A stretch of 64,000 bases of DNA. It comes from Parafannyhessea umbonata (lineage in GTDB: Bacteria > Actinomycetota > Coriobacteriia > Coriobacteriales > Atopobiaceae). The notes under the pieces are model-generated. The model was not told the origin of the DNA. It did not search any database and was given only the letters and a program-made list of their open reading frames with translations. This document shows, in pieces, positions 1-64,000 of the stretch; within the stretch, counting starts at the first letter, position 1; every line of letters starts with the position of its first letter. The translations under genes and the position numbers were made by a program. The DNA is taken from positions 372,001 through 436,000 of the forward strand of contig NZ_LT629759.1 of the NCBI RefSeq assembly GCF_900105025.1. The letters are read 5' to 3'.

Positions 1-2322
1 GCCGCGCAGAGCAAGGCGGTCCGCGACGGCAGGATCGTGGCGGTGCCCTCCTCCGAGCTCGTCGTGGGCGACGTGGTGGTGCTCGAGGCGGGCGACTCCG
101 TCCCGGCGGACTGCCGCATCCTCGAGAGCGCCTCGATGAAGATCGAGGAGGCCGCCCTCACGGGCGAGTCCGTGCCCGCGAACAAGGTCGCCGGGACGCT
201 CGACGCCCCCGAGAGCGGGGACGTCCCGCTCGGCGACCGCAAGAACATGTGCTACATGGGTTCGACCGTGGTGTACGGCCGCGGGCGGGCCGTCGTGGTC
301 GCCACCGGCATGGGCACGGAGATGGGCAAGATCGCCGACGCGCTGTCCCGCGCGACCGACGAGGAGACCCCTCTCCAGAAGAAGCTCGACGAGCTCTCGA
401 AGGTCCTCTCGATCATCTGCATCGTGATCTGCGCCCTCGTGTTCGGCGTCACGTGGCTTAAGCACGGCATGGGCTTCTTCAACAACATGCCCCTGGTGCT
501 GAACACCTTCATGGTCGCGGTGTCGCTCGCCGTCGCCGCCATCCCCGAGGGCCTCGCGGCCGTCGTGACCATAGTGCTGTCCATCGGCGTAACGAAGATG
601 AGCCAGCACAACGCGATCATCCGCAAGCTCTCGGCCGTCGAGACCCTCGGATGCACGCAGGTCATCTGCTCCGACAAGACGGGCACCCTCACGCAGAACA
701 AGATGACGGTCGTACGCCACTTCACCGAGGACCAGGACAGGCTCGTGCGCTGCATGGCGCTCTGCTCCGACGCGAAGTGGGACGAGCAGAGGGACGAGGC
801 CGTGGGCGAGCCGACGGAGGCCGCGCTCGTGGCCGACGCCGCGAAGCTCGGCTTCACCTCGGGCGACCTCGACGCGGCGAACCCCCGTGTTGGCGAGGCC
901 CCGTTCGACTCCGGCCGCAAGATGATGTCCGTCGTGAACCTCGCGCCGGACGGCAACTACGTCCAGCACACCAAGGGCGGCCCGGACGTCGTGCTCGCCC
1001 GCTGCACCATGGTCCGCACGGCCGAGGGCGACGTGCCCCTCACCGACGAGCGCCGCGCGCGCATCATGGAGGCCAACAAGGCCATGGCGGACGACGCCCT
1101 CCGCGTGATGGCGGCAGCCCGCGTCAACTACGGCAAGGAGGAGCCGAAGTCCTTCTCGCCCGAGGCGCTCGAGCACGACATGACCTTCCTCGGGCTCTGT
1201 GGCATGATCGACCCGGTCCGCCCCGAGGTCGGGCAGGCCGTGGCCGAGGCCCATGCCGCCGGCATGAACGTCGTGATGATCACCGGCGACCACATCGACA
1301 CCGCCGTCGCCATCGCGAAGGAGCTCGGCATCGTCGCCGACCGCTCCCAGGCAATCACCGGCGCAGAGCTCGACCGCATGAGCGACGAGGAGTTCTCGAG
1401 GAACATCTCCAACTACGGCGTGTACGCCCGCGTCCAGCCGGAGCACAAGACCCGCATCGTCGACACGTGGAAGAGGCTCGGCAGGGTCGTCGCCATGACC
1501 GGCGACGGCGTGAACGACGCCCCGTCCATCAAGCGCGCCGACATAGGCATCGGCATGGGCATCACGGGCACCGACGTCACGAAGAACGTCGCCGACATGG
1601 TGCTCGCGGACGACAACTTCGCCACGATCATCAACGCCTGCGAGGAGGGGCGTCGCATCTACGACAACATCAGGAAGTCGATCGCCTTCCTGCTCTCCTC
1701 CAACCTCGCCGAGGTCATCTCCGTCTTCGTCGCGTCCCTCATAGGCTTCACCATCCTCGAGCCCACGCACCTGCTGTGGCTGAACCTCATCACCGACTGC
1801 TTCCCCGCCCTCGCGATGGCGATGGAGGAGGCCGAGCCCGACATCATGGAGCGCGAGCCCCGCAGCTCCACCGACGGCATCTTCGCCGGCGGCATGGGCC
1901 TCGACTGCCTCGTCCAGGGTGCGATGATCGGCGCGCTCACGCTCGCCTCGTACTTCGTCGGCCTGCGCTTCGAGGGCGTGCCCCTCGCCGACGTGCTCTC
2001 CGGGGCCGACAAGGGCCTCGACGGCATGACCATGGCGTTCCTCACGCTCTCCATGGTCGAGATGTTCCACTCGTTCAACATGCGCAGCCGCCGCAAGTCG
2101 GTCTTCTCGCTTCCCACGCAGAACAAGTGGCTCTGGGGCGCCTTCGCGCTCTCCCTCGTCCTGACGTTCGTGGTCATCGAGACCCCGCTCGCCCGGGCGT
2201 TCGACTTCGCCGAGATCAGCGCCGCGGAGTACGGCATCGCGATGGCCCTCGCGTTCCTGATCATCCCGCTCGTGGAGGCCTACAAGGCCATCATGCGCAC
2301 CGTCGAGAAGAACAAGGCGTAA
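1..2322 (+). CDS. P-type calcium-translocating ATPase, 3' part only
   Basis: The gene enters from outside the window; the reading frame is open from base 1, so an internal ATG at 37 is not the start. The visible 773 codons run from the actuator domain (with the TGES loop) to the C-terminal membrane segments. The phosphorylation motif DKTGT has its Asp at about visible residue 225, preceded by the PEGL membrane motif of type II pumps, and followed by ITGDH and the hinge motif TGDGVNDAP. The family pumps Ca2+ or related cations out of the cytoplasm using ATP. Six C-terminal helices are evident. The ion is inferred from overall similarity to type IIA/PMCA-like pumps; another divalent cation is possible. 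Confidence 0.9.
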   Translation, partial: AAQSKAVRDGRIVAVPSSELVVGDVVVLEAGDSVPADCRILESASMKIEEAALTGESVPANKVAGTLDAPESGDVPLGDRKNMCYMGSTVVYGRGRAVVVATGMGTEMGKIADALSRATDEETPLQKKLDELSKVLSIICIVICALVFGVTWLKHGMGFFNNMPLVLNTFMVAVSLAVAAIPEGLAAVVTIVLSIGVTKMSQHNAIIRKLSAVETLGCTQVICSDKTGTLTQNKMTVVRHFTEDQDRLVRCMALCSDAKWDEQRDEAVGEPTEAALVADAAKLGFTSGDLDAANPRVGEAPFDSGRKMMSVVNLAPDGNYVQHTKGGPDVVLARCTMVRTAEGDVPLTDERRARIMEANKAMADDALRVMAAARVNYGKEEPKSFSPEALEHDMTFLGLCGMIDPVRPEVGQAVAEAHAAGMNVVMITGDHIDTAVAIAKELGIVADRSQAITGAELDRMSDEEFSRNISNYGVYARVQPEHKTRIVDTWKRLGRVVAMTGDGVNDAPSIKRADIGIGMGITGTDVTKNVADMVLADDNFATIINACEEGRRIYDNIRKSIAFLLSSNLAEVISVFVASLIGFTILEPTHLLWLNLITDCFPALAMAMEEAEPDIMEREPRSSTDGIFAGGMGLDCLVQGAMIGALTLASYFVGLRFEGVPLADVLSGADKGLDGMTMAFLTLSMVEMFHSFNMRSRRKSVFSLPTQNKWLWGAFALSLVLTFVVIETPLARAFDFAEISAAEYGIAMALAFLIIPLVEAYKAIMRTVEKNKA

Positions 2323-2328
2323 CGGTAC

Positions 2329-3525
2329 ATGGCAAAGCGCGCTCACAAGTCCAGCAGAGCTGACAAGCGCAGAGCGGTCGCCGGTGGGGCCCACGAGGCC
2401 CTGCCGGCGCTCTCTTCTTTGTCCGAGCTGCCGGCATACACGGAACTCACCGCAAGCGACCGCCAGCGGTCGGCTTTCGAGCGGGAGGTGGAACGGACCA
2501 TCAACGCGGGCGAGGCCAGGCGAGAAGAGCTCGACCTCGGCTGCGTCGCTCGCCTCGACCGCGGCTTTCCCGCGGTCATCACCCCACGAGGCGTCTACCG
2601 CACCGAGTTTGCGGCGTCGCTCACCAAGGGGGACGACAACTCACGCGCCGCGGTGGGCGACTGGGTCTGCGCCCGGCGTCCCGAGGGGCATGACATGGGA
2701 ATCCTCTGCAAGATTCTTCCGCGCGAGAGTGACATCGCAAGGTGGAAGGGGGGTTCGCGCGGCGAGAGGCAGACGCTTGCGGCAAACGTCGACACGGTGC
2801 TCGTGACCCAAGCCCTTGGTCCCAACCCCATTTCTGTCGATAGGGTCGTCCGGTCCGCGGTCATTGCGCGCGATTGCGGTGCCGACATCGCCGTGGTCCT
2901 CACGAAGGCGGACCGCGCCGGCGCATCGATGCTACAGACGGACGTCGCGCTCATCCAAGAGGTGCTTGGGCAGGACGTTCGCATCGTCGCGACCTCAGCT
3001 GGCGCCTCGGGGCGAAGGACGGTGGCGGGCCTCAGGGACGCGGCCGATCGCTGCGGTTCGGGATGGGGCGAGGATGATGTCCGAGGTCTCGTTCCCGCGG
3101 GGACGGTGGCAATCGTCCTGGGCGAGTCGGGCGCAGGCAAGTCGACGCTGTTGAACGCGCTGTTGGGTCGCGAGGCGCTCGAGACCGGCGCGGTCCGTGC
3201 GTCTGACGATATGGGGCGCCACACCACCGTCGCAAGGCGCATGGTCTCCCTTCCCGGCGCTGGCGTGATCGTCGACGAGCCCGGTCTTCGGAGCCTTCCG
3301 CTCGTGGGTCACGAGCGCGGCCTTGCGAAGGTGTTTCCAGAGATCGCCGAGGCTGCACGGTCCTGCCGGTTCCGGGACTGCACGCACACCCACGAGCCTG
3401 GATGCGGGGTGAGGTCTGCGTTCGCCGAGGGGAAGTTCTCAAAAGAACGACTCGATGCATACGTTTCGCTCGCCTCCGAGATGCGTGCCAGCGCAAAGAC
3501 GCTCGATCCGGACGTAGTGTTGTAA
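2329..3525 (+). CDS. rsgA: Ribosome small subunit-dependent GTPase RsgA
   Basis: RsgA (YjeQ) is a circularly permuted GTPase that helps mature the 30S subunit. The 398-residue protein shows an OB-fold region, then the permuted G motifs: TKAD (G4), a P-loop GESGAGKST near residues 265-273, and DEPGLRS (G3). The C-terminal zinc knuckle CRFRDCTHTHEPGC lies near residue 346. The N terminus has a Lys/Arg-rich extension of about 40 residues. The ATG lies 6 bases after the upstream ATPase stop and has no clear ribosome binding site, so translation may be coupled to the pump gene or begin slightly downstream. Function is confident; the start is less so. Confidence 0.92.
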   Translation: MAKRAHKSSRADKRRAVAGGAHEALPALSSLSELPAYTELTASDRQRSAFEREVERTINAGEARREELDLGCVARLDRGFPAVITPRGVYRTEFAASLTKGDDNSRAAVGDWVCARRPEGHDMGILCKILPRESDIARWKGGSRGERQTLAANVDTVLVTQALGPNPISVDRVVRSAVIARDCGADIAVVLTKADRAGASMLQTDVALIQEVLGQDVRIVATSAGASGRRTVAGLRDAADRCGSGWGEDDVRGLVPAGTVAIVLGESGAGKSTLLNALLGREALETGAVRASDDMGRHTTVARRMVSLPGAGVIVDEPGLRSLPLVGHERGLAKVFPEIAEAARSCRFRDCTHTHEPGCGVRSAFAEGKFSKERLDAYVSLASEMRASAKTLDPDVVL

Positions 3526-3555
3526 CCGAGGGCGACATAGCCGTTTTACACCATG

Positions 3556-3587
3556 GCCTAGCTGCGATTTTCCAAGTGCAGCTAGGC
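3556..3587. repeat. 10-bp perfect inverted repeat ahead of the Tad locus
   Basis: The arms GCCTAGCTGC (3556-3565) and GCAGCTAGGC (3578-3587) are perfectly complementary around a 12-base A/T-rich loop. There is no T-run after the second arm, so it is a poor intrinsic terminator. It sits between rsgA and the first pilus gene, where either an mRNA hairpin or a dimeric operator would make sense. No other gene-like structure is seen in 3526-3707. Confidence 0.6.
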
Positions 3588-3707
3588 TGAATTTATGCGC
3601 AAGGAAACTGATAGGCCACTTTTAAGACTCGCCGTCACATGGTTGCCGGTGGCGCAGACTCTTGTCTACAAGACGTGCCCAAGCGTGACAGGGATGGGGG
3701 TTCGGCC

Positions 3708-4451
3708 ATGTCTCTCAGATTCAGGCTTGTATTCGCCAGTGCCTGCGCAGTCCTCGTTCTTCTCGCCTTCACTGCCTATGGCAACCACGTGCGCGCCCAG
3801 GCCGAGCAGGTCAGGAACGCGGCGATTGCCCGCTATGGCGGCGAGGTCGTGAGCCTTGTGGTTTCGAACTCGGCCCTCGAGCCAGGGCAAGTGCTGGGCG
3901 AGAAGGACGTGTCCGTGCGGGACTGGGTGGCGGACCTTGCGCCCCAGGGGGCGCTCACGAGCTTGGATGACGTTATTGGTCGTGAGGTTACCGTGCCCGT
4001 GAGCAAGAACGCCCCCATCACGAAGCTCACGTTCAGGGACTCTTCGGAGCTTGCGGACATCCCGTCGGGCCATGTGGCCATGAGCGTGCCCGTCAACGAC
4101 AAGCTTGGCGTGACGAAAGGCGTTCCGCAGGGAACGAGGCTGCTTGCATACGAGGTCACGGACGAGGGGTCGAAACTGCTGAGCGAGGATGTGACGGTGT
4201 TGTCGGCACCAAGTTCCACGAGCTCGATGGGTGTGACGGTGCAGATTTCCCTTGCCGTGCCGGCAGACGACGTCTCGTCGCTTTTGGACGCAAGCGGGAG
4301 GGGAGATTTGAGGCTCGTGATGCCTGCCGACGACGTTAAGCAACCCGAGGAGGTTGCGGTGGCGCCAGAGCCTAAGGCTGATAAGACCGAGGAGGGCTCC
4401 GGGGGCGTTGTCGAGGGAAGTCCCCGAAGCCTGGCCGATGAATCGAGGTAG
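3708..4451 (+). CDS. Flp pilus assembly protein CpaB/RcpC-like (SAF domain)
   Basis: This is the first gene of the Tad pilus locus. It has one N-terminal membrane anchor (about residues 7-25) and an extracytoplasmic SAF-type domain beginning near VVSNSALEPGQVLGEKDVSV, followed by an acidic low-complexity tail. CpaB/RcpC proteins sit at the cell surface and help assemble Flp pili; in diderms they contact the secretin, which this locus lacks. I chose the ATG at 3708 because it is preceded by a G-rich ribosome binding site (GGATGGGGG) and puts the anchor at the N terminus; an in-frame start at 3639 would add 23 unlikely residues. The next gene starts 13 bases downstream. Confidence 0.78.
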   Translation: MSLRFRLVFASACAVLVLLAFTAYGNHVRAQAEQVRNAAIARYGGEVVSLVVSNSALEPGQVLGEKDVSVRDWVADLAPQGALTSLDDVIGREVTVPVSKNAPITKLTFRDSSELADIPSGHVAMSVPVNDKLGVTKGVPQGTRLLAYEVTDEGSKLLSEDVTVLSAPSSTSSMGVTVQISLAVPADDVSSLLDASGRGDLRLVMPADDVKQPEEVAVAPEPKADKTEEGSGGVVEGSPRSLADESR

Positions 4452-4464
4452 GGAGGCGCTGAGG

Positions 4465-5808
4465 ATGGCGGACAGATGGCTGGGATGGACTTCGGAGGGG
4501 AGCCGGACCGACATTCGAAGGGCCTTGGCGTCACTTCGCCCGAAGGCGACGCTTGCGTTCGCATCGAGCGCTGGGGACCTCCGGGAACGTGTGATGGACT
4601 CGGTTGGAACGCCGTGGGGAGTAATCGTCGGACTGAGCGAATCAGGCGTTTCGGACATGAACCTTGCGGCTGCCGTGGCGCATGACGGCATGGCGGGAAG
4701 CGTGGTTCTCGTCACGCGCAACGCCTCTGGCTCGCTTCGCTCGAGGGCGGCACAGGCCGGCATCGATACCGTAATCGATATGGGGGAGGTCGATGCCGCG
4801 GTCGCGGTGGCTCGCAGCAAGGGGAGCGCGGGGGGCGCTCGGACAGATGATGCCGCCGCTTCCGCGGCGGAAGGGACCAAGCCGCCGCGCGATTCAGATG
4901 GCGTTCCGTTCGCCCTGGACGAGCCCGATGGCCTTTCCTGGAGCGAGAGAGACATGGCGCCCGCCGGCTCTGCAGAGGGGGGTCGTGGGTCGATGTTCGT
5001 GTTCGTCTCTGGCAGGGGTGGCGTGGGCAAGACCACCATCGCGTCGGAGTGCGCCGTCGTGGCGAGCTCGTGGGGTATGAGCGTGGCCGTGGTCGACCTC
5101 GATCTCTCCTGCGGAAACGTGTACGCGGGATTTGGCGTGGGGACTCCCGTCGACCTTGCGAAGCTTGGGACCAATGGGGTTCCGTCGATCGAGACCATGG
5201 GCAGGAGCTGCGTTCGTCTTGCGAACGACTTGTGCCTCTGGGGCCCCTGCGAGAGGCCGGAAATGGCAGAGCGGGTCATGCCGCACGTCGGGCGGCTGCT
5301 CGAGTACCTGGTGCAGAGGTATCAGCTTGTCCTTGTTGATACCTCGACGACGTTTACCGATGCGGTTGCCGAGGCCGTACAGAAGGCGGACCGCGTGTTC
5401 GTGGTTCACGACGGCGCACCTGGATCCATTGGCTCCGCGGGAAGGACTAGTTTGCTTGTGGTACGTCTCGGCGTTGCGAGGACTCGAATGGTGCGCGTGG
5501 AGAACGTCGCCAACCCAAGGGCGAAGTCCACCCCCGTGCCCGGCATCAGCCAGAGGGGGCTGGAAGGAGCCCCGTTCTTCCAGGTAATCGATGGTGGGCC
5601 TGAAGTGCAGGAGGTTGCGGCTGCGGGAGGGATACGGGAACTCGTGAAGGAGGGTGGTCCGATGGTGCAAAGCGTCAAGGTCATGCTCGCGAGGACGCTT
5701 GCCGAGCTTGGCGCCCTGCCGCCTGACGAGGACGCACGGCTTGCTGCCAACGTCGAGGCCAAACGGCCCAAGTTCAAGTTCTTCTCGCGAAGGGCGGAGG
5801 TGGTCTGA
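4465..5808 (+). CDS. Tad pilus ATPase TadZ/CpaE-like (ParA/MinD family)
   Basis: TadZ/CpaE proteins localise the pilus machine. The first ~165 residues resemble a receiver-like atypical domain without an evident phosphoacceptor motif. A linker of about 50 residues follows, then a MinD-type ATPase with the deviant Walker A GRGGVGKTT near residue 180 and the VVDLDLSCGN switch. The start at 4465 is 8 bases after GGGAGG; an ATG at 4438 overlaps the previous gene but has no good site. The stop TGA shares one base with the ATG of tadA, which indicates translational coupling. Assignment rests on the P-loop and on position between CpaB and TadA. Confidence 0.8.
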   Translation: MADRWLGWTSEGSRTDIRRALASLRPKATLAFASSAGDLRERVMDSVGTPWGVIVGLSESGVSDMNLAAAVAHDGMAGSVVLVTRNASGSLRSRAAQAGIDTVIDMGEVDAAVAVARSKGSAGGARTDDAAASAAEGTKPPRDSDGVPFALDEPDGLSWSERDMAPAGSAEGGRGSMFVFVSGRGGVGKTTIASECAVVASSWGMSVAVVDLDLSCGNVYAGFGVGTPVDLAKLGTNGVPSIETMGRSCVRLANDLCLWGPCERPEMAERVMPHVGRLLEYLVQRYQLVLVDTSTTFTDAVAEAVQKADRVFVVHDGAPGSIGSAGRTSLLVVRLGVARTRMVRVENVANPRAKSTPVPGISQRGLEGAPFFQVIDGGPEVQEVAAAGGIRELVKEGGPMVQSVKVMLARTLAELGALPPDEDARLAANVEAKRPKFKFFSRRAEVV

Positions 5809-7154
5809 TGTCTGTTCTGGAAAGGGTGAAGACGCACGAGGCTGCTGCACTCGGCGTTGTCGGCGAGGAGGCGACAAATAGGTCGGATTATCGGAGGCTT
5901 CGGGAGGACCTGCGTCACGAGCTGGTGGGGAGGCTTGGTCTCTCGGCGATTGCCTCCATGCTTCAGTCCGTGAAGGCAAGCGAGGTCAGGGAGGAACTCG
6001 CGGTCACCTGTCAGGCGATCTTGAACGAAGCGCACTTCTCGTCGCTTCTGCAGAGCGAGCAGGACCAAGTGACGAGGGAGGTGCTAGACGACATCTGTGG
6101 CCTGGGCCCCATACAGAGCCTCCTGGACGACGACGGAGTGAGCGAGATCATGATAAACGGGACGGGCGCCCTGTTCTTCGAGCGAGGCGGGCGCATCCAC
6201 TCCGCGGAGTCGGTGTTCGAGTCCAAGGAGCAAATCATGATGGTGATCGACAGGATCCTCGCCCCCTTGGGGCGCCGACTCGATAGGACGAACCCGCTTG
6301 TCGACGCTCGCCTCGCAAACGGCGACCGTGTGAACGCAGTGTCAGACACCATTGCCATAAACGGCCCAGCGGTCACCATTCGAAAGTTCTCCGACCGCAT
6401 CACGACGCTCGACAGGCTGGTCGAGCTTGGATCGATTCCGAGGTGGTATGCGACGCTCCTTTCCTGGGCGGTGCACGCGAGGCAGGATATCGCCGTCGCG
6501 GGAGGGACCGGTTCGGGAAAGACGACCCTGCTGAACGCTCTGAGCACTCAGATTGGTCTGCAGGAGCGCATCGTGACCATCGAGGACTCTGCCGAGCTCA
6601 AGTTTGACTCTCATCCCGACGTGGTGCGACTGGAGGCACGGTCGGCCTCCATCGAGGGAACCGGCGAGGTAACCATTCGCGACCTCGTGAAAAACGCGTT
6701 GCGCATGCGGCCTGACCGGATTGTCGTGGGAGAGTGCCGTGGCGAGGAGACGATTGACATGTTGCAGGCCATGAATACTGGGCACGACGGATCGCTTACC
6801 ACGCTGCATGCGGGGTCGGCGCAGGAGGCGATACTGAGGCTCGTGCTTATGGCCAGGTTTGGCATGGACCTTCCGACCGACATCATCGAGGAGCAGATCG
6901 CGTCGGCTCTAGACCTGCTCGTGATGTCCGCGCGATTCCCGGACGGCATCCGTCGGATTACGTCGCTGAGCGAGGTGTCCAGGGGAAATTCCGGGGGAGT
7001 GATGCTTCGAGAGTGCGTCCGCTACGACCAGGCGAGAGGGACGTGGGAACTCGTCTCGGAGCCCAGTTTCATAGGAGAGGCCATTCGGATTGGCGCGCTT
7101 AGGACTGAGGAGGTGGAGAGATGGAGACGATGTATGCCATCCTTGGCAGCCTGA
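5808..7154 (+). CDS. tadA: Tad secretion ATPase TadA/CpaF
   Basis: TadA is the hexameric ATPase that powers Flp pilus polymerisation. The 448-residue protein has the typical N-terminal domain, including the [14 protein letters not shown] stretch near residues 107-120, and the [12 protein letters not shown] motif. The Walker [10 protein letters not shown] is near residue 232. The Asp box [12 protein letters not shown], the Walker B region [14 protein letters not shown] and the His box [14 protein letters not shown] follow in the expected order. It is the best-conserved gene in the locus and fixes its identity. The 3' end overlaps tadB by 34 bases. Confidence 0.95.
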
Positions 7155-8089
7155 CGACGTTTCTCGCAGTACTTGTGCTCCATGGGGGACGGCTGGGGAC
7201 GAGTCCTAAGAGCTTGCTACGCCGGAAGGTGATGAGGTATGCGAGGGCCCTCCTTGGCGCTCTTGGGACTTCTCGCGTGGTCAATGCACTAGACTCCACG
7301 GACTCTTGGCACGCTCTTGGCGAGGAAATCGTCTTGTCCGCACGGGGTGGTCAAGGAGCCTCGGGCTCGTGGACCCTTCCGGAGGGCCTGGTAAGGACTT
7401 CGGGGCAGGGGGTGGCTGCCGTAATCGTCGGTGATGCATTGCTCGCCCTCGTTCTCTGTCTTGTTGCCTTATCTCCCATCGGCGTACCCATAGCAATGGC
7501 GGTGGCGCTCGCCGGCGTACCGATATGGCATCAGGCACAGCTTCGCCGCATCGAACGTGAACTGACCCAGGAGATGCCAGGCGTGTTCCGAACCCTTGCC
7601 ATGGCCATTGGCTCTGGCGAGACGCTGGCCCAGGCGATCGAATATCTTGGGGCGCATGAGGGAGGGCATGCCGCGAAGCCCTTTGCAAGGGCCTCGCTTC
7701 GAATGAGGTGCGGGGAGTCTGCAGAGGAGGCGCTTGTGGAACTGTCAAGGGAGCTTGAGGCGCCGGGAGTCGGCTTGCTCACGACCGCTCTTCTCATCTC
7801 GCAAAGGACGGGAAGCCCCCTCAAGTCGCTTTTTGGGCATGCGGCGAAGATGGTGGAGAGGCAAGGCGAGTTCGAGAGGATGCTTGAGGTCAAGACGGCG
7901 CAGGTGAGACTCTCCGTCAGGATCGTCTGCGGGCTTCCGGTAATCATGATCGCCGCCCTCTCGATCCTATCCCCGGACTTCCGGGCGGGACTCGCGACGC
8001 TTCCCGGGATGGTGAGTGTAATGACTGCGGTCGTGATGGACGCCTTCGCGCTAATCATCATCAGGCGACTCATGAGGGGAGTCGTGTGA
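7121..8089 (+). CDS. tadB: Tad inner-membrane platform protein TadB-like
   Basis: A 322-residue membrane protein with the type II secretion F (T2SSF) fold: an N-terminal helix, two central hydrophobic segments near residues 100-140, a cytoplasmic helical bundle, and two C-terminal helices. The cytoplasmic part includes the signature-like stretch MAIGSGETLAQAIEYLG. With TadC it forms the membrane platform that TadA works on. The ATG at 7121 follows GGAGGTGGAGAG and lies inside the end of tadA. The stop is coupled to tadC through a TGATG overlap. TadB versus TadC is decided mainly by gene order and length. Confidence 0.85.
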   Translation: METMYAILGSLTTFLAVLVLHGGRLGTSPKSLLRRKVMRYARALLGALGTSRVVNALDSTDSWHALGEEIVLSARGGQGASGSWTLPEGLVRTSGQGVAAVIVGDALLALVLCLVALSPIGVPIAMAVALAGVPIWHQAQLRRIERELTQEMPGVFRTLAMAIGSGETLAQAIEYLGAHEGGHAAKPFARASLRMRCGESAEEALVELSRELEAPGVGLLTTALLISQRTGSPLKSLFGHAAKMVERQGEFERMLEVKTAQVRLSVRIVCGLPVIMIAALSILSPDFRAGLATLPGMVSVMTAVVMDAFALIIIRRLMRGVV

Positions 8090-8739
8090 TGGACTTGGCG
8101 TACGTGGGTGGGTGCCTGTCGGCGTCGACGGCTGCGTTCGCGATGACGTTCGGACTATTGGGGAATCGCTCTTCTCACGAACTCGACCACGCGGGCGGGT
8201 TGGGAGAACGCCTCCAGTCCATCGTAAGCCGCATGGGTTCGTTGCCTGCCTTCAGGGAGCTGGATCGCAGGGGCAGAGAAAGCGAGGCTAGGCGGGCATG
8301 CCTCCGCTCGCTCCCGACGTTTCTGGACGTGGTGACCTTGGGGCTTTCGTCTGGGCTCTCGTTCGATGCGGCGCTCTCCCTTTACTGCGAACGCTATGAG
8401 GACGACCTTTCCTCGACATTTGGAGAAGCGCTGCTCTCGTGGCAAATCGGTGCGGAGAGTCGCTCGTCCGCGCTCGATAGGCTTGCGGAAGAGTTGGATG
8501 TGGGTGCACTGAAGAGCTTCTCGTCCACAGTGTCCCAAGCCCTCGAGTTTGGGTCGCCCCTTGCATCTGCCCTCGAGTCCCAGGCGCAGGCAATAAGGGA
8601 AGAGCAGAGGTCTCAATTGGAAGAGGAGATTGAGAAGGTTCCAGTGAAGATGCTCATCCCCTTGGGCACCTTGATCGTGCCGGCGATGCTTTTGTCAATC
8701 CTAGGGCCGCTTATCGGCTCGAGCCTCGCAATGACATGA
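8089..8739 (+). CDS. tadC: Tad inner-membrane platform protein TadC-like
   Basis: The second T2SSF-type platform protein, 216 residues, is shorter than TadB. An N-terminal hydrophobic segment is followed by a cytoplasmic helical domain (FLDVVTLGLSSGLSFDAALS), and the end is a hydrophobic helix around LIPLGTLIVPAMLLSILGP. A GTG one codon earlier (8086) is possible, but the ATG at 8089 overlaps the tadB TGA by one base, as elsewhere in this operon. About 90 bases separate it from the pilin gene, the largest gap so far in the locus. Confidence 0.82.
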   Translation: MDLAYVGGCLSASTAAFAMTFGLLGNRSSHELDHAGGLGERLQSIVSRMGSLPAFRELDRRGRESEARRACLRSLPTFLDVVTLGLSSGLSFDAALSLYCERYEDDLSSTFGEALLSWQIGAESRSSALDRLAEELDVGALKSFSSTVSQALEFGSPLASALESQAQAIREEQRSQLEEEIEKVPVKMLIPLGTLIVPAMLLSILGPLIGSSLAMT

Positions 8740-8828
8740 AGGTCATGTAGTCATACGAAAGGGCGCTTGTCCGGATGGGAGGGGCGGCACATCAGTCGTA
8801 TCTATCGAAATCAGAGGAAGGCAGTGAG

Positions 8829-9029
8829 ATGGAGCAGTTGAGGATGGGGATGGAAGACGTAGCCTGGGGCGTTTGGGAGACCTTACGTGACGAAGACGGA
8901 CAGGGGACAACGGAGTACGCCATTCTCGTTGGAGTCCTGGTAGTAATTGCAATTCTCTCGATCATCACCTTCAAGGGAAAGGTTCAACAGCTCTGGGACG
9001 CGATATCGAGTGGAATAGGGGCTCTTTAG
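8829..9029 (+). CDS. Flp-type major pilin precursor
   Basis: A 66-residue prepilin, the likely structural subunit of the pilus. The N-terminal leader ends in Gly before QGTTEYAILVGVLVVIAIL, matching the Flp processing rule of cleavage after Gly with Glu-Tyr at mature positions 5 and 6, followed by a hydrophobic spine and a short tail. The start at 8829 is placed 7-8 bases after AGAGGAAGG; an in-frame ATG at 8775 would give an over-long leader. The leader here is about 28 residues, longer than in many Flp pilins. No prepilin peptidase (TadV/CpaA) is encoded nearby, so processing must depend on an unlinked gene. Confidence 0.85.
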   Translation: MEQLRMGMEDVAWGVWETLRDEDGQGTTEYAILVGVLVVIAILSIITFKGKVQQLWDAISSGIGAL

Positions 9030-9032
9030 GCT

Positions 9033-9563
9033 ATGGCTGTCAGGGGAAGGGGCTCTAGACTCGTCCCCCTGGCCCTATTAGTGCTCTTGGTCAGCTGCTG
9101 GGCGACGGCAGCACATTGCCGTCGCCAGGTGGAAGACAACGCGGGTCGAGAAGTGATTGCTGAGACGGGCGCGCATGGGCGAGGGAGCAAATCCGTCTTT
9201 GAGGAAAACTCTGGCAAGAGAGTGAGCTTGAAGAAGGGCGACAGAGATGGTGACGACTCACCGTCGCACGTCTCACAGCCTTCTTCCTCGCCTTCAACGG
9301 AAGATGGCGTGAGGGACTATACGTCGAAAGCCAGCATGCAAGATACGGCCGCACAGCTCTTGGAGGAGTACGCACGGGCGGGGAAGTGTGTGCTTGTGCG
9401 TGCGGGCTACCTCGACCTGCTTGGGAACAACTGGTCCTGCACGGTTGTCGGAGACGGATGGGTGGACACGGTCGTCGTGAGAGGAGCCGAAGATTCGAGA
9501 AAGTCGGAGGTCAAGGTTGTACGGATGGATGCGAAGGAATGGGAGGAGGGAGTCCCCAGGTGA
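9033..9563 (+). CDS. Putative Tad-locus lipoprotein, unknown function
   Basis: I do not recognise the family. The 176-residue product begins with a basic stretch and a hydrophobic core ending in LVSC at residues 19-22, which fits a lipobox, so it is probably a lipoprotein made by Lgt and cleaved by signal peptidase II. A Ser/Asp-rich linker (about 50-90) leads to a small C-terminal domain of ~80 residues containing two Cys (CVLVRAGYLD and NNWSCTVVG). It lies 3 bases after the pilin gene and overlaps the next prepilin gene by a GTGA junction, so it is very likely part of the pilus system. The signal could instead be a plain membrane anchor. Confidence 0.65.
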   Translation: MAVRGRGSRLVPLALLVLLVSCWATAAHCRRQVEDNAGREVIAETGAHGRGSKSVFEENSGKRVSLKKGDRDGDDSPSHVSQPSSSPSTEDGVRDYTSKASMQDTAAQLLEEYARAGKCVLVRAGYLDLLGNNWSCTVVGDGWVDTVVVRGAEDSRKSEVKVVRMDAKEWEEGVPR

Positions 9564-9814
9564 GCCATATGGAGGCCAAGGATGATGAAAGCCACCTTGT
9601 TCAAACCACTTGCGGCGTCTTGTTTGACACGAAAGGACAGTCAACCGTCGAGTACGCGCTGGTACTGTTTGCCTTCCTTGCAATCATCGTTGTGCTTTCA
9701 CGGGTTGTCAGCTATGCAGGTGACGGACGATTGTATACGACGATCATCGGGTCAGGGTCGCACTCGTTGGAGGGCGACGTTCTCTCAATCTTTCAGGACG
9801 TTCTTCTTTACTGA
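9560..9814 (+). CDS. Second Flp-type (minor) prepilin
   Basis: An 84-residue product with the same processing signature as the major pilin: Gly before QSTVEYALVLFAFLAIIVVL, with Glu-Tyr at mature positions 5 and 6. It has a longer C-terminal tail (about 35 residues) than the 8829 pilin. I chose the GTG at 9560 because it is 9 bases from GGGAGGAGGG and overlaps the preceding stop in a GTGA arrangement; the ATG at 9569 is too far from that site. It may be a minor or initiating pilin. Confidence 0.72.
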   Translation: MSHMEAKDDESHLVQTTCGVLFDTKGQSTVEYALVLFAFLAIIVVLSRVVSYAGDGRLYTTIIGSGSHSLEGDVLSIFQDVLLY

Positions 9815-10280
9815 GCTTGCGGACTCAACGTCTGGTCAGGCGACGATTGAGGCGGCCGTCCTCTTGCCCACCCTCATGCTCGTGATCGCGCTGCTTGTCC
9901 AACCGGTCTGCATCATCTACACGCGTTCAGCCATGAGGTCTGCTGCTGCCGAAGCGGCAAGGGCGATTGCGACCGACTATGACGGAGACCTGTCGGACTG
10001 CAGGTCGTATGTGCTAAGGCGTCTTGAGGCTGTTCCCGATGCCCCTCTCTTTCACTCTGGTGGCGCGTCAGACTGGTCGATTTCGCTCAGTAGGGGCGGA
10101 AGGAGCGTGAACGTCGAAGTCGTCGGGCATGTTCGCCCGCTTCCTCTTCTTGGGGTTGCATTGGCTGCGTTCTCCGAGAGCGACGGTAAAGGGATAGTCC
10201 TGAGGGAGTCCCTAAGGGAAGAGGTGCAGCCGAGTTGGATAAGGGGGACCTATGGAGACTGGCAGCGGTTGTGGGCGTAG
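9714..10280 (+). CDS. TadE-like pseudopilin
   Basis: TadE proteins are bitopic pseudopilins processed by the same peptidase as Flp. The signature here is GQATIEAAVLLPTLMLVIAL, a Gly followed by a Glu at position 5 and a hydrophobic helix, then a ~130-residue extracytoplasmic domain. The start is uncertain: the frame is open back to 9582, and there is no start codon near the end of the preceding pilin gene. ATG 9714 (or GTG 9720) gives a long leader and a ~100-base overlap with that gene; ATG 9582 has a GGAGG site but overlaps the pilin almost completely. The 3' end overlaps the next gene by 29 bases. Confidence 0.7.
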   Translation: MQVTDDCIRRSSGQGRTRWRATFSQSFRTFFFTELADSTSGQATIEAAVLLPTLMLVIALLVQPVCIIYTRSAMRSAAAEAARAIATDYDGDLSDCRSYVLRRLEAVPDAPLFHSGGASDWSISLSRGGRSVNVEVVGHVRPLPLLGVALAAFSESDGKGIVLRESLREEVQPSWIRGTYGDWQRLWA

Positions 10281-12306
10281 GGGGACCGATCGTAGGGCCT
10301 ACGTCCTAGATGCATTCATCGATGGTGAGGGCGGTTACACCACCGTGGCCGTTGCCGTCGCACTCCTCATGAGCATCGCTCTCACGTTTGGTGTGGCCGC
10401 TGCTCAGTGGAGTCATGCCAGGGCGGCTGATGTGCAGGAGGTGGCAGATGCGGCTGCAATGTCTGGGGAAAACTGCGTTGCGGCCTTCTCGACTGTCGCC
10501 CAGGTGTTGGATGCCTGCGTCTTAAGCATGGGTCTCCTTGGAACGATCGTGTATGGCGCGGGAATGATCGTGGCGGCGATTCCGGTTCTCCAGCAGGGAG
10601 CGCCGAAGATTCTCGAGGTAGGTAGGAAGATTCTTGAGTGTCGGAAGAATTTTGCCAAGTCGGCTTCACAAGGCCTCGAGCGGCTTGAGAAGGCGCTTCC
10701 CGCTCTCATTGTGGCAAATTCGGCATCGACGGTATCGGCAAATTCGTCTGGAGGCCTGAGCTATGCCGGGCTCGCAGTTCCGTACCCACAGGAGTCGAAG
10801 TCTGACTTCAGCCATCTACTAGACGAGGTCGACGGAAAGGAGATGGAAAAGGCTGCCGAGGACCTCAGGGAGGCATCGGCCAGAAAGAAGGAGGCGATTG
10901 ACAGGGCTAATGCCGCGAAAGAGAAGGGCTGGCATGCGGACAACGTCGGTACGTGCATGAGGGAACGGGCGCAATCCCTTGCGAAACTAACGGAAGGGCA
11001 GAACCCGATGTATCCAAGCCCGAGCGCCTGGAAGTTCGACTTTGCGCGCAGAAGGGCTGTCAACTATTACGTCGCTCGGGCAACGTCCAACGTGATTGAC
11101 GCGGGCTCTGCCGACGAACTCCAGCGCTCATGTGCGCGTGGGGTTTTCTACCGGTATGCAGCCAAGGAGCTCTCGAATGCGCGGTGCGAGGAGGGCGAAG
11201 TCGTTGATATTCAGTTGCCCGAGCTGCCCCATACGACTCGGATGGTGATGGAGACCGAGCTCTATTCGACGGCCATCTGGCCCTGCACGAGCGAGGAGAC
11301 GGGAACGACGCTGCATTGCTCGCTTGAATGCCCCGGTGCAACCGGACCGTTTGCTGGCAACGCATCGCTTGCGGACATAGATTCAGGCTCGGTTGCTTAT
11401 TGCGAGACGTGCGGTATGAATGCGGTGGCCATGGGAAACGTCGCGGATGCGTCAACGAATATCAATAACGGCTTCGAACACTACTGGAGGATTGTGGTAG
11501 AGGCGTCAAAAGACTACCAGCAGGCGAAGGAAGACGAGAAGAAGGCGGAGGAGGACATGAAGAAGGCGGCGGAGAAAAGCGGGTCTGCGTTCGAGAGGGC
11601 GATGAGCATGCTCGCGGTCGAAAGGCCGCGCCTTTGCCCGCCTGGCGCGTACGGCTGCATCGGTTTTGTTGTGAGAGATGCCGCTGAGCTTCCTCGTGGA
11701 CTGTCAAGCACCTTTCTCAAGTCAGGGGCTCTTCCGGCGGGTGTCGCAATCTCGGGTGCCGTATTGGCGCCTGACGACGATACGGATGGCCACAATGTTC
11801 TCGCAAGCGTTTTCGACGGTCTCGAAAGATCGGACAGGACGCTTTTCTCCGGACTGCTTGATGGCATCGGAGACCTATGGGGATCGCTTTTGGTCGGCTA
11901 TGGGTCTGCATATGGAAACGTCAGCCAAGCTGCCAACAAGTTCTTTGACGATATAGGTGGTGTGTTCGGGGAAAAGGTTGCGAGCTGGATGCGAAGGAAG
12001 GTCAAGGATGTCGTGTCTAAGGCGGGATTCGAGCCCTCGGACATGAGACTCAGAAAGCCTGTGCTGACGAACACCCAGCACATCTTGGACAGAGCTGGAG
12101 TGACGAAGACGGCGGAAGTGAGGTCGTTCATACAGTCCCTGCCGCATGATCAACGCGGAATCATCAAGACGTGCCGCTCCAAACTGGTATCGCTGATGGG
12201 GAAAAACGGCAAGGTTACCATCGCGGAGATTCCGATTCCCGGCATGGAGGGGACATCGATTCCCCTGACGATAGACCTTTCGACTCTCGCGGAGGCGATT
12301 CCATGA
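10252..12306 (+). CDS. Large TadG/TadE-family pilus protein
   Basis: A 684-residue bitopic protein. The N terminus (about residues 26-55) has the TadG-like segment GGYTTVAVAVALLMSIALTF followed by a helix rich in Ala and Asp (ADVQEVADAAAMSGEN), typical of TadE/TadG proteins. The remainder is extracytoplasmic, with charged helical stretches that may be coiled coils (about 195-225 and 415-445) and at least ten Cys. ATG 10252 lies 4 bases after AAGGGGG. It is much larger than most TadE proteins and probably forms a surface or tip component. The stop overlaps the next ATG (ATGA). Confidence 0.72.
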   Translation: METGSGCGRRGTDRRAYVLDAFIDGEGGYTTVAVAVALLMSIALTFGVAAAQWSHARAADVQEVADAAAMSGENCVAAFSTVAQVLDACVLSMGLLGTIVYGAGMIVAAIPVLQQGAPKILEVGRKILECRKNFAKSASQGLERLEKALPALIVANSASTVSANSSGGLSYAGLAVPYPQESKSDFSHLLDEVDGKEMEKAAEDLREASARKKEAIDRANAAKEKGWHADNVGTCMRERAQSLAKLTEGQNPMYPSPSAWKFDFARRRAVNYYVARATSNVIDAGSADELQRSCARGVFYRYAAKELSNARCEEGEVVDIQLPELPHTTRMVMETELYSTAIWPCTSEETGTTLHCSLECPGATGPFAGNASLADIDSGSVAYCETCGMNAVAMGNVADASTNINNGFEHYWRIVVEASKDYQQAKEDEKKAEEDMKKAAEKSGSAFERAMSMLAVERPRLCPPGAYGCIGFVVRDAAELPRGLSSTFLKSGALPAGVAISGAVLAPDDDTDGHNVLASVFDGLERSDRTLFSGLLDGIGDLWGSLLVGYGSAYGNVSQAANKFFDDIGGVFGEKVASWMRRKVKDVVSKAGFEPSDMRLRKPVLTNTQHILDRAGVTKTAEVRSFIQSLPHDQRGIIKTCRSKLVSLMGKNGKVTIAEIPIPGMEGTSIPLTIDLSTLAEAIP

Positions 12307-12776
12307 GGAGGTGCGGAGAGGTTCATGATTCCGGCCAGATGACTGTTGAGCTTGCAGCTATGATGCCTGTCATCATCGTAGTTGCTCTCATTGCGTACAA
12401 CCTGGCGAAGTATGCTGAGGTGTGCTCCACATTCGACAGAGTCTCTCTCGATGCGGCGGTGTCTCATGGAGTCTCTCCGTCTGGTACGCAGAGTAGGGGT
12501 GCTGCCGTCTCCGAGATCGAGGGCGTGATACGGAAAGCCCTGAATTCAAGTACGTGTGACGTTACGGTATCCGCAAGCGATGCTGACTCCGCGGTCGAGA
12601 GGGACGGTTTAAGTTTTCCCCTTTCCCCTTTGCTCACTACCTATAGGTGCACCCTCACATTCCATCCTTGGCCTACGACGATGTCAGTAGCCGGAGTCGG
12701 CTATGCCGCACCTATCTCGTTGCGGCACGAGAGAACAATTACCGTCGACCGCTTTAGGCCTGGGGTGGTGATCTGA
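12303..12776 (+). CDS. TadE-like pseudopilin
   Basis: A 157-residue pseudopilin. A short leader ends at SG before QMTVELAAMMPVIIVVALIA, which has Glu at mature position 5, the same pattern as the other TadE-like proteins here. The C-terminal ~110 residues form an extracytoplasmic domain with Cys in the region STCDVTVSAS and again in TYRCTLTF. The start overlaps the upstream stop (ATGA), giving a 157-residue protein; the longer in-frame extension from 12171 lies inside the previous gene and is rejected. Together with the 9714 and 10252 products it completes a three-member pseudopilin set. Confidence 0.8.
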   Translation: MRRCGEVHDSGQMTVELAAMMPVIIVVALIAYNLAKYAEVCSTFDRVSLDAAVSHGVSPSGTQSRGAAVSEIEGVIRKALNSSTCDVTVSASDADSAVERDGLSFPLSPLLTTYRCTLTFHPWPTTMSVAGVGYAAPISLRHERTITVDRFRPGVVI

Positions 12777-13124
12777 TTGCAACTCGTACGCGTTTGGACA
12801 AGACACTTCGACTTCGGGAGTTTCGAAGTCCTGGGCTCGCTTTTTCGAAAGGCGAAGGGCCTTCTCTGCGATTCGGAGGGACGGCAGGTCATGCTTAGGA
12901 GGTGCTCGTCCATCCACACCTTCTGCATGTGCTATCCCATCGACGTCGCATTCGTCAAGGGGGATGGCAGCGTCATTCTGTCGGAAAGGATGGTTCGTCC
13001 CGGGAGGATAGTGCGAGCCCGTGGGGCTGCATTCGTCTTGGAGCGTCCTGGTAGCGACTCACCTTGGCCCGCGGCGAACGAGACGCTGACCATGGAAGAA
13101 TCCTGTAACCGAGAAGGAGCGTGA
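12777..13124 (+). CDS. DUF192 family protein in the Tad locus
   Basis: A 115-residue protein of the DUF192 family, recognised by the core CSSIHTFCMCYPIDVAFVKG and the later RPGRIVRARGAAFVLE. The biochemical role of DUF192 is not established. The only usable start in frame is TTG at 12777, immediately after the TGA of the pseudopilin gene; an upstream GTG runs into a stop. There is no signal peptide, so the protein is predicted cytoplasmic, unlike many DUF192 proteins. Its tight position between a pseudopilin and an FHA protein suggests a role in pilus assembly or regulation. Confidence 0.75.
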   Translation: MQLVRVWTRHFDFGSFEVLGSLFRKAKGLLCDSEGRQVMLRRCSSIHTFCMCYPIDVAFVKGDGSVILSERMVRPGRIVRARGAAFVLERPGSDSPWPAANETLTMEESCNREGA

Positions 13125-13129
13125 AGTCT

Positions 13130-13768
13130 ATGAAAGATTCGGGTGCAATGGGGGTTGTCGCCGGACGCGAGACCTCGGTCGGTTTCATGGGCAAGGCGGG
13201 GAAAGCGAAGACGAAGATATGTCCGAACTGCGGCGAAGAACTGTTCGCGGACATGGACGTCTGTTATGGGTGCCTCTATGACTTCTCCAGACCGCCTGGC
13301 CCTATGTCGACGACGTGCCTTGGCCAACTGGCAGGTGAGGGAGGAGATGGTGGGACTTGTGCCCAAAGCGTTCACGAAAGCGTGAGCGGTAATGGCACGA
13401 GTCGCAAAGGCTCGTCCGACTTGGATACGACGATGCCCTTGAATATCCCCGCCTCTAACCTTCCCCGCTGGAAGAGGAAGATGCTTTGGGTGAGGTCACC
13501 CGACATGGAGGTGAAGATTCCGGTTCCCGAATCCGAGTTGACAGTTGGGCGTGATCAGTGCTGTGACGTGGTTCTGCACTCGATGGCCGTTTCACGTAGG
13601 CACGTAGGGTTCAAATGCGTGTCGGAAGGGCTTAGGGTTAGGAACCTGGGGGCTAAGAACCTGGCGACAGTGGGAGGAAGAGAGGTGCAGGAATCTTGCA
13701 TCCTCGGACATGGGCAGACCGTCAACGTCTGCGGCACTCTCTTCACCTTTGTCACACCCGATGAGTAG
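13130..13768 (+). CDS. Zinc-ribbon and FHA-domain protein
   Basis: The 212-residue protein has an N-terminal zinc ribbon (CPNCGEELFADMDVCYGC, near residues 32-49), a low-complexity linker, and a C-terminal FHA domain (about 125-212) with the phosphothreonine-binding pattern VGRDQCCDVVL ... SRRHV. FHA domains bind phospho-Thr proteins, so this implies Ser/Thr kinase input into the pilus machine. The ATG at 13130 is 10 bases from GAAGGAG; a GTG at 13121 overlaps the DUF192 stop but is too close to that site. It is the last gene of the operon and is followed by a strong hairpin. Confidence 0.82.
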   Translation: MKDSGAMGVVAGRETSVGFMGKAGKAKTKICPNCGEELFADMDVCYGCLYDFSRPPGPMSTTCLGQLAGEGGDGGTCAQSVHESVSGNGTSRKGSSDLDTTMPLNIPASNLPRWKRKMLWVRSPDMEVKIPVPESELTVGRDQCCDVVLHSMAVSRRHVGFKCVSEGLRVRNLGAKNLATVGGREVQESCILGHGQTVNVCGTLFTFVTPDE

Positions 13769-13789
13769 GAGCCCGGTTGGACATGAGAA

Positions 13790-13819
13790 GGGGGTGGATC
13801 CACTTCTGGATTCACCCCC
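13790..13819. terminator. Shared hairpin between the Tad operon and ferritin
   Basis: GGGGGTG (13790-13796) pairs with CACCCCC (13813-13819), and the stem continues inward through ATCCA/TGGAT with a CTTC loop. No long T-run follows on either strand. Its location between convergent genes supports a terminator role in both directions. Confidence 0.65.
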
Positions 13820-13860
13820 AAACGGCAAGCAGGCGAAACAAAGACCCTGAGAAGTCAGAG

Positions 13861-14379
13861 CTACATCGGCATTGCGGTGGTCTGGACGTAGGTACGCGTG
13901 AGGTACTTCTGGTCGAGACTGAACAGTCCCTGAGGCGTGCTGCCAAATAGCTTGTAGTCGGTAATCATGTCCGAGGCGTTCGACTCCTCCTCGCCCTGCT
14001 CATTCACGAACCAGTCGAGCATCTTCATGGTGCGGAAGTCGTGAGCGTCGTAGGCTGCCTGGTAACACTTGTTGATAAGGCTCGTCACGTACTGCTCGTG
14101 CTCGTAACCAGCTTCGAGAGGCTCGAGGTCGTTTGAGAACGTCTTGTCCGGCTTGTCAATCGCTTCCATCGTCGGCTTGAAGTCGTTGTCCAACAGATAG
14201 CGACGGAGGATCTTCGCGTGGTCGACCTCCTCCTGGACCTGAATCATGTACCAGTTCGCATAGCCCTTGAGCCCACGGTCCTCGTAATAATCCGCGAACG
14301 TGAGATAGAGATATGCGCTATATAGCTCCTTGTTGATTTGCTCGTTGAGCACGCTCGATACGCTCTTGTCCAGTGCCAT
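13861..14379 (-). CDS. ftnA: Ferritin (non-haem, bacterial FtnA type)
   Basis: A 172-residue iron-storage ferritin, the normal family length. Ferroxidase ligands are visible: Glu and Tyr in INKELYSAYLYL (about 15-26), the EEVDHAKI helix giving Glu50 and His53, and the later EQGEEE motif near residue 127. No haem-ligand Met typical of bacterioferritin is apparent. It oxidises Fe2+ and stores it as a mineral in a 24-mer. The start is preceded on this strand by an AAGGAG-type site. It is monocistronic and convergent with the pilus operon. A 14-bp palindrome lies about 25 bases upstream. Confidence 0.95.
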   Translation of the reverse strand: MALDKSVSSVLNEQINKELYSAYLYLTFADYYEDRGLKGYANWYMIQVQEEVDHAKILRRYLLDNDFKPTMEAIDKPDKTFSNDLEPLEAGYEHEQYVTSLINKCYQAAYDAHDFRTMKMLDWFVNEQGEEESNASDMITDYKLFGSTPQGLFSLDQKYLTRTYVQTTAMPM

Positions 14380-14401
14380 GCAAATCCACTCCTTGTCGTA
14401 T

Positions 14402-14415
14402 GGATACCGTTATCC
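14402..14415. promoter_or_regulatory. 14-bp palindrome upstream of ferritin
   Basis: GGATA and TATCC arms flank a 4-base spacer (GGATACCGTTATCC). It lies about 23 bases before the ferritin start, between ferritin and the divergent DUF2207 gene. It does not match a classical Fur or DtxR box that I know, so the binding protein is unknown. Confidence 0.4.
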
Positions 14416-14433
14416 GCTGGCCTGACATACACA

Positions 14434-14464
14434 TTGCAGTCTATACCCATGTCTCTGGTATATT
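14434..14464 (+). promoter_or_regulatory. Probable promoter of the DUF2207 gene
   Basis: An extended -10 element, TGG followed by TATATT (14459-14464), has TTGCAG (14434-14439) upstream at a long 19-base spacing. The extended TGn motif may compensate for the poor spacing. Confidence 0.45.
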
Positions 14465-14505
14465 TTCGAGCAACGACGTGGGAACCAGAAAGAATGGGAG
14501 ACTCG

Positions 14506-16497
14506 ATGGTCGCTCGAATCGCAAAGTTCCGACGCGACAGACTGTCCTTGATGGCAGTCATCGCAGCATTTGCTCTTGCAACCGCCTTCACCGTCACCAT
14601 GTTGGTAACGGCGGGCGTCGCGCTTGCAGATGAGTACTCGATTGGCAGGGTCGATATAGACGCGACTGTGAGAGGCGATGGGTCGGTCGTTGTCAGCGAG
14701 GTACGAGAGTTCAGTTTCGACGGAGACTTCCATGGTGTCTATTGGAAGATTCCGAAGGGGGAGTACGAGGGGACCTCGATTAGCGCCGAGGTGAGCAAAG
14801 TCGGTGAGATTGGGCCAGGCGGGACGTTCCGGGAATTCAAACGGGTACAGGAGGGTGATACCGACTATGGGCAGGATGGCACGTACCTCGTGACAGACGA
14901 GGGCTCGTATGTGAAGGTAAAGATCTATTCCGCGCATAGTGACGACACGGCCGACTTCGCCATCACGTACACGGACCAGAACTTGGCGCGCAGGTACGCG
15001 GATACGTCCGAGCTCTATTGGAAGTTCGTGAGCGATGGCTGGGACGTGGAGAGCGAGAACGTGACCTGTACGGTTCACCTCCCCGTTCCCGACGGGGAGG
15101 TGGTAAAGGCGGGCAAGAACGTGAGGGCTTGGGGACATGGCCCTCTCGACGCCTCTCTTCGTTTCAGAGGAAATGACATCATCTACACGGTTCCCGGGGT
15201 TGGTAGCGATGAGTTCGCCGAAGCAAGAATAGTGTTTCCCGCTGCCTGGCTAGCGAACGCGACGGTGTCGAACAAGGAGGTCCTGAACACGGTCCTCGAC
15301 GAGGAACAGAAGTGGGCTGACGAGGCTAACGAACGCCGTACTCAGGCTCGCATGGTGAGCTATGCGGCCCTTGGCATAGGCGTCCTGGTGGCCCTCCTTG
15401 CGGGAGCGGTGTCTGTTAGCAAGCTTTCCTCGTATAAGAGGCGACACACGCCCCAGTTCGACGACAAGTACTTCCGCGACGTGCCGACCGACGATCACCC
15501 TGCCGTTCTGGGTGCCCTGTTGAACGACGGTGAGCCAACGGACGATGACATGTCTGCCGCGCTCGTGCGGCTGACTGATATCGGTGCGCTTAAGCTAGAA
15601 AAGGTTGCGGTTGAGAGCAAGGGGGTGTTCGGTCGCAAGAAGTCGAAAGATGACTACGCTCTGACGAGGGCGGGAAACACGAGGGGTGTAGCTGCGAGCA
15701 AGTGCGCAATTGCAATCGATCGCTCAACCCTCAAGTTCTTCGACAAAGTGCTCTCCAAGTGCAAGGGTCGCGAGAACGGCACCTTGTACTTCTCGGATTT
15801 TGAGAAGGTGGCGAAAGACAAGCCAGAGGCGTACAACGACGCATACGAGAACTGGAAGACCGACGTCAAGGCGCAGGTCGAGCAGCGAGGGTTCTTCGTC
15901 GACAAGAATTCGAACGGGCAGGGACTGGTTGTTGGTGCGATGGCACTTGACATTCTTGTGGCGGCAGCCCTTCTGTTCATGACGATTGCGGAAGTGCTGC
16001 CAGTGGGCTGGGGCTTGGGGGTGGTTCTGCTACTCGCGGTGTCCGCGGTACTTGGCTTCGTGATTCTGAGGCGCATGGACAACCTGTCGGAGGAGGCGGT
16101 TGAGGTCATCGCGAAGCTGAAAGCTCTGAAGTGGTGGCTCAAGGACTTTACGCGACTGGAGGAGGCCGTTCCCCAGGACGTGATTCTCTGGAACAGGCTT
16201 CTTGTGATGGCCGTCTCGCTTGGCGTGGCGGAAGAGGTAATCGAGCAGCTGAAGGTTGCCGCGCCACAGGTCCTGGAGGACCCGGTCGTCGCTCCGGTGT
16301 ACGCGTGGTACATGTATCCCCACACCGCGCTGGGAAGCCCCGCATCGCGCCTTGGGTCCTCGGTCACCTCGTCTCACAAGGTCAGCTCTGCCGCGTTGGC
16401 CGCATCTTCGATGAGCTCCGGCGGAGGAGGCGGTGGCGGTTTCTCTGGTGGCGGAGGCGGCGGCTTCGGCGGTGGAGGAGGCGGGGGAGCCTTCTAG
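14506..16497 (+). CDS. DUF2207 membrane protein with Gly-rich tail
   Basis: A 663-residue secreted/membrane protein of the DUF2207 (YciQ-like) family, whose function is unknown. A signal peptide (cleavage near A41, GVALA before DEYS) leads to the extracytoplasmic DUF2207 domain (about 45-275, with FDGDFHGVYWKIP). A transmembrane helix is at about 282-305, then a cytoplasmic region, a helical hairpin in the membrane at about 474-525, and a tail from about 636 made almost only of Gly, Ser and Phe. ATG 14506 is 5 bases after GGGAG; ATG 14494 is an alternative. The low-complexity tail is typical of the family. Confidence 0.82.
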   Translation: MVARIAKFRRDRLSLMAVIAAFALATAFTVTMLVTAGVALADEYSIGRVDIDATVRGDGSVVVSEVREFSFDGDFHGVYWKIPKGEYEGTSISAEVSKVGEIGPGGTFREFKRVQEGDTDYGQDGTYLVTDEGSYVKVKIYSAHSDDTADFAITYTDQNLARRYADTSELYWKFVSDGWDVESENVTCTVHLPVPDGEVVKAGKNVRAWGHGPLDASLRFRGNDIIYTVPGVGSDEFAEARIVFPAAWLANATVSNKEVLNTVLDEEQKWADEANERRTQARMVSYAALGIGVLVALLAGAVSVSKLSSYKRRHTPQFDDKYFRDVPTDDHPAVLGALLNDGEPTDDDMSAALVRLTDIGALKLEKVAVESKGVFGRKKSKDDYALTRAGNTRGVAASKCAIAIDRSTLKFFDKVLSKCKGRENGTLYFSDFEKVAKDKPEAYNDAYENWKTDVKAQVEQRGFFVDKNSNGQGLVVGAMALDILVAAALLFMTIAEVLPVGWGLGVVLLLAVSAVLGFVILRRMDNLSEEAVEVIAKLKALKWWLKDFTRLEEAVPQDVILWNRLLVMAVSLGVAEEVIEQLKVAAPQVLEDPVVAPVYAWYMYPHTALGSPASRLGSSVTSSHKVSSAALAASSMSSGGGGGGGFSGGGGGGFGGGGGGGAF

Positions 16498-16594
16498 CTG
16501 TCGTTGGAACGACGCGGGTACCGGAAAGGCTTTGCCTCACATACCTATCTACCTGCGGACTTCAAATTCTCTCCATCTGATTTGAAAAAGTTCG

Positions 16595-16622
16595 TTGACG
16601 CCCGCGAAATCTTTGATATATT
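16595..16622 (+). promoter_or_regulatory. Promoter of tRNA-Phe
   Basis: TTGACG (16595-16600) and TATATT (16617-16622) are separated by 16 bases, a near-consensus housekeeping promoter about 28 bases before the tRNA. Nothing else is seen between 16498 and the tRNA. Confidence 0.65.
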
Positions 16623-16649
16623 AAACAGGCTTGCAAGCGAGCAAGTAAC

Positions 16650-16725
16650 GGCTGGGTAGCTCAGTTGGTAGAGCAGGGGACTGAAAATCCCCGTGTCAGG
16701 GGTTCGATTCCCTTCCCCGCCACCA
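16650..16725 (+). tRNA. tRNA-Phe (GAA)
   Basis: A complete 76-base cloverleaf with encoded CCA. The anticodon loop CTGAAAA sits on a GGGGA/TCCCC stem, giving anticodon GAA. The D arm (GCTC ... GAGC) and the T arm (AGGGG, loop TTCGATT, CCCTT) are normal. The acceptor stem GGCTGGG/CCCCGCC has six pairs and one U4-C69 mismatch. It is followed by a strong terminator. Confidence 0.95.
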
Positions 16726-16735
16726 TGAAGATTTG

Positions 16736-16770
16736 GCCCCGTACCTGCGGAAACGCGGTGCGGGGCTTCT
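16736..16770 (+). terminator. Intrinsic terminator of tRNA-Phe
   Basis: GCCCCGTACC (16736-16745) pairs with GGTGCGGGGC (16757-16766), and an inner GCG-GAAA-CGC cap continues the stem; TTCTT follows. The rest of the spacer to 16946 shows no gene. Confidence 0.8.
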
Positions 16771-16946
16771 TCGTAGGCATTTGCGTTAAAGCCACCTGCC
16801 CCCAATCTATCCCAAATCTGCCCCACGTTCGGGCCTACGGCTGGCCTATCATCGAATCGCTTTTCGAAGGTCCCCTGCGCGCGTGGACGTCACGTTGTCT
16901 GCGCTATTGACGCGACTCCCCATTGGAGGGGTGCTTGCGACTTCGT

Positions 16947-17327
16947 CTAGTACCTGACCCTGAAGTCGGGTTCGCATTCGACGGGAGGTATGTCTTCCTT
17001 CTCGTCGATTACGTATTCGATGGGGTAGCGCGCATAGGCGTGCGCGAATGCGCCGAAGAACGCGGATATCTGCTCTTGCGTGCCCTGGAGCTCCATGGTG
17101 ACAGTTTGCCAGTCGGGTTCGTTGCGGACCCACCCAGTGCATCCGACGGAGTTGGCGCAGCGCGAGGAGGTCCAGCGAAAGCCGACGCCCTGTACTTCTC
17201 CTCTGAAGACGAGGTGAAGTCTGCGGACGTCGCCCGTGGCGCCCATGCCGGCGGCGTCTTGCGCCGCGCTGGTGGGGGAGCTGTCGTCGGAGGAACCGCG
17301 GCCGTCCGTAGTGTCGGTGTGGAGCAT
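16947..17327 (-). CDS. acyP: Acylphosphatase
   Basis: Hydrolyses acyl-phosphate bonds. The ~90-residue acylphosphatase domain lies at the C terminus and contains the catalytic signature FRGEVQGVGFRWT (Arg of GVGFR) and the second motif GWVRNEPDWQTVTMELQG with the catalytic Asn. The product is 126 residues, with an extra ~35-residue polar N-terminal tail beyond the usual length. ATG 17327 has GGAGG 5-6 bases upstream; an in-frame TTG at 17339 is less likely. It is divergent from degV, and the two genes share an 81-base spacer. Confidence 0.92.
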   Translation of the reverse strand: MLHTDTTDGRGSSDDSSPTSAAQDAAGMGATGDVRRLHLVFRGEVQGVGFRWTSSRCANSVGCTGWVRNEPDWQTVTMELQGTQEQISAFFGAFAHAYARYPIEYVIDEKEDIPPVECEPDFRVRY

Positions 17328-17342
17328 GTGGGCCTCCAAGTC

Positions 17343-17370
17343 TTGGCGATTTGCCTATTAGCCGTACAAT
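17343..17370 (+). promoter_or_regulatory. Promoter of the degV gene
   Basis: TTGGCG (17343-17348) and TACAAT (17365-17370) are 16 bases apart. The -10 box ends 38 bases before the degV start, leaving a short leader. Confidence 0.6.
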
Positions 17371-17408
17371 ATCACCATCCGAATCGATCTTAGCAAGGAC
17401 AGGTTCAT

Positions 17409-18353
17409 ATGAAGGCCAAGTTCAACCTGATGACAGACTCGACGTGCGACTTCTCGATCCAGGACATCGAGAGGTCGGGGCTCACGTTCCTTCCCTTCAC
17501 CTATACGGAGGCCGGAAAGCCCGACGGCGGCCTTTCGGGACTGGATGACCTTTTCCAGTCCATGAGCGCCCACGACTTCTATGAGCGCATCCGCTGGGGC
17601 GCGACCCCCAAGACGTCACAGCCGTCGCAGCTGGTGTACGAGGAGGCGTTCCGCAAGGCGGCTGAGCTGGACGTCCCCACCGTGCTGATGACGATCTCGA
17701 GCGGAATCTCGGGCGGCTACAACGGCGCCTGCACGGCGCTCGACCGCGTGCAGGAGGAGCTGGGTCGCGAGCTCCCCATCTACATTGTGGACACGCTGCT
17801 GGCATCCACGTCCTTCTACCTGCTGCTTGAGGAGGGCGTGCGCCAGCGCGACCGCGGGCTTACCGCACAGGAGTTCGTGCGCTGGGCTGAGGACGCACGC
17901 TACCACGTGTGGACCATCTTCATGGTGGACAACCTGGACACGCTGCACCGCGGAGGCCGCATTCCCAAGTCCGTCGCGCTCGTCTCGTCCGCGCTGGACG
18001 CGAAGCCGCTGCTGTCCTGGAAGCTGAACGGCGAGCTCACGATCCTGGGCGTGACGCGCGGCCGCAAGAAGGGCATGCGCAAGATGAAGGAGTACTACGA
18101 GAAGCACCGCTCGCAGCTGCAGTACCCGGCCGTGGCGGCCATCGGCAACGCGGACTGCGAGAACGACGGCCTGCGCCTGGGTGCCATGGTGGCGGACATA
18201 GATGACTCCGCGCGCATCCTCACGTCTACCATCGGGCCCACGATCGGCTGCCACGTGGGACCGGGCATGCTCTCGTGCTGCTTCTGGGGCGAGGACCGTC
18301 GCGAGAAGCAGAACGCGATCGCCGGCAAGGTCAAGGGCGTCCGCCAGGGATAG
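17409..18353 (+). CDS. DegV family fatty-acid-binding protein
   Basis: DegV (FakB-type) proteins bind fatty acids and, in Gram-positives, present them to the FakA kinase. The 314-residue length is slightly above average. Family motifs are visible: MTDSTCDFS at the N terminus, ATPKTSQPS near residue 62, LMTISSGISGGYNGA near 97-111, VDTLLAS near 127, and the loop VDNLDTLHRGGRIPK near 176-190. AGGACAGG provides the binding site. No FakA gene is in the window, so its partner is unlinked. The tannase-like gene follows by 22 bases and may be co-transcribed. Confidence 0.9.
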   Translation: MKAKFNLMTDSTCDFSIQDIERSGLTFLPFTYTEAGKPDGGLSGLDDLFQSMSAHDFYERIRWGATPKTSQPSQLVYEEAFRKAAELDVPTVLMTISSGISGGYNGACTALDRVQEELGRELPIYIVDTLLASTSFYLLLEEGVRQRDRGLTAQEFVRWAEDARYHVWTIFMVDNLDTLHRGGRIPKSVALVSSALDAKPLLSWKLNGELTILGVTRGRKKGMRKMKEYYEKHRSQLQYPAVAAIGNADCENDGLRLGAMVADIDDSARILTSTIGPTIGCHVGPGMLSCCFWGEDRREKQNAIAGKVKGVRQG

Positions 18354-18375
18354 CCCACGGGGAGCTGAGTTGCGA

Positions 18376-20355
18376 ATGGACATGAGCAGAAGGGGCTTCC
18401 TCGCGCTTGCGGGGGCGGCATCGGCCATGGGGCTTGCCGCCTGCAGGGGCAACGGGAAGTCTGACAAGCCGGAGGACGTGAAGGTCAACCCGAACGAGTA
18501 CAAGAAGCTCGCGATCGATGACTCCGCCTGGAACTACGACGAGACGAACGACTGCTACTACCAGCTGGGCCTTCCGTACTGCACGGACCCGGCGGCCGGC
18601 AGCTACGAGTCGCTTGCGATATACGTCCCGGGCGCCTACTTCAAGGGCGAGAAGAGCGGGAGCACCTATCGCTGTAAGATCGCGCCGGACGCAAGGGTGG
18701 GCTCGTTCACGCCGAAGACCGCACCTGTGGTCATGCCCATCAACTCCGCGCGCCTTTCCGCGCAGAGCTGCCCGACGGCGTACTCGTACGATGGGCTGGG
18801 GACGTATCTGAAGAAGGGCCTCGTGTACGTGTACGCGGGGTTCCGCGGACGTTCCGGCGGCTACGTGAGCGACTCGAGCGAACAGTACTCCGGCGGCGCG
18901 CCGTGGCCGGTGGTGGACCTGAAGGCTGCGGTGCGCTACCTGCGCTACAACGCCGGGAGCCTGCCGTGCAACGCAAAGCGCCTGTTCGTGTTTGGCTACG
19001 GTGCGGGTGGCGGCGTGTCCGCGTGCCTGGGCGCCCTGGGCGACTGTGGCATCTTCACGCCGTACCTCTCCAAGATAGGTGCGGCCATGCACGATGCGGA
19101 CGGCAAGTCTATATCCGACCGGGTGTTTGGCTCGGCGTCGTGGTGCCCCATCACGTCGTACGACACGGCCGACAGCGGCTACGAATGGATGATGGGGCAG
19201 TTTGCGGAGGACGGCGCCCGCGCGGACGGCCAGTGGACCAAGGCGCTTTCCGACGACCTCGCGACCGCGTACGGCAAGCTCGTGAACGAGCTCGGCCTCA
19301 CCGGCGCGGACGACAAGGCCCTGAGGCTGGAGCCCGTGCAGGATGGTAGCTACCTTTCCGGCACGTACTACGACTACATGCTCCAGACGATCGAGGGGTC
19401 CGCGGAGAAGTTCTTCTCGACCACGAGCTTTCCCTATACCTACACGCCCGGGCGCCTGGTGGACCCGGCGTTTCCCGGCGACCCCAACATAAACTCGGAC
19501 AGCGCGGTCGAGATCGACGTGATGACCGGCGCGGTGGAGGACGCGTCGGGCGCGGGCGAGAAGGACGCGGACGCGGCGGCCGACGGCGTGGCCGCGGCTT
19601 CTGGCGCGTCGTCCTCGCCGGCGGGAGCTGCCGCGGCGGATGGCTCCGCTGCGGCGAAGTCGGGCGATGACGCCGGCGCGGGGGCGGCATCCGCGGCGAG
19701 TGGCGTCGCCGTGGTGCAGTCCACGGTGTACAACGACGCCGAGAGCTACGTGAGCGCGCTGAACGGGGACGACCGGTGGATCACGTACAGCCCGAGCGCC
19801 GCCAGCGTGACCATCACGAGCATGTGGGACTTCGTGAAGCATTGCCGTCCCGCTCAGAAAGGCGTGTGCGCGTTTGACGCGCTGGACCGCTCCACCACGT
19901 CTAACCAGCTGTTTGGCGTGGACGACGAGTCGAGCCTGCACTTCGACGAGACGGTGGCGACCCTTCTGGGCGACAACGCGGACAAGTACGCCGATCTGAA
20001 GGGCTGGAAGGACGACCTGGTGAGTGACTGGGCGCAGGACATCGTGAAGCTGGACTCGCTTAAGACGGACATGCAGAGCCGCGTGAACGCGATGAACCCG
20101 CTGTACGCCCTGAGCGGCCACTATGCCGGGTTTGGCTCGTGCGAGGTCGCGCCGCACTGGCGCATCAACACGGGGCTGTTCCAGTCCGCGACGGCGCTGA
20201 CCGCGGATGTGAACCTGGCGGTTGCGCTCGGCGCGTATGACGGGGTGAAGGACGTGGCGTTCACGCCCGTGTGGGGCAGGGGCTTCGAGCTTGCGGAGGC
20301 GTCTGGCGACGCGCAGGAGAACTTTGTAAGCTGGGTTACAGACTGCTGCAAGTAG
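18376..20355 (+). CDS. Tat-exported tannase-family lipoprotein, probable pseudoenzyme
   Basis: A 659-residue alpha/beta-hydrolase of the subtype B tannase family. The N terminus carries a twin-arginine motif (SRRGFL) and a lipobox LAAC with Cys23, so it is predicted to be a folded, exported lipoprotein. Family blocks include the IYVPGAYF strand near residue 82 and SGGAPWPVVDLKAAVRYLRY near 172-191. At the nucleophile elbow the sequence is GYGAGGG (G209 where Ser is expected in G-x-S-x-G), and the C-terminal block after VWGRGFELAE lacks the usual His. Hydrolysis is therefore doubtful. An Ala/Ser/Asp-rich disordered insert covers about 385-449. TTG 18370 is an alternative start. Confidence 0.75.
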   Translation: MDMSRRGFLALAGAASAMGLAACRGNGKSDKPEDVKVNPNEYKKLAIDDSAWNYDETNDCYYQLGLPYCTDPAAGSYESLAIYVPGAYFKGEKSGSTYRCKIAPDARVGSFTPKTAPVVMPINSARLSAQSCPTAYSYDGLGTYLKKGLVYVYAGFRGRSGGYVSDSSEQYSGGAPWPVVDLKAAVRYLRYNAGSLPCNAKRLFVFGYGAGGGVSACLGALGDCGIFTPYLSKIGAAMHDADGKSISDRVFGSASWCPITSYDTADSGYEWMMGQFAEDGARADGQWTKALSDDLATAYGKLVNELGLTGADDKALRLEPVQDGSYLSGTYYDYMLQTIEGSAEKFFSTTSFPYTYTPGRLVDPAFPGDPNINSDSAVEIDVMTGAVEDASGAGEKDADAAADGVAAASGASSSPAGAAAADGSAAAKSGDDAGAGAASAASGVAVVQSTVYNDAESYVSALNGDDRWITYSPSAASVTITSMWDFVKHCRPAQKGVCAFDALDRSTTSNQLFGVDDESSLHFDETVATLLGDNADKYADLKGWKDDLVSDWAQDIVKLDSLKTDMQSRVNAMNPLYALSGHYAGFGSCEVAPHWRINTGLFQSATALTADVNLAVALGAYDGVKDVAFTPVWGRGFELAEASGDAQENFVSWVTDCCK

Positions 20356-20487
20356 CCGACTTACATTGAGAAACGCACTAAACTACACTACTTGTAGGGC
20401 ATGCGCAAGACATATTGCCGGTTTGGTGGCATTTTTTTCGCTAATGTGTTAAAGTAAGTAGCATATTGTGCGAGAGGAGCATGCCAC

Positions 20488-20985
20488 ATGTACAAAGTCG
20501 GCCAGTATGTAGTTCATCCGGGACAAGGCGTCTGCAAGGTGGAGGCCATCGAGGACGAGCCGCAGGCTACGTACATGCTCATGCCCGTTGGCGGGCGCCA
20601 TCCCATGCGCATCAGCTTCCCGGTGGCCAGCGAGGGGCGGCTTCGTCCCGTCATCGGTCGCAGGCAGGCGGAGCAGATCATAGGCGAGTACACGGAGCTC
20701 CCGCTGGAGGAGCTTTCCTCCCGCAGCAACGCGCTGGAGGAGGAGCGCTTCAAGACGGAGCTGCGTCGTGGCAGCTGCAGGGACGCCGTGCGCATCGCGA
20801 AGACGTTCCGCACCCGCATCGAGCAGGTCAAGGCGTCCAACAAGCGACCTCCCGTTGCCTACGAGCGCATCTTCAAGCAGGCGAGCGAACGCTCCCTGCA
20901 GGAGCTGGCGGTCGCCATGGGCGTCTCCGAGGACGACGTGGTGCAGCTGCTGAAGGCAAGCGAGGAGGACGCCCGCAACAACTAG
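20488..20985 (+). CDS. carD: CarD-family transcriptional regulator
   Basis: CarD/CdnL proteins bind the RNA polymerase beta subunit and stabilise open complexes at housekeeping promoters. The N-terminal RNAP-interaction Tudor-like domain starts at VGQYVVHPGQGVCKVEAIED and ends near residue 65. The C-terminal all-helical DNA-binding domain covers about 70-155. At 165 residues it is of normal size. A GAGAGGAGC site precedes the ATG. The 132-base spacer upstream is A/T-rich for this genome and must hold its promoter, though I could not fix a clear -10/-35 pair. Confidence 0.92.
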   Translation: MYKVGQYVVHPGQGVCKVEAIEDEPQATYMLMPVGGRHPMRISFPVASEGRLRPVIGRRQAEQIIGEYTELPLEELSSRSNALEEERFKTELRRGSCRDAVRIAKTFRTRIEQVKASNKRPPVAYERIFKQASERSLQELAVAMGVSEDDVVQLLKASEEDARNN

Positions 20986-21181
20986 GGCGCCTCGTTCTTC
21001 TCCCCGGCACCTGGGCATGGCAGCTGGTACGCGCTGCCATGCCGGGCCGCGCGCCGCGCCCACGTTTCGAAATGGGCTCAATGCCGGTGCGGCAGGTATG
21101 GCCGCCGCGTCCCTTGGATACAATGGTTGCAACTATCGCCGCACGACCGCCCGTCGGCCGTGACACACCGATTGGGGACGA

Positions 21182-21478
21182 ATGGCAATCACGAACGAAG
21201 ACTCCAAGAACCGCGCGATCATCACCGTCCTGGGCAGCGACCGCTCGGGCATCGTTGCCGCCGTGGCGACGGCCCTGTCGCAGCACGACGCGAACATTCT
21301 GGACATATCGCAGACCATCCTGCAGGGCACGTTCACGATGACCATGCTCGTGGACCTGGGCCCGTCCGACGTCGAGTTCTCGAAGCTGCAGCAGCAGCTG
21401 GACTCGCTGTCGAAGGAGATCGGCGTCCAGATCACCATGCAGCGCGAAGAGGTCTTCAACTTCATGTACCGCCTGTAG
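21182..21478 (+). CDS. ACT-domain protein (UPF0237 type)
   Basis: A single 98-residue ACT domain of the UPF0237 family. The core AIITVLGSDRSGIVAAVATALSQHDANILDISQTI is split here into the usual beta-alpha-beta pattern, with the ligand-binding loop GSDRSG. ACT domains bind amino acids or similar small molecules. The partner UPF0210 gene, often adjacent in Gram-positives, is absent; citrate synthase follows after 65 bases. A TACAAT box at 21119-21124 may be its -10. GGGGA precedes the ATG. Confidence 0.9.
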   Translation: MAITNEDSKNRAIITVLGSDRSGIVAAVATALSQHDANILDISQTILQGTFTMTMLVDLGPSDVEFSKLQQQLDSLSKEIGVQITMQREEVFNFMYRL

Positions 21479-21543
21479 GCAGGGGAGAAGCGCAGCGGCC
21501 TTTGCCGGCGCGCGCCCACGACGGCACGTTCTAAGGAGACGCA

Positions 21544-23010
21544 ATGTCTTATGCGTACGATCCGCTGGTCGAAAGGCCGCGGCACTACCTCACGCCTGAA
21601 AACACCTCCGCGTTCGAGCACATCGTCGACCGGTACCCCATGCCGTCCGTCGGGCTTGGCAGGCCGGAGGTCTCGGACCTGCTGTACGAGGGTGGCTGCA
21701 ACGTGGACGTGGTGCCGGTCGAGCTGTACTCCCGCTACGACGTGAAGCGCGGCCTGCGCAACGCGGACGGCTCTGGCGTGCTGGTGGGCCTCACCACCAT
21801 CTCTAACGTGCATGGCTACAACAAGACGGCCGAGGGCGTCGTCCCAGACGAGGGGCGCCTGACGTATCGCGGCTATGACGCGGCGGAGCTTGTATCGGCG
21901 GCGCAGCGCGAGGGGCGCTTTGGCTACGAGGAGGTCTCGTACCTGCTGCTCACGGGCCAGCTGCCCACCCAGGCGCAGCTGGACGACTTCCGCGCCCGCA
22001 TTGGCAGCCGCCGTCAGCTGCCCGAGGGCTACCTGCGAATCTTCCCGCGCACCACGTTCAGCCCCTCCATCATGAACGTGCTGCAGCGTGCAACGCTGCT
22101 TCTGTACGCTTTTGACAACAATCCGGACGACACGAGCCCCGTGCACGAGGTGGACGTGGCGCTTTCCATGCTTGGCCGCTGGCCGCGCGTGGCCTCCATC
22201 GCACACCAGGCGTACGTGGGCGCCCGCACGGGCGTCGTGCCCACGGTGCCGCCCGCGCGCGAGGACTTCTCGATGGCCGAGACGATCCTGGACGTGCTGC
22301 GAGGCGACGAGGGCTTCACCCGCGACGAGGCCATGATGCTCGACGTGATGCTCATGCTCCACGCGGAGCACGGCGGCGGCAACAACTCCACGTTCACGTG
22401 CAGGGTCCTGTCGTCCTCCGGCACCGACGCGTACTCCGCGTACGCGGGCGCGCTCGGCTCGCTCAAGGGCCCCCGTCACGGCGGCGCGAACGCGAAGGCC
22501 GGCGAGATGGTGGACGACGCCGCGGAGCACATCAAGGACTGGTCGTCCGACGACCAGGTGGTCAACTACCTCACGCGCGTGCTTGCGGGCAAGGCGTTTG
22601 ACGGCAAGGGACTGATCTATGGCATCGGACACGCGGTCTATACAAAGAGCGACCCTCGCGCACAGATCGTGAAGGGCTACGCCCGCGAGCTCGCACGCAA
22701 GAGAGGCACGGCAGACGCCGAGAAGTTCGAGCTCATAGAGCGGATAGAGCGCCTTGCGCCTGAGGTCATGCGTGACGTGCGCGGCATAGAGAAGCCGCTG
22801 TGCGCGAACATCGACCTGTACACGGGCTTCGTCTACCACATGCTCGGCATTCCGAAGGACCTCTTCACTCCCATATTCGCCATCGCGCGCATGAGCGGCT
22901 GGGCGGCGCACCGCATGGAGGAGCTCTATGGACCGGCGCGCATCATACGCCCCGCATACAACTCCTACATGCAGGCGCAGACGTACGTGCCGCTTGCGGA
23001 GCGCAGGTGA
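21544..23010 (+). CDS. gltA: Citrate synthase
   Basis: Condenses acetyl-CoA with oxaloacetate. The 488-residue protein carries the citrate synthase His motifs: HAEHGGGNNSTF near residue 272, GPRHGGAN near 310 and GIGHAVYTKSDPRA near 361. The signature LSSSGTDAYSAYAGALGSLKG precedes the second His; only parts are quoted. It is longer than the 430-residue E. coli enzyme because of an N-terminal extension, a form found in anaerobic Gram-positives. AAGGAGACGCA precedes the ATG. In an organism without an evident full cycle here, it probably supplies 2-oxoglutarate for glutamate. The stop overlaps the next start (TGATG). Confidence 0.95.
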   Translation: MSYAYDPLVERPRHYLTPENTSAFEHIVDRYPMPSVGLGRPEVSDLLYEGGCNVDVVPVELYSRYDVKRGLRNADGSGVLVGLTTISNVHGYNKTAEGVVPDEGRLTYRGYDAAELVSAAQREGRFGYEEVSYLLLTGQLPTQAQLDDFRARIGSRRQLPEGYLRIFPRTTFSPSIMNVLQRATLLLYAFDNNPDDTSPVHEVDVALSMLGRWPRVASIAHQAYVGARTGVVPTVPPAREDFSMAETILDVLRGDEGFTRDEAMMLDVMLMLHAEHGGGNNSTFTCRVLSSSGTDAYSAYAGALGSLKGPRHGGANAKAGEMVDDAAEHIKDWSSDDQVVNYLTRVLAGKAFDGKGLIYGIGHAVYTKSDPRAQIVKGYARELARKRGTADAEKFELIERIERLAPEVMRDVRGIEKPLCANIDLYTGFVYHMLGIPKDLFTPIFAIARMSGWAAHRMEELYGPARIIRPAYNSYMQAQTYVPLAERR

Positions 23011-23900
23011 TGCCCGCCCCCGAACGCGGGCGCGGCGCCGGGCGCGCTGTGCCCGCGGCGGATGCCCACGCGCCCGTATCCATCGTGTTCGCGGACATGG
23101 ACGACACGTTCCTTGCGACCGACAAGACGGTTCCAGCTGGCAACCTTGCCCTTCTCGACCTCATGGGCGAGAAGGGCGTACCGTTCGTGCCGTGCACCGG
23201 CCGTGTGTGGTCGGCCGTGGCAGGGCAGGTGCTGGCTCATGCGGCGACGCGCTACGCGGTCGCGAGCGACGGCGCCGTGGTGATGGACGTGCGTGACGTA
23301 AACAACCCGCGGCGCCTGCACCTGAGCGCCTTGGGCCGCGAGCGCGCGCTTGCGTTGTACGAGCGCGTGGGGGAGCTTCCCGTGACGTTCGACGCGTTCT
23401 GGGACGGCAAGATCTACGTGTCGCGCCGACGCTTCGAGCTCATGCGTGGCTTCGACATCCCGCCGTATGACCGCGACATGTACCTGCGCTATCGCACGCC
23501 GATGGACATGTCGACGCCACGGCTCTTGCAAAGCCTTCCCAACGTGGAGCGCATCACGATCTTCACGGGGGAAGACGACGTGCGCGCTCGTGCCATCGAG
23601 GCCGTGGCGGAAGATCCAACTCTGCACTACACGTATTCCAGTGCGCGCAACCTCGAGGTGATGGACGCCGACACGTCCAAGGGCGCGGCCGTCCGCTGGC
23701 TGTGCGATCGCCTGGGCATCCCGCGGGCGCAGTCTGTGGGGTTTGGTGACTCTCCGAACGACCTCTCGATGCTGGCGGCGGTGGGGGACGGCGTGGCCGT
23801 GGCGAACGCGTACCCGGAGGCCAAGGCTGCCGCGGCGCACGTGGCACAGTGGACGTGTGACGAGTCTGCGGTGGCGCGCTACCTGGAGCCGCTGCTGTAG
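23010..23900 (+). CDS. HAD-superfamily Cof-type phosphatase
   Basis: A 296-residue haloacid dehalogenase phosphatase of the Cof (type IIB cap) group. Motif I is FADMDDTFLATDKT near residues 29-42, motif II is PCTGR, and motif III/IV is GDSPNDLSML near 247. The cap domain lies between about 90 and 190. Likely substrates are sugar phosphates or nucleotides; the exact one cannot be read from sequence. It starts in a TGATG overlap with gltA and has GGAG upstream, so the two are translationally coupled, an unusual pairing. Confidence 0.88.
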   Translation: MPAPERGRGAGRAVPAADAHAPVSIVFADMDDTFLATDKTVPAGNLALLDLMGEKGVPFVPCTGRVWSAVAGQVLAHAATRYAVASDGAVVMDVRDVNNPRRLHLSALGRERALALYERVGELPVTFDAFWDGKIYVSRRRFELMRGFDIPPYDRDMYLRYRTPMDMSTPRLLQSLPNVERITIFTGEDDVRARAIEAVAEDPTLHYTYSSARNLEVMDADTSKGAAVRWLCDRLGIPRAQSVGFGDSPNDLSMLAAVGDGVAVANAYPEAKAAAAHVAQWTCDESAVARYLEPLL

Positions 23901-24013
23901 GGTGGCTCGCCGTGGGCGGGGCGCATGCCGCGAGCGGGCTGCGTGCCATGCGCAGGAAGTCAGGACGCCAGATATGGCGCGCATGCGCGCGGACGTAAAG
24001 GCGCGTAAAGGAG

Positions 24014-24042
24014 AAGGTCCCCCGGCGGTGCCGAGGGACCTT
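24014..24042. terminator. Hairpin between the HAD gene and kup
   Basis: AAGGTCCC (24014-24021) pairs with GGGACCTT (24035-24042), with an inner CGG/CCG cap. It lies between convergent genes and probably stops transcription from both sides, although T-runs are short. Confidence 0.65.
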
Positions 24043-24072
24043 CCTCATGGGATGCGGCGTGGGGCGCGAGGG

Positions 24073-26352
24073 CTAGCTATTCTCGCCCGGCGCGTCCTCC
24101 TCGTCGGCGTCCTCCTCGTCGACTCTGAGGGGGCGGAAGCTTGCGGTGTCGCCGCCGATGACGGAGGACTCGACTTCCACGGCGTTCGCCACGGTGTCGC
24201 CCTTCATCTTGTCCGCGAAGATGTCGTCGTCCTCGGGCTCCTGCAAGGGGGCCTCGACGCGCCTCATGGCGCCGGAGTTGCCAGGGGCGGGCGCCGCGGC
24301 CGTGCTGTCCAAGGAGACGCGCGTGAGCTTGTGCTGGCGCTTCGTGCGGGCGAACAGGGGGACGTACTCGAAGATGATGGAGGAGTTCTCCAGGCCGTAC
24401 CAGCGCGCGGGCGAGCCGCAGACGTGGCGGATCATGTACTTGAGCTCCATCACGCGGCGGTTGAAGCCGGAGATCTCCGTCTCGGGCGTGAGGACCTTGC
24501 GGATGAGGCAGAAGCGGAAGTCGCCCACGTTGGAGTGCTCGCGGTAGATGGAGTAGCGGTGCTCCTGCGGGGCGAGCTGGCCGGAGTTCACGAGGTCGGC
24601 GACGATCTGGTACAGGTAGGTGTTCACGCGCTGGTTAACGCGGAAGCCCAGGCGCAGCTGGACCTTGAACAGGAAGTCCGTGCCGTAGTTGTTCACGATG
24701 AACTCGTGCGTGTTCGGCTCGTCCGTGACCATGACGTTCAGGAAGTAGTATGCGCGGGCGCGCTTGGGGCGCTTGTCCAGGATGGAGTAGAGGATGTCGC
24801 GGTCCAGCTTGTCAGGTGAGGAGTCGTTGGTGAGGAAGACGAGGTTGTCCGCGATGATGGGGTAGTCGTCGTCGTTGCGAAGGGAGCGGAGCTGGTCGAT
24901 GTACTTGTTGACGGGCAGGTACACGGACTGGGTGTGCTCGATCGCGGTGCCGCGGCGCCACACGTACATGACGATGAAGATGAGCGTCGCCATGAGGACG
25001 GTGAAGTAGCCGCCGTGGAAGAACTTCGTGAGCGAGGAGAAGAAGAACGTGAGCTCGATCGCGCCGAAGAACAGCGCGAAGACAACGGCAAGCCCGCGCC
25101 TGTGCCACAGCTTGGAGATGTAGGTGTAGAGAAGGACCGTGGTCATGAGCATGGTGACCGTGATAGCCAGGCCGTAGGCGGCCTCCATGTGGCTAGAGCT
25201 GCGGAACAGCAGCACGACGAACACGCACGCCACCCACATGATGGTGTTGACCATGGGGATGTAGATCTGGCCCTTCGTCTGCGAGGGGAAGTTGATCTTC
25301 ATGTGCGGCATGAGGTTGAGGTGGATGGCCTCGCTCACGATGGAGTAGGAGCCGGTGATGAGCGCCTGCGAGGCGATGATGGAGGCGAGTGCGGAGAGGA
25401 CGACCTCTGCGAAGCGGAGGTTCTCCGGCACGATCTGGAAGAACGGGTTGAGGTCGGGCGTGGCCGCGAGTGCCGCATTGCCCTTGTTTGCGAGGATCCA
25501 GGCACCCTGCCCCAGGTAGTTGAGGATGAGGCAGAGCTTCACGAACGGCCAGGTCGCGTAGATGTTGGGCTTGCCGACGTGGCCCATGTCAGAGTAGAGG
25601 GCCTCCGCGCCGGTGGTGCACAGGAAGACGTTGCCAAGGACCATGAGGCCGGCGGCGTTGATGGAGCCGTCGAACAGGAAGCGGATGCCGCGCAGCGGGT
25701 TGAACGCGCGGAAGACGTCGAGGTCGAGGCCGACGTTCAGCAGGCCGGTGATGCCGAGGAACAGGAACCAGACGGTCATGATGGGACCGAACGCCTTGCC
25801 GATGGCGGAGGTGCCGGCGCGCTGCACGGCAAACAGCACGCACAGGATGATGATGGTGATGGCCACGACGATGTTCTGGTTGGTGCCGATGATGGCGTAG
25901 AACGTGTCGATGGTGCGCAGGCCTTCGATCGCGGTGGTGACGGTGACCGCCGGCGTGAGGATGCCGTCCGCGAGGAGGGCGGCGCCACCGATCATGGCGG
26001 GGAAGATGAGCCACTTTCCGCAGCGGCGGACGAGGGAGTACAGCGCGAAGATGCCACCCTCGTTATGGTTGTCGGCCTTCATGGCGACGAGGACGTACTT
26101 GACGGTGGTGATGAGCGTGAGCGTCCAGATGATGAGCGAGAGCGCGCCCAGGACCGTGTCCTGACCCATGGTGGTGAGACCGCCGTTGTCCGCCATGATC
26201 GCCTTGAGCGTGTACATGGGGCTGGTGCCGATGTCGCCGTAGACGACGCCCAGTGCGACGAGGATCATGCCCGCGGACAGCGGGATGCCGTTGTACCTGC
26301 GCCGCTTGGTGGTTACACCCTTTGGCGTTGCCGGCAGCTTCGTGTTAGACAT
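24073..26352 (-). CDS. kup: Kup-type potassium uptake transporter
   Basis: A K+/H+ symporter of the KUP/HAK/KT family, 759 residues. The N-terminal signature ALGVVYGDIGTSPMYTLK is near residues 32-49, and about twelve transmembrane helices fill roughly residues 25-480, followed by a large cytoplasmic domain. The last ~100 residues are acidic and low in complexity, making the protein longer than E. coli Kup. The start at 26352 has AGGAGC 5 bases upstream on this strand; the frame stays open far upstream (to 28182) only because it lies antisense to the GC-rich S10 gene. The gene is divergent from the S10 peptidase. Confidence 0.95.
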   Translation of the reverse strand: MSNTKLPATPKGVTTKRRRYNGIPLSAGMILVALGVVYGDIGTSPMYTLKAIMADNGGLTTMGQDTVLGALSLIIWTLTLITTVKYVLVAMKADNHNEGGIFALYSLVRRCGKWLIFPAMIGGAALLADGILTPAVTVTTAIEGLRTIDTFYAIIGTNQNIVVAITIIILCVLFAVQRAGTSAIGKAFGPIMTVWFLFLGITGLLNVGLDLDVFRAFNPLRGIRFLFDGSINAAGLMVLGNVFLCTTGAEALYSDMGHVGKPNIYATWPFVKLCLILNYLGQGAWILANKGNAALAATPDLNPFFQIVPENLRFAEVVLSALASIIASQALITGSYSIVSEAIHLNLMPHMKINFPSQTKGQIYIPMVNTIMWVACVFVVLLFRSSSHMEAAYGLAITVTMLMTTVLLYTYISKLWHRRGLAVVFALFFGAIELTFFFSSLTKFFHGGYFTVLMATLIFIVMYVWRRGTAIEHTQSVYLPVNKYIDQLRSLRNDDDYPIIADNLVFLTNDSSPDKLDRDILYSILDKRPKRARAYYFLNVMVTDEPNTHEFIVNNYGTDFLFKVQLRLGFRVNQRVNTYLYQIVADLVNSGQLAPQEHRYSIYREHSNVGDFRFCLIRKVLTPETEISGFNRRVMELKYMIRHVCGSPARWYGLENSSIIFEYVPLFARTKRQHKLTRVSLDSTAAAPAPGNSGAMRRVEAPLQEPEDDDIFADKMKGDTVANAVEVESSVIGGDTASFRPLRVDEEDADEEDAPGENS

Positions 26353-26385
26353 AGTGCTCCTATATCGATGTGACCTCCGCTTGCG

Positions 26386-26405
26386 ACGGCGTGCGTCCGC
26401 CGGAC
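26386..26405. repeat. Direct repeat copy 1 upstream of kup
   Basis: ACGGCGTGCGTCCGCCGGAC, matching copy 2 (26428-26447) at 18 of 20 positions. The copies are 42 bases apart start to start, four helical turns, as expected for two protein dimers on one face of the DNA. Confidence 0.6.
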
Positions 26406-26427
26406 CGTGCCCATGGCGCTGCACACG

Positions 26428-26447
26428 ACGGCATGCATCCGCCGGAC
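26428..26447. repeat. Direct repeat copy 2 upstream of kup
   Basis: ACGGCATGCATCCGCCGGAC, the second copy of the element at 26386. It lies in the kup leader or promoter region and could serve as an operator for kup, for the S10 gene, or for both. Confidence 0.6.
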
Positions 26448-26724
26448 GTGGCGCATAGCGTCGCAAACGACATACATGCGATAATGTTAACACTGCAGGC
26501 AATTCTAAGGTCGCGGCGAGCATGCGGTGAATGAATCGTCCATCTGCATGCACGTGTGTGTGGAAGCTTTGCCCTCTGCCCGACGCCTTGCCACCGTCCG
26601 GCCCGTGGTTCTTTTTATGGCGCGCGGACGGGCGTTCGTGCACGAGGGCGCCCGCGGGATAGACTTGTCTGCGTAGACGACACCCGGCTGGCCACGCGCC
26701 GGCCACGACGAAGGGAATGCGAGC

Positions 26725-28254
26725 ATGGCAGAGGAGAGCCAAAACGAGGCGGCCCCCAAGCAGGCGAGGTCGAAGGTGGCGGAGGCGTTCATGTCCGTCC
26801 CCGCCGATGAGGCGAGCACGTGCCCGGAGCCCGCGACGGCACGCCTGACGTGGCACGGCTCCAACGAGACCGCGGGCGAGAAGATCGAGTACTCCTGCAC
26901 GGCCGCGCACCTGGACGTGCGCTCCGACACCGGCAGGCTCGTGGGCAAGATGTTCAGCCTCACCTACGTTGCGCTGGGCGAGGACGGCAGCGCGAGTCCT
27001 TCTCGCCCCGTGACCTTCTGCTACAACGGCGGCCCCGGCTGCGCGAGCGTGCCAATCAACTTTGGCGGCATGGGCCCGCGCCGCGTGAGGACGGATGGCG
27101 TGAGCCACCTGGCGTACCCCATCGAGGTGGAGGACAACCCGTACACGCTGCTGCGCGAGTCCGACCTTGTGTTTCTTGACGCGCTGGGCACCGGGTTCTC
27201 GAGCCTGGCGGCCGATGCCGACACGAGCAAGGTGTTTGGCGTGGACGGCGATGCGGACGCGTTCTGTCGTGCCATCACGACGTGGCTGGAGGAGAACGGC
27301 CGCTGGACGAGCCCCGTCTACCTGTTTGGCGAGTCGTACGGCACGGTGCGCAACGCCGTGCTGATGCGCCTTCTGGGCGAGAGGGACGTGAAGGTCGCCG
27401 GCGTCACGATGCTTTCCGCCATATTCGACTGGGTGCAGACCCTCGAGGGCGAGGACCTGTACCACCTGGGCATGACGCCGACGTACGCCGCCACGGCCCA
27501 CTACTTTGGCAAGGTTGGCGCCGGCGAGGGCGCGGACAAGTGGTTTGACCGGGCACTGGAGTTTACGGACGACGTGCTGGCGCCCGCGCTGCTGAAGGGC
27601 GACAGGCTGGACCCCGAGAAGGAGGCGGACATCGCGTGGCGCTACGCCGAGCTCATCGGGCTCCCCGCCGAGCACATCCGCCGCAACCACCTGCGCGTGA
27701 CGCTGGACGACTTCCGCCGAGGCGTGCTTGCGGACGACGGCAGGGTCTGCGGCCGGCTCGACACGCGCTTCTCGTCCGAGGCGCCGTCCTCGCTGCAGAC
27801 GTCGAGCGAGTGGTTTGCCGGCGAGGACGCGGCCGACGATGCCGTGGAGTCCAGCTGGACGATGGCGTTTAGGGACTTCCTCCACCGCGAGCTGGGCTAC
27901 AAGGCGCCGGCACGCTACATCTCGAGCAACTACGAGCAGGTGGGTGTGAACTGGAACTGGAGCCACCGCGAGCCGGGCAAGATGGATTCGACGGGCTGCC
28001 CGAACGTGGCGACGGACATCGCTACGGCGATGCGCCGCAACCCGCGCATGAAGGTGGCAATCCTGGGCGGCCGCTACGACGCGGCGACGCCGTACTGGAA
28101 CGTGATGCACGACATGAGCGCGCAGTTTTTGGGCGACGCGCTGAAGGAGCGCCTGGAGTGGCATCGCTACGGCTGCGGCCACATGGCCTACGTGGACGAG
28201 CCGACGCTACGCCAGATGAGCGCGGACATGGAGGCGTTCTACAACAAGCGATAG
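26725..28254 (+). CDS. S10 family serine carboxypeptidase-like protein
   Basis: A 509-residue peptidase S10 protein. The oxyanion-hole motif CYNGGPGCAS is near residues 99-108, the nucleophile is Ser204 in GESYG, the Asp is near 452 (GGRYDAATP) and the His near 486 (GCGHMAY), so the triad is complete and in the S10 order. There is no signal peptide or membrane segment, so it is predicted cytoplasmic and would trim C-terminal residues from peptides taken up or generated inside the cell. It is monocistronic, with its own terminator. Confidence 0.9.
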   Translation: MAEESQNEAAPKQARSKVAEAFMSVPADEASTCPEPATARLTWHGSNETAGEKIEYSCTAAHLDVRSDTGRLVGKMFSLTYVALGEDGSASPSRPVTFCYNGGPGCASVPINFGGMGPRRVRTDGVSHLAYPIEVEDNPYTLLRESDLVFLDALGTGFSSLAADADTSKVFGVDGDADAFCRAITTWLEENGRWTSPVYLFGESYGTVRNAVLMRLLGERDVKVAGVTMLSAIFDWVQTLEGEDLYHLGMTPTYAATAHYFGKVGAGEGADKWFDRALEFTDDVLAPALLKGDRLDPEKEADIAWRYAELIGLPAEHIRRNHLRVTLDDFRRGVLADDGRVCGRLDTRFSSEAPSSLQTSSEWFAGEDAADDAVESSWTMAFRDFLHRELGYKAPARYISSNYEQVGVNWNWSHREPGKMDSTGCPNVATDIATAMRRNPRMKVAILGGRYDAATPYWNVMHDMSAQFLGDALKERLEWHRYGCGHMAYVDEPTLRQMSADMEAFYNKR

Positions 28255-28305
28255 GGACGGGTGAGGTCCGGCCCGTGGGTGCAGGAGGGCCAGCCCCGGG
28301 AATGC

Positions 28306-28339
28306 GCGCGGTCGTCACGATGGCGACCGCGCCTTTTTT
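28306..28339 (+). terminator. Intrinsic terminator of the S10 gene
   Basis: GCGCGGTCG (28306-28314) and CGACCGCGC (28324-28332) form a perfect 9-bp stem with a 9-base loop, followed by C and six T. This is a textbook rho-independent terminator for the plus strand. Confidence 0.92.
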
Positions 28340-28346
28340 GCGTGCG

Positions 28347-30716
28347 CTACGCGCGCCTCACGATGTAGCAGTGGTGCACCTTCGCGTTGCGCGAGAAGTC
28401 CTCTGGGATGGACTCGGCCGTGACGTCCTCCAGCGTGACGCCGGCGCGCGCGAGCTTCTGCACGTCCGGCTTGAAGCCGCGCAGGTTGCAGCTGAAGATG
28501 GCCGAGCCGTTCCTGGTGAGCAGGCGCGACACGCCGATGATGAGCTCCGCGTGATCGCGCTGGACGTCCCACGAGCCGCGCATGCGCGAGGAGTTGGAGA
28601 ACGTGGGCACGTCGCAGAACACGAGGTCCCAGCGGTTCTTGGTGTGGCGCTGCTCCTGCACCCACGCGATGACGTCCGCCTGCACGTACTCGTGCTCAGG
28701 CGGACGCGACGTGCTGACGAAGCCGTTGCGCTCCATGTTGCGCCGTGCCCAGTCCAAGGACGGCCGGCTCATGTCCACCGTGGTGGTGTGCTTGGCGCCG
28801 CCGTCCGCCGCGTAGCACGTGGCGGTGCCGGTGTAGGCGAACAGGTTCAGGAAGCGCTTCGACCCCTGAGTGCGCTTCATCATCTCGCGCACGAGCGAGC
28901 GGGCGTTGCGGTGGTCCAGGAAGAGCCCGCAGTCCAGGCGCATGCCAAAGTTGACCTCGAACGTGAGGCCGCCCTCGTCAACCAGGTGGGCCCCACGGGG
29001 GAGAGGAACGAATCCCTCCCTCGCGGCGGCGCCCCTGCGCCCGGCGGCACCCCTGCCGCGGGCATCGCCGTGCGTGTCACGGCGCGGGGCCGCGACCTCG
29101 TCCGCGTACTGCGAGCCGCCCTTGCCGTGGGTGCGCACGCGCACGAACACGTCCTGCGGCGCGACGCCCAGCACGAGGGGGGCTATGGCCAGCACGTCCA
29201 GCAGGCGCCTGCGCGCGAGCGTGGGGTCGACGGACCTGGGGGCGGCGTACTCGTACACCTGCAGCCAGCGGCCGCGCCCGCGCCTGCTTGGCACGAGCTC
29301 CGAGCCCTCCCACAGGTCGATGCTGACGGCGTAGTCCGGCAGGTCGGAATCGTACACGCGGTAGCAGCTGACGTCCTCGCGCTGCGCCCACTTGCGGCGG
29401 AGCCGGGCGACCTTCGCGAGGCGGCGGGCGAACTGCTCGCTTGCGCCCACGAGCACGGGCACCCTGACCTGCCTGCCGCCCGGGACCGTGACCTCGACGC
29501 ACTCGCGTTCGGCCGGCAGGGCCGCGGCCGCAAAGCGGCTGATGGCCGCGTCGCTCTGGCCAACGATGACCTCGACCTTCTCGGCGGGCTCGGCGCCAAG
29601 GGCCGCGTCTATGGCGCCGTCGCGCGAGAGCGTGACCACGGTGGCCTCCGCCGGCAGCCCCTGGGCCGCGGCCGCGCACTTCGCGAGCGCGGCGGCCTGC
29701 GTGGCGACCTCGTCCGGCGAGACCCACGAGAGGTCCTCCACCGCGAGCGCGTCCGTGTGACCGGCGAGCGCCGCGGATACGTCTTCCGCCGCGCAGAACG
29801 TCAGGTCTACGTCCATACCGGCCGCCCTGAGGGCGCGCCTGGCAGAGGCCTCGGCGCCGGGGCGGGTGTCCGTGGCCACGAGGAGGGGCTTCCTGTCGCG
29901 GGCGGCCTCTGCCCGCTGGCGCGCCTGTGCGAGGACGGCGTCCCACGCGTCGGCGTCGTGGCCGCCCCAGCCCGCAAAGCCCCAGCGCGTGCGCAAAAGC
30001 CCCGGGGCGCGGTCGAGCGCCTGGGAGGCCGCCTCGACCACGACGCTGCCGGCGCCGCTGAAGACACAGGCCAGCGCGGGGGAGTCGTGCCGCACGGAGC
30101 GGAACCATCCGCCGGCGGCCAGAAGCGCCGCGGCGTAGTCCGGGCGAAGCGGAGCTATGGGGGTGCGGTCCGAGCGGGCGGCCTCGTAGCCGCGCCTGAA
30201 GAGCGGGGTGCCCGTGAGGTCGATGCCGACGGTCGCGCGCTCGCGCGAGACCCTCACCACGACGGAGACGTCCGGGTGCTCGACGTCCACCATGGGGCGC
30301 GCTCCCCGGCGGGCGGCAATCCTGTCCACGATCGCGTCCTTCGCGCGTACTGCCACGAACTGCGTGTTACGGAGCTGGGCGTTCGTGCCGTGCGCCTCGA
30401 CGGCGACCGTAGCACCCGCCAGCACGTGGTCCTCCCACGGAAGCTCCGCCATGCCCTGGTACAGCGAGTCGGAGTCCGCGGCGCCGATGCGGTCGAGCAC
30501 GAGCACCACGCGCGAGGCGAGGCGCGACCACAGGCAGGCGCGGTACGCGTCCTCGAGCGCGGAGCCAAAGCCAACCTGGCCTCTGAGCGCGCGCACGTGC
30601 CTGGCGCCAAGGGAGGCTAGCTCGTCTGCCAGGAGGGGCTCGAAGCCCTTGGGGCACGTTGCGAAGAACTCGAGGGCGCCTGCGGCACCCTCCGGAACAA
30701 TGCGTGATTCGGTCAT
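28347..30716 (-). CDS. rlmL: RlmKL-type 23S rRNA methyltransferase with degenerate RlmL half
   Basis: The bifunctional enzyme normally makes m2G2445 (N-terminal RlmL) and m7G2069 (C-terminal RlmK). This 788-residue version keeps the THUMP region (about 20-170) and the PLFRRGYEAA segment. The RlmL methyltransferase motif I reads FSGAGS (about 219-224) instead of the usual CGSGT, and the NPPYG catalytic motif is replaced by a sequence around EDLSWVSP (327-334). The RlmK half looks intact: FLNLFAYTGTATCYAADGG, then CDVPTFSNSSRM. The start at 30716 has AAAGGTG upstream on this strand. The first activity may be lost while the THUMP still guides RNA binding. Confidence 0.85.
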   Translation of the reverse strand: MTESRIVPEGAAGALEFFATCPKGFEPLLADELASLGARHVRALRGQVGFGSALEDAYRACLWSRLASRVVLVLDRIGAADSDSLYQGMAELPWEDHVLAGATVAVEAHGTNAQLRNTQFVAVRAKDAIVDRIAARRGARPMVDVEHPDVSVVVRVSRERATVGIDLTGTPLFRRGYEAARSDRTPIAPLRPDYAAALLAAGGWFRSVRHDSPALACVFSGAGSVVVEAASQALDRAPGLLRTRWGFAGWGGHDADAWDAVLAQARQRAEAARDRKPLLVATDTRPGAEASARRALRAAGMDVDLTFCAAEDVSAALAGHTDALAVEDLSWVSPDEVATQAAALAKCAAAAQGLPAEATVVTLSRDGAIDAALGAEPAEKVEVIVGQSDAAISRFAAAALPAERECVEVTVPGGRQVRVPVLVGASEQFARRLAKVARLRRKWAQREDVSCYRVYDSDLPDYAVSIDLWEGSELVPSRRGRGRWLQVYEYAAPRSVDPTLARRRLLDVLAIAPLVLGVAPQDVFVRVRTHGKGGSQYADEVAAPRRDTHGDARGRGAAGRRGAAAREGFVPLPRGAHLVDEGGLTFEVNFGMRLDCGLFLDHRNARSLVREMMKRTQGSKRFLNLFAYTGTATCYAADGGAKHTTTVDMSRPSLDWARRNMERNGFVSTSRPPEHEYVQADVIAWVQEQRHTKNRWDLVFCDVPTFSNSSRMRGSWDVQRDHAELIIGVSRLLTRNGSAIFSCNLRGFKPDVQKLARAGVTLEDVTAESIPEDFSRNAKVHHCYIVRRA

Positions 30717-30954
30717 GCGGGACACCTTTCGCCCGTGGTCGGAAGTACTAGAAATGGTATGCGTGCTCGGCGTCGCCGCGGGCGTAAAACGCGGCCACCA
30801 GCAACTCGACACACGTCTGGCGCGTTGGAGCGTCCCTCCGCGCGTGGGCCCGACCGCGCCGCGACCGCCGTCCGCCGCTGAGGGCGCGTTTGTCGCTCGT
30901 CCGGAAACGCGGCCGTGGATACGGTTATCATCTTCTTAGGAATGTGTAGGAATC

Positions 30955-30975
30955 GGGTGGGCACTGTGCCCTCCC
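30955..30975 (+). repeat. Leader hairpin before the phosphohexomutase gene
   Basis: GGGTGGGCA and TGCCCTCCC form a 9-position stem with one T-T mismatch and a CTG loop, 27 bases before the ATG. It could be a leader structure affecting translation or mRNA stability; no T-run follows. Confidence 0.4.
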
Positions 30976-31001
30976 GAGCGAGAAGAGCGAGGAGATCTCT
31001 C

Positions 31002-32726
31002 ATGGATAAGGAAACCGAGTCCAGGGTTCAGCTTTGGAAGGAAAACGTCACGGAGCCAGACCTCAAGGCAGAGCTTGACGAGCTCATCTCCTCGGGCGAC
31101 GAGGAAGCGCTGAACGACGCCTTCTATCGCGACCTCGCCTTCGGCACGGCTGGCCTTCGCGGCACGCTCGGTGTCGGCACGAATCGCATGAACGTCTACG
31201 TCGTCGCGCAGGCGACGCAGGGCGTGGCCGACTACTTGAACGCCCACTACGAGAACCCCTCCATCGCGCTTGCGCGCGACTCGCGCCTGAAGGGCGAGGA
31301 CTTCCAGAGGGTCGCGGCGGGCGTCCTTGCCGCCAACGGCATCCACGTGTACGTCTATCCGCGCATCGAGCCGGTCCCCACGCTTTCGTTCGCCGTCCGC
31401 TACCTGCACACCTCCGCGGGCATCGTCCTCACGGCCTCGCACAACCCCGCGCAGTACAACGGCTATAAGGTCTACAACGACAACGGCGGCCAGATCGCGA
31501 ACGAGGCCGCGGACGAGATCTCCGCGTCCATCGAGAAGACGCCGGTCTTTGGCGGCGCCAAGATGATGGACTTCGAGGAGGGCCTGCAGAAGGGCCTCAT
31601 CGAGTGGACGCCGGAAGAGGTCCTCGATGCGTTCATCGAGGCCGTCAAGAAGGTCTCCGTCCCCGGCTTCAAGGCTCCGGAGGGCTACAAGGTCGTGTAC
31701 ACGCCGCTCAACGGCACCGGCATGGAGTGCGTGACCCGCATCCTGAAGGAGATCGGCGTGAACGACGTCGAGGTGGTTCCCGAGCAGAAGGACCCGGACG
31801 GCAACTTCCCGACGTGCAAGTACCCGAACCCCGAGTTCCGCGAGGCGCTGCAGCTGGCCCTCGACCTCGCCGACAAGGTGAAGCCGAACCTCGTCGTCGC
31901 CACGGACCCGGACGCGGACCGCATGGGCACGGCGATTCCCCACAACGGCGAGTATGTCCTTCTCTCCGGAAACGAGATGGGCGTCCTGCTGATGGACTGG
32001 CTCATCAAGATGGCGGAGCAGCGCGGCGAGGACCCGAAGGCGAAGGTCGCCGTCTCCACGATCGTCTCCTCCGTCATGCCCGACGCGCTTGCGCGTGACC
32101 ACGGCTTCGAGATGCGCCGCGTGCTCACTGGCTTCAAGTACATCGGCGACCAGATCGACCAGCTGAAGGACGAGGGCGAGGAGGACCGCTTCCTCATGGG
32201 CTTCGAGGAGTCCTACGGCTACCTCGTCGGCACGCACGCCCGCGACAAGGACGCCATCGTCGCCGTCGAGATGTGCGTCGAGATGGCCGCGTACTACGCC
32301 GAGCGCGGCATGGACCTCTACGAGGCCATGGAGGAGCTGTACAAGAAGTACGGCTACTACCTCAACGGCACGGTGAACGCGCAGTTCCCGGGCGAGGCCG
32401 GCGCCAAGCGCATGGCCGAGATCATGACCAGCCTGCGCGAGAAGCCGCTGACGGAGATTGCGGGCTACAAGGTCGTCGGCATGACCGACTTCGCGACTGG
32501 CCCCGAGATGCCGCGCGTCTCTGGCCTGCAGAAGGAGGCTCCGCAGCACCTGCCCGCCGCGAACGTGATCGAGTACCGCCTCGAGGGCGACAACAAGGTC
32601 ATCTTCCGTCCGTCCGGCACCGAGCCCAAGGTCAAGGCGTACCTGTTCGCAAAGGGCGCGACGCGCGCAGACGCCGAGGCCATCCGCGCCAAGCTTGACG
32701 AGGCCTCCAAGAAGATCCTGGCATAG
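31002..32726 (+). CDS. Phosphoglucomutase/phosphomannomutase
   Basis: A 574-residue alpha-D-phosphohexomutase, the size of Gram-positive PgcA-type enzymes that interconvert glucose 1- and 6-phosphate. Seen in order: the substrate loop FGTAGLRG near residue 48, the active-site phosphoserine loop TASHNPAQYNGYK near 146, the metal loop DPDADRMG near 303, the sugar-binding loop GFEESYG near 400, and the phosphate-binding FRPSGTEPK near 534. GAGGAGA is 7 bases before the ATG. It supplies glucose 1-phosphate or mannose 1-phosphate for glycan synthesis; the exact preference is not decided by sequence. Confidence 0.92.
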   Translation: MDKETESRVQLWKENVTEPDLKAELDELISSGDEEALNDAFYRDLAFGTAGLRGTLGVGTNRMNVYVVAQATQGVADYLNAHYENPSIALARDSRLKGEDFQRVAAGVLAANGIHVYVYPRIEPVPTLSFAVRYLHTSAGIVLTASHNPAQYNGYKVYNDNGGQIANEAADEISASIEKTPVFGGAKMMDFEEGLQKGLIEWTPEEVLDAFIEAVKKVSVPGFKAPEGYKVVYTPLNGTGMECVTRILKEIGVNDVEVVPEQKDPDGNFPTCKYPNPEFREALQLALDLADKVKPNLVVATDPDADRMGTAIPHNGEYVLLSGNEMGVLLMDWLIKMAEQRGEDPKAKVAVSTIVSSVMPDALARDHGFEMRRVLTGFKYIGDQIDQLKDEGEEDRFLMGFEESYGYLVGTHARDKDAIVAVEMCVEMAAYYAERGMDLYEAMEELYKKYGYYLNGTVNAQFPGEAGAKRMAEIMTSLREKPLTEIAGYKVVGMTDFATGPEMPRVSGLQKEAPQHLPAANVIEYRLEGDNKVIFRPSGTEPKVKAYLFAKGATRADAEAIRAKLDEASKKILA

Positions 32727-32752
32727 CGGACCGACGGCCTATCCCGCACCAC

Positions 32753-32784
32753 AGTGCCCCGCTCGGAGGTCCGGGCGGGGCACT
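32753..32784. terminator. Terminator between the mutase and the C39-like gene
   Basis: AGTGCCCCGC (32753-32762) and GCGGGGCACT (32775-32784) are perfectly complementary around a 12-base loop. The genes on both sides converge on it. Confidence 0.75.
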
Positions 32785-32816
32785 TCTCGCGTGCGAGTTC
32801 GCGCGGTCGGGCGGCG

Positions 32817-33986
32817 CTATTGGGACGACGAGCCGTCGGAGGCGGAGGCCGTGTCGCCCGAGGCGGCGGTCACGCTCAGCAGGGTGGAGGAGTTCTTCGC
32901 GATGGTCCCCGCAGCCCACGTGTGGCCGCTCGCGGAGGTGCTGTCCGGGTCGTACATGGTGACGGACCCGTCGTCGTTCGTCTTGATCACAAGCGCCCAG
33001 TGCGCGTACGGGGTCGTGAAGTTCGCGTTCAGCTGCACGATCGCGACGCCGTTCGAAAGGACGATCGACAGGTTGTCCGCGGAAGGCGTGTACTCCTTCA
33101 CGGTCAGGCCGACCTTGGCGCCCACCTTCGTGAAGAACTCCTTCTTCGTGCCGGAGCCCTTGTCAGTGTACTTGCCCTCCGTGGAGAGCTCCGCAAGTGC
33201 GTTCGGCGTCTGGTCCGTCTTTCCCGTGAGCCCCATGTATGCCATGGAGAGCGACGTCGGGCCGGAGCCCGTCACGCCCATCACGCCGTCCGCGTACTTC
33301 ACGTAGCCCCAGCGGGTGTCCCAGTCGTACAGCAGCGGGTACGAGCCCTTCTCGTTGCCGTCGCCGTACTTCTTCGCCGTCGACTTCGCCTTCGGGAGGC
33401 CGGCCACGAAGTCGACAGCGCCGTCCTCGCGAAGCGCCAGCTCGCACAGGCGCGCGTCCGCATACTCGTCCGCGTGCGCTGCGATCCAGGAGAGCTTCTT
33501 GTTCTGGTCGAGCACGGGAGTGAACTGCTTCGTGAGCGACTCGGACACGCCGGCCGCGACCCTGGCGTCGTAGGAGTTGACCTCCTTCTGCGCGGACTTC
33601 GTCTGCTTGCTGGAGCTGTTGCAGCTCGTGACGCAGCTGCTGATGCCGAAGATCAGCAGGATGAGAAGGACGAGGCCTGCCAGCAGCACCGCGAGGCCCC
33701 TGTTGCTCAGGCCGAGTCGCGTGAGCAGGCCGCCGCGCCGCCGCGAGCCCCTGAAGTTGCTGCGGTCGAAGCCGATGCGCGAGTTGTTGTGCACGTTCAG
33801 GCCGGCGTCGTGGCCGCTGATGGTGCGGTAGTTCCTGTTGCTGCGGTAGGGGGTCCTGCTCTCGCGGCGCTGCGCGTCGCGCACGTGCGCGGTACCTTGG
33901 CGCCGATTGCCGGAGGGGCGGCCCTGCGAGGAGCGTGACTGTCCCGAAACGGAGCCCCTGGGGCGATCATTGTAGCTATATGGCAT
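32817..33986 (-). CDS. Membrane-anchored C39-like protein with Cys replaced by Ser
   Basis: A 389-residue protein. A basic, Arg/Ser/Asn-rich cytoplasmic N-terminal region (1-90) precedes a single transmembrane helix (about 97-115) and an extracytoplasmic domain resembling the C39-like papain fold (Peptidase_C39_2). Conserved blocks are LLYDWDTRWGYVKY (218-231), GSGPTSLSM (240-248), AHWALVI (328-334) and YDPDS. The family usually has GCGPT, so catalytic Cys is replaced by Ser241; His329 is present. It may be an inactive binding protein. The start at 33986 has GGAAGGG 6 bases upstream on this strand. Confidence 0.75.
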   Translation of the reverse strand: MPYSYNDRPRGSVSGQSRSSQGRPSGNRRQGTAHVRDAQRRESRTPYRSNRNYRTISGHDAGLNVHNNSRIGFDRSNFRGSRRRGGLLTRLGLSNRGLAVLLAGLVLLILLIFGISSCVTSCNSSSKQTKSAQKEVNSYDARVAAGVSESLTKQFTPVLDQNKKLSWIAAHADEYADARLCELALREDGAVDFVAGLPKAKSTAKKYGDGNEKGSYPLLYDWDTRWGYVKYADGVMGVTGSGPTSLSMAYMGLTGKTDQTPNALAELSTEGKYTDKGSGTKKEFFTKVGAKVGLTVKEYTPSADNLSIVLSNGVAIVQLNANFTTPYAHWALVIKTNDDGSVTMYDPDSTSASGHTWAAGTIAKNSSTLLSVTAASGDTASASDGSSSQ

Positions 33987-34323
33987 GGCGAACCCTTCCA
34001 GATGCATACTTACGCCAATCCGCATACAACACGCAGACTATGACCCATCATATTGCACATACCTGCCGTCGTATGCCCGAAAATGGGGAACGGGGGTGGC
34101 AGGGCGCGTCGGCGTCGTAGATGGTTGCCGTTCGCGGAACCACACGCGGGGTCGGCATGGCGCGCTAATCCGCATGTTAAGCTTGTATTTGCGAGATGCG
34201 TGCGATTTTATACATGATAGTTGACATGGTTCTACTAGTATTTTAACTTGATGCAGAAGAGCGCAAAATGGGCCGTTCAAATTCAGCCTCATTTATGCGA
34301 GTTGACACTATGGAGGCCGGCAC
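33987..34323. other. Divergent spacer between the C39-like gene and argR
   Basis: No gene is evident in these 337 bases, which are more A/T-rich than the flanks. A TTGACA-containing promoter for argR lies at 34221-34249. I looked for ARG boxes and found only weak half-site matches, so autoregulation cannot be claimed. Confidence 0.5.
34221..34249 (+). promoter_or_regulatory. Probable argR promoter
   Basis: A consensus -35 TTGACA (34221-34226) is followed at 17 bases by TAACTT (34244-34249), a weak -10. The start codon is 75 bases further downstream. Confidence 0.45.
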
Positions 34324-34761
34324 ATGGTAAAGAGACGCAACAACAGGCAGGACGCCATCAGGGACATCGTCCGTGGCAAGTCCATCAGGACGCAGCGCGC
34401 CCTTGTTGACGAGCTTCAGGCCATCGGCTTCAACTGCACGCAGGCGACCGTCTCGCGCGACATCGCGGACATGGGCCTGCGCAAGCTCAGCGAGGGCATC
34501 TACGTCCTGGCGGAGGACCTCCACCTCCAGCGCATGGTTTCCGAGTTCGTGATGAGCGTCGACCGCGCCGACAACCTCGTCGTGATAAAGTCGCAGCCGG
34601 GCACGGCCCCCGGCGTGGCGGCCGCCGTCGACGCGGCGTCGCTGCCTGAGGTCAAAGGCTCCGTCGCCGGCAACGACACCGTGCTCGTGGTCTCCGGAAG
34701 CGACGAGGCCGCGATGGACCTCGTGAACCTCGTCAACAAGCTGCGCGACGCAAAGAAGTAG
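34324..34761 (+). CDS. argR: Arginine repressor ArgR
   Basis: A 145-residue arginine-responsive repressor/activator. The N-terminal winged helix spans about 1-70, with the recognition helix region CTQATVSRDIADMGLRK. The C-terminal oligomerisation and Arg-binding domain (about 80-145) includes the GTA motif (PGTAPGVAAAVD) and the GNDTVLVV strand with the Asp used for arginine binding. GGAGG is 7 bases before the ATG. No arginine genes are in the window. It is monocistronic, with a strong terminator. Confidence 0.95.
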   Translation: MVKRRNNRQDAIRDIVRGKSIRTQRALVDELQAIGFNCTQATVSRDIADMGLRKLSEGIYVLAEDLHLQRMVSEFVMSVDRADNLVVIKSQPGTAPGVAAAVDAASLPEVKGSVAGNDTVLVVSGSDEAAMDLVNLVNKLRDAKK

Positions 34762-34792
34762 CGTCGCCGCACATGCCGCGTCCAACGTGTGA

Positions 34793-34834
34793 CGCCCGGG
34801 CAGGGAGCCTGCGCTTCTCGCCCGGGCGCTTTTT
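34793..34834 (+). terminator. Intrinsic terminator of argR
   Basis: CGCCCGGGC (34793-34801) pairs with GCCCGGGCG (34820-34828), followed by CTTTTTATT. Strong plus-strand terminator. Confidence 0.88.
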
Positions 34835-34895
34835 ATTGCCGCTAACAACCGCGCCCGCCTTCGCATGCGCGCCACGCGCGCCGCGCCCAAGGGAG

Positions 34896-34928
34896 AAGGG
34901 CCAGCCGCCGTGGTGGCGACTGGCCCTT
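34896..34928 (-). terminator. Hairpin downstream of the PBP gene
   Basis: AAGGGCCAG (34896-34904) and CTGGCCCTT (34920-34928) form a 9-bp stem. It lies about 45 bases past the PBP stop on the minus strand; no good T-run follows in that direction, so efficiency is uncertain. Confidence 0.55.
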
Positions 34929-34974
34929 GCGTGCAACCTGGTGCCGGTCGAGCCGGCTATGGCTTGGCCCCGCG

Positions 34975-37149
34975 TTAGCGCGTCCCGTCGCCTGCGGCCT
35001 CGCCGCCGGCCGGAGCCTCCGTTCCACCCGTGCCCGCGGCACCTGCGCCTGCCCCGGTCTCCTGCGTGGTCGTGCCCGTCGTGGTGCCGGTGGTGTTCGT
35101 GCCGTAGTTCTGGGTCGAGTTCGTCGTGGTCGGGTTAGTGGTGTCGGTGTAGCCGTTCGTGTTTTCGGTCTGGGTGTTCGTGTAGCTGCGGTAGCGGTTC
35201 GTCTCCTCGGACACGTACTTCGTCGCCGTGAACTTCCACGAGCTGTTTGGCTTGTACGTGGCGGTGCCGTCCGCCTTCGGGAACTCCGCCCTCGCCACGC
35301 CGGACAGCGCGGAGTTGATGAAGTCGACGTAGATGGGGACCGTCGTGTTGTACGGGTGACCGGACGCGCCGTGCACCATGACGGTGCCCTCAGTGGTGTA
35401 GCCGCACCAGACCGCGACGGAGAGCTGCGGGGTGATGCCGCAGTACCACAGGTCGCGCGCGTTCTCGGTCGTGCCGGTCTTGCCGGCGACCGGCTGGTCG
35501 ACCTTGAGGGTCTGGCTGATGACGCTCGCGGTGCCGCCCGCCTGGGTGACGCCCTTCATCACGTCGATGGCCGCGTCCGCCACGGCGGTGGAGAACACCT
35601 GCTTGGGCTTGTCCTTGTGCTTGTACACCACGTTGCCGTTGCGGTCCTCGATCTTGGTGATGGCCACGGCATCGCGGTGGTAGCCGCCGGAGGCGATCGT
35701 GGAGTAGCCCTCCGCCATCTGGATCACGGGGATGCCGATGGTGCCGAGCGTGATGGAGTCGTACGCCGGGATGTCAACGTCGACGCCCATGTCCGTGGCC
35801 ATCTGCGAGACCTTGTCCGCGCCGACCGCCTGGATCACCTGCACGAAGCCCGTGTTGGAGGAAAGCGCGAACGCCTTCGCGAGGGTGATGGTGCCATAGC
35901 TCGTGTGGCCGAAGTTGTTGACCTTCCAGGTGGGGGAGGCCTGCAGCGGGGAGTTGCAGTTGATGTATATCTGCGGGTTCATGCCGGCGTTCAGGGCGGC
36001 GCACAGCGTGTACGTCTTGAAGCTCGAGCCCGGCTGGCGTTCGGCCTGCGTGGCGAGGTTGAACTTGTTGGACTCGTAGTCGCGGCCGCCGACCATGGCC
36101 TTGATGTAGCCCGTGGAGGGGTCGATCGCCACGAGCGCCGCCTGCAGCTGGTCGTTGCCGATGCTGTCGAGGTTCTTGCGGACGCTGTCCTGCGCCGCCT
36201 CCTGCACGGTGGGGTCGATGGTGGTGTAGACCTTCAGCCCGCCCTGCATGACGGTGTCCTGGTCGAAGTCCTTCAGCAGGAGCGTCTTGACGTAGTCCGT
36301 GAAGTACGGGTACTTGCCCTCGGCATCCTCCATGGTGCCCTGGTTCGTGACCAGCTCCTCCTTCTTGGCGTCCTCGCACTGCTTCTTGGTGATGTCGCCT
36401 GCGGCGTACATGCGGTTAAGAACTATGTTGCGGCGCTTCTTCGCGGCCGTCGGGTTCTTCAGGGGGTCGTACACGGACGGCGACTGCGGAAGTCCGCACA
36501 GCGTCGCCGCCTCGGCGAGGGTGAGGTCCTTCGCGTGCTTGTTGAAGTAGGTGATGGAGGCGGCCTCTATGCCGTACGCGCTGTGGCCGAAGTAGATCGT
36601 GTTGAGGTACATGTTCAGGATCTGCTTCTTCGTGAACATCTTCTCCATCTGGATGGCGATGTACGCCTCGCGCACCTTGCGCTTGAGCGTCATGTCAAAC
36701 TGCTCGTCCGAGAGGACCGTGTTTCTCACCAGCTGCTGGGTGATGGTGGAGGCGCCCTCGGAGCCGCCGCCCAGCTGCACGGCGACCGCGCGCAGAATGC
36801 CCTGCGGGTCGACGCCGTGGTGCTGATAGAAGCGGACGTCCTCCGTGTCGACGATCGCCTTCAGGGCGTAGTCCGAGATCTGGCTCGAATCGACGCTGCG
36901 GCGGTTCTGGATGTAGTACTCCGCGATCACGGAGCCGTCGGATGCGTACACCGTCGTCGGCTCGGACACGAGGTACGCCTTGGCCGAGGTGTAGTCGGGC
37001 AGGTCCTGGAGCCAGTTGCTCACGACGCCGCCGAGCGACATGAAGAGCGCCAGGGTAAGAAGCGCCAGAAAGCCAAAGAAACCCGCAACGCCAAAACCCA
37101 CCGCATGGGTGCTCGCGTGCCTGTGAGCCCTGCGAGTGCGAATGCTCAT
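34975..37149 (-). CDS. Class A penicillin-binding protein (PBP1A-like)
   Basis: A bifunctional peptidoglycan synthase of 724 residues. A membrane anchor (about 19-42) precedes the GT51 glycosyltransferase domain with EDVRFYQHHGVD near residue 103, GASTITQQLVRN near 132 and KRKVREAYIAIQMEK. The transpeptidase domain has SSFK near residue 374, SSN near 429 and KTGT near 556, all intact. The last ~75 residues are Thr/Asn/Gly-rich, extracellular and disordered. GGGAGGG precedes the ATG on this strand. It is monocistronic with a TATAAT -10 box. Confidence 0.95.
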   Translation of the reverse strand: MSIRTRRAHRHASTHAVGFGVAGFFGFLALLTLALFMSLGGVVSNWLQDLPDYTSAKAYLVSEPTTVYASDGSVIAEYYIQNRRSVDSSQISDYALKAIVDTEDVRFYQHHGVDPQGILRAVAVQLGGGSEGASTITQQLVRNTVLSDEQFDMTLKRKVREAYIAIQMEKMFTKKQILNMYLNTIYFGHSAYGIEAASITYFNKHAKDLTLAEAATLCGLPQSPSVYDPLKNPTAAKKRRNIVLNRMYAAGDITKKQCEDAKKEELVTNQGTMEDAEGKYPYFTDYVKTLLLKDFDQDTVMQGGLKVYTTIDPTVQEAAQDSVRKNLDSIGNDQLQAALVAIDPSTGYIKAMVGGRDYESNKFNLATQAERQPGSSFKTYTLCAALNAGMNPQIYINCNSPLQASPTWKVNNFGHTSYGTITLAKAFALSSNTGFVQVIQAVGADKVSQMATDMGVDVDIPAYDSITLGTIGIPVIQMAEGYSTIASGGYHRDAVAITKIEDRNGNVVYKHKDKPKQVFSTAVADAAIDVMKGVTQAGGTASVISQTLKVDQPVAGKTGTTENARDLWYCGITPQLSVAVWCGYTTEGTVMVHGASGHPYNTTVPIYVDFINSALSGVARAEFPKADGTATYKPNSSWKFTATKYVSEETNRYRSYTNTQTENTNGYTDTTNPTTTNSTQNYGTNTTGTTTGTTTQETGAGAGAAGTGGTEAPAGGEAAGDGTR

Positions 37150-37183
37150 ATAACCCTCCCGGGAAATCGGTACAGACGCTTAG

Positions 37184-37189
37184 ATTATA
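37184..37189 (-). promoter_or_regulatory. -10 box of the PBP gene
   Basis: On the minus strand this reads TATAAT, 35 bases before the start codon. No clear -35 is visible at 16-18 bases. Confidence 0.5.
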
Positions 37190-37310
37190 AGGGTGTCAAC
37201 GTAGAAACTCCCATGGCGCCCAATCTAGGCGAGAAGAACAAAAAGGCAAACAGGCAGCGGGGGCGGCCCTCGAGCTCGCGATTTCCTTGCAATCGAATGA
37301 GAACGTCTCG

Positions 37311-37332
37311 GTTGTGGTATAAGTGCTACAAC
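37311..37332 (+). promoter_or_regulatory. Promoter and probable autoregulatory operator of the toxin-antitoxin pair
   Basis: GTTGT (37311-37315) and ACAAC (37328-37332) bound a 22-base imperfect palindrome. An extended -10 (TGG then TATAAG, 37318-37323) lies inside it. Binding there would block RNA polymerase, as DinJ/YafQ-type complexes do at their own promoters. Confidence 0.55.
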
Positions 37333-37365
37333 ATACATTCAGCGCATGTACAATAGGAGTCTAAC

Positions 37366-37635
37366 ATGACTACGATGACAATTCGCTGCGACGAGCGTGA
37401 CAAGGCTGCGGCTGCTGCCGTGGCCGAATACTACGGCCTTGACCTATCCTCTGTCACCCGCGCATTCTGGAAGCAGATGGCCAGGACAAACAGCATCCCC
37501 CTCGACTTTGGCAATAGGGAGCCTAACGCCGAGAGCCTCCGCTCAATCCGGGAGGCCGATGAGATTGAGGCGGCGGGAGGTACCGGCGAGTCCTATGGGA
37601 GCGCACGCGCGCTTCTGGACGCTGCAAGGGCGTAG
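37366..37635 (+). CDS. RelB/DinJ-family antitoxin
   Basis: An 89-residue antitoxin. The N-terminal ribbon-helix-helix (TMTIRCDERDKAAAAAVAEY ... LSSVTRAFWKQM) is typical of DinJ/RelB, and the acidic C-terminal half should wrap the toxin. TAGGAGTC precedes the ATG. It is 2 bases upstream of the toxin gene, in the usual antitoxin-first order. Confidence 0.88.
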   Translation: MTTMTIRCDERDKAAAAAVAEYYGLDLSSVTRAFWKQMARTNSIPLDFGNREPNAESLRSIREADEIEAAGGTGESYGSARALLDAARA

Positions 37636-37637
37636 AC

Positions 37638-37934
37638 ATGGCGCGTCTCAAAGCACAGTTCACCCCAACCTTCAAACGCGACCTAAAGAAGCTTGACAAA
37701 AGGCATGTCGACGATGCGCCACTTGAAGAAGTGATTGAACTCATAATTGAGAACTCCCCAGAGTCATTGGCAGAACTGAAAAGAAGGCACAGAATGCACT
37801 CTCTTGCTGGAGGATGGTCAGGAAGTAGTGAGTGCCATGTCTGCAATGCCGGAGATTGGCTTCTTATTTGGCGGACGTTTGAAGGGATTGCCTTGATGCA
37901 GCGCACGGGGAGTCATGACGAGCTGTTCCGCTAA
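37638..37934 (+). CDS. YafQ-family mRNA interferase toxin
   Basis: A 98-residue RelE-superfamily toxin that would cleave mRNA on the ribosome. The YafQ catalytic pattern is present: His54, His67, Asp73, His93 and Phe97, with GDWLLIW and RTGSHDELF blocks. Compared with E. coli YafQ, spacing matches except for two extra residues between the second His and the Asp. All key residues are present, so the toxin is probably active and held by the DinJ-like partner. It is followed by tyrS in the same direction. Confidence 0.88.
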   Translation: MARLKAQFTPTFKRDLKKLDKRHVDDAPLEEVIELIIENSPESLAELKRRHRMHSLAGGWSGSSECHVCNAGDWLLIWRTFEGIALMQRTGSHDELFR

Positions 37935-38056
37935 GAAAGAGCTGCGCGCGGCGAGCGAGACTGCGCTATCCTATGCCGTATATGTCTAAGCACCGATGGC
38001 CGGCTCTTCTCGCCCGATCGTCGAGGGTGCTGCCGTCGTCTCTAGGAGGGACCAAA

Positions 38057-39274
38057 TTGCTATCCGTTGACGAACAGCTCAAGGTAATTCTTTCCGGCAC
38101 CATGCAGGTGGTGCCCCTGGACGAGCTCAAGAAGAAGCTCGAGAAGGGCACGCCCCTCAACATAAAGCTGGGCGTGGACCCCACGAGCCCGGACCTGCAC
38201 CTGGGACACGCCGTGCCGCTGCGCAAGATGCGCCAGTTCCAGGACCTGGGGCACAACGTGACGCTCATCATCGGCAACGGCACCGCGCTCATCGGCGACC
38301 CGTCCGGCCGCGACAGCACCCGCCCGCCGCTGACGGAGGAGCAGGTCGAGGCCAACGCGGAGACCTATGTGGCGCAGGCGATGAAGATCCTGGACCCCTC
38401 GCGCACGAAGGTGGTGCACAACGGCGACTGGATCAAGCCGATGACCCTGGACAAGATGCTGGGCCTGATGAGCAAGTTCAACGTGGCCCGCATCCTGGAG
38501 CGCGAGGACTTCCACAACCGCTACACCAACGGCCAGTCCATCGCCCTGCACGAGTTCATCTATCCCGTGCTGCAGGCGTACGACTCCGTCATGATCGAGG
38601 CCGACCTCGAGATGGGCGGCAACGACCAGATCTTCAACCTGCTGGCCGGCCGCGACCTTATGCGCGACATGGGCATGGAGCCCCAGGTGGCGCTGACGAT
38701 GCCGCTTCTGGTGGGCCTTGACGGCCAGAAGAAGATGTCGAAGAGCTACGGCAACTACGTTGGCCTGACCGACGAGGCGAACGACATGTTTGGCAAGCTC
38801 ATGTCCATCAAGGACGAGCTGGTGCCCATGTACTTCCGCCTGTGCTCCACGCTGCCCGTGGCGGAGGTCGACAAGATCGACGCCGCGTACGCGGACGGAT
38901 CGGCGGACCCGTACGCGCTGAAGCGCCAGCTGGCCCGCAACATCGTGGACCTGTACCACGGTGCGGGCGCCGGCGACGAGGCCCAGGCCGCGTTCGACGC
39001 GACGTTCAAGAAGAACCAGATCCCGGACGACGTGGCGGAGTATCCCGTGAGCCTTGCCGTGACGAACGAGGACGGCAAGGTGTACCTGGCGAAGCTTCTG
39101 GCCGAGGTGGGCATCGCGAAGTCCGCGGGCGAGGGGCGCCGCCTGATCGACGGCGGCGGCGTGAAGATCGACGGCGAGCCCGTTGCCGCCAAGTGCTACA
39201 ACGTGGACCCGGAGCTGCTGCACGCCGGCTGCGTGCTGCAGTCTGGCAAGCGCCGCTGGGCGAGGCTGGTGTAG
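38057..39274 (+). CDS. tyrS: Tyrosyl-tRNA synthetase
   Basis: A class I aminoacyl-tRNA synthetase of 405 residues. The HIGH-type motif is HLGHA near residues 45-49 and KMSKS is near 227-231; an S4 domain ends the protein (GRRLIDGGGVKIDG). I chose TTG at 38057, 6 bases after AGGAGGG, because no ATG has a good site; an ATG at 37973 would add 28 unlikely residues. No T-box leader is seen in the 120-base spacer. The gene marks the left edge of the lower-GC island. Confidence 0.95.
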   Translation: MLSVDEQLKVILSGTMQVVPLDELKKKLEKGTPLNIKLGVDPTSPDLHLGHAVPLRKMRQFQDLGHNVTLIIGNGTALIGDPSGRDSTRPPLTEEQVEANAETYVAQAMKILDPSRTKVVHNGDWIKPMTLDKMLGLMSKFNVARILEREDFHNRYTNGQSIALHEFIYPVLQAYDSVMIEADLEMGGNDQIFNLLAGRDLMRDMGMEPQVALTMPLLVGLDGQKKMSKSYGNYVGLTDEANDMFGKLMSIKDELVPMYFRLCSTLPVAEVDKIDAAYADGSADPYALKRQLARNIVDLYHGAGAGDEAQAAFDATFKKNQIPDDVAEYPVSLAVTNEDGKVYLAKLLAEVGIAKSAGEGRRLIDGGGVKIDGEPVAAKCYNVDPELLHAGCVLQSGKRRWARLV

Positions 39275-39616
39275 CTATTCACCACATCAAGAAGCGACTC
39301 CATTACTGGCGGTAAATGATGGCTCCATGTCCAAGATTGACGTGGAGCCTTTCCCATACACTCCCACACCCAGGTAAGTGTGGGTATGGTATTGCAGCTT
39401 TGAAATGCGTATAAGAGCTTCGCTCTGGTCTCCATCAAGTTGGGTGGGCACGCTTACTAGAAAGCGGGGTATTTCGTGCTGTTTCGTCAGGCGTATTGAA
39501 TCATCACGGACTTGTAGTTTTAATCTAGTAAAAGCAAATGAAATTGAGCGCATTGCTGCCAAACATTGTTCGGCAGCCGCTTTTTTTCGAAGTGTTTGAC
39601 TGCATTGGAGAGTGCT
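39275..39616. other. Spacer at the left edge of the glycan island
   Basis: No gene is supported in these 342 bases, where base composition falls from the tyrS level. A 7-bp hairpin (CCCACAC 39363-39369, GTGTGGG 39378-39384) without T-run could end tyrS transcription. The rest is A/T-rich and likely carries the promoter of the glycosyltransferase run. Confidence 0.5.
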
Positions 39617-40297
39617 TTGAAGGTCCTCGCGATTATTCCTGCATACAACGAGGAAGAATGCCTGGGAAATACGGTAAGCGAGTTAACGTCTGTCTGTCCC
39701 GATGTAGATTATTTGGTAATTAACGATGGCTCGCATGACCGCACGCCGCAAATTTGCGATGAGCTGCATCTCAACCACATTGATATGCCTGTTAACTGCG
39801 GACTTACCTCTGGCGTAAAGGCCGGCATGAAGTACGCGTACCGGCACGGCTACGATGCTGCCGTGCAGTTTGATGCCGACGGTCAGCACATGCCCGAATA
39901 CATTTCCAAGATGGCCGAGGCAATGCGGCGCGAAGGTGCAGACATCATAATCGCTTCGCGCAACCTTGCTGGTGGCGGAGCAGTTGGTGCTCGCGGCACT
40001 GGTGCGAAGCTCATCACCTTTTTCATAAATTGCGCAACCAAGCAGACCATTACGGATCCCACGTCGGGCATGCGCATGTATAACCGCTCCATGATCGAGA
40101 AGTTCGCGCGTGACTTCGATATCGCGCCTGAGCCCGATACGATTTCGCTCCTCATTCGCAAGGGCGCCAAGGTCATAGAGATTCCAGCGCAGATGCGCGA
40201 GCGTCAGGGCGGCACCAGCTACCTGCGCTACTTCAGCGCCATTTCCTATATGGCGCGTACCTGCCTTTCTCTGCTTCTGTTCCAGTGGTTTAGATAG
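39617..40297 (+). CDS. Family 2 glycosyltransferase (polyprenyl-phosphate type)
   Basis: A 226-residue GT-A enzyme. It starts MKVLAIIPAYNEEE and shows INDGSHDRT (nucleotide binding), QFDADGQHMPEY (DxD-type metal site) and GTSYLRY near the end. It resembles DPM1-like enzymes that load a sugar on a polyprenyl phosphate. The TTG at 39617, 6 bases after GGAGAG, gives a normal N terminus. DUF2304 follows after 10 bases, a common partner. Confidence 0.85.
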   Translation: MKVLAIIPAYNEEECLGNTVSELTSVCPDVDYLVINDGSHDRTPQICDELHLNHIDMPVNCGLTSGVKAGMKYAYRHGYDAAVQFDADGQHMPEYISKMAEAMRREGADIIIASRNLAGGGAVGARGTGAKLITFFINCATKQTITDPTSGMRMYNRSMIEKFARDFDIAPEPDTISLLIRKGAKVIEIPAQMRERQGGTSYLRYFSAISYMARTCLSLLLFQWFR

Positions 40298-40307
40298 GGG
40301 ATAGCGT

Positions 40308-40658
40308 ATGTCGCCCGTACTTCGCGTGGTGTTAATACTGGGCTCGCTCTTGGCCCTGTGGATTGTCGTCAAGCGTGTTCGCAAAAGCAAAATCCGCGTA
40401 GCCGACTCGGTCTACTGGGTTCTGTGCGCGGTCCTTATGCTGCTGTTTGCGATATTCCCGCAGATAGCCTTTTTCTTCTCGGGACTTTTGGGCTTCCTTT
40501 CGCCCAGCAACTTCGTGTTCTGCATGATTATTGCGCTCATGCTTATTAAGCTCTTCAACCTGTCGTGCGACGTGTCGCGCCTTACCGACAAGGCCGAGCA
40601 GCTTGCGCAAGAGCTTGCTCTGCACGAGAAGGATAACGACGACAAGCTCAACAAATAG
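40308..40658 (+). CDS. DUF2304 small membrane protein
   Basis: A 116-residue protein of the DUF2304 family with three predicted membrane segments (about 3-21, 34-53 and 66-87) and a charged C-terminal tail. Function is unknown, but it commonly follows GT2 genes like the one upstream and may assist in flipping or retaining the lipid-linked sugar. The next gene starts 28 bases downstream. Confidence 0.8.
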   Translation: MSPVLRVVLILGSLLALWIVVKRVRKSKIRVADSVYWVLCAVLMLLFAIFPQIAFFFSGLLGFLSPSNFVFCMIIALMLIKLFNLSCDVSRLTDKAEQLAQELALHEKDNDDKLNK

Positions 40659-40686
40659 TATTCCATATACGTTCAAAGGACCTTCG

Positions 40687-41760
40687 ATGCAAAACGCAGT
40701 CAATGCCTCCAGTAACGATGCACCGATTAAGCTCAGCATTATCGTGCCGTGCTACAAGGTCGAGAAGTACCTGCCCAAGTGCCTCGCTTCCCTTATGGGA
40801 CAAACGCTCGATAACTACGAGGTAATCTGCATTAACGACGGCTCGCCAGATCACTGCATCGACATCCTGCACGAGTGGCAGGAAAAGTATCCGCAGAAGC
40901 TTGTGATTATTGACAAGCAAAACGAGGGTGTTTGGCGCGGTCGGTGGGATGGCATCGCGAAGGCCCGTGGCGAGTACATTGGTTTTCTTGACAGCGACGA
41001 TTATTGCGAGCCCGACTTTGCCGAGCTTTTGTACAACACGGCCAAGGAAGCAAACGCAGATATTGCGGTGTGCGGCTTCTCGCGCATAGACCTCCAGACG
41101 GGCAAGGCTCTTTCTCGCGAGATGTGCAACCCTCGTTCCGGTTTCGTGATTGAGGAGGATCCCGGTAGGCTGGTTGAGCTCAATGGTGCTCCCTGGAACA
41201 AAGTGTTCCGTGCCTCCGTGCTGAAGAACATGCGTGATTTGCCCACGCCTCCGCCCGTGCTGGACGATCTTATGTTCCACTGGCTTGCATATTTGGACAT
41301 GCACGGAAAGGTGGCCTTCGTGCCCCGTTCCCTCGTGAACTATTTGGTGCGCGCAGGCTCCATCATCAACTCGGTGAACATGGGCCAGGTGGAAAAAACC
41401 TATGCGGCGTTTAAGCAGGTTAAGGCCTATTACACCGATGCTAGTGCCTCGAAGGAGCTCCAGGAAGCGCTAGATGCCGCGGCCTTCTTGCATCTGGGCA
41501 TTTCGCTCAACTACCGCCTGGCCTCCGATCCCAAGTGCGATCTAAAGGCCGCCATCGCAAAATGTACCGAGTTCCTTAACCAGAACTTTCCAACCTGGCA
41601 TGACTCGCCCTACATTTGTGGGAGCTACGCCCGTACCCGCGGAGGTGCGTTCAAGCGTCTGCTCACTGTGTCGCGCGTGTACAAGTTGGGCCTTCTACCG
41701 GCGTTTTTGCACGTGTACAGCTTCGTGATCAACACGTTTGACGTGGACATTAAGTGGTAG
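40687..41760 (+). CDS. Family 2 glycosyltransferase
   Basis: A 357-residue GT2 enzyme. The N-terminal GT-A domain has LSIIVPCYKVEKYL, CINDGSPD and the metal-binding GFLDSDDYCEPDF. About 150 C-terminal residues lack a transmembrane helix and are less conserved. AAAGGA precedes the ATG. It probably adds one sugar to a lipid-linked intermediate. The sugar cannot be read from sequence. Confidence 0.85.
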   Translation: MQNAVNASSNDAPIKLSIIVPCYKVEKYLPKCLASLMGQTLDNYEVICINDGSPDHCIDILHEWQEKYPQKLVIIDKQNEGVWRGRWDGIAKARGEYIGFLDSDDYCEPDFAELLYNTAKEANADIAVCGFSRIDLQTGKALSREMCNPRSGFVIEEDPGRLVELNGAPWNKVFRASVLKNMRDLPTPPPVLDDLMFHWLAYLDMHGKVAFVPRSLVNYLVRAGSIINSVNMGQVEKTYAAFKQVKAYYTDASASKELQEALDAAAFLHLGISLNYRLASDPKCDLKAAIAKCTEFLNQNFPTWHDSPYICGSYARTRGGAFKRLLTVSRVYKLGLLPAFLHVYSFVINTFDVDIKW

Positions 41761-41855
41761 GGCAGGTGGGAGCACAGTACAGCGCGCACCTTTTGATCAA
41801 TGCGCAGCGCGATACGTTCGCATTTGGCACCCGAGAGAGAAGGCATAGCTAGGGT

Positions 41856-43268
41856 ATGAACTTCAAATCCATTCTTTCCAACCTCTCGGTTGCCATTGTT
41901 GCGCAGGGCGTAAGCGTCGTTCTGAGCATCGTGTCATCGCTGCTTGTGCCCAAGATTCTTGGTGTGGAGGAGTACGGCTACTGGCAGCTATTCCTGTACT
42001 ACATAAGCTACGTGGGCTTCTTCCACCTTGGCCTTAACGACGGTGTGTACCTCATTTTTGGTGGTACACCTCGAGACAAGATCGACAAGCGCACCATCAA
42101 CTCTCAGTTCTGGTTTGGCTTTGCGTTTCAGGCTGTATTCGCTGCCGTTATCGTAATCGTGGCTTCTACGGGCGCCTTTGGTGCGGACCGCGGGTTCGTT
42201 CTGTTTTGGACCGCGGTATTCATCGTCCTTCAGAACCTAATGAGCTATCTGGGCTATGTGTTCCAGGCCATGAACGAAACGAAGCTCTTCTCGTACACCA
42301 CCATTGTTGAGCGGCTTAGCTTTCTGGTTCCGCTGGTTATGCTGCTCATAACCCGTGACACCTCGTATAAGCCATACGTGTACGCTTATTTTTTCTCGTG
42401 CAGCGTTGGCCTTGTGTACTGCATTTACTATGCGAGGGATTTCTTTTCGGCGGGGCTTCTTCCTGTGGGAGACGCCGTTCGAGAAGGGCTTGGCAGCATT
42501 CGCGTTGGCATTAAGCTCACGCTTGCGAACACTGCCAGCACTTTGATTCTGGGCGTTACCCGCTCTATAGTGGACATGGTATGGGGCATCTCCGCCTTCG
42601 GCCAGCTGTCCTTCTCGATATCCATCGTGAACTTCATTCTGAACTTCATTATGCAGGTAAGCATGGTGCTGTTCCCGGCATTGCGCCAGGGGAACGAGGA
42701 GGAGCTAAAGAGTTTCTTCGTTAACTCGCGCGATATAACTGACCTTCTGCTGCCCGCGTTCTACATCCTTTACTTCCCGGTGGTTTGGATTTTGGGCTTG
42801 TGGCTTCCTCAGTACCTTGAGAGCTTCCAGTTCTTTGCCTACCTCATTCCGGTTTGCGTATTCGATGGCAAGATGAACGTTATCTCCACCACGATCTTCA
42901 AGGTTAAACGCAAAGAGACACTGCTTTTGGTCATAAACTTCGTAACGGTGGGCGTGAGCGCGTTGGGTTCGTTCATTGGGGCATACCTGCTGCACTCGGC
43001 CATATTCGCGATTATCTCGGCAGTCATCGCCATCGTGGGGCGTAGCAGCTTTTCGGAGCTGTACATCGCGCGCACGCTTGGCACCGACCGTGGACGTGCT
43101 TTGCCCTTCGAGATTTGCTTGACCGCCGCATTCGTGTTCTTGTGCGTGCAGTTTAGTGCGCCGGTTGCTGCTGGAATCTACGTTGTCCTGTATGGCCTGT
43201 ATGCATTCGCGTTTCGTGGGCGATACCAGGAGCTGCTTGGAAAGACACGCGGCCTCTTCCAATCGTAG
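41856..43268 (+). CDS. Polysaccharide flippase (Wzx/MATE-like)
   Basis: A 470-residue polytopic membrane protein with roughly 12-14 hydrophobic segments, starting with VAIVAQGVSVVLSIVSSLLV and the early motif GVEEYGYWQLFLYYISYV characteristic of polysaccharide biosynthesis exporters. It would flip a lipid-linked saccharide across the membrane. No Wzy-type polymerase is in the cluster, so the glycan may be short or the polymerase unlinked. A weak binding site precedes the ATG. Confidence 0.85.
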   Translation: MNFKSILSNLSVAIVAQGVSVVLSIVSSLLVPKILGVEEYGYWQLFLYYISYVGFFHLGLNDGVYLIFGGTPRDKIDKRTINSQFWFGFAFQAVFAAVIVIVASTGAFGADRGFVLFWTAVFIVLQNLMSYLGYVFQAMNETKLFSYTTIVERLSFLVPLVMLLITRDTSYKPYVYAYFFSCSVGLVYCIYYARDFFSAGLLPVGDAVREGLGSIRVGIKLTLANTASTLILGVTRSIVDMVWGISAFGQLSFSISIVNFILNFIMQVSMVLFPALRQGNEEELKSFFVNSRDITDLLLPAFYILYFPVVWILGLWLPQYLESFQFFAYLIPVCVFDGKMNVISTTIFKVKRKETLLLVINFVTVGVSALGSFIGAYLLHSAIFAIISAVIAIVGRSSFSELYIARTLGTDRGRALPFEICLTAAFVFLCVQFSAPVAAGIYVVLYGLYAFAFRGRYQELLGKTRGLFQS

Positions 43269-43374
43269 GCGCGTGGCTAACGTCTATGCAGGCATTGCGT
43301 AGCCCTCGCGTGGGCAGCTAAACCTTCCTAACCCGTTCGTCGCAAATCCTCTCGTCGTCGAAAGGCAAGAATCG

Positions 43375-44352
43375 ATGCAGAACAGCACTAATTCAAGCGT
43401 CGCGATTGTTATGGCCGTATACAACGGCGAACAGTATCTGGGTGCACAGTTGCAGTCCATTCTGGACCAAACCTATTCCAACTGGCAGCTGTTCGTTTCA
43501 GACGACTGCTCCACAGACGGAAGCCTTGCCATTGTGAAAGAGTTTGTGCAGAAGGACTCTCGCATTCACCTGGTACTGCAGGGGAAGCACTACGGGAATG
43601 CCCAAGACCATTTCATGGCATTGCTGCGCGAGGTTGCGGGCAAGTTTGACTACTACATGTTCTGCGACCAGGACGACGTGTGGGACTCTGACAAGGTAGA
43701 GGTCGAGGTACGGGCGGCGCAGGATGCCGACAAGTCGGATGGCAGCGCTCCGGTATTGGTGTCGACGGACCTTCGTGTGGTTGCCGAAGACCTTTCTGTT
43801 CTGGCCGATTCCTTCGCTGCGTACAGCAATCTTAGTCCCACTACCTCGCGATTTGGTAATCTCCTTATTGAGAATTATGTTACCGGGTGCACGATTCTGC
43901 TGAACGACGTGCTTGCCAGGATGGCCGCGGAAACTCCCGTAGGGACGTACATGGTCATGCACGACTGGTGGTTTGCCCTTATTGCAAAGGGGCTAGGCGA
44001 GTTGGTGTACCTTCCTCGCCCCACCATTTCGTATCGCCAGCATGGGGACAATACGCTCGGTGCCGCCAGATACGGCATTCGATCGATTCTGGCAAGCTGG
44101 AACTGGGCAGAGCAATGCATTAATATGCGCGATGCAATCCATCAGGCAGACGAGTTCCTTCAGCAGTTTGGTAATCGACTTTCGCCTGCAAACCTTGCGG
44201 AAATCCGCAGCTTCGCCGGATTTACCGTCCACCCAAGAATTCTACGGGTGGGCAAGTTGGCTTCTGCCCATGCGTGGAAAACCGGCGCCCCGCGCTGCAT
44301 TGGGGAGGTTCTGGCAATCCTCTTTTCTCACTATGTCAATAAAGACTGGTAA
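43375..44352 (+). CDS. Family 2 glycosyltransferase (rhamnosyltransferase-like)
   Basis: A 325-residue GT2 enzyme with VAIVMAVYNGEQYL, SDDCSTDGS, CDQDDVW (metal site) and the HDWWFALIAKGLG block seen in many rhamnosyl- and related transferases. It is a paralogue of the 45845 gene, sharing the CDQDDVW/ADQDDIW and HDWWF blocks. It is the last gene of the plus-strand run and is followed by a strong terminator. Confidence 0.85.
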   Translation: MQNSTNSSVAIVMAVYNGEQYLGAQLQSILDQTYSNWQLFVSDDCSTDGSLAIVKEFVQKDSRIHLVLQGKHYGNAQDHFMALLREVAGKFDYYMFCDQDDVWDSDKVEVEVRAAQDADKSDGSAPVLVSTDLRVVAEDLSVLADSFAAYSNLSPTTSRFGNLLIENYVTGCTILLNDVLARMAAETPVGTYMVMHDWWFALIAKGLGELVYLPRPTISYRQHGDNTLGAARYGIRSILASWNWAEQCINMRDAIHQADEFLQQFGNRLSPANLAEIRSFAGFTVHPRILRVGKLASAHAWKTGAPRCIGEVLAILFSHYVNKDW

Positions 44353-44382
44353 ACAGTACTAAAAGAAGCCGCGTTTAATAGC

Positions 44383-44423
44383 AGCGGGCCGCCATGTCTT
44401 GCCAGGGCGGCCCGCTCTTTCTT
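44383..44423 (+). terminator. Intrinsic terminator of the glycosyltransferase run
   Basis: AGCGGGCCGCC (44383-44393) pairs perfectly with GGCGGCCCGCT (44406-44416), followed by CTTTCTT. It separates the plus-strand genes from the convergent GT92 gene. Confidence 0.88.
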
Positions 44424-44428
44424 GCTCG

Positions 44429-45442
44429 CTATTGTGCGGCTTGACGTGTCCCATACGGATATCTGTGCTCCTGCAAATAGGCCAGGCGCTTCTTTACCTC
44501 GGCGGCCTTGGGAAGCATGGATTCGTCCTTTATCTCGTTGCGGTCATGCTCGGTAAAGTCCGACTGCTCGCGAATGTTGGGTTTGTCGGCCATACCTCGG
44601 TTGCGCTTTAGTGAGAACTCCTCCAGCGACTTGCAGAAGTAGTGGTAAACGAGCGGGGGTACATCGGATTGCGTGGAAGGCGAGAAGGGCCCGCTCATGG
44701 GTTCGTCGGATACGTTAATTGCGTGATAGCCTAATAGAGGCACGGCGAAGTGCGGATTGCAGTACCCAAGTACCCTTCGTGGGTTAACGATTGTCTTCGT
44801 ATGCAGGTTTTTCTTGAACGACGCTTCGGATCGTTGGGTGTAGCTTTCGAGCACCAGGCCGTCGGGCTTGGTCTTCCTTCCGGAGGAACCGAAGATGAGC
44901 CAGTTTATGCCAACTCCCGAAACGCCATTCACGATGTGCTGGTTAAGCCAAGCGAGCGTGTCTTGATTGCCGAAGCTTATGAACTCGTCCAGATCGATGG
45001 TGGCAATGTACTTGCAGTCGCGCATATGCTTGTTGAGGGCATCGTTGTAGGCATCCATTTGACGTGCCTGACCGGCCCAGGGGATAAGCTCTACGATGCC
45101 CGCATGTACATAGGGTGCCACAAGCTCTTCGACATTATCGGTGCTCTCGTTGTTGTAAAGAAAGAACTTCTGGAACCCAATGCTGCGATGATATTCAATC
45201 CATTCGAGGATGTAGGGGCCCTCGTTCTTCAGAATGGCGACAATTGCGAGGTTAACCGAACCGTTCCACGTGGCATGACAGCAATTAAGGTAGAGGGAGT
45301 GGAACAGCCCCGGCAATACCATGAGCGTATCCAAGCCCTTCCTTCCCGGGCCGCTGTTCGACTTCGCGTGCTGGTTAATAACGCAGGGCATGCGGTAGGC
45401 TCCAGCTATCAAAGCCTGCGCGATTCGAGACACGTTAGACAT
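44429..45442 (-). CDS. Family 92-like glycosyltransferase (DUF23 type)
   Basis: A 337-residue glycosyltransferase. The pattern VAILKNEGPYILEWIEYHRSIGF, NNESTDN, ATIDLDEFI and the later YHYFCKSLEEF matches GT92/DUF23-type enzymes, where the Asp-x-Asp motif binds the metal. About 70 residues precede the catalytic domain. It is the only minus-strand gene of the island. AGGAAG lies upstream on this strand. Sugar and acceptor are unknown. Confidence 0.82.
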   Translation of the reverse strand: MSNVSRIAQALIAGAYRMPCVINQHAKSNSGPGRKGLDTLMVLPGLFHSLYLNCCHATWNGSVNLAIVAILKNEGPYILEWIEYHRSIGFQKFFLYNNESTDNVEELVAPYVHAGIVELIPWAGQARQMDAYNDALNKHMRDCKYIATIDLDEFISFGNQDTLAWLNQHIVNGVSGVGINWLIFGSSGRKTKPDGLVLESYTQRSEASFKKNLHTKTIVNPRRVLGYCNPHFAVPLLGYHAINVSDEPMSGPFSPSTQSDVPPLVYHYFCKSLEEFSLKRNRGMADKPNIREQSDFTEHDRNEIKDESMLPKAAEVKKRLAYLQEHRYPYGTRQAAQ

Positions 45443-45844
45443 TGTCGCCCACTTCCTAGTTCGGACTCTGCAGTGTATATGGTACGACAGTGCTTGAAGG
45501 CTAAGGGCACGTCATAAAATGAAACAACGTCATGGCACTATGCCAACCCTGAACTACAATAGCAGATGTCCGCGTCGGACAATTCTTACTACGATTTTTT
45601 CTTGATCTGTGTCGTCCTATTTCTAGAATATTAGATCCTATATTTAGAGTGGATTAGTCGCCCATACAATAACTGAGTTTTGACAAGTACGGCTGCGAAA
45701 ACGATAATGATGTAAAAAATGTCAATTTGATAATAATAGTAACTACGCTCAGTACATTCTGCTCTTTTAATGACATATCGGACTTTGCAGGGTGGCGGCG
45801 TATCATGCGGTACGATGTGCATCCTCCCTTTTCAGGAGACGGAA
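45443..45844. other. A/T-rich spacer inside the glycan island
   Basis: These 402 bases are the most A/T-rich stretch of the window, especially 45570-45780. I see no supported gene. It lies between divergent genes, so it should contain promoters in both directions, but no -35/-10 pair stands out. The composition suggests a recombination scar or recently acquired DNA. Confidence 0.5.
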
Positions 45845-46741
45845 TTGAGAGATCAAAGCATTGCCGTAGTCATGTCCTCTTACAACGGAGCAGACTACAT
45901 TGTTGAACAGCTCGACAGCATACTTGCGCAAAACATTTCGAACCTTTCTGTAATTGTGAGAGATGATGGCTCGAATGACGGGACGGTTCAGATTCTGCAG
46001 CAGTATGCTCAACGGGGCGATATTCGACTGATCTGCGGCGAAAACGAAGGTTATGTGAGGTCCTTCTTTGACGTACTAGCTGTTGCTGGTGATTTTGACT
46101 ACTACTGTTTTGCTGATCAGGATGATATTTGGCTATCAGATAAGGTGTCATCAGCCATTAGTCTCATACAAGAGTCCTCTACAAGAGGGCCGGTATTGTA
46201 TTGTTCGGAACTGTTGTATTGTGACGAGCACTGCAAGAATCCTCAGCGTTCGAAGCTAAATTTCATTGGCCTGAATGGGCAGAAAATGGTATATGAAGAT
46301 ATCTGCTCCGGCAACACCATGGTATTCAACCGCGAGATGAAGGAGTTGGCGACCATTGGGGGAGCGAAGGATATTTTCGCGCACGACTGGTGGTTTGGAC
46401 TGGTCGGCTGTTCTTTAGGTACATTAGTCTGGGACGAGAACCCGCACATTCTATATCGGCGTACTGGAAATAATGCAAGCCCATCAGGTATGAGTTCTCT
46501 GCGGTTAGCTAAGTATCGTGTCGAAAAGATTTTCGGAAATGGAAAGCTCCCCAGGATCCGTAAGCAGATTCGACGGTTTTACTCTCAGTATTGTGACCAG
46601 TTGGATCCTCAGCTGCGCGAAATTGTGAGAGTTGCGGCGGAGGGGAATCGGTTCCAAAAGGCGTTCGCGCCAGGGAGATATAGGCAGAAGCGCGGAGACG
46701 AATTGCTTCTGAGACTTACGCTTCTTGCTGGTCTGCTGTAA
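45845..46741 (+). CDS. Family 2 glycosyltransferase
   Basis: A 298-residue GT2 enzyme related to the 43375 product: SIAVVMSSYNGADYIVEQLD, VRDDGSNDGT, FADQDDIW and FAHDWWFGLVG. TTG 45845 is 6 bases after AGGAG and fits the N terminus of homologous proteins; ATG 45815 and 45770 have no good site. Codon use is far less G/C-ending than in flanking genes. It ends the island; the U32 gene follows after 65 bases. Confidence 0.83.
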   Translation: MRDQSIAVVMSSYNGADYIVEQLDSILAQNISNLSVIVRDDGSNDGTVQILQQYAQRGDIRLICGENEGYVRSFFDVLAVAGDFDYYCFADQDDIWLSDKVSSAISLIQESSTRGPVLYCSELLYCDEHCKNPQRSKLNFIGLNGQKMVYEDICSGNTMVFNREMKELATIGGAKDIFAHDWWFGLVGCSLGTLVWDENPHILYRRTGNNASPSGMSSLRLAKYRVEKIFGNGKLPRIRKQIRRFYSQYCDQLDPQLREIVRVAAEGNRFQKAFAPGRYRQKRGDELLLRLTLLAGLL

Positions 46742-46806
46742 CTTAATCATCTTTAAAGCGTGGGTGTCGTGTCTTTACCACAAGTGACGTAGTGATTGCT
46801 ACTATT

Positions 46807-49386
46807 ATGAAGCCAGTTAGATGGAGAAAAATACCGGTACCCGAGCTTCTGGCCCCCGCCGGGGGGCCAGAGCCGTTTAGGGCCGCGCTTACCGCGGGCG
46901 CGGACGCGATCTTCTGCGGCCTGGGAAGCGACTTCAACGCGCGCCGCGGCGCGGGAAACTTCACGTACGAGACGTTTGCGCAGGCGTGCCGCGAGGCGCA
47001 CCTCTTGGGCGTGCGCGTCTACGTGACGCAGAACGTGGTGATAAAGGGCGACGAGATGCCACGGGCCCTCGCCCTTCTCCGCAAGGCATGGCTCTTGGGC
47101 GCGGACGCGTTCATCATCCAGGACTGGGGTCTGCTTGCGGAGGCGAGGCGCCTGTGGCCCCAGATCGAGTGCCACATATCGACGCAGGCGAACGTGCACG
47201 ACGCGCGCGCGACGCGCTGGTGTGGCGAGCTGGGCGCGGAGCGCGTGACGCTTTCGCGCGAGCTTTCCGTGGCGGAGATCGGGCGAATCGCGCGCGAGGG
47301 CGTGGAGCTTGAGAGCTTTGGCCACGGCGCGCTGTGCTTCTGCTACTCCGGCGTGTGCATGATGAGCTCGCTTCGCGGCGGGCGCAGCGCGAACCGCGGG
47401 CTGTGCGCGCAGCCGTGCCGCCTGCCGTACGACCTGGTGGACGGCGACGGCAACGTGATCTCCGCCCCCGGGGCGGGCCGCCCGCTGTGCCCGAAGGACT
47501 TCCGCACGCTGGACGACCTGCCGCGCCTGACCGCGGCCGGGCTGGGGTCCCTCAAGGTAGAGGGCCGCATGAAGGCGCCGGACTACGTGTACTCCGTCAT
47601 CAGCGCGTATCGCGCGCAGCTGGACGACCTTGCGGCCGGCCGCGAGGTGTCCGAGGCGGACGAGGCCGCGCGCAGCCGCACGCTGGCGCGGGCGTTCAAC
47701 CGCGACTTCACGAACAGCTACCTGGACGGCCGCTCGGACAACGACATGATGAGCTACGACCGCTCGAACAACCGCGGCGAGCTGGTGGGCACCGTGGTTG
47801 CGACGCGCGACCTTGGCAGCGCGAAGGTGCGCCGCGGCGGCGGAAGCGGTGGGCGTGACCGCTTCCGCACCGTGACGATGGCGGAGGTGGACGTGCGCCT
47901 GGACGCGCCCGTGGGCGCCGGCGACCTTCTGGAGGTGCGCCCGCAGGACGACCCGTCGCAGTTTTTGACGACCCGCGCGGAGGCTGACGCCGCCGCCGGC
48001 GACGTGATCTGCTGCAAGACGGCGCGCCCCATGCCAGTGGGCTGCCCCGTGCGCGTGATCCGCTCCGAGCGCGCAATGGACGAGGCCGCGCGCGCCGCCT
48101 CGGGCGAGAAGCGCCGCCGCCTTCCCGTGCGCGTGGCCGTGACCGCGCGGGTGGGCCGGCCGTTCGCGGTGACGCTGACGTGCGCCGCGCCGCTGCCGGC
48201 CGGCGTCGCGAGCGCGACGGCGGAGGGCTTCGTGGTGGAGCCGGCGCGAACGCGGGCCGTGACGCGCGAGGACCTTGTGGAGCACGTGGGCCGCATGGGC
48301 ACGAGCCCGTTTGAGCCCGTTGCGTTTGACGTTGACCTGGACGAGGGCGCGGGCATGGGCTTCTCGGCCGTGCACAAGGTGCGCGCCCAGGCATGCGACT
48401 TGCTTGAGCAGGCTATACTTGCGCCCACGAGCGACGCGGCGCGCAAGGAGGGCCTTGCGGACGTGCCGGACGCAAACGCGCTTGCGGCGGAGCTTCGCCG
48501 CGCGAGGGGGCGCGTGCGCAAGGCGCTTGCCGAGGAGGCCCCGGGCATCGCGGCCGGTGCTCCTGCCGCGCGGCCTGCCGGCGAGGTGTGCGCCCTGGTG
48601 CCGACGCCGGAGGTTGCGCGCGCAGCCGTTGCGGCCGGCGCGACGCGCCTGTACGCGACGCCGGACGCGCTTGCGCAGGCGCGCGGGCGCGAGGCCGCAT
48701 GGCCCATGGAGCCGGTGCCCTGGCTGGACGAGGTGTGCCGCGAGGTGGACCACGACCGGCTTGACCCGCTGGTGCGGGCGGGGTGCCCGTGCGGCGTGGG
48801 CAACGTGTCCGAGCTGGTGCTTTCGCGCGAGCGCGGTGCGCTTGCCGAGGTGAGGCCGTGCATACCCGTGCACAACCCCAGCTGCCTGCTTGCGCTTGAG
48901 GAGGCGGGCGCCCGCGGCGTGTGGCTTTCGCCCGAGCTGACGCTTGGGGAGGCGTGCGAGCTTGCCGGCGCGTCCGACGTGCCGGTGGGCCTGGTGGTGA
49001 GCGGCCGCACGCGCGCGATGACGAGCGAGCACTGCGTGCTGCAGGTGGCGAACCGCTGCATCCACGACTGCGCGAACTGCCGCCTGCGGCAGGAGCGCTG
49101 CGCGCTGAGGACGCGCGACGGCTCGCTCATGCCGGTGCGCACCGACCTCGAGGGCCGCAGCCACATATACGCCGCGCACCCGCTGGACGCGACGCCCCAG
49201 ATGGGCGAGCTCTTCTCGGCGGGCGTCACGCGCTTCATGGCGGACTGCACGCTTCTGGGCGAGGCGGAGGCCGGCGCGCAGGTCGCGCGCGTGGCCGCGG
49301 CCCTTGCGGCCGTGCGGGCGGGCAGGAAGCCGGCCCCGCGTGCGAAGGGCGCGACATCCGGGCACCTGTTTGCCGGCATCGAGTAG
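46807..49386 (+). CDS. U32 family peptidase-like protein, long form
   Basis: A member of peptidase family U32, whose characterised bacterial relatives (RlhA, TrhP) act in RNA hydroxylation. The 859-residue length matches the long Gram-positive form. The N-terminal TIM-barrel-like part begins PELLAPAGGPEPFRAALTAG, and the family signature with four Cys spans ESFGHGALCFCYSGVC and RGLCAQPCRLPYDL near residues 168-212. A second half (about 300-859) has a DUF3656-like region and a Cys cluster CIHDCANCRLRQERC near 745. These Cys may bind a metal or Fe-S cluster. GTG 46792 is an alternative start. Confidence 0.85.
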   Translation: MKPVRWRKIPVPELLAPAGGPEPFRAALTAGADAIFCGLGSDFNARRGAGNFTYETFAQACREAHLLGVRVYVTQNVVIKGDEMPRALALLRKAWLLGADAFIIQDWGLLAEARRLWPQIECHISTQANVHDARATRWCGELGAERVTLSRELSVAEIGRIAREGVELESFGHGALCFCYSGVCMMSSLRGGRSANRGLCAQPCRLPYDLVDGDGNVISAPGAGRPLCPKDFRTLDDLPRLTAAGLGSLKVEGRMKAPDYVYSVISAYRAQLDDLAAGREVSEADEAARSRTLARAFNRDFTNSYLDGRSDNDMMSYDRSNNRGELVGTVVATRDLGSAKVRRGGGSGGRDRFRTVTMAEVDVRLDAPVGAGDLLEVRPQDDPSQFLTTRAEADAAAGDVICCKTARPMPVGCPVRVIRSERAMDEAARAASGEKRRRLPVRVAVTARVGRPFAVTLTCAAPLPAGVASATAEGFVVEPARTRAVTREDLVEHVGRMGTSPFEPVAFDVDLDEGAGMGFSAVHKVRAQACDLLEQAILAPTSDAARKEGLADVPDANALAAELRRARGRVRKALAEEAPGIAAGAPAARPAGEVCALVPTPEVARAAVAAGATRLYATPDALAQARGREAAWPMEPVPWLDEVCREVDHDRLDPLVRAGCPCGVGNVSELVLSRERGALAEVRPCIPVHNPSCLLALEEAGARGVWLSPELTLGEACELAGASDVPVGLVVSGRTRAMTSEHCVLQVANRCIHDCANCRLRQERCALRTRDGSLMPVRTDLEGRSHIYAAHPLDATPQMGELFSAGVTRFMADCTLLGEAEAGAQVARVAAALAAVRAGRKPAPRAKGATSGHLFAGIE

Positions 49387-49388
49387 CC

Positions 49389-49450
49389 CTCGGCCACCGG
49401 CCGGCGCGCACGGCCGGCCCTCTGCCGGCGCTCGGCCGCCGGCCGGCGCG
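49389..49450. repeat. 20-base GC-rich direct repeat after the U32 gene
   Basis: CTCGGCCACCGGCCGGCGCG (49389-49408) recurs at 49431-49450 with one change. Each copy can fold on itself or with the sequence between, which also contains GGCCGGCC. It may slow or stop transcription; no T-run is present. Confidence 0.5.
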
Positions 49451-49572
49451 TGGGTAAGTTTGTGCAATGTTGGTTGCGCCGGGCGCATTAGGGGTAGACT
49501 CGGAGCAATTGTAAGTTGTGCGGTAGGAATTGCGACACGGTCGCGCCTCCGCCCAGGGGAAGGACGCCACTC

Positions 49573-49872
49573 ATGGCAGAGAACACCGATCAGACCAAGG
49601 ACCAGGCCGCAACCGCGGAGGGCGAGGCGAAGCAGGGCGTGAACCGTGAGCTTCTGGAGGCGACCATCGACGTCATCCGCCAGAGCCTGCAGGCCGACGG
49701 CGGCGACGTGGTGCTGGTGAACTGCACGGACGACGGCGTCGTCACGCTCGAGATGCAGGGCGCGTGCGCCGGCTGCCCGCTGTCCAGCTACGACATGAGC
49801 GAGGGCATCGAGCGCATCCTGAAGGAGCACGTCCCCGGCGTCACCAAGGTCGAGCCCGCGATGGCGTGGTAG
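49573..49872 (+). CDS. NifU-like Fe-S scaffold protein (Nfu domain)
   Basis: A 99-residue protein consisting of a ~20-residue polar tail and one NifU C-terminal domain. The core is IRQSLQADGGDVVLVN and the cluster-binding CAGCPLSS motif with the CxxC. Nfu proteins carry and deliver 4Fe-4S clusters. GGGGAAGGA lies 8 bases before the ATG. It stands alone between U32 and lgt, with 78 bases to the latter. Confidence 0.93.
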   Translation: MAENTDQTKDQAATAEGEAKQGVNRELLEATIDVIRQSLQADGGDVVLVNCTDDGVVTLEMQGACAGCPLSSYDMSEGIERILKEHVPGVTKVEPAMAW

Positions 49873-49950
49873 GCACTTCTCGCTCAGGCCGCGCGACGCC
49901 CGCCGGGGCGCGTGCGACACACGTGACGCGCGCAAGGAGAAGGACGTTCG

Positions 49951-50799
49951 ATGTGGCTTAACGAGCTCTACCATCACCTCAACCCCATAATCGTGCAGAT
50001 GGGTCCGCTTGCCATTCGCTGGTACGGGCTTGCGTACGTCGTGGGCATCGCGTTGGCCGGTGTGGTGATCTATCGCGTCGCGCGGCGGTGGGGGCTGGGG
50101 ATTTCCCCGGACGACGTCACGAGCGTGATCATCGCGATCGCGTTTGGCCTGATCATCGGCGCGCGCCTGTTTTACGTGATTTTCTATGGCGACGGCTACT
50201 ACCTGCAGCATCCGCTGAAGATATTTGCCACCTACGAGGGAGGCATGAGCTTTCACGGCGGGTTGGTGGGCGCCATCGTCGGCGGCTCTCTTGCGTGCCG
50301 CAAGCTGAGGATCTCCATCCCCACCATGTGCGACCTCGCCGTCATCGGCGCGCCGGTCGGCCTGTTCTTTGGGCGCTGCGCAAACTTCATCAACGGCGAG
50401 CTGTGGGGCAAGCCCACGAACCTGCCGTGGGGCGTCATGTTCGACGACGCGGGCGGCGGCATGGTGTACCGCCACCCGTCGCAGCTGTACGAGGCCCTGC
50501 TCGAGGGCGTCGTGCTGTTTGTCATCTTGTTCGCGCTGTCGCGCAAGGCGAATCCGCCGCGCCCGCAGGGCACGTTCTTGGGAACCTTCTTTCTGGGCTA
50601 TGGCACGTTCCGCTTTCTGATCGAGTTCGTGCGCCTACCGGACAAGCAGCTGGGCTACCTGCTGGGCACCAACTGGCTCACGATGGGTCAGTGCCTGTCG
50701 ATTCCGCTGGTGGTGGCGGGCGTCGCGATACTGGTGATTTCGCATCGAGCGCAGCGGCCGCAGGCCGGCCGGCTGACGGAGGCCGGCGCGACCGCGTAG
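49951..50799 (+). CDS. lgt: Prolipoprotein diacylglyceryl transferase
   Basis: Lgt transfers diacylglycerol to the lipobox Cys of prolipoproteins. The 282-residue polytopic protein shows the invariant SFHGGLVGA near residue 100 and the signature GRCANFINGELWG near 141-153, plus RHPSQLYEA near 174. AAGGAGAAGG precedes the ATG. It is needed for the lipoproteins predicted elsewhere in the window. Confidence 0.96.
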   Translation: MWLNELYHHLNPIIVQMGPLAIRWYGLAYVVGIALAGVVIYRVARRWGLGISPDDVTSVIIAIAFGLIIGARLFYVIFYGDGYYLQHPLKIFATYEGGMSFHGGLVGAIVGGSLACRKLRISIPTMCDLAVIGAPVGLFFGRCANFINGELWGKPTNLPWGVMFDDAGGGMVYRHPSQLYEALLEGVVLFVILFALSRKANPPRPQGTFLGTFFLGYGTFRFLIEFVRLPDKQLGYLLGTNWLTMGQCLSIPLVVAGVAILVISHRAQRPQAGRLTEAGATA

Positions 50800-51188
50800 C
50801 GCGGCCGGGGGAGCCGGCGTGGGACGTTGCCGGCTGCGACGCTGCCGGCTGCGACGCGGGCGACTACGATGCGGGCGACAGCTGGGCGTCGGCGCGGAAT
50901 CGCGTCGACCTGGCATGCAACGACATGAGGGCGGACCTGCGCAAACGCGTAGGCCCGTCCTTGGCGTATGATTGCTGGCTTTGCGCCCATGGCGCTCTTG
51001 GCGAGTAGGGCGTTGGGGCGCTGGCCGCCGTGAGGCTCACCTGCCCTCTTTGCCTGCGCAACACGCTCGGGTTCCTCTCGAGGCTCCGTCCTGCCTGCCT
51101 CTGAGGCCGGCCAACGAGTGGCGGCCCTCAGATTCTTGCAAAGATGTGTCCATACGCGCCCTCGAGCTCGCCGTGCGCCCCCAGCTGC
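50800..51188. other. Noncoding stretch between lgt and the B12 riboswitch
   Basis: No supported gene. The lgt-proximal part holds four 15-base units at 50823-50882. The remainder is ordinary in composition. A frame running from inside lgt to 51008 is judged to be a shadow. Confidence 0.5.
50823..50882. repeat. Four 15-base tandem units
   Basis: Units start GACGTTGCCGGCTGC and GACGCTGCCGGCTGC (one change), followed by two more diverged units GACGCGGGCGACTAC and GATGCGGGCGACAGC. The 15-base period keeps a reading frame, but no gene around it is convincing. Confidence 0.5.
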
Positions 51189-51194
51189 TAGAAT
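51189..51194 (+). promoter_or_regulatory. -10 box before the riboswitch
   Basis: TAGAAT lies within GCTGCTAGAATC (51184-51195), a 12-base string repeated exactly before the SGNH gene. No good -35 is visible. It would start a leader of about 240 bases. Confidence 0.45.
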
Positions 51195-51195
51195 C

Positions 51196-51435
51196 GACCT
51201 CACTTAACAGAACCTGAGGGCATGGTCCAAAGCTCATAGGCCTAGGCAAAAGGATTCCGGTTCAACCCCGGATCAGCGCGAACTATGCTCACACAGTGGC
51301 GGCCCGTCGGCGCGATCCAGTCGCGCGCGTCCGTTGCGTCCATTGGCGCACGGGCGAGAAGGACGTGGCCTGCCAGATGGGATGCCTTCCTGGCTTCCAA
51401 TCCTGCGTGCCCTCACAGTTTCCCATGGGAAGGAG
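51196..51435 (+). promoter_or_regulatory. Probable cobalamin riboswitch leader
   Basis: The stretch 51249-51287 follows the conserved B12 riboswitch core: AAAGGATTCCGG, a TTCAA loop, CCCGG, then CAGCGCGAACTATG, comparable to the consensus AGGGAA-CCGGTG-AAA-CCGG-CNGNCCCGCAACTGT. A B12-box-like end follows at 51353-51373 (GAGAAGGACGTGG then CCTGCC), with a few extra bases. A stem GCCAG/CTGGC (51372-51394) has CCTTCC on its 3' side, which can pair with GGAAGG at the ribosome binding site (51428-51433). This gives a route to translational control. The downstream DUF4430 and ECF genes fit corrinoid uptake. Assigned by eye; a covariance search would decide. Confidence 0.65.
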
Positions 51436-51443
51436 AGGGCAGG

Positions 51444-54400
51444 ATGCGTTTTCCCAGCAAAAAGGGCATTGCCGCGCGTGCGGCAACTGCGGCGCTCGGC
51501 TTCGTGCTCGTCCTGAGCCAGGTGCCCACGGCGGCGCTCGCGGAGGCGGCGGGCACCGCGGACGCGCAGGCAGCGGCCGGGCAGCCAGCCGAGGCCACGA
51601 CGGGTGCAACCGACGCGCCGGTCGAATCGACCAAGGCTTCCACCTCGGAGGAGGCACCGGCACCGCCCGCGAGCGCGCAGTCGCACGCGACGGCGACTGG
51701 TTCGTCTGCGTCCTCTGCGGCGACGCCGTCCGCGTCCAAGCCGACTTCCACGACCCCGTCCGCGCCTGCCCCCGCGACCGGCGCCGCGCCCACGTCAGGT
51801 GCTCCCGCGGCCGCGCCGACCGCGATGGTCGCCGCGGTGGTGCCGGACGTCGCGCGCATCACGAGCGCCAGCGGGTCGCAGGTCCGCTACGACACCGTCG
51901 TCGCCCCGGGGGCCACGCTCACGGCAAACGCCTATACCCCGGAGGAGGACGACTGGGGCGACGAGGACGAGACCCCCGTCGCCGCCTCCGCATACGCGGA
52001 CTACTCGTATCAGTGGTACCGCGGCACCACCGTGTCGTACGGCACCAAGTTTGATTCCTATGCGCCCATCGCAGGTGCCACGTCGCGCAGCTACGTCGTG
52101 ACGGATGCGGACGCAGACGCGTTCCTGGCGTGCAAGCTGACCTTCACGCGCACGGACGGCACGCGCGGCGAGCTCTGGAGCGACAGCTCCACCGGCAAGG
52201 TGGCGGACGGCCGCGCCACGCTCGACGGCGCCAAGGTCACCGGCACCGCAAAGGAGGGACAGACGCTCTCCGCCTCCGCGTACGTCGCGAGCGACTGGGG
52301 TGGCACGCAGCCGGCGGACTCGTCCGCGCCCATCGCGTGGCAGTGGCAGCAGGCAGATGCAAGCGACGGGGCGTTCGCGGACATCGCAGGCGCAACGGAA
52401 GCAGCGCTCACCCTCACGGACGCGCTCGTCGGCAGGTTCCTGCGCGTGAGCGCCACGTCGCGCAACAGCGTCACGTCCTCCGCCGTCGGCCCCGTCGTCG
52501 CGCGCGGCACGCAGCAGGACGAGGAGCTGCTGGCCCAGGCCGTGCAGGCGCTTGCGTCCGATGGCTTCAGCGGGTATGCCCCGTCGCCCGTCTACGGCAC
52601 GGACGCCAACGTGAACGACATGGTTCTCGCCCGCCTCGCCACGCTGGGCGAGAAGTACGCGGACGTACGGGTCGCCACCCAGTCCGTCGAGACCACGGCC
52701 ACGCCCGACCCCAGCCAGCGTGGCGGCATCTCCTGCGACGCGGCAGACAACGGGAAGGTCACGTTCTTCTCGCTCAGTCCCGCGAAGAAGACGGTGTCGA
52801 CGGCGACATCGGTGCTGCGCCAGGTGAGGCCCACGTTCAGGCTCACGTACGGCACGGCGACCGCATGGTACACGCCTGCGAAGTTCGTGCAGCTCGATTG
52901 GGATGCGGAGGCCATGTCCGCAGAGCTCGACGCCGCGGCGGACTCCCTTGCGCCCGCGTACGCGGACGGCGATGCCGCAGACTCCGTCACGCAGGAGTTC
53001 GCTCTGCCAAACAAGCTGGGCACCGGCCTGAGCGTAAGCTGGAAGACGTCGGACGAATCCGCGCTCGCGCTTTCCGGCTACTCCTGGGACGAGCAGACAA
53101 CTGCGACCCCCAACGTCACGTCAGCGGACCAGCGCGTCACGCTCACGGCGACGGTGAGCTTCTCTGGCTCGGACGCGTCGCGCGCAAGCGTCACGCGCAG
53201 CTTCGAGGTCACCGTCAAGGGCGACCCCGGCCTCGTGCAGCGCCAGCTCGCGGAGGCGCAGCAGAAGCTGGACGACAACTTCACCTACAAGAACCTGGGC
53301 TACGTATCCTCGGCGGACGGCGACCTCGACCCCGCCGCCGTCACGGGCGACATCCAGCTGCCCACCACCAGGACGCTGGGCACCAGGCGGCTCGACTTCG
53401 ACGTCACGGTCAGCTACTCGTCTTCCAACCAGACGCTGCAGATAAACGGATACCGCGCGAACGTGCTGCGTCCCGTCGAGGGCGCAAGCGACGCCACCGT
53501 GGAAGTCACGTGCAAGATCGCGCTCAAGGACGACCCGACCAAGTACGTGACGAAGTCCCTCTCGCTCGCCGTGAAGCCGCTGGCATCCGGCGACGTCGAC
53601 GCGGAGCTCGCGCTTTTGCACCGCGTGCGCGACCAGTTTGGCGCGCGCCTGCTCGACGGGCAGGACGCGGGTGCCGTCACGCGGAACCTCAGGCCGTTCA
53701 TGGAGGCCTACCAGGACGCCTCGGGCACGCTGGGCTGGGCGGAAAGCGTCACGGACGCGGATGCCGCGCACGGCATCGTCGCGGCGGAGCTTCCGGGGTA
53801 CGACTCCATGGGCCCCAGCGACCAGGGTCGCACGTTCGCCTCGAGCGAGCCTACCGTCGTCAGAAACCAGACGCTGCGTGTGACGCGCCCGCAGTACAAC
53901 ACGCGCGTGCAGATAACCGCAAACCTCGCGAGCGAGAAGTACGGGGCGTACTACGCGCGCTACAAGGACGACGCGGGAGTCTCTGCGGAGCTGAAGGCGA
54001 AGCTTTCGGAGCTCGCCGGCACGCAGGCAATCGCAAGCATCACCGTGAGCGGCACCACAGGGAAGGACGTGCCGTACGTGCAGGCAACCGCAACCGTGAT
54101 CGGCGTGGACGCGTTTGGTAAGACGGAGACGTGGGCCACGTCCACGCAGAGGCTGGACTCTGGCTCCACCGCGTGGGACCTCACGCGCAAGACGCTTGCC
54201 GCGCGCGGCATCACCTACGTTGCGCAGGATACCGACTATGGCACGTACCTGCAGACCGTCACGTCGCCCACCACGGGCGCGGCGCTTGGCTACGATGCCG
54301 GCACCGGGCGCTACTGGCAGCTGTTCGTGAACGGCAAGCCGTCTGACGCCATGGCAGACGCCGTAAAGGTTTCCGACGGCGACAGCGTGGTGTGGTACTA

Positions 54401-56606
54401 CTCCGCATACGGCGACCAGCTTCCCGCAAGCGACGCCGCAAACGTCACGGCCTCCGTCAAGGTGGTCGGCCCCAACGCCTTTGGCGAGAGCGCGAGCTGG
54501 GTGGGCCAGAGCGAGGCGAGCGTGCCCGCCGGCACCACGGCCGCGCAGCTCACGAAGGCGGTGCTTGAGCGCAACGGCATGACTTGCGACGACATGGTCG
54601 GGACCATCAGCGCGGCCACGGGCGTGCTTCCCAACGGGAAGGCGTCCCTGGGATACGCGCAGGACGCGGCCGGCAACTGGAGCTGGTGGCAGTTCTACGT
54701 AAACGGCAAGCTCGCCAGCGACTACGCCGCCCAGTACGTGGTGCAGCCAGGTGACAGGATCGAGTGGTTCTTTGGCAGCTACGGAGAAGAGCCTCCCACG
54801 CAGGACGTGACCGTCACGCCGGACGCGCCGCGTCCCGACTTCGCGGCGGAGTGGGGCGCGTACAAGGGGGCGGACGGCACGGGCACGTCCACGGCCGACA
54901 CCCCCACGAGCGGCTCCTCGCTTGCATGGGCCTGCGACCTGGGCACGGCCGGCCAGACGTTCATGAGCGACCCCATCCTCGTGAACGGCCAGGTGTACAT
55001 CGCCGTTCGCAACAAGCTGCAGGTGCGCGACGCCAAGACCGGCAAGATCGTGCAGCAGGCGGACCTCGCGGACCGCGTCGAGTCCACGTGCCGCATCGCG
55101 TATGCAAACGGCGTCGTGGTGGTGCCGCTGCGCGGCGGCCGCGTGCAGGCGCTCACGGCAGACAAGCTCAAGACCGTGTGGCTGACGGACGCGCTGCCCG
55201 CGCTAGGCGGTGCGGCGCAGCAGCCAATATCGACCCCGCTGGTGCGTGACGGCTACGTCTACCTGGGAACCTCTGCCGCCGGCTTCGACGGATCGTCACT
55301 TGGCGGCACGCTTCTGGCCCTCAACCTCAAGGACGGCTCCGTCCGCTGGCAGCAACAGAAGACCGGCTCCGGCTACTACTGGGCAGGCGCCGCGCAGACG
55401 GTCGCGGGCATACTGGTGGCAGACGATGGCGGAAATCTGACGCTGCACGACGCGTCCACGGGCAAGGCAACTGCGACCTTCTCGCTTGGCGCGCCCTCCC
55501 GCGCGGGAATCGTCGCGGCCGCGGGCGGCACCGTTGCGTACGCGGTCACGACGGACGGCGTGCTGCACCGCATCGCCATCGCGGCGGACGGCTCGCTCAG
55601 CCAGACGGGCACCGCGAAGTTCGACAACGCGAGCACGTCCACGCCCACGCTCTCCAACGGCAAGATCTATGTGGGCGGCGCGGACCGTCGCGTCGCCGGC
55701 ACGGGCAGCATCAGCGTGATTGACGCGCAGACGCTCAAGGTGGAGTGCCACGCCACCACCACGTCCGCCGCGAAGGACAACGCCATCCCCGGCGACGTGA
55801 AGAGCGCACCGCTTGTGGTGACGAGACCGGACGGCACGTACGTGTACTTCACGAGCAACGGACGGCCGGGCGGCGTCTTCATGTACAAGGTGGGGCAGAG
55901 CCACGTGACCCTGCTGTACGTGCCCGACCAGGCGCAGTGGCAGTACAACATGGCGAGCGTCGTGGCGGCAGCCGACGGCAGCCTGTACTTCGTGAACGAC
56001 TCCGGCTACCTGTTCAAGCTTGCCGGCGCGGGCGCGACGGACGCGCTCCCCAGCCAGGAGATCCCGGGGCAGTCCGGCGCGACGGACCCCGGCAAGGACT
56101 CCGGTAAAGACAGCGGCAAGAATTCTGGCAAGAACGAAGGCTCGCGGGGCGAGAAGGACAAGGGCACTGGGTCCGCGCACGCCGCGGGTACCGGCAACGC
56201 CGCCGCGAGCGGTAGGGGTGGTAACGGCAGCGCCGGAGCGAAGTCGGGCTCGGCAAAGCCTGGCTCGACGAAGGTCGTGCGTGGCGCGGCGTCGCTCGCG
56301 AGCGCGAAGGAGTCCGGTACCGCCGCGACGTCCGGACCGCTGGCGCTTCTGGACGGCGTCGCGTCCGACGTGCTTGGCATACAGGTGCAAGACGGCGCGT
56401 CCGAAGGCGCCTCCGAGGGGACGGCGTCCACTGGCGACGCGGCGGCAGACGCCTCGGCAAAGGCAACTGCAAGCAAGGCGGCTGCGGCCGCATCGCGCGG
56501 ACGCAGCCTGCCCATCTGGCCGGTCATTGGCATGGCGCTGGGCGCCGTGGTCCTGATCATGGCGCTGCTGCGCAGGGGCAAGCGTGACGAACGGGAGACG
56601 AAGTAA
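51444..56606 (+). CDS. Giant surface protein with twin DUF4430 domains and PQQ-like propeller
   Basis: A 1,720-residue exported protein. A signal peptide (about 1-33, ending TAALA) leads to a Pro/Thr/Ala linker, two Ig-like modules (about 137-352, each with a YQWYR or WQWQQ strand), a long stretch of atrophied bacterial Ig-like repeats (about 360-720), two transcobalamin-like DUF4430 domains (about 860-990 and 1000-1115, each with a WQLFVNGK or WQFYVNGK block and a DSVVWYY or DRIEWFF end), and a PQQ-type beta-propeller (about 1160-1530). The C terminus is a Gly/Ser/Lys linker, a membrane helix (about 1689-1705) and RRGK. ATG 51444 follows GGAAGGAGAGGG; a longer frame from 51285 would run through the riboswitch. 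Confidence 0.85.
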   Translation: MRFPSKKGIAARAATAALGFVLVLSQVPTAALAEAAGTADAQAAAGQPAEATTGATDAPVESTKASTSEEAPAPPASAQSHATATGSSASSAATPSASKPTSTTPSAPAPATGAAPTSGAPAAAPTAMVAAVVPDVARITSASGSQVRYDTVVAPGATLTANAYTPEEDDWGDEDETPVAASAYADYSYQWYRGTTVSYGTKFDSYAPIAGATSRSYVVTDADADAFLACKLTFTRTDGTRGELWSDSSTGKVADGRATLDGAKVTGTAKEGQTLSASAYVASDWGGTQPADSSAPIAWQWQQADASDGAFADIAGATEAALTLTDALVGRFLRVSATSRNSVTSSAVGPVVARGTQQDEELLAQAVQALASDGFSGYAPSPVYGTDANVNDMVLARLATLGEKYADVRVATQSVETTATPDPSQRGGISCDAADNGKVTFFSLSPAKKTVSTATSVLRQVRPTFRLTYGTATAWYTPAKFVQLDWDAEAMSAELDAAADSLAPAYADGDAADSVTQEFALPNKLGTGLSVSWKTSDESALALSGYSWDEQTTATPNVTSADQRVTLTATVSFSGSDASRASVTRSFEVTVKGDPGLVQRQLAEAQQKLDDNFTYKNLGYVSSADGDLDPAAVTGDIQLPTTRTLGTRRLDFDVTVSYSSSNQTLQINGYRANVLRPVEGASDATVEVTCKIALKDDPTKYVTKSLSLAVKPLASGDVDAELALLHRVRDQFGARLLDGQDAGAVTRNLRPFMEAYQDASGTLGWAESVTDADAAHGIVAAELPGYDSMGPSDQGRTFASSEPTVVRNQTLRVTRPQYNTRVQITANLASEKYGAYYARYKDDAGVSAELKAKLSELAGTQAIASITVSGTTGKDVPYVQATATVIGVDAFGKTETWATSTQRLDSGSTAWDLTRKTLAARGITYVAQDTDYGTYLQTVTSPTTGAALGYDAGTGRYWQLFVNGKPSDAMADAVKVSDGDSVVWYYSAYGDQLPASDAANVTASVKVVGPNAFGESASWVGQSEASVPAGTTAAQLTKAVLERNGMTCDDMVGTISAATGVLPNGKASLGYAQDAAGNWSWWQFYVNGKLASDYAAQYVVQPGDRIEWFFGSYGEEPPTQDVTVTPDAPRPDFAAEWGAYKGADGTGTSTADTPTSGSSLAWACDLGTAGQTFMSDPILVNGQVYIAVRNKLQVRDAKTGKIVQQADLADRVESTCRIAYANGVVVVPLRGGRVQALTADKLKTVWLTDALPALGGAAQQPISTPLVRDGYVYLGTSAAGFDGSSLGGTLLALNLKDGSVRWQQQKTGSGYYWAGAAQTVAGILVADDGGNLTLHDASTGKATATFSLGAPSRAGIVAAAGGTVAYAVTTDGVLHRIAIAADGSLSQTGTAKFDNASTSTPTLSNGKIYVGGADRRVAGTGSISVIDAQTLKVECHATTTSAAKDNAIPGDVKSAPLVVTRPDGTYVYFTSNGRPGGVFMYKVGQSHVTLLYVPDQAQWQYNMASVVAAADGSLYFVNDSGYLFKLAGAGATDALPSQEIPGQSGATDPGKDSGKDSGKNSGKNEGSRGEKDKGTGSAHAAGTGNAAASGRGGNGSAGAKSGSAKPGSTKVVRGAASLASAKESGTAATSGPLALLDGVASDVLGIQVQDGASEGASEGTASTGDAAADASAKATASKAAAAASRGRSLPIWPVIGMALGAVVLIMALLRRGKRDERETK

Positions 56607-57847
56607 TGGCAGACAAGCAGGAAAACCTCGACTTCAAGTCCGCGAGCACCGCCTCTGGCGCCGGTGCGCAGGCAGCTGGTGGCGGCGCCGCGCCAAACGG
56701 TGGCGGTGCTGGCCGTGGCGGCATGCGCGCCGCCCGCGTAGCCGCCGCGGTGCTGGCCGTGGCGCTTATCGCGTTCTGCGCGTGGTCGATGAGCGAGTAC
56801 GTGCAGGGGAGGGACCCCCTCGCGTTTGCGACGGGCTCGACGGCCAGCACGGGTGCCTCCGCGCAGCGCAAGGCATCCGCAAGCGCGGCGAGTGCGAAGA
56901 AGTTCTCCGGCGCCGGCACAAAGACGGCTGCCATCGACGAGGCCGCCGTGAAGTCCGAGCTCAAGCGGCTCCGCCTTGGCAAGGAGGACCTTGCCGTCAC
57001 GGGTGACGTGCGCGTGGTCGTGACGGAGCACGGCGTATGGGTGGAGCACGCGGCGGACCAGAAGGCAGAAAGCCTCGTGCAAGACGCGGCGCGGCGCACG
57101 CTCGCGCTTGCGCGGTGGGTCGCGGGCCGCAAGGCAGATGCGACCGTCACGTGGATAGAGGAGGATGCGTCGGGCATCGTGCGCATGAGCGTGGCTCTGC
57201 CTTCCGCATCCGCGGCCAAGGTAAAGGGCGCTGACGTTGCGCACATCCTTTCTGCTGCAAGCGGATATGCCATAGACCCCAAGTTGTATGCGCAGCTGGG
57301 AAAGCAGTCCTTCTCGGCCGAGGGCGGAAAGGCGCCCACGTTGCCAAGCGGTAGCACGCTTGCGGTTGGTACGGCGGCAACGACGGGCGCACATGACGGC
57401 TCGAGTGCGGACGGATTAGCAAACGGCTCTTCAAGCGGCGAAAATGCAAATGCCTCGACCGGATCTGGCCGGGCGGCGGGTGGCGCCTCGGGCGAGAAGG
57501 GCGCGGCGTCCGGATCTGCGGCCACATCCGGCTCCGGCTCTGGCTCCGGCGGCAAGGGCACGGCTGCCATGACGGTTTCCGTATCGATAAACGGGGCCGG
57601 TTATAGGGTGAGCCTGCGCTCGGGCGCCACGGCGTACGATGCGCTTCTGGCCACGGGCGCCTCCGTGGAGAGCGGCGCGTACGCCGGCGGCGGCACGTGG
57701 GTGACCGCGATCAACGGCCTGGGGCAGGACGCGTCGCACGGGTGGACGTATTCCGTGAACGGCTCGATGCCCGGCATGATGAGCGACCTGTATGCCGTGC
57801 ACGACGGCGACTCCGTCGTGTGGAGCTACGTCACGTCGGGGCAGTAG
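56606..57847 (+). CDS. Membrane-anchored DUF4430 protein
   Basis: A 413-residue protein with an N-terminal cytoplasmic Gly/Ala-rich tail, a membrane helix (about 42-60), a mixed helical region (about 110-230), a Ser/Gly/Ala linker, and one C-terminal DUF4430 domain (about 325-413) with WTYSVNGS and GDSVVWSY. DUF4430 resembles the C-terminal domain of transcobalamin. The ATG overlaps the preceding stop by one base (TAATG) and follows GGGAGA. Likely the membrane-proximal corrinoid relay between the giant protein and the ECF transporter; this is inference. Confidence 0.8.
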   Translation: MADKQENLDFKSASTASGAGAQAAGGGAAPNGGGAGRGGMRAARVAAAVLAVALIAFCAWSMSEYVQGRDPLAFATGSTASTGASAQRKASASAASAKKFSGAGTKTAAIDEAAVKSELKRLRLGKEDLAVTGDVRVVVTEHGVWVEHAADQKAESLVQDAARRTLALARWVAGRKADATVTWIEEDASGIVRMSVALPSASAAKVKGADVAHILSAASGYAIDPKLYAQLGKQSFSAEGGKAPTLPSGSTLAVGTAATTGAHDGSSADGLANGSSSGENANASTGSGRAAGGASGEKGAASGSAATSGSGSGSGGKGTAAMTVSVSINGAGYRVSLRSGATAYDALLATGASVESGAYAGGGTWVTAINGLGQDASHGWTYSVNGSMPGMMSDLYAVHDGDSVVWSYVTSGQ

Positions 57848-57848
57848 C

Positions 57849-58820
57849 GTGGGGCGAACGCAAGACAAGTGCAAGAGGCGTGCCGTCGCACGTGACGCCG
57901 GGGCGCGTCCCGCGGACGAGCCCCGCGCGGACGTGGCGTTTGGGCAGAGCCATCCCGTGGTGGCGGCCGTGTACTTCGCGGCCGTCATCGGCATCGGAAC
58001 GCTCGTGACGCAGCCCGTGTTCGTGGCCATCTCCGTCGCGGGGGCGCTGCTGTTTGGCGCGTGCCTGCAGGGCGCGCTGTCCACGGCGCGGCGCCTGCGC
58101 TGGCAGCTGCCCATGGTTGCACTTGTCTGCCTGGCGAACCCGCTCTTCTCGCACTCCGGCGCCACCGTTGTGGCCACGCTTGGCCCCGTCACGGTGCGCC
58201 TGGAGGCGCTTGCCTACGGCCTATGCATGGGCGGGTCTTTGGTATGCATGCTGCAATGGGTGTCCAATGCGGCGTGCGTGTTGACGGAGGACCGGTTGCT
58301 TGAGCTTTCCGGAAGCCGCCTGCCCGTGGTGAGCACCATGGTGTCCATGGCAATCCAGCTGGTACCGCAGCTGCGACGCCGCTACGGCGTCGTGAGCTCC
58401 ACGCGGGCGGCATGCACCTGCGCCCGGACGCCCGCGGCCGGGGGGCCTGCCGCTGCGCCCGCGCGCGGCGCGAGCCGCATGGGCTACGTGAATGCCTCGA
58501 CCGTGCTTATGGCATGGGCGATGGAGGATTCCGTGGAGCGGGCCGATGCCATGCGCGCCCGCGGCTGGGAGGTGGGCGGCCCGCGCTCGCGCTACCGGCT
58601 GCAGACGTTGCGCGTGCGTGACGTCGTGCTGGCCACTGCCGTGGGGTCTCTTGCACTTGCCTGCGCGCTGCTTGCGTGGGTGGCGCAGTCTCAGTGGAGC
58701 TTCTATCCCACCATGCCGGCGCTCGTGCCGTGGTGGGGCTATGCGCCGTACGCGGCGCTGTCGTTGGGGCCTGCGGTCGTGACCGCGGTCGGGCGCGTTC
58801 GCGAGGGGAGCCTGCGATGA
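57849..58820 (+). CDS. ECF transporter T component (EcfT-like)
   Basis: A 323-residue membrane protein, the energy-coupling transmembrane subunit of an ECF transporter. About five to six helices are visible, and the cytoplasmic coupling motif is seen as ADAMRARGW near residue 236, the Ala-Arg-Gly signature through which T components contact the ATPases. GTG 57849 lies one base after the upstream stop and follows GGGGC. The next gene overlaps by four bases (ATGA). The N-terminal ~35 residues are polar and unusual. Confidence 0.85.
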   Translation: MGRTQDKCKRRAVARDAGARPADEPRADVAFGQSHPVVAAVYFAAVIGIGTLVTQPVFVAISVAGALLFGACLQGALSTARRLRWQLPMVALVCLANPLFSHSGATVVATLGPVTVRLEALAYGLCMGGSLVCMLQWVSNAACVLTEDRLLELSGSRLPVVSTMVSMAIQLVPQLRRRYGVVSSTRAACTCARTPAAGGPAAAPARGASRMGYVNASTVLMAWAMEDSVERADAMRARGWEVGGPRSRYRLQTLRVRDVVLATAVGSLALACALLAWVAQSQWSFYPTMPALVPWWGYAPYAALSLGPAVVTAVGRVREGSLR

Positions 58821-60343
58821 GGGTCAAGACGTGCGGGGGAGAAGGGCCGCGGCAAAGGGCCGTGGCACGTGCGGAGGGCCAGGCCGCCGGGCCCGCGGCG
58901 GCGCGGCCGGCGCCCGACCGCGCCCAGCAGCCGGCGCTCGAGCTTGAGGACGCGTCCTTCTCGTATGCCGTGCCCGCGGGGGAGCTCGCGGGGCCAGACG
59001 TGGTGTCGCACGCGAGCGCGCGCGTGCCGGCCGGTGCGTTTGCGCTGCTGGTGGGCGGCACGGGATCCGGCAAGACTACGCTGCTCAAGCTGTTCAAGCC
59101 AGAGATCCGGCCGCAGGGCGCACTTTCGGGCACCGTGCGCGTGCTTGGGCGCGACGTGGCCGCGATGTCCGCGCGCGAGTCCGCGGGGAGCGTGGGCTAC
59201 GTGTTCCAGAGCCCGGACAGCCAGATCGTGTGCGACAGCGTGTGGCACGAGCTGGCCTTCGGCCTTGAGAACCTGGGCGTCCCGCAGGACCAGATGCGCC
59301 GCCGCGTGGCCGAGACCTGCTACTTCTTTGGGATGGAGCCGTGGTTCCACCGGCGCTGCGCGGACCTTTCCGGCGGGCAGCGGCAGCTGCTGGCGCTGGC
59401 GTCAGCGCTCGCGATGCGCCCGTCCGTGCTGCTGCTGGACGAGCCCACCTCCATGCTCGACCCCGTGGCCGAGAAGAGCTTCCTTTCGCTTCTGCGCCGC
59501 GTAAACCGCGAGCTGGGCTGCACCGTGGTGGTGGCGACCCACGCGCCGCGCGCCATGGTGGACTTTGCGAGCATGGCCTTTTGTATGGAGGGCGGTCGTC
59601 CGCGGCAGGTGCCGCTGGACTCCCTGCGAGAAGAGCCGGCGCTCATTGCCGCGGACGGGCCCGCGGGCGCGGCGCCGACGTCCGGCCCGGTGGTGAGCGC
59701 GCGTGACGCGTGGGTGCGCTACGGGCGCGACGGCGCGTGGGTGCTGCGCGGTGCGGACCTGCAGATGTCCGCAGGCGAGGTGCGCGCCGTCGTCGGCGGC
59801 AACGGCTCCGGCAAGTCCACGCTGCTCATGGCGGTCGCGGGCATGCTCGCCCCGCGGCGCGGCCGCATCGCAAACGCGCTTTCCGGCTCGCAGGCGCTTC
59901 TGCCGCAACAGCCAAAGGCGCTGCTCTCTCGCCCGAGCGTGGAGGAGGAGCTTATGGAGTGGGCGCCCACGGCCGGCTACGACCGCGAGCGCATGCTGAG
60001 CGTCGCGACGTCGTTTGGCCTGGAAGGCGCCCTCGCGCGGCACCCGTACGACCTCTCCGGCGGCCAGCAGCAGCAGCTGGCGCTCGCGAAGCTCCTGCTC
60101 ACGCGGCCGCGGCTGCTGCTTCTGGACGAGCCCACCAAGGGGCTGGACCACGCGGCGCGCTCGCTTGTGGCCGCGCACGTGAGGCAGGCGGCCGCGGGCG
60201 GCGCGACGGTGCTTCTGTCCACGCACGACGTGGCGTTCGCGCGTGCCGTGGCAGACAGCTGCTCGCTTCTGTTTGACGGGCAGGTGGCGCTTACGCAGCC
60301 GGCGGGGCAGTTCTTTCGCGAGTCCTGGGTGTGGCGCGCATGA
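58817..60343 (+). CDS. Fused double ECF ATPase (EcfA-EcfA')
   Basis: Two ABC ATPases in one 508-residue chain. First half: Walker [10 protein letters not shown] near residue 80, Q-loop in VFQSPDSQIV, LSGGQ near 184, LLLDEPTS near 205. Second half: GGNGSGKST near 327, LSGGQQQQ near 413, LLLDEPTK near 433 and STHD. Both sites look intact. In many ECF systems the two ATPases are separate EcfA1 and EcfA2; the fusion fixes a 1:1 ratio. A ~40-residue Ala-rich N-terminal tail is extra. GAGGGGAG precedes the ATG, and the stop overlaps the S gene (ATGA). Confidence 0.92.
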   Translation: MRVKTCGGEGPRQRAVARAEGQAAGPAAARPAPDRAQQPALELEDASFSYAVPAGELAGPDVVSHASARVPAGAFALLVGGTGSGKTTLLKLFKPEIRPQGALSGTVRVLGRDVAAMSARESAGSVGYVFQSPDSQIVCDSVWHELAFGLENLGVPQDQMRRRVAETCYFFGMEPWFHRRCADLSGGQRQLLALASALAMRPSVLLLDEPTSMLDPVAEKSFLSLLRRVNRELGCTVVVATHAPRAMVDFASMAFCMEGGRPRQVPLDSLREEPALIAADGPAGAAPTSGPVVSARDAWVRYGRDGAWVLRGADLQMSAGEVRAVVGGNGSGKSTLLMAVAGMLAPRRGRIANALSGSQALLPQQPKALLSRPSVEEELMEWAPTAGYDRERMLSVATSFGLEGALARHPYDLSGGQQQQLALAKLLLTRPRLLLLDEPTKGLDHAARSLVAAHVRQAAAGGATVLLSTHDVAFARAVADSCSLLFDGQVALTQPAGQFFRESWVWRA

Positions 60344-61053
60344 GCGGGCGGCAACCACGCCGGGGTCGGCGTGCGCGCGTGCTGCGCGCGCTGGAGCCCG
60401 TGGCGCTCATCGCGGTTCCGGCCGTGGCCGGACTTTGCGCTTACCTGCAGCTTTCTGCCACCGGAGGCCTCGTTCTTCTCGTCACGCTGCTCTGCCTCGC
60501 GCTTTTCTTCGCAAGCTTCGAGGCGTCGCGCCCGGCGCTCAGGCAGATCCTGCCCACGGCGACCCTGGGCGCCGTCGCGGCGGCGGGGCGTATCGTGTTC
60601 GCGCCGCTGCCGGACGTCAAGCCGGTCTCGGCCATCGCGATCGTGGCGGGGGCGACCCTGGGACGGCGCAGCGGGTTCTTGGTTGGTGCCATCGCGGCGC
60701 TCGTGTCCAACTTCTTTTTTGGGCAGGGCGCGTGGACGCCCATGCAGATGTACGCGTGGGGGCTCGTGGGCTACCTGGCGGGTGTTCTGGCAGACGCGGG
60801 TGCGCTTCGCCGCGGCTGGGCGCTGTACACGTACGGCGCCGCGTCCGGCCTGCTGTACGGCCTGCTGCTCAACGGTTGGTACGTGCTGGGATACGTGCGG
60901 CCCATCACGTGGCAGACCGTGCTTGCGGCGTTTGCGCTCGCCCTTCCCCTGGACGTGACGCACTCCGTCGCCACGGTCGGCTTCCTTGCGGCCATCTGGC
61001 TGCCGTGGCGCCGCGCCATCAGGCGCGTCGTCGCAAAGTATGGCCTGCGCTAG
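60340..61053 (+). CDS. ECF transporter S component, probably corrinoid-specific
   Basis: A 237-residue membrane protein with about six helices, starting with a basic N terminus (MSGRQPRRGRRARV). The pattern GRIVFAPLPDVKPVSAIAIV near residues 85-104, then LGRRSGFLVGAIAALVSNFFFGQGAWTP, is that of the substrate-binding S subunits in which the P-D/N-K/V-P segment lines the ligand pocket. It overlaps the ATPase gene by four bases. Substrate is inferred to be cobalamin or a precursor from the riboswitch and the DUF4430 partners; sequence alone does not prove it. Confidence 0.82.
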   Translation: MSGRQPRRGRRARVLRALEPVALIAVPAVAGLCAYLQLSATGGLVLLVTLLCLALFFASFEASRPALRQILPTATLGAVAAAGRIVFAPLPDVKPVSAIAIVAGATLGRRSGFLVGAIAALVSNFFFGQGAWTPMQMYAWGLVGYLAGVLADAGALRRGWALYTYGAASGLLYGLLLNGWYVLGYVRPITWQTVLAAFALALPLDVTHSVATVGFLAAIWLPWRRAIRRVVAKYGLR

Positions 61054-61121
61054 CGGCGCCGGCGCCCGCGCGACGCCCAGCCGTGGCACGCCCCCGCCGT
61101 GGCGCGTCATGCCAAGGCTGC

Positions 61122-61127
61122 TAGAAT
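61122..61127 (+). promoter_or_regulatory. -10 box of the SGNH gene
   Basis: TAGAAT within GCTGCTAGAATC (61117-61128), the same 12-base string found before the B12 riboswitch. It lies 33 bases before the GTG start, so the SGNH gene probably has its own promoter. Confidence 0.45.
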
Positions 61128-61159
61128 CTGGTGGAGCACATCGGGGGAGGGCGGCACAC

Positions 61160-62215
61160 GTGGCCAAGCACATGAGCACGAACGACCGGCAGGGCACGCG
61201 GCGCGCGCAGGCGCAGGCGCCCGCAAACGGCGAGAAGGACGCGGCGCCAGGCGCGCAGGCCGCGCCGCAGGCGGAGGGCCCGCACGGCGGTGCCGCCTAC
61301 GGGCAGCGGCCCGTGGAGCGCACGCTCGTGACGCTGCTCGTGGCCGCGGTCGCGTGCGTCGCGATCGTGGCGCTGGGCGAGCTCGGCATCCTGCACTATC
61401 CGGAAAAGCCCGAACCCGCGCCCGCAAAGCCGGCCGCGGCAGCCTCTTCCGCCAAGGGCTCGCCCGGCAGAAAGTCGCAGGACTCCGGCACCTCCGCCGC
61501 GGACGCGAGCACGTCGGACGCGTCGGACCCCTCATCCTCCGCGGCGGCACCCTCGCCCGTGGTGAGCACCAAGCTCGCGGAAATGTTCGCCAAGGGCGAG
61601 GTCAAGTCCATTCGCGTCCTGGGCGACAGCATCACGGCGGGCCTGGGTTGCGACGGCTACGACGCTCCCTCGGATACGGGCACCGTCGTGTATTCTGGCC
61701 CCCAGGGCAGCTACCAAGAGAGCGCCACCACCGTCTCAACCTGGGCAAACGACTTCAGGGCGTACGCGGCGCAGCGCGGCGTCACCAACTTCGTGAACGC
61801 GGGCATCTCCGGCTTCAAGATGCAGTACCTGGCGGAGGACCCCGCCGCGTGGCTCGGCGACGGCGCGGACGTGATCGTGGTCATGCTCGGCACCAACGAC
61901 GCGGCGCGTCGCACGTCAGACGAGTTCTGCGCGGACGCGGAGATCGGCCTCAAGGCCGCGGCAGCCAAGTGCAAGCTGCTCATCGTGGTGTCCCCTCCGC
62001 AGAACCGCCGCACGGACGCCACGAACAACTTCGACATGCAGCGCGCGGACCAGATCCTCACGTCGCTCTGCAAGATGAAGGGCTACGTGCACGTAAGCTT
62101 CCTCGACACGCTCCAGCTCGATTCAGAGGACTTCAACGCCGACGAGCTCCACCCCACGACGGCCGGCTCCCACAAGCTGTGGCAGGCGTTCAAGACGCAG
62201 CTCGGCCTGGTGTAG
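61160..62215 (+). CDS. Membrane-anchored SGNH/GDSL hydrolase
   Basis: A 351-residue protein. A cytoplasmic tail (about 1-53) precedes a membrane helix (about 54-75) and a Ser/Ala/Pro linker; the SGNH domain runs from about 140 to 351. Motif blocks are VLGDSITAG near residue 154 (nucleophile Ser), GISG (block II Gly), MLGTND near 243 (block III Asn) and DELHPT near 327 (block V Asp/His). The enzyme is predicted to face outside and remove acyl or acetyl groups from a glycan or lipid. GTG 61160 is 9 bases after GGGAGG; ATG 61172 is too far. Confidence 0.85.
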   Translation: MAKHMSTNDRQGTRRAQAQAPANGEKDAAPGAQAAPQAEGPHGGAAYGQRPVERTLVTLLVAAVACVAIVALGELGILHYPEKPEPAPAKPAAAASSAKGSPGRKSQDSGTSAADASTSDASDPSSSAAAPSPVVSTKLAEMFAKGEVKSIRVLGDSITAGLGCDGYDAPSDTGTVVYSGPQGSYQESATTVSTWANDFRAYAAQRGVTNFVNAGISGFKMQYLAEDPAAWLGDGADVIVVMLGTNDAARRTSDEFCADAEIGLKAAAAKCKLLIVVSPPQNRRTDATNNFDMQRADQILTSLCKMKGYVHVSFLDTLQLDSEDFNADELHPTTAGSHKLWQAFKTQLGLV

Positions 62216-62231
62216 CCCAAACGCGCCTTTC

Positions 62232-62249
62232 GTGCTTTTTGCACTTTTT
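62232..62249 (+). terminator. Weak terminator-like hairpin after the SGNH gene
   Basis: GTGC and GCAC arms flank a T-rich loop and are followed by TTTTT. The stem is only four to five pairs, so efficiency would be low. Confidence 0.35.
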
Positions 62250-62354
62250 GCAGCCTTTGCGAACGTGGCGGCCGGCAGGCGGCGCGTCCCTTGCTCGCGT
62301 GGGCGCTATCGAGTATCATCTTTGTGTTTTTGCCAATACCAGAAGGAGTTGTGT

Positions 62355-63152
62355 ATGTCCGGACACTCTAAGTGGGCTACCACTAAGCACAAGAAGGCCG
62401 CGATCGACGCGAAGCGTTCCGCGCTCTTCTCCAAGCACTCGCGTAACATCACCGTTGCTGCTCGTACCGGTGGCGACCCCAACCCGGACAACAACGCCTC
62501 CCTCGCAGCGGCCGTCGCCCGCGCCCGCATGGTCTCCATGCCGAACGCCAAGATCAAGGCCGCGATCGACAAGGCCTTTGGCTCCGGCGCCGACGCCGCG
62601 GTCTACAAGGAGGTCACGTACGAGGGCTACGGTCCCGCCGGCACCGCCTTCTACGTCGAGTGCCTGACGGACAACCTCAACCGCACCGCGGCCGACGTGC
62701 GCTCCGCGTTCACGCACGCGGGCGGCAACCTGGGCACCGCGGGCTCCGTCTCGTTCCAGTTCACCCGCAAGGGCTCCATCGCCGTGGAGAAGGTCATCGT
62801 CTCTGACGAGAAGAAGGTCGCCGACAAGGAGAACGCCGTCGACGAGGACGAGTTCATGATGGCCGTTGCCGAGGCCGGCGGCGAGGACTACGAGGACGCG
62901 GGCGACCAGTGGATCGTCTACACCGCGTACGACAAGATGCAGGACGTCCAGAAGGCGCTCGAGGCCCAGGGCATCGAGTGCAAGGGCTCCGAGCTCACGA
63001 TGGTGCCGAACACCCCGACCAAGCTCGAGCTCGCTGACGCCAAGAAGGTGCAGCGCCTGATCGACCGCCTGGAGGAGCTGGACGACGTGCAGAACGTCTA
63101 CACCACCATGGAGGTCTCCGACGAGGTCGCGGCTCAGCTCGACGAGGACTAG
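62355..63152 (+). CDS. YebC/PmpR-family protein (TACO1-like)
   Basis: A 265-residue protein of the YebC/TACO1 family, with roles as DNA-binding regulators or as ribosome-associated factors easing polyproline translation. The N-terminal signature SGHSKWATTKHKKAAIDAKR is followed by the GYGPAGTAFYVECLTDN block near residue 95. AGAAGGAG lies 6 bases before the ATG. The domain layout is the usual three-domain form. The gene often neighbours ruvC elsewhere, but not here. Confidence 0.95.
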   Translation: MSGHSKWATTKHKKAAIDAKRSALFSKHSRNITVAARTGGDPNPDNNASLAAAVARARMVSMPNAKIKAAIDKAFGSGADAAVYKEVTYEGYGPAGTAFYVECLTDNLNRTAADVRSAFTHAGGNLGTAGSVSFQFTRKGSIAVEKVIVSDEKKVADKENAVDEDEFMMAVAEAGGEDYEDAGDQWIVYTAYDKMQDVQKALEAQGIECKGSELTMVPNTPTKLELADAKKVQRLIDRLEELDDVQNVYTTMEVSDEVAAQLDED

Positions 63153-63177
63153 CACCAAAAGCCAACAGTGTTGCGCG

Positions 63178-63205
63178 CGCGGCGGCCCCCGGGTCGCCGC
63201 GTTTT
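63178..63205 (+). terminator. Intrinsic terminator after the YebC gene
   Basis: CGCGGCG (63178-63184) pairs with CGCCGCG (63195-63201) and is followed by TTTT. Confidence 0.75.
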
Positions 63206-63255
63206 GTGAAGGGGGAAGTCCGCGTCGTCGGACGCGCCCCGGCCAGGGAGGCAGC

Positions 63256-64000
63256 TTGAGGAAGCAGGACATGACGCAGGCACAGGCCGAGAAGATCCTC
63301 GACCTGCCGGAGCGCTACACGAAGTCCGATTTGAGGAAGCGCTTCATGAAGCTCGCCCAGCGCTACCACCCGGACAACGCCGCGACGAACGGCATCAGCC
63401 CCGAGGTGGCCCAGCGCAAGATGACGCAGGTGAACAAGGCGTACGGCCTGCTAAAGACCCTCTTCGAGGACGATGCCGCCGCGACGGTCCAACGCGACCT
63501 CGTGGGCGGCGACCCCGGCCGCTACGGCGTGGGCGTGCACTTTGACCCCATGGGCCAGCACGCGCGCCAGACGGCCGTGGACGACTCGCTGTTTTGGGAC
63601 GAGCACGGCAACCCCAGGAGCGCGGTGGCCGAGAAGGCCGCAAACGACGCGGTCGACGCGGCGCCAGGGACGCATCGCCTGCGTCGCTTCCTGCTTGGGC
63701 CCGTGTTCCTGCGGATGGTCTGCGTGGCCGCGCTCGCCCTTGTGTGGTGGAACGTGTTCCCGTGGGCGGGGGGCCGTGCGGCGGGATTCGACGCGGCGCG
63801 CCTCCAGACGCTTGCGGACTGGGTGCCGCTCCTGTGCGCAGCGGTGTATCCCACGTACTTCCTGGCGTACGAGGCGCTGACCGGGCACGTGTCCGGCGTC
63901 GTGCGCGAGGCCATAAACGGGGCGGTGTCGCTTGCGACGGGCGTACACGTGGAGGTCCGCAAGAGCGGCACGTACACCTCGGAGCTCACGAGCCTCATCC
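63256..64000 (+). CDS. J-domain membrane protein, 5' part only
   Basis: The frame stays open to the window edge (about 248 codons). The N-terminal ~70 residues form a J-domain with HPD near residue 38 (RYHPDNAATNG), which would stimulate an Hsp70 (DnaK). There is no Gly/Phe region or zinc-finger of a full DnaJ. A spacer (about 80-135) and two hydrophobic segments (about 153-170 and 190-209) follow, so this is a membrane-anchored J-protein. TTG 63256 follows GGGAGG closely, and ATG 63271 follows GAGG; either may be the start. Confidence 0.75.
   Translation, partial: MRKQDMTQAQAEKILDLPERYTKSDLRKRFMKLAQRYHPDNAATNGISPEVAQRKMTQVNKAYGLLKTLFEDDAAATVQRDLVGGDPGRYGVGVHFDPMGQHARQTAVDDSLFWDEHGNPRSAVAEKAANDAVDAAPGTHRLRRFLLGPVFLRMVCVAALALVWWNVFPWAGGRAAGFDAARLQTLADWVPLLCAAVYPTYFLAYEALTGHVSGVVREAINGAVSLATGVHVEVRKSGTYTSELTSLI

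Follow-up and report, generated by a model that had tools for sequence, protein, structure and literature searches.

The closest described systems are the bacterial tannases, which are divided into subtypes A and B. According to the accessible parts of PMC4218992, the subtype B enzyme TanBLp has the catalytic triad Ser163, Asp419 and His451 and contacts gallate through Lys343, Glu357 and Asp421; the TanA proteins compared there have Gln at the Asp419 position, and the gallate contacts and the Gly-X-Ser-X-Gly motif are conserved. For CbTan1, a subtype A enzyme, the accessible text of PMC8958541 gives Ser216, His611 and Gln577, with Asp579, Lys469 and Glu483 as the contacts. A signal peptide together with a mass near 66 kDa has been used to delimit subtype A (PMC5828091, in the portion available), and the signal-peptide criterion is worded the opposite way in the available portion of PMC8958541. 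PMC5828091 also states, in the same portion, that TanAAp of Atopobium parvulum is active, with the lowest activity among the bacterial tannases. A later paper still reasons from this activity (PMC12259404, in its accessible passages).

The window, i.e., the whole stretch of 64,000 nucleotides of Parafannyhessea umbonata that was analysed, contains a tannase-like gene that is present in one copy in the genome (Table 1). Another ATG at 18202, within degV, lies in the same frame, which from there is open to 717 aa. The product reaches 741 bits over its whole length against NF041555, the NCBIfam model of subtype A tannases with a curated cut-off of 550. Against NF041556, the subtype B model, it reaches 216 bits with a curated cut-off of 300, and membership of subtype B was thus rejected. 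The original prediction had proposed subtype B as the comparison group, which is the wrong subtype; among the curated families subtype A comes closest, and the size of 659 aa and the putative twin-arginine and lipobox-like start would also agree with it. It was right about the tannase family and the retained fold. The best sequence matches in the PDB are solved tannases (6yq4, E 2e-31), and the predicted model (mean pLDDT 83.7) aligns with 7q6y at a Z of 40.6 and an rmsd of 2.7 over 435 residues, i.e., it has a tannase-type alpha/beta hydrolase fold. The low-complexity linker ranges from 0 to 123 residues across the four clades compared. The export signals that had been claimed are also present in the sequence. 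SRRGFLAL, which we take to be a twin-arginine motif, and LAAC with Cys23, presumably a lipobox, would mark the product as a Tat-exported lipoprotein.

Table 1. Features of the tannase-like gene and its surroundings (positions within the window; "clade" is the 24-row clade of the window protein).
Feature	Positions	Strand	Basis
Acylphosphatase gene, divergent, upstream locus marker	16947..17339	-	Pfam PF00708, synteny
DegV family gene, 22 bp upstream of the tannase-like gene	17409..18353	+	Pfam PF02645
Tannase_A-family lipoprotein gene (659-codon ORF, ATG to stop, 659 aa) without nucleophile Ser and catalytic His	18376..20355	+	ORF read from the sequence, profile score, alignment
Putative export signal: twin-arginine MDMSRRGFLAL and lipobox-like GLAAC (Cys23)	18376..18444	+	sequence reading
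Codon 60, Cys	18553..18555	+	24/24 clade, 2/93 other rows
Codon 132, Cys	18769..18771	+	23/24 clade, 6/93 other rows
Codon 209 (GGT), Gly at the nucleophile Ser position	19000..19002	+	HMMER and family alignments
Low-complexity Ala/Ser/Gly/Asp linker, residues 373-444, pLDDT <50	19492..19707	+	model, sequence
Stretch from Arg467 to Trp484	19774..19827	+	Arg 23/24, Trp 24/24 clade; other rows 5/93, 0/93
Codon 490, Cys	19843..19845	+	23/24 clade, 20/93 other rows; least specific
Codon 495, Lys, gallate contact retained	19858..19860	+	alignment
Codon 509, Ser replacing the Glu that contacts gallate	19900..19902	+	alignment
Codon 603, Gln aligned with Asp419 of TanBLp, as usual in subtype A	20182..20184	+	alignment, PMC4218992 (accessible parts)
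Codon 605, Ala replacing the Asp that contacts gallate	20188..20190	+	alignment
Codon 637, Phe replacing the catalytic His	20284..20286	+	alignment
CarD-like gene, downstream locus marker	20488..20985	+	Pfam PF02559, synteny
ACT-domain gene, locus marker	21182..21478	+	Pfam PF13740, synteny
Citrate synthase gene, locus marker	21544..23010	+	Pfam PF00285, synteny

The catalytic residues of the family are missing from this protein. It had been claimed that the nucleophile elbow reads GYGAGG, with Gly209 in place of Ser, and that the C-terminal His block is changed; both claims hold. Residues 206-213 are FGYGAGGG, and the HMMER alignments, ungapped in this region, pair Gly209 with the Ser of GTSAGG in 6yq4 and 4j0g and with the Ala of GTAAGG in 4jui. 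An alignment of 140 homologues agrees, and the model predicts a strand at 203-208 followed by a helix from 209, as in a nucleophile elbow. The protein has GYGAG where Gly-X-Ser-X-Gly is expected. The C-terminal VWGxGH block, WGQGHG in 6yq4, is VWGRGF, and the catalytic His of subtype A is replaced by Phe. The family profile places the same blocks on the solved tannases. No alignment put a Ser and a His at the true catalytic positions, and this check thus did not refute the claim. The acid position carries the Gln of subtype A and not the triad Asp of subtype B. Two of the three gallate contacts are replaced, the Glu and the Asp, and the Lys is retained.

A match of any strength was found in 122 of 140 Atopobiaceae genomes, and the homologues that were fetched, from this family and beyond, represent part of the matches listed. 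The 182 loci gave 184 ORFs, of which 143 were distinct when told apart by their last 250 residues. Three of these were under 380 aa and were left out; 140 were aligned, and residues were counted in the 135 rows with all six functional columns, five rows being without one or more of them. The nucleophile position holds Ser in 72 rows, Gly in 55, Ala in 8 and no other residue. Both Ser and His are kept in 70 rows and lost in 33; Ser is lost and His kept in 30, and His alone is lost in 2. In the other families of the order, ten genomes have a match over the cut-off, and the six of these that were read all carry the full residue set. The tree was built by a quick method, with SH-aLRT as the only support, from 117 of the 135 rows (90% identity filter) and with the six functional columns removed. 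It requires at least 12 changes between Ser and non-Ser and a minimum of five between His and non-His. A single loss of Ser was rejected by forcing the 58 non-Ser rows, a group named by residues and not ahead of seeing the tree, into one clade (log-likelihood lower by 807, p-AU 4e-56). The direction of change is most simply a loss because the outer clade and the characterised tannases carry Ser.

The clades differ strongly in their residues. The outer clade (32 rows) has Ser, Lys and Glu in 32 rows each and His and Asp in 31 each. In the sister clade (49 rows), His is kept in 49/49, and the nucleophile position is Ser in 25, Gly in 18 and Ala in 6. A 34-row subclade within it has lost both Glu and Lys in 34/34 rows, even in those bearing Ser, and shows at least seven Ser/non-Ser changes; the substrate of its Ser-bearing members is probably not gallate. 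The acid position of this subclade (e.g., L009, L013, L026 and L142) is Asp in 31 of the 34 rows, like in subtype B. The clade of the window protein comprises 24 rows (SH-aLRT 96), including L088 on a long branch. It had been suggested that the same substitution should be sought in relatives, and it was found throughout this clade: the nucleophile position is Gly in 24/24, and the His position is His in 0/24 (Phe in 16, Tyr in 5, others in 3). Among the gallate contacts, Glu is present in none of the 24 rows, Asp in one and Lys in seven. The putative export residues are kept, C23 in 23/24 rows and RR in 22/24. To judge from these residues, the loss is old and common to the clade. Chance or sequencing error as the source of Gly209 and Phe637 was rejected on the same counts.

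Other members of the family show changes of their own. L052, L053 and L166 form a separate small clade in which the elbow reads GAGSSGA or GVGSSGA and Leu replaces the His, by these residues another route to the same loss. Interrupted or split copies were seen in other genomes (L164, L129, L130, L168). G114:C4 has internal stops, and L129 and L130 are split; the split in L168, a relative that was dropped, lies at a run of N and is an assembly gap.

The Ser, Cys and His residues that at least 23 of the 24 clade rows have in common were screened for a replacement of the missing nucleophile or His, without a convincing candidate. Two of them, Cys257 and His522, do not qualify because the canonical clade conserves them as well. 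His239 recurs in 33 of the 34 sister-subclade rows, and His522 is present in every row compared. No clade-conserved His is new, and the new Cys60, Cys132 and Cys490 lie outside the known catalytic places. By the established chemistry of serine hydrolases, the canonical tannase mechanism is impossible with Gly209 and Phe637: an acyl-enzyme can be neither formed nor resolved in this way, and the protein would be expected to lack the activity. PMC8958541 calls the Ser-to-Ala variants of TanBLp inactive. The window protein is probably not an ordinary esterase.

The gene stands at a recognizable chromosomal locus. Five markers were used, the divergent acylphosphatase gene and DegV upstream and the CarD, ACT and citrate synthase genes downstream on the same strand, within flanks that measured up to 1.5 kb at L002-L030 and mostly 4-6 kb at the other loci. 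With orientation required, at least one marker accompanies 97 of the 135 rows, 59 of which are without Ser (Ser and His in 37, Ser only in 1, His only in 29, neither in 30). A single marker is weak evidence, as 28 of these 97 rows have just one, many of them with short flanks. The 38 rows without a marker include 4 without Ser (Ser and His in 33, Ser only in 1, His only in 1, neither in 3), so that 59 of the 63 Ser-less copies lie beside at least one marker. At least two markers are found in 69 rows (Ser and His in 31, Ser only in 0, His only in 14, neither in 24). With 31 intact and 38 Ser-less rows in this set, both forms, intact and degenerate, occupy one locus. In the window's clade, at least two markers are present in 23/24 rows, and L088 has none. 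The DegV gene adjoins the tannase-like gene in only part of the loci. UbiD, looked for as part of a tannin pathway, was found in none of seven genomes. This absence does not separate intact from degenerate forms because copies that have both residues, Ser and His, are present in two of the seven (G064 and G071).

The gene is kept under purifying selection, which is less strict than for DegV and is not strict in itself. By the Nei-Gojobori method, the dN/dS between the window protein and its nearest relative, L002, comes to 0.144 for the full length; residues 40-378 give 0.118, residues 448-659 give 0.099 and the linker gives 0.292. Between the neighbouring genes and their counterparts in the genome of L002 (L032), it is 0.022 for DegV, 0.067 for CarD and 0.184 for ACT. 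With the next relative, L003, the value is 0.379, higher than for DegV (0.159) and ACT (0.209) and close to CarD (0.342) in the same genome (L182). Pairs of over 80% identity in which both members have Ser and His give 0.048-0.201, a range that includes the pair with L002, and five pairs of over 80% identity within the clade give 0.10-0.17. Catalytic residues that are lost in a gene kept under selection are what would be expected of a pseudoenzyme.

The functional columns are lost more often than other conserved columns. References for an enrichment test were chosen by the tree, namely the 32-row outer clade and the 15 sister-clade rows outside the 34-row subclade; a column was conserved at 90% or more in the reference and lost below 50% in the window's clade. 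Of 131 conserved columns, 9 are lost, 4/4 functional ones versus 5/127 others (p 1e-5), with the Glu column, at only 87%, below the threshold. Against the outer clade alone, 4/5 functional and 24/169 other columns are lost (p 0.0025), and the divergence is therefore broader than the active site. New residues have also become nearly invariant in the clade. Besides those of Table 1, positions 323, 451 and 457 are clade-conserved. Cys132 is accompanied by Cys490 in 22 of the 24 clade rows and in none of the 93 others, a pattern compatible with a disulfide, with Cys60 as a third candidate.

The published TanAAp appears to be a related case. A. parvulum DSM 20469 (G023) has one match to NF041555 (L143, 847 bits), with two NF041556 stretches in the same frame. 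L143 is presumably TanAAp because it comes from the same strain and is the only candidate found. It has Ala at the nucleophile position and Asn at the acid position and keeps the His; among the gallate contacts, Lys is replaced by Leu and Glu by Ala, and Asp is kept. L142, a relative from another genome, is 96.7% identical and has the same residues. No remark on the missing Ser was found in the accessible parts of the literature on tannases and TanAAp, a search to which the original TanAAp paper did not belong, and the literature search found no paper that links tannase with the term pseudoenzyme.

We lean towards the view that the window gene encodes an exported, lipid-anchored pseudoenzyme, i.e., a former tannase repurposed at the Atopobiaceae locus, whose cleft binds a ligand or partner other than gallate. 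At its fixed chromosomal site, a gene for a subtype A tannase would have taken on a new role; its product would be exported through the twin-arginine and lipobox signals and held at the cell surface by a lipid anchor with its tannase fold. Gly209 and Phe637 leave it unable to carry out acyl-enzyme chemistry of the tannase type. The cleft that once held the active site, where an aromatic residue now replaces the His, would most likely have become a binding surface, and the newly invariant Arg467 and Trp484, which are near the cleft in the sequence, may line it, judging by sequence order. The observations behind this view are the residue losses, the fold match, the loss shared by the clade, the conserved locus, the purifying selection and the new, nearly invariant residues; the fold, the selection and these residues also suggest that some ligand is bound, which is unlikely to be gallate. 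The most likely function would be binding by the cleft, followed by binding through another face and then by unusual residual catalysis. A wider and more tentative view is that the locus encodes a surface binding protein that is widespread in the Atopobiaceae and for which ester hydrolysis has ceased to be the selected function even in many Ser-bearing members, with Ser, Gly and Ala interchanging at the elbow. TanAAp, the one member known to have been characterised, would then be no tannase, and the name "subtype A tannase" would be wrong for most members at the locus.

Other explanations have to be weighed against binding by the cleft. The protein might serve as a structural or adhesion module, a rigid surface protein of hydrolase fold that would bind a protein or a cell-wall or host glycan by its outer face, with the old cleft idle. 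Such a module would suit the retained export and lipid-anchor signals, the emptied active site, the mid-protein low-complexity linker and the new conserved cysteines, which could stiffen an extracellular protein. However, Arg467 and Trp484 lie near the gallate-contact Lys495 in the sequence, and the elbow is only Ser, Gly or Ala in 135/135 rows, which suggests that its geometry is still constrained; we regard this explanation as unlikely. Rather more unlikely is a retained hydrolase function, through a different mechanism or as a residual activity of the kind claimed for TanAAp. The low activity reported for that protein (accessible portion of PMC5828091), presumably the Ala-bearing L143, and the remaining conserved Cys257 and His522 speak for it. 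However, these two residues are also canonical, the clade has gained no conserved His, its new cysteines are off the catalytic places, and weak activity in a preparation from E. coli may stem from a host esterase.

The original prediction itself proposed a binding protein or sensor for galloyl or other aromatic esters, and this part has been weakened. The fold and Lys495 are kept, and the Ser-to-Ala variants of TanBLp, although called inactive, were crystallised with galloyl esters (PMC8958541, in the text available). However, the Glu and Asp contacts are gone from the window protein; the clade has lost the Glu in 24/24 rows and the Asp in 23/24 and keeps the Lys in only 7/24, and the Pfam-named neighbours suggest no partner for a sensor. 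This proposal now seems very unlikely. A decaying relic on its way to loss is barely credible. Functional residues have been lost repeatedly in the family and a few copies elsewhere are interrupted (G114:C4, L129, L130), but pseudogene decay is disfavoured for the window's clade by the dN/dS of the five pairs of over 80% identity, and the clade has new, nearly invariant residues. That the clade frames are open carries little weight since the rows were selected as open frames.

The results matter for annotation, because tannase annotations can serve to predict how gut and oral bacteria metabolise polyphenols. NF041555, an equivalog model, passes proteins without the nucleophile, the His and two of the three substrate contacts; its names in this family are therefore unreliable, and the name "tannase" is doubtful for the window protein. 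Both the window protein and L143/L183 score over its cut-off without a nucleophile. TanAAp, published as a weak tannase, appears to be Ser-less, hence its reported activity can be directly rechecked. The locus also offers a natural series from an intact triad through the loss of Ser to the loss of both Ser and His. Such a series at a conserved locus suits the study of how an enzyme becomes a binding protein.

Compared with the known systems, the window protein is closest to the subtype A tannases of NF041555 (TanALp, TanASg, CbTan1). It shares with them the putative export signal, a length of about 600-660 aa, the tannase fold, the Gln at the Asp419 position, the gallate-contact Lys and a score over the cut-off, but it differs from them in having neither the nucleophile Ser nor the catalytic His nor the gallate-contact Glu and Asp. 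With subtype B (TanBLp 4j0c, 6yq4 and CbTan2 7q6y, one chain each), the fold is shared at Z 39.6-40.6 over 435-437 residues; in contrast to these enzymes, the window protein is below the NF041556 cut-off, and the triad Ser, Asp and His are all absent. TanAAp (presumably L143) is 48% identical and is likewise without Ser, having Ala instead, and CarD and ACT genes lie downstream of it. It differs by keeping the His and the Asp, and in the tree it is represented by L142 in the sister clade, where the His is kept in 49/49 rows. Judged by its residues, TanAAp is a milder case than the window protein. Cholinesterase-like adhesion proteins such as neuroligin have a hydrolase fold at the cell surface without catalysis. 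Neuroligin-1 gives only a weak match to the window protein (E 0.49), and proteins of this type serve as a working analogy, with no sign of common descent beyond the superfamily.
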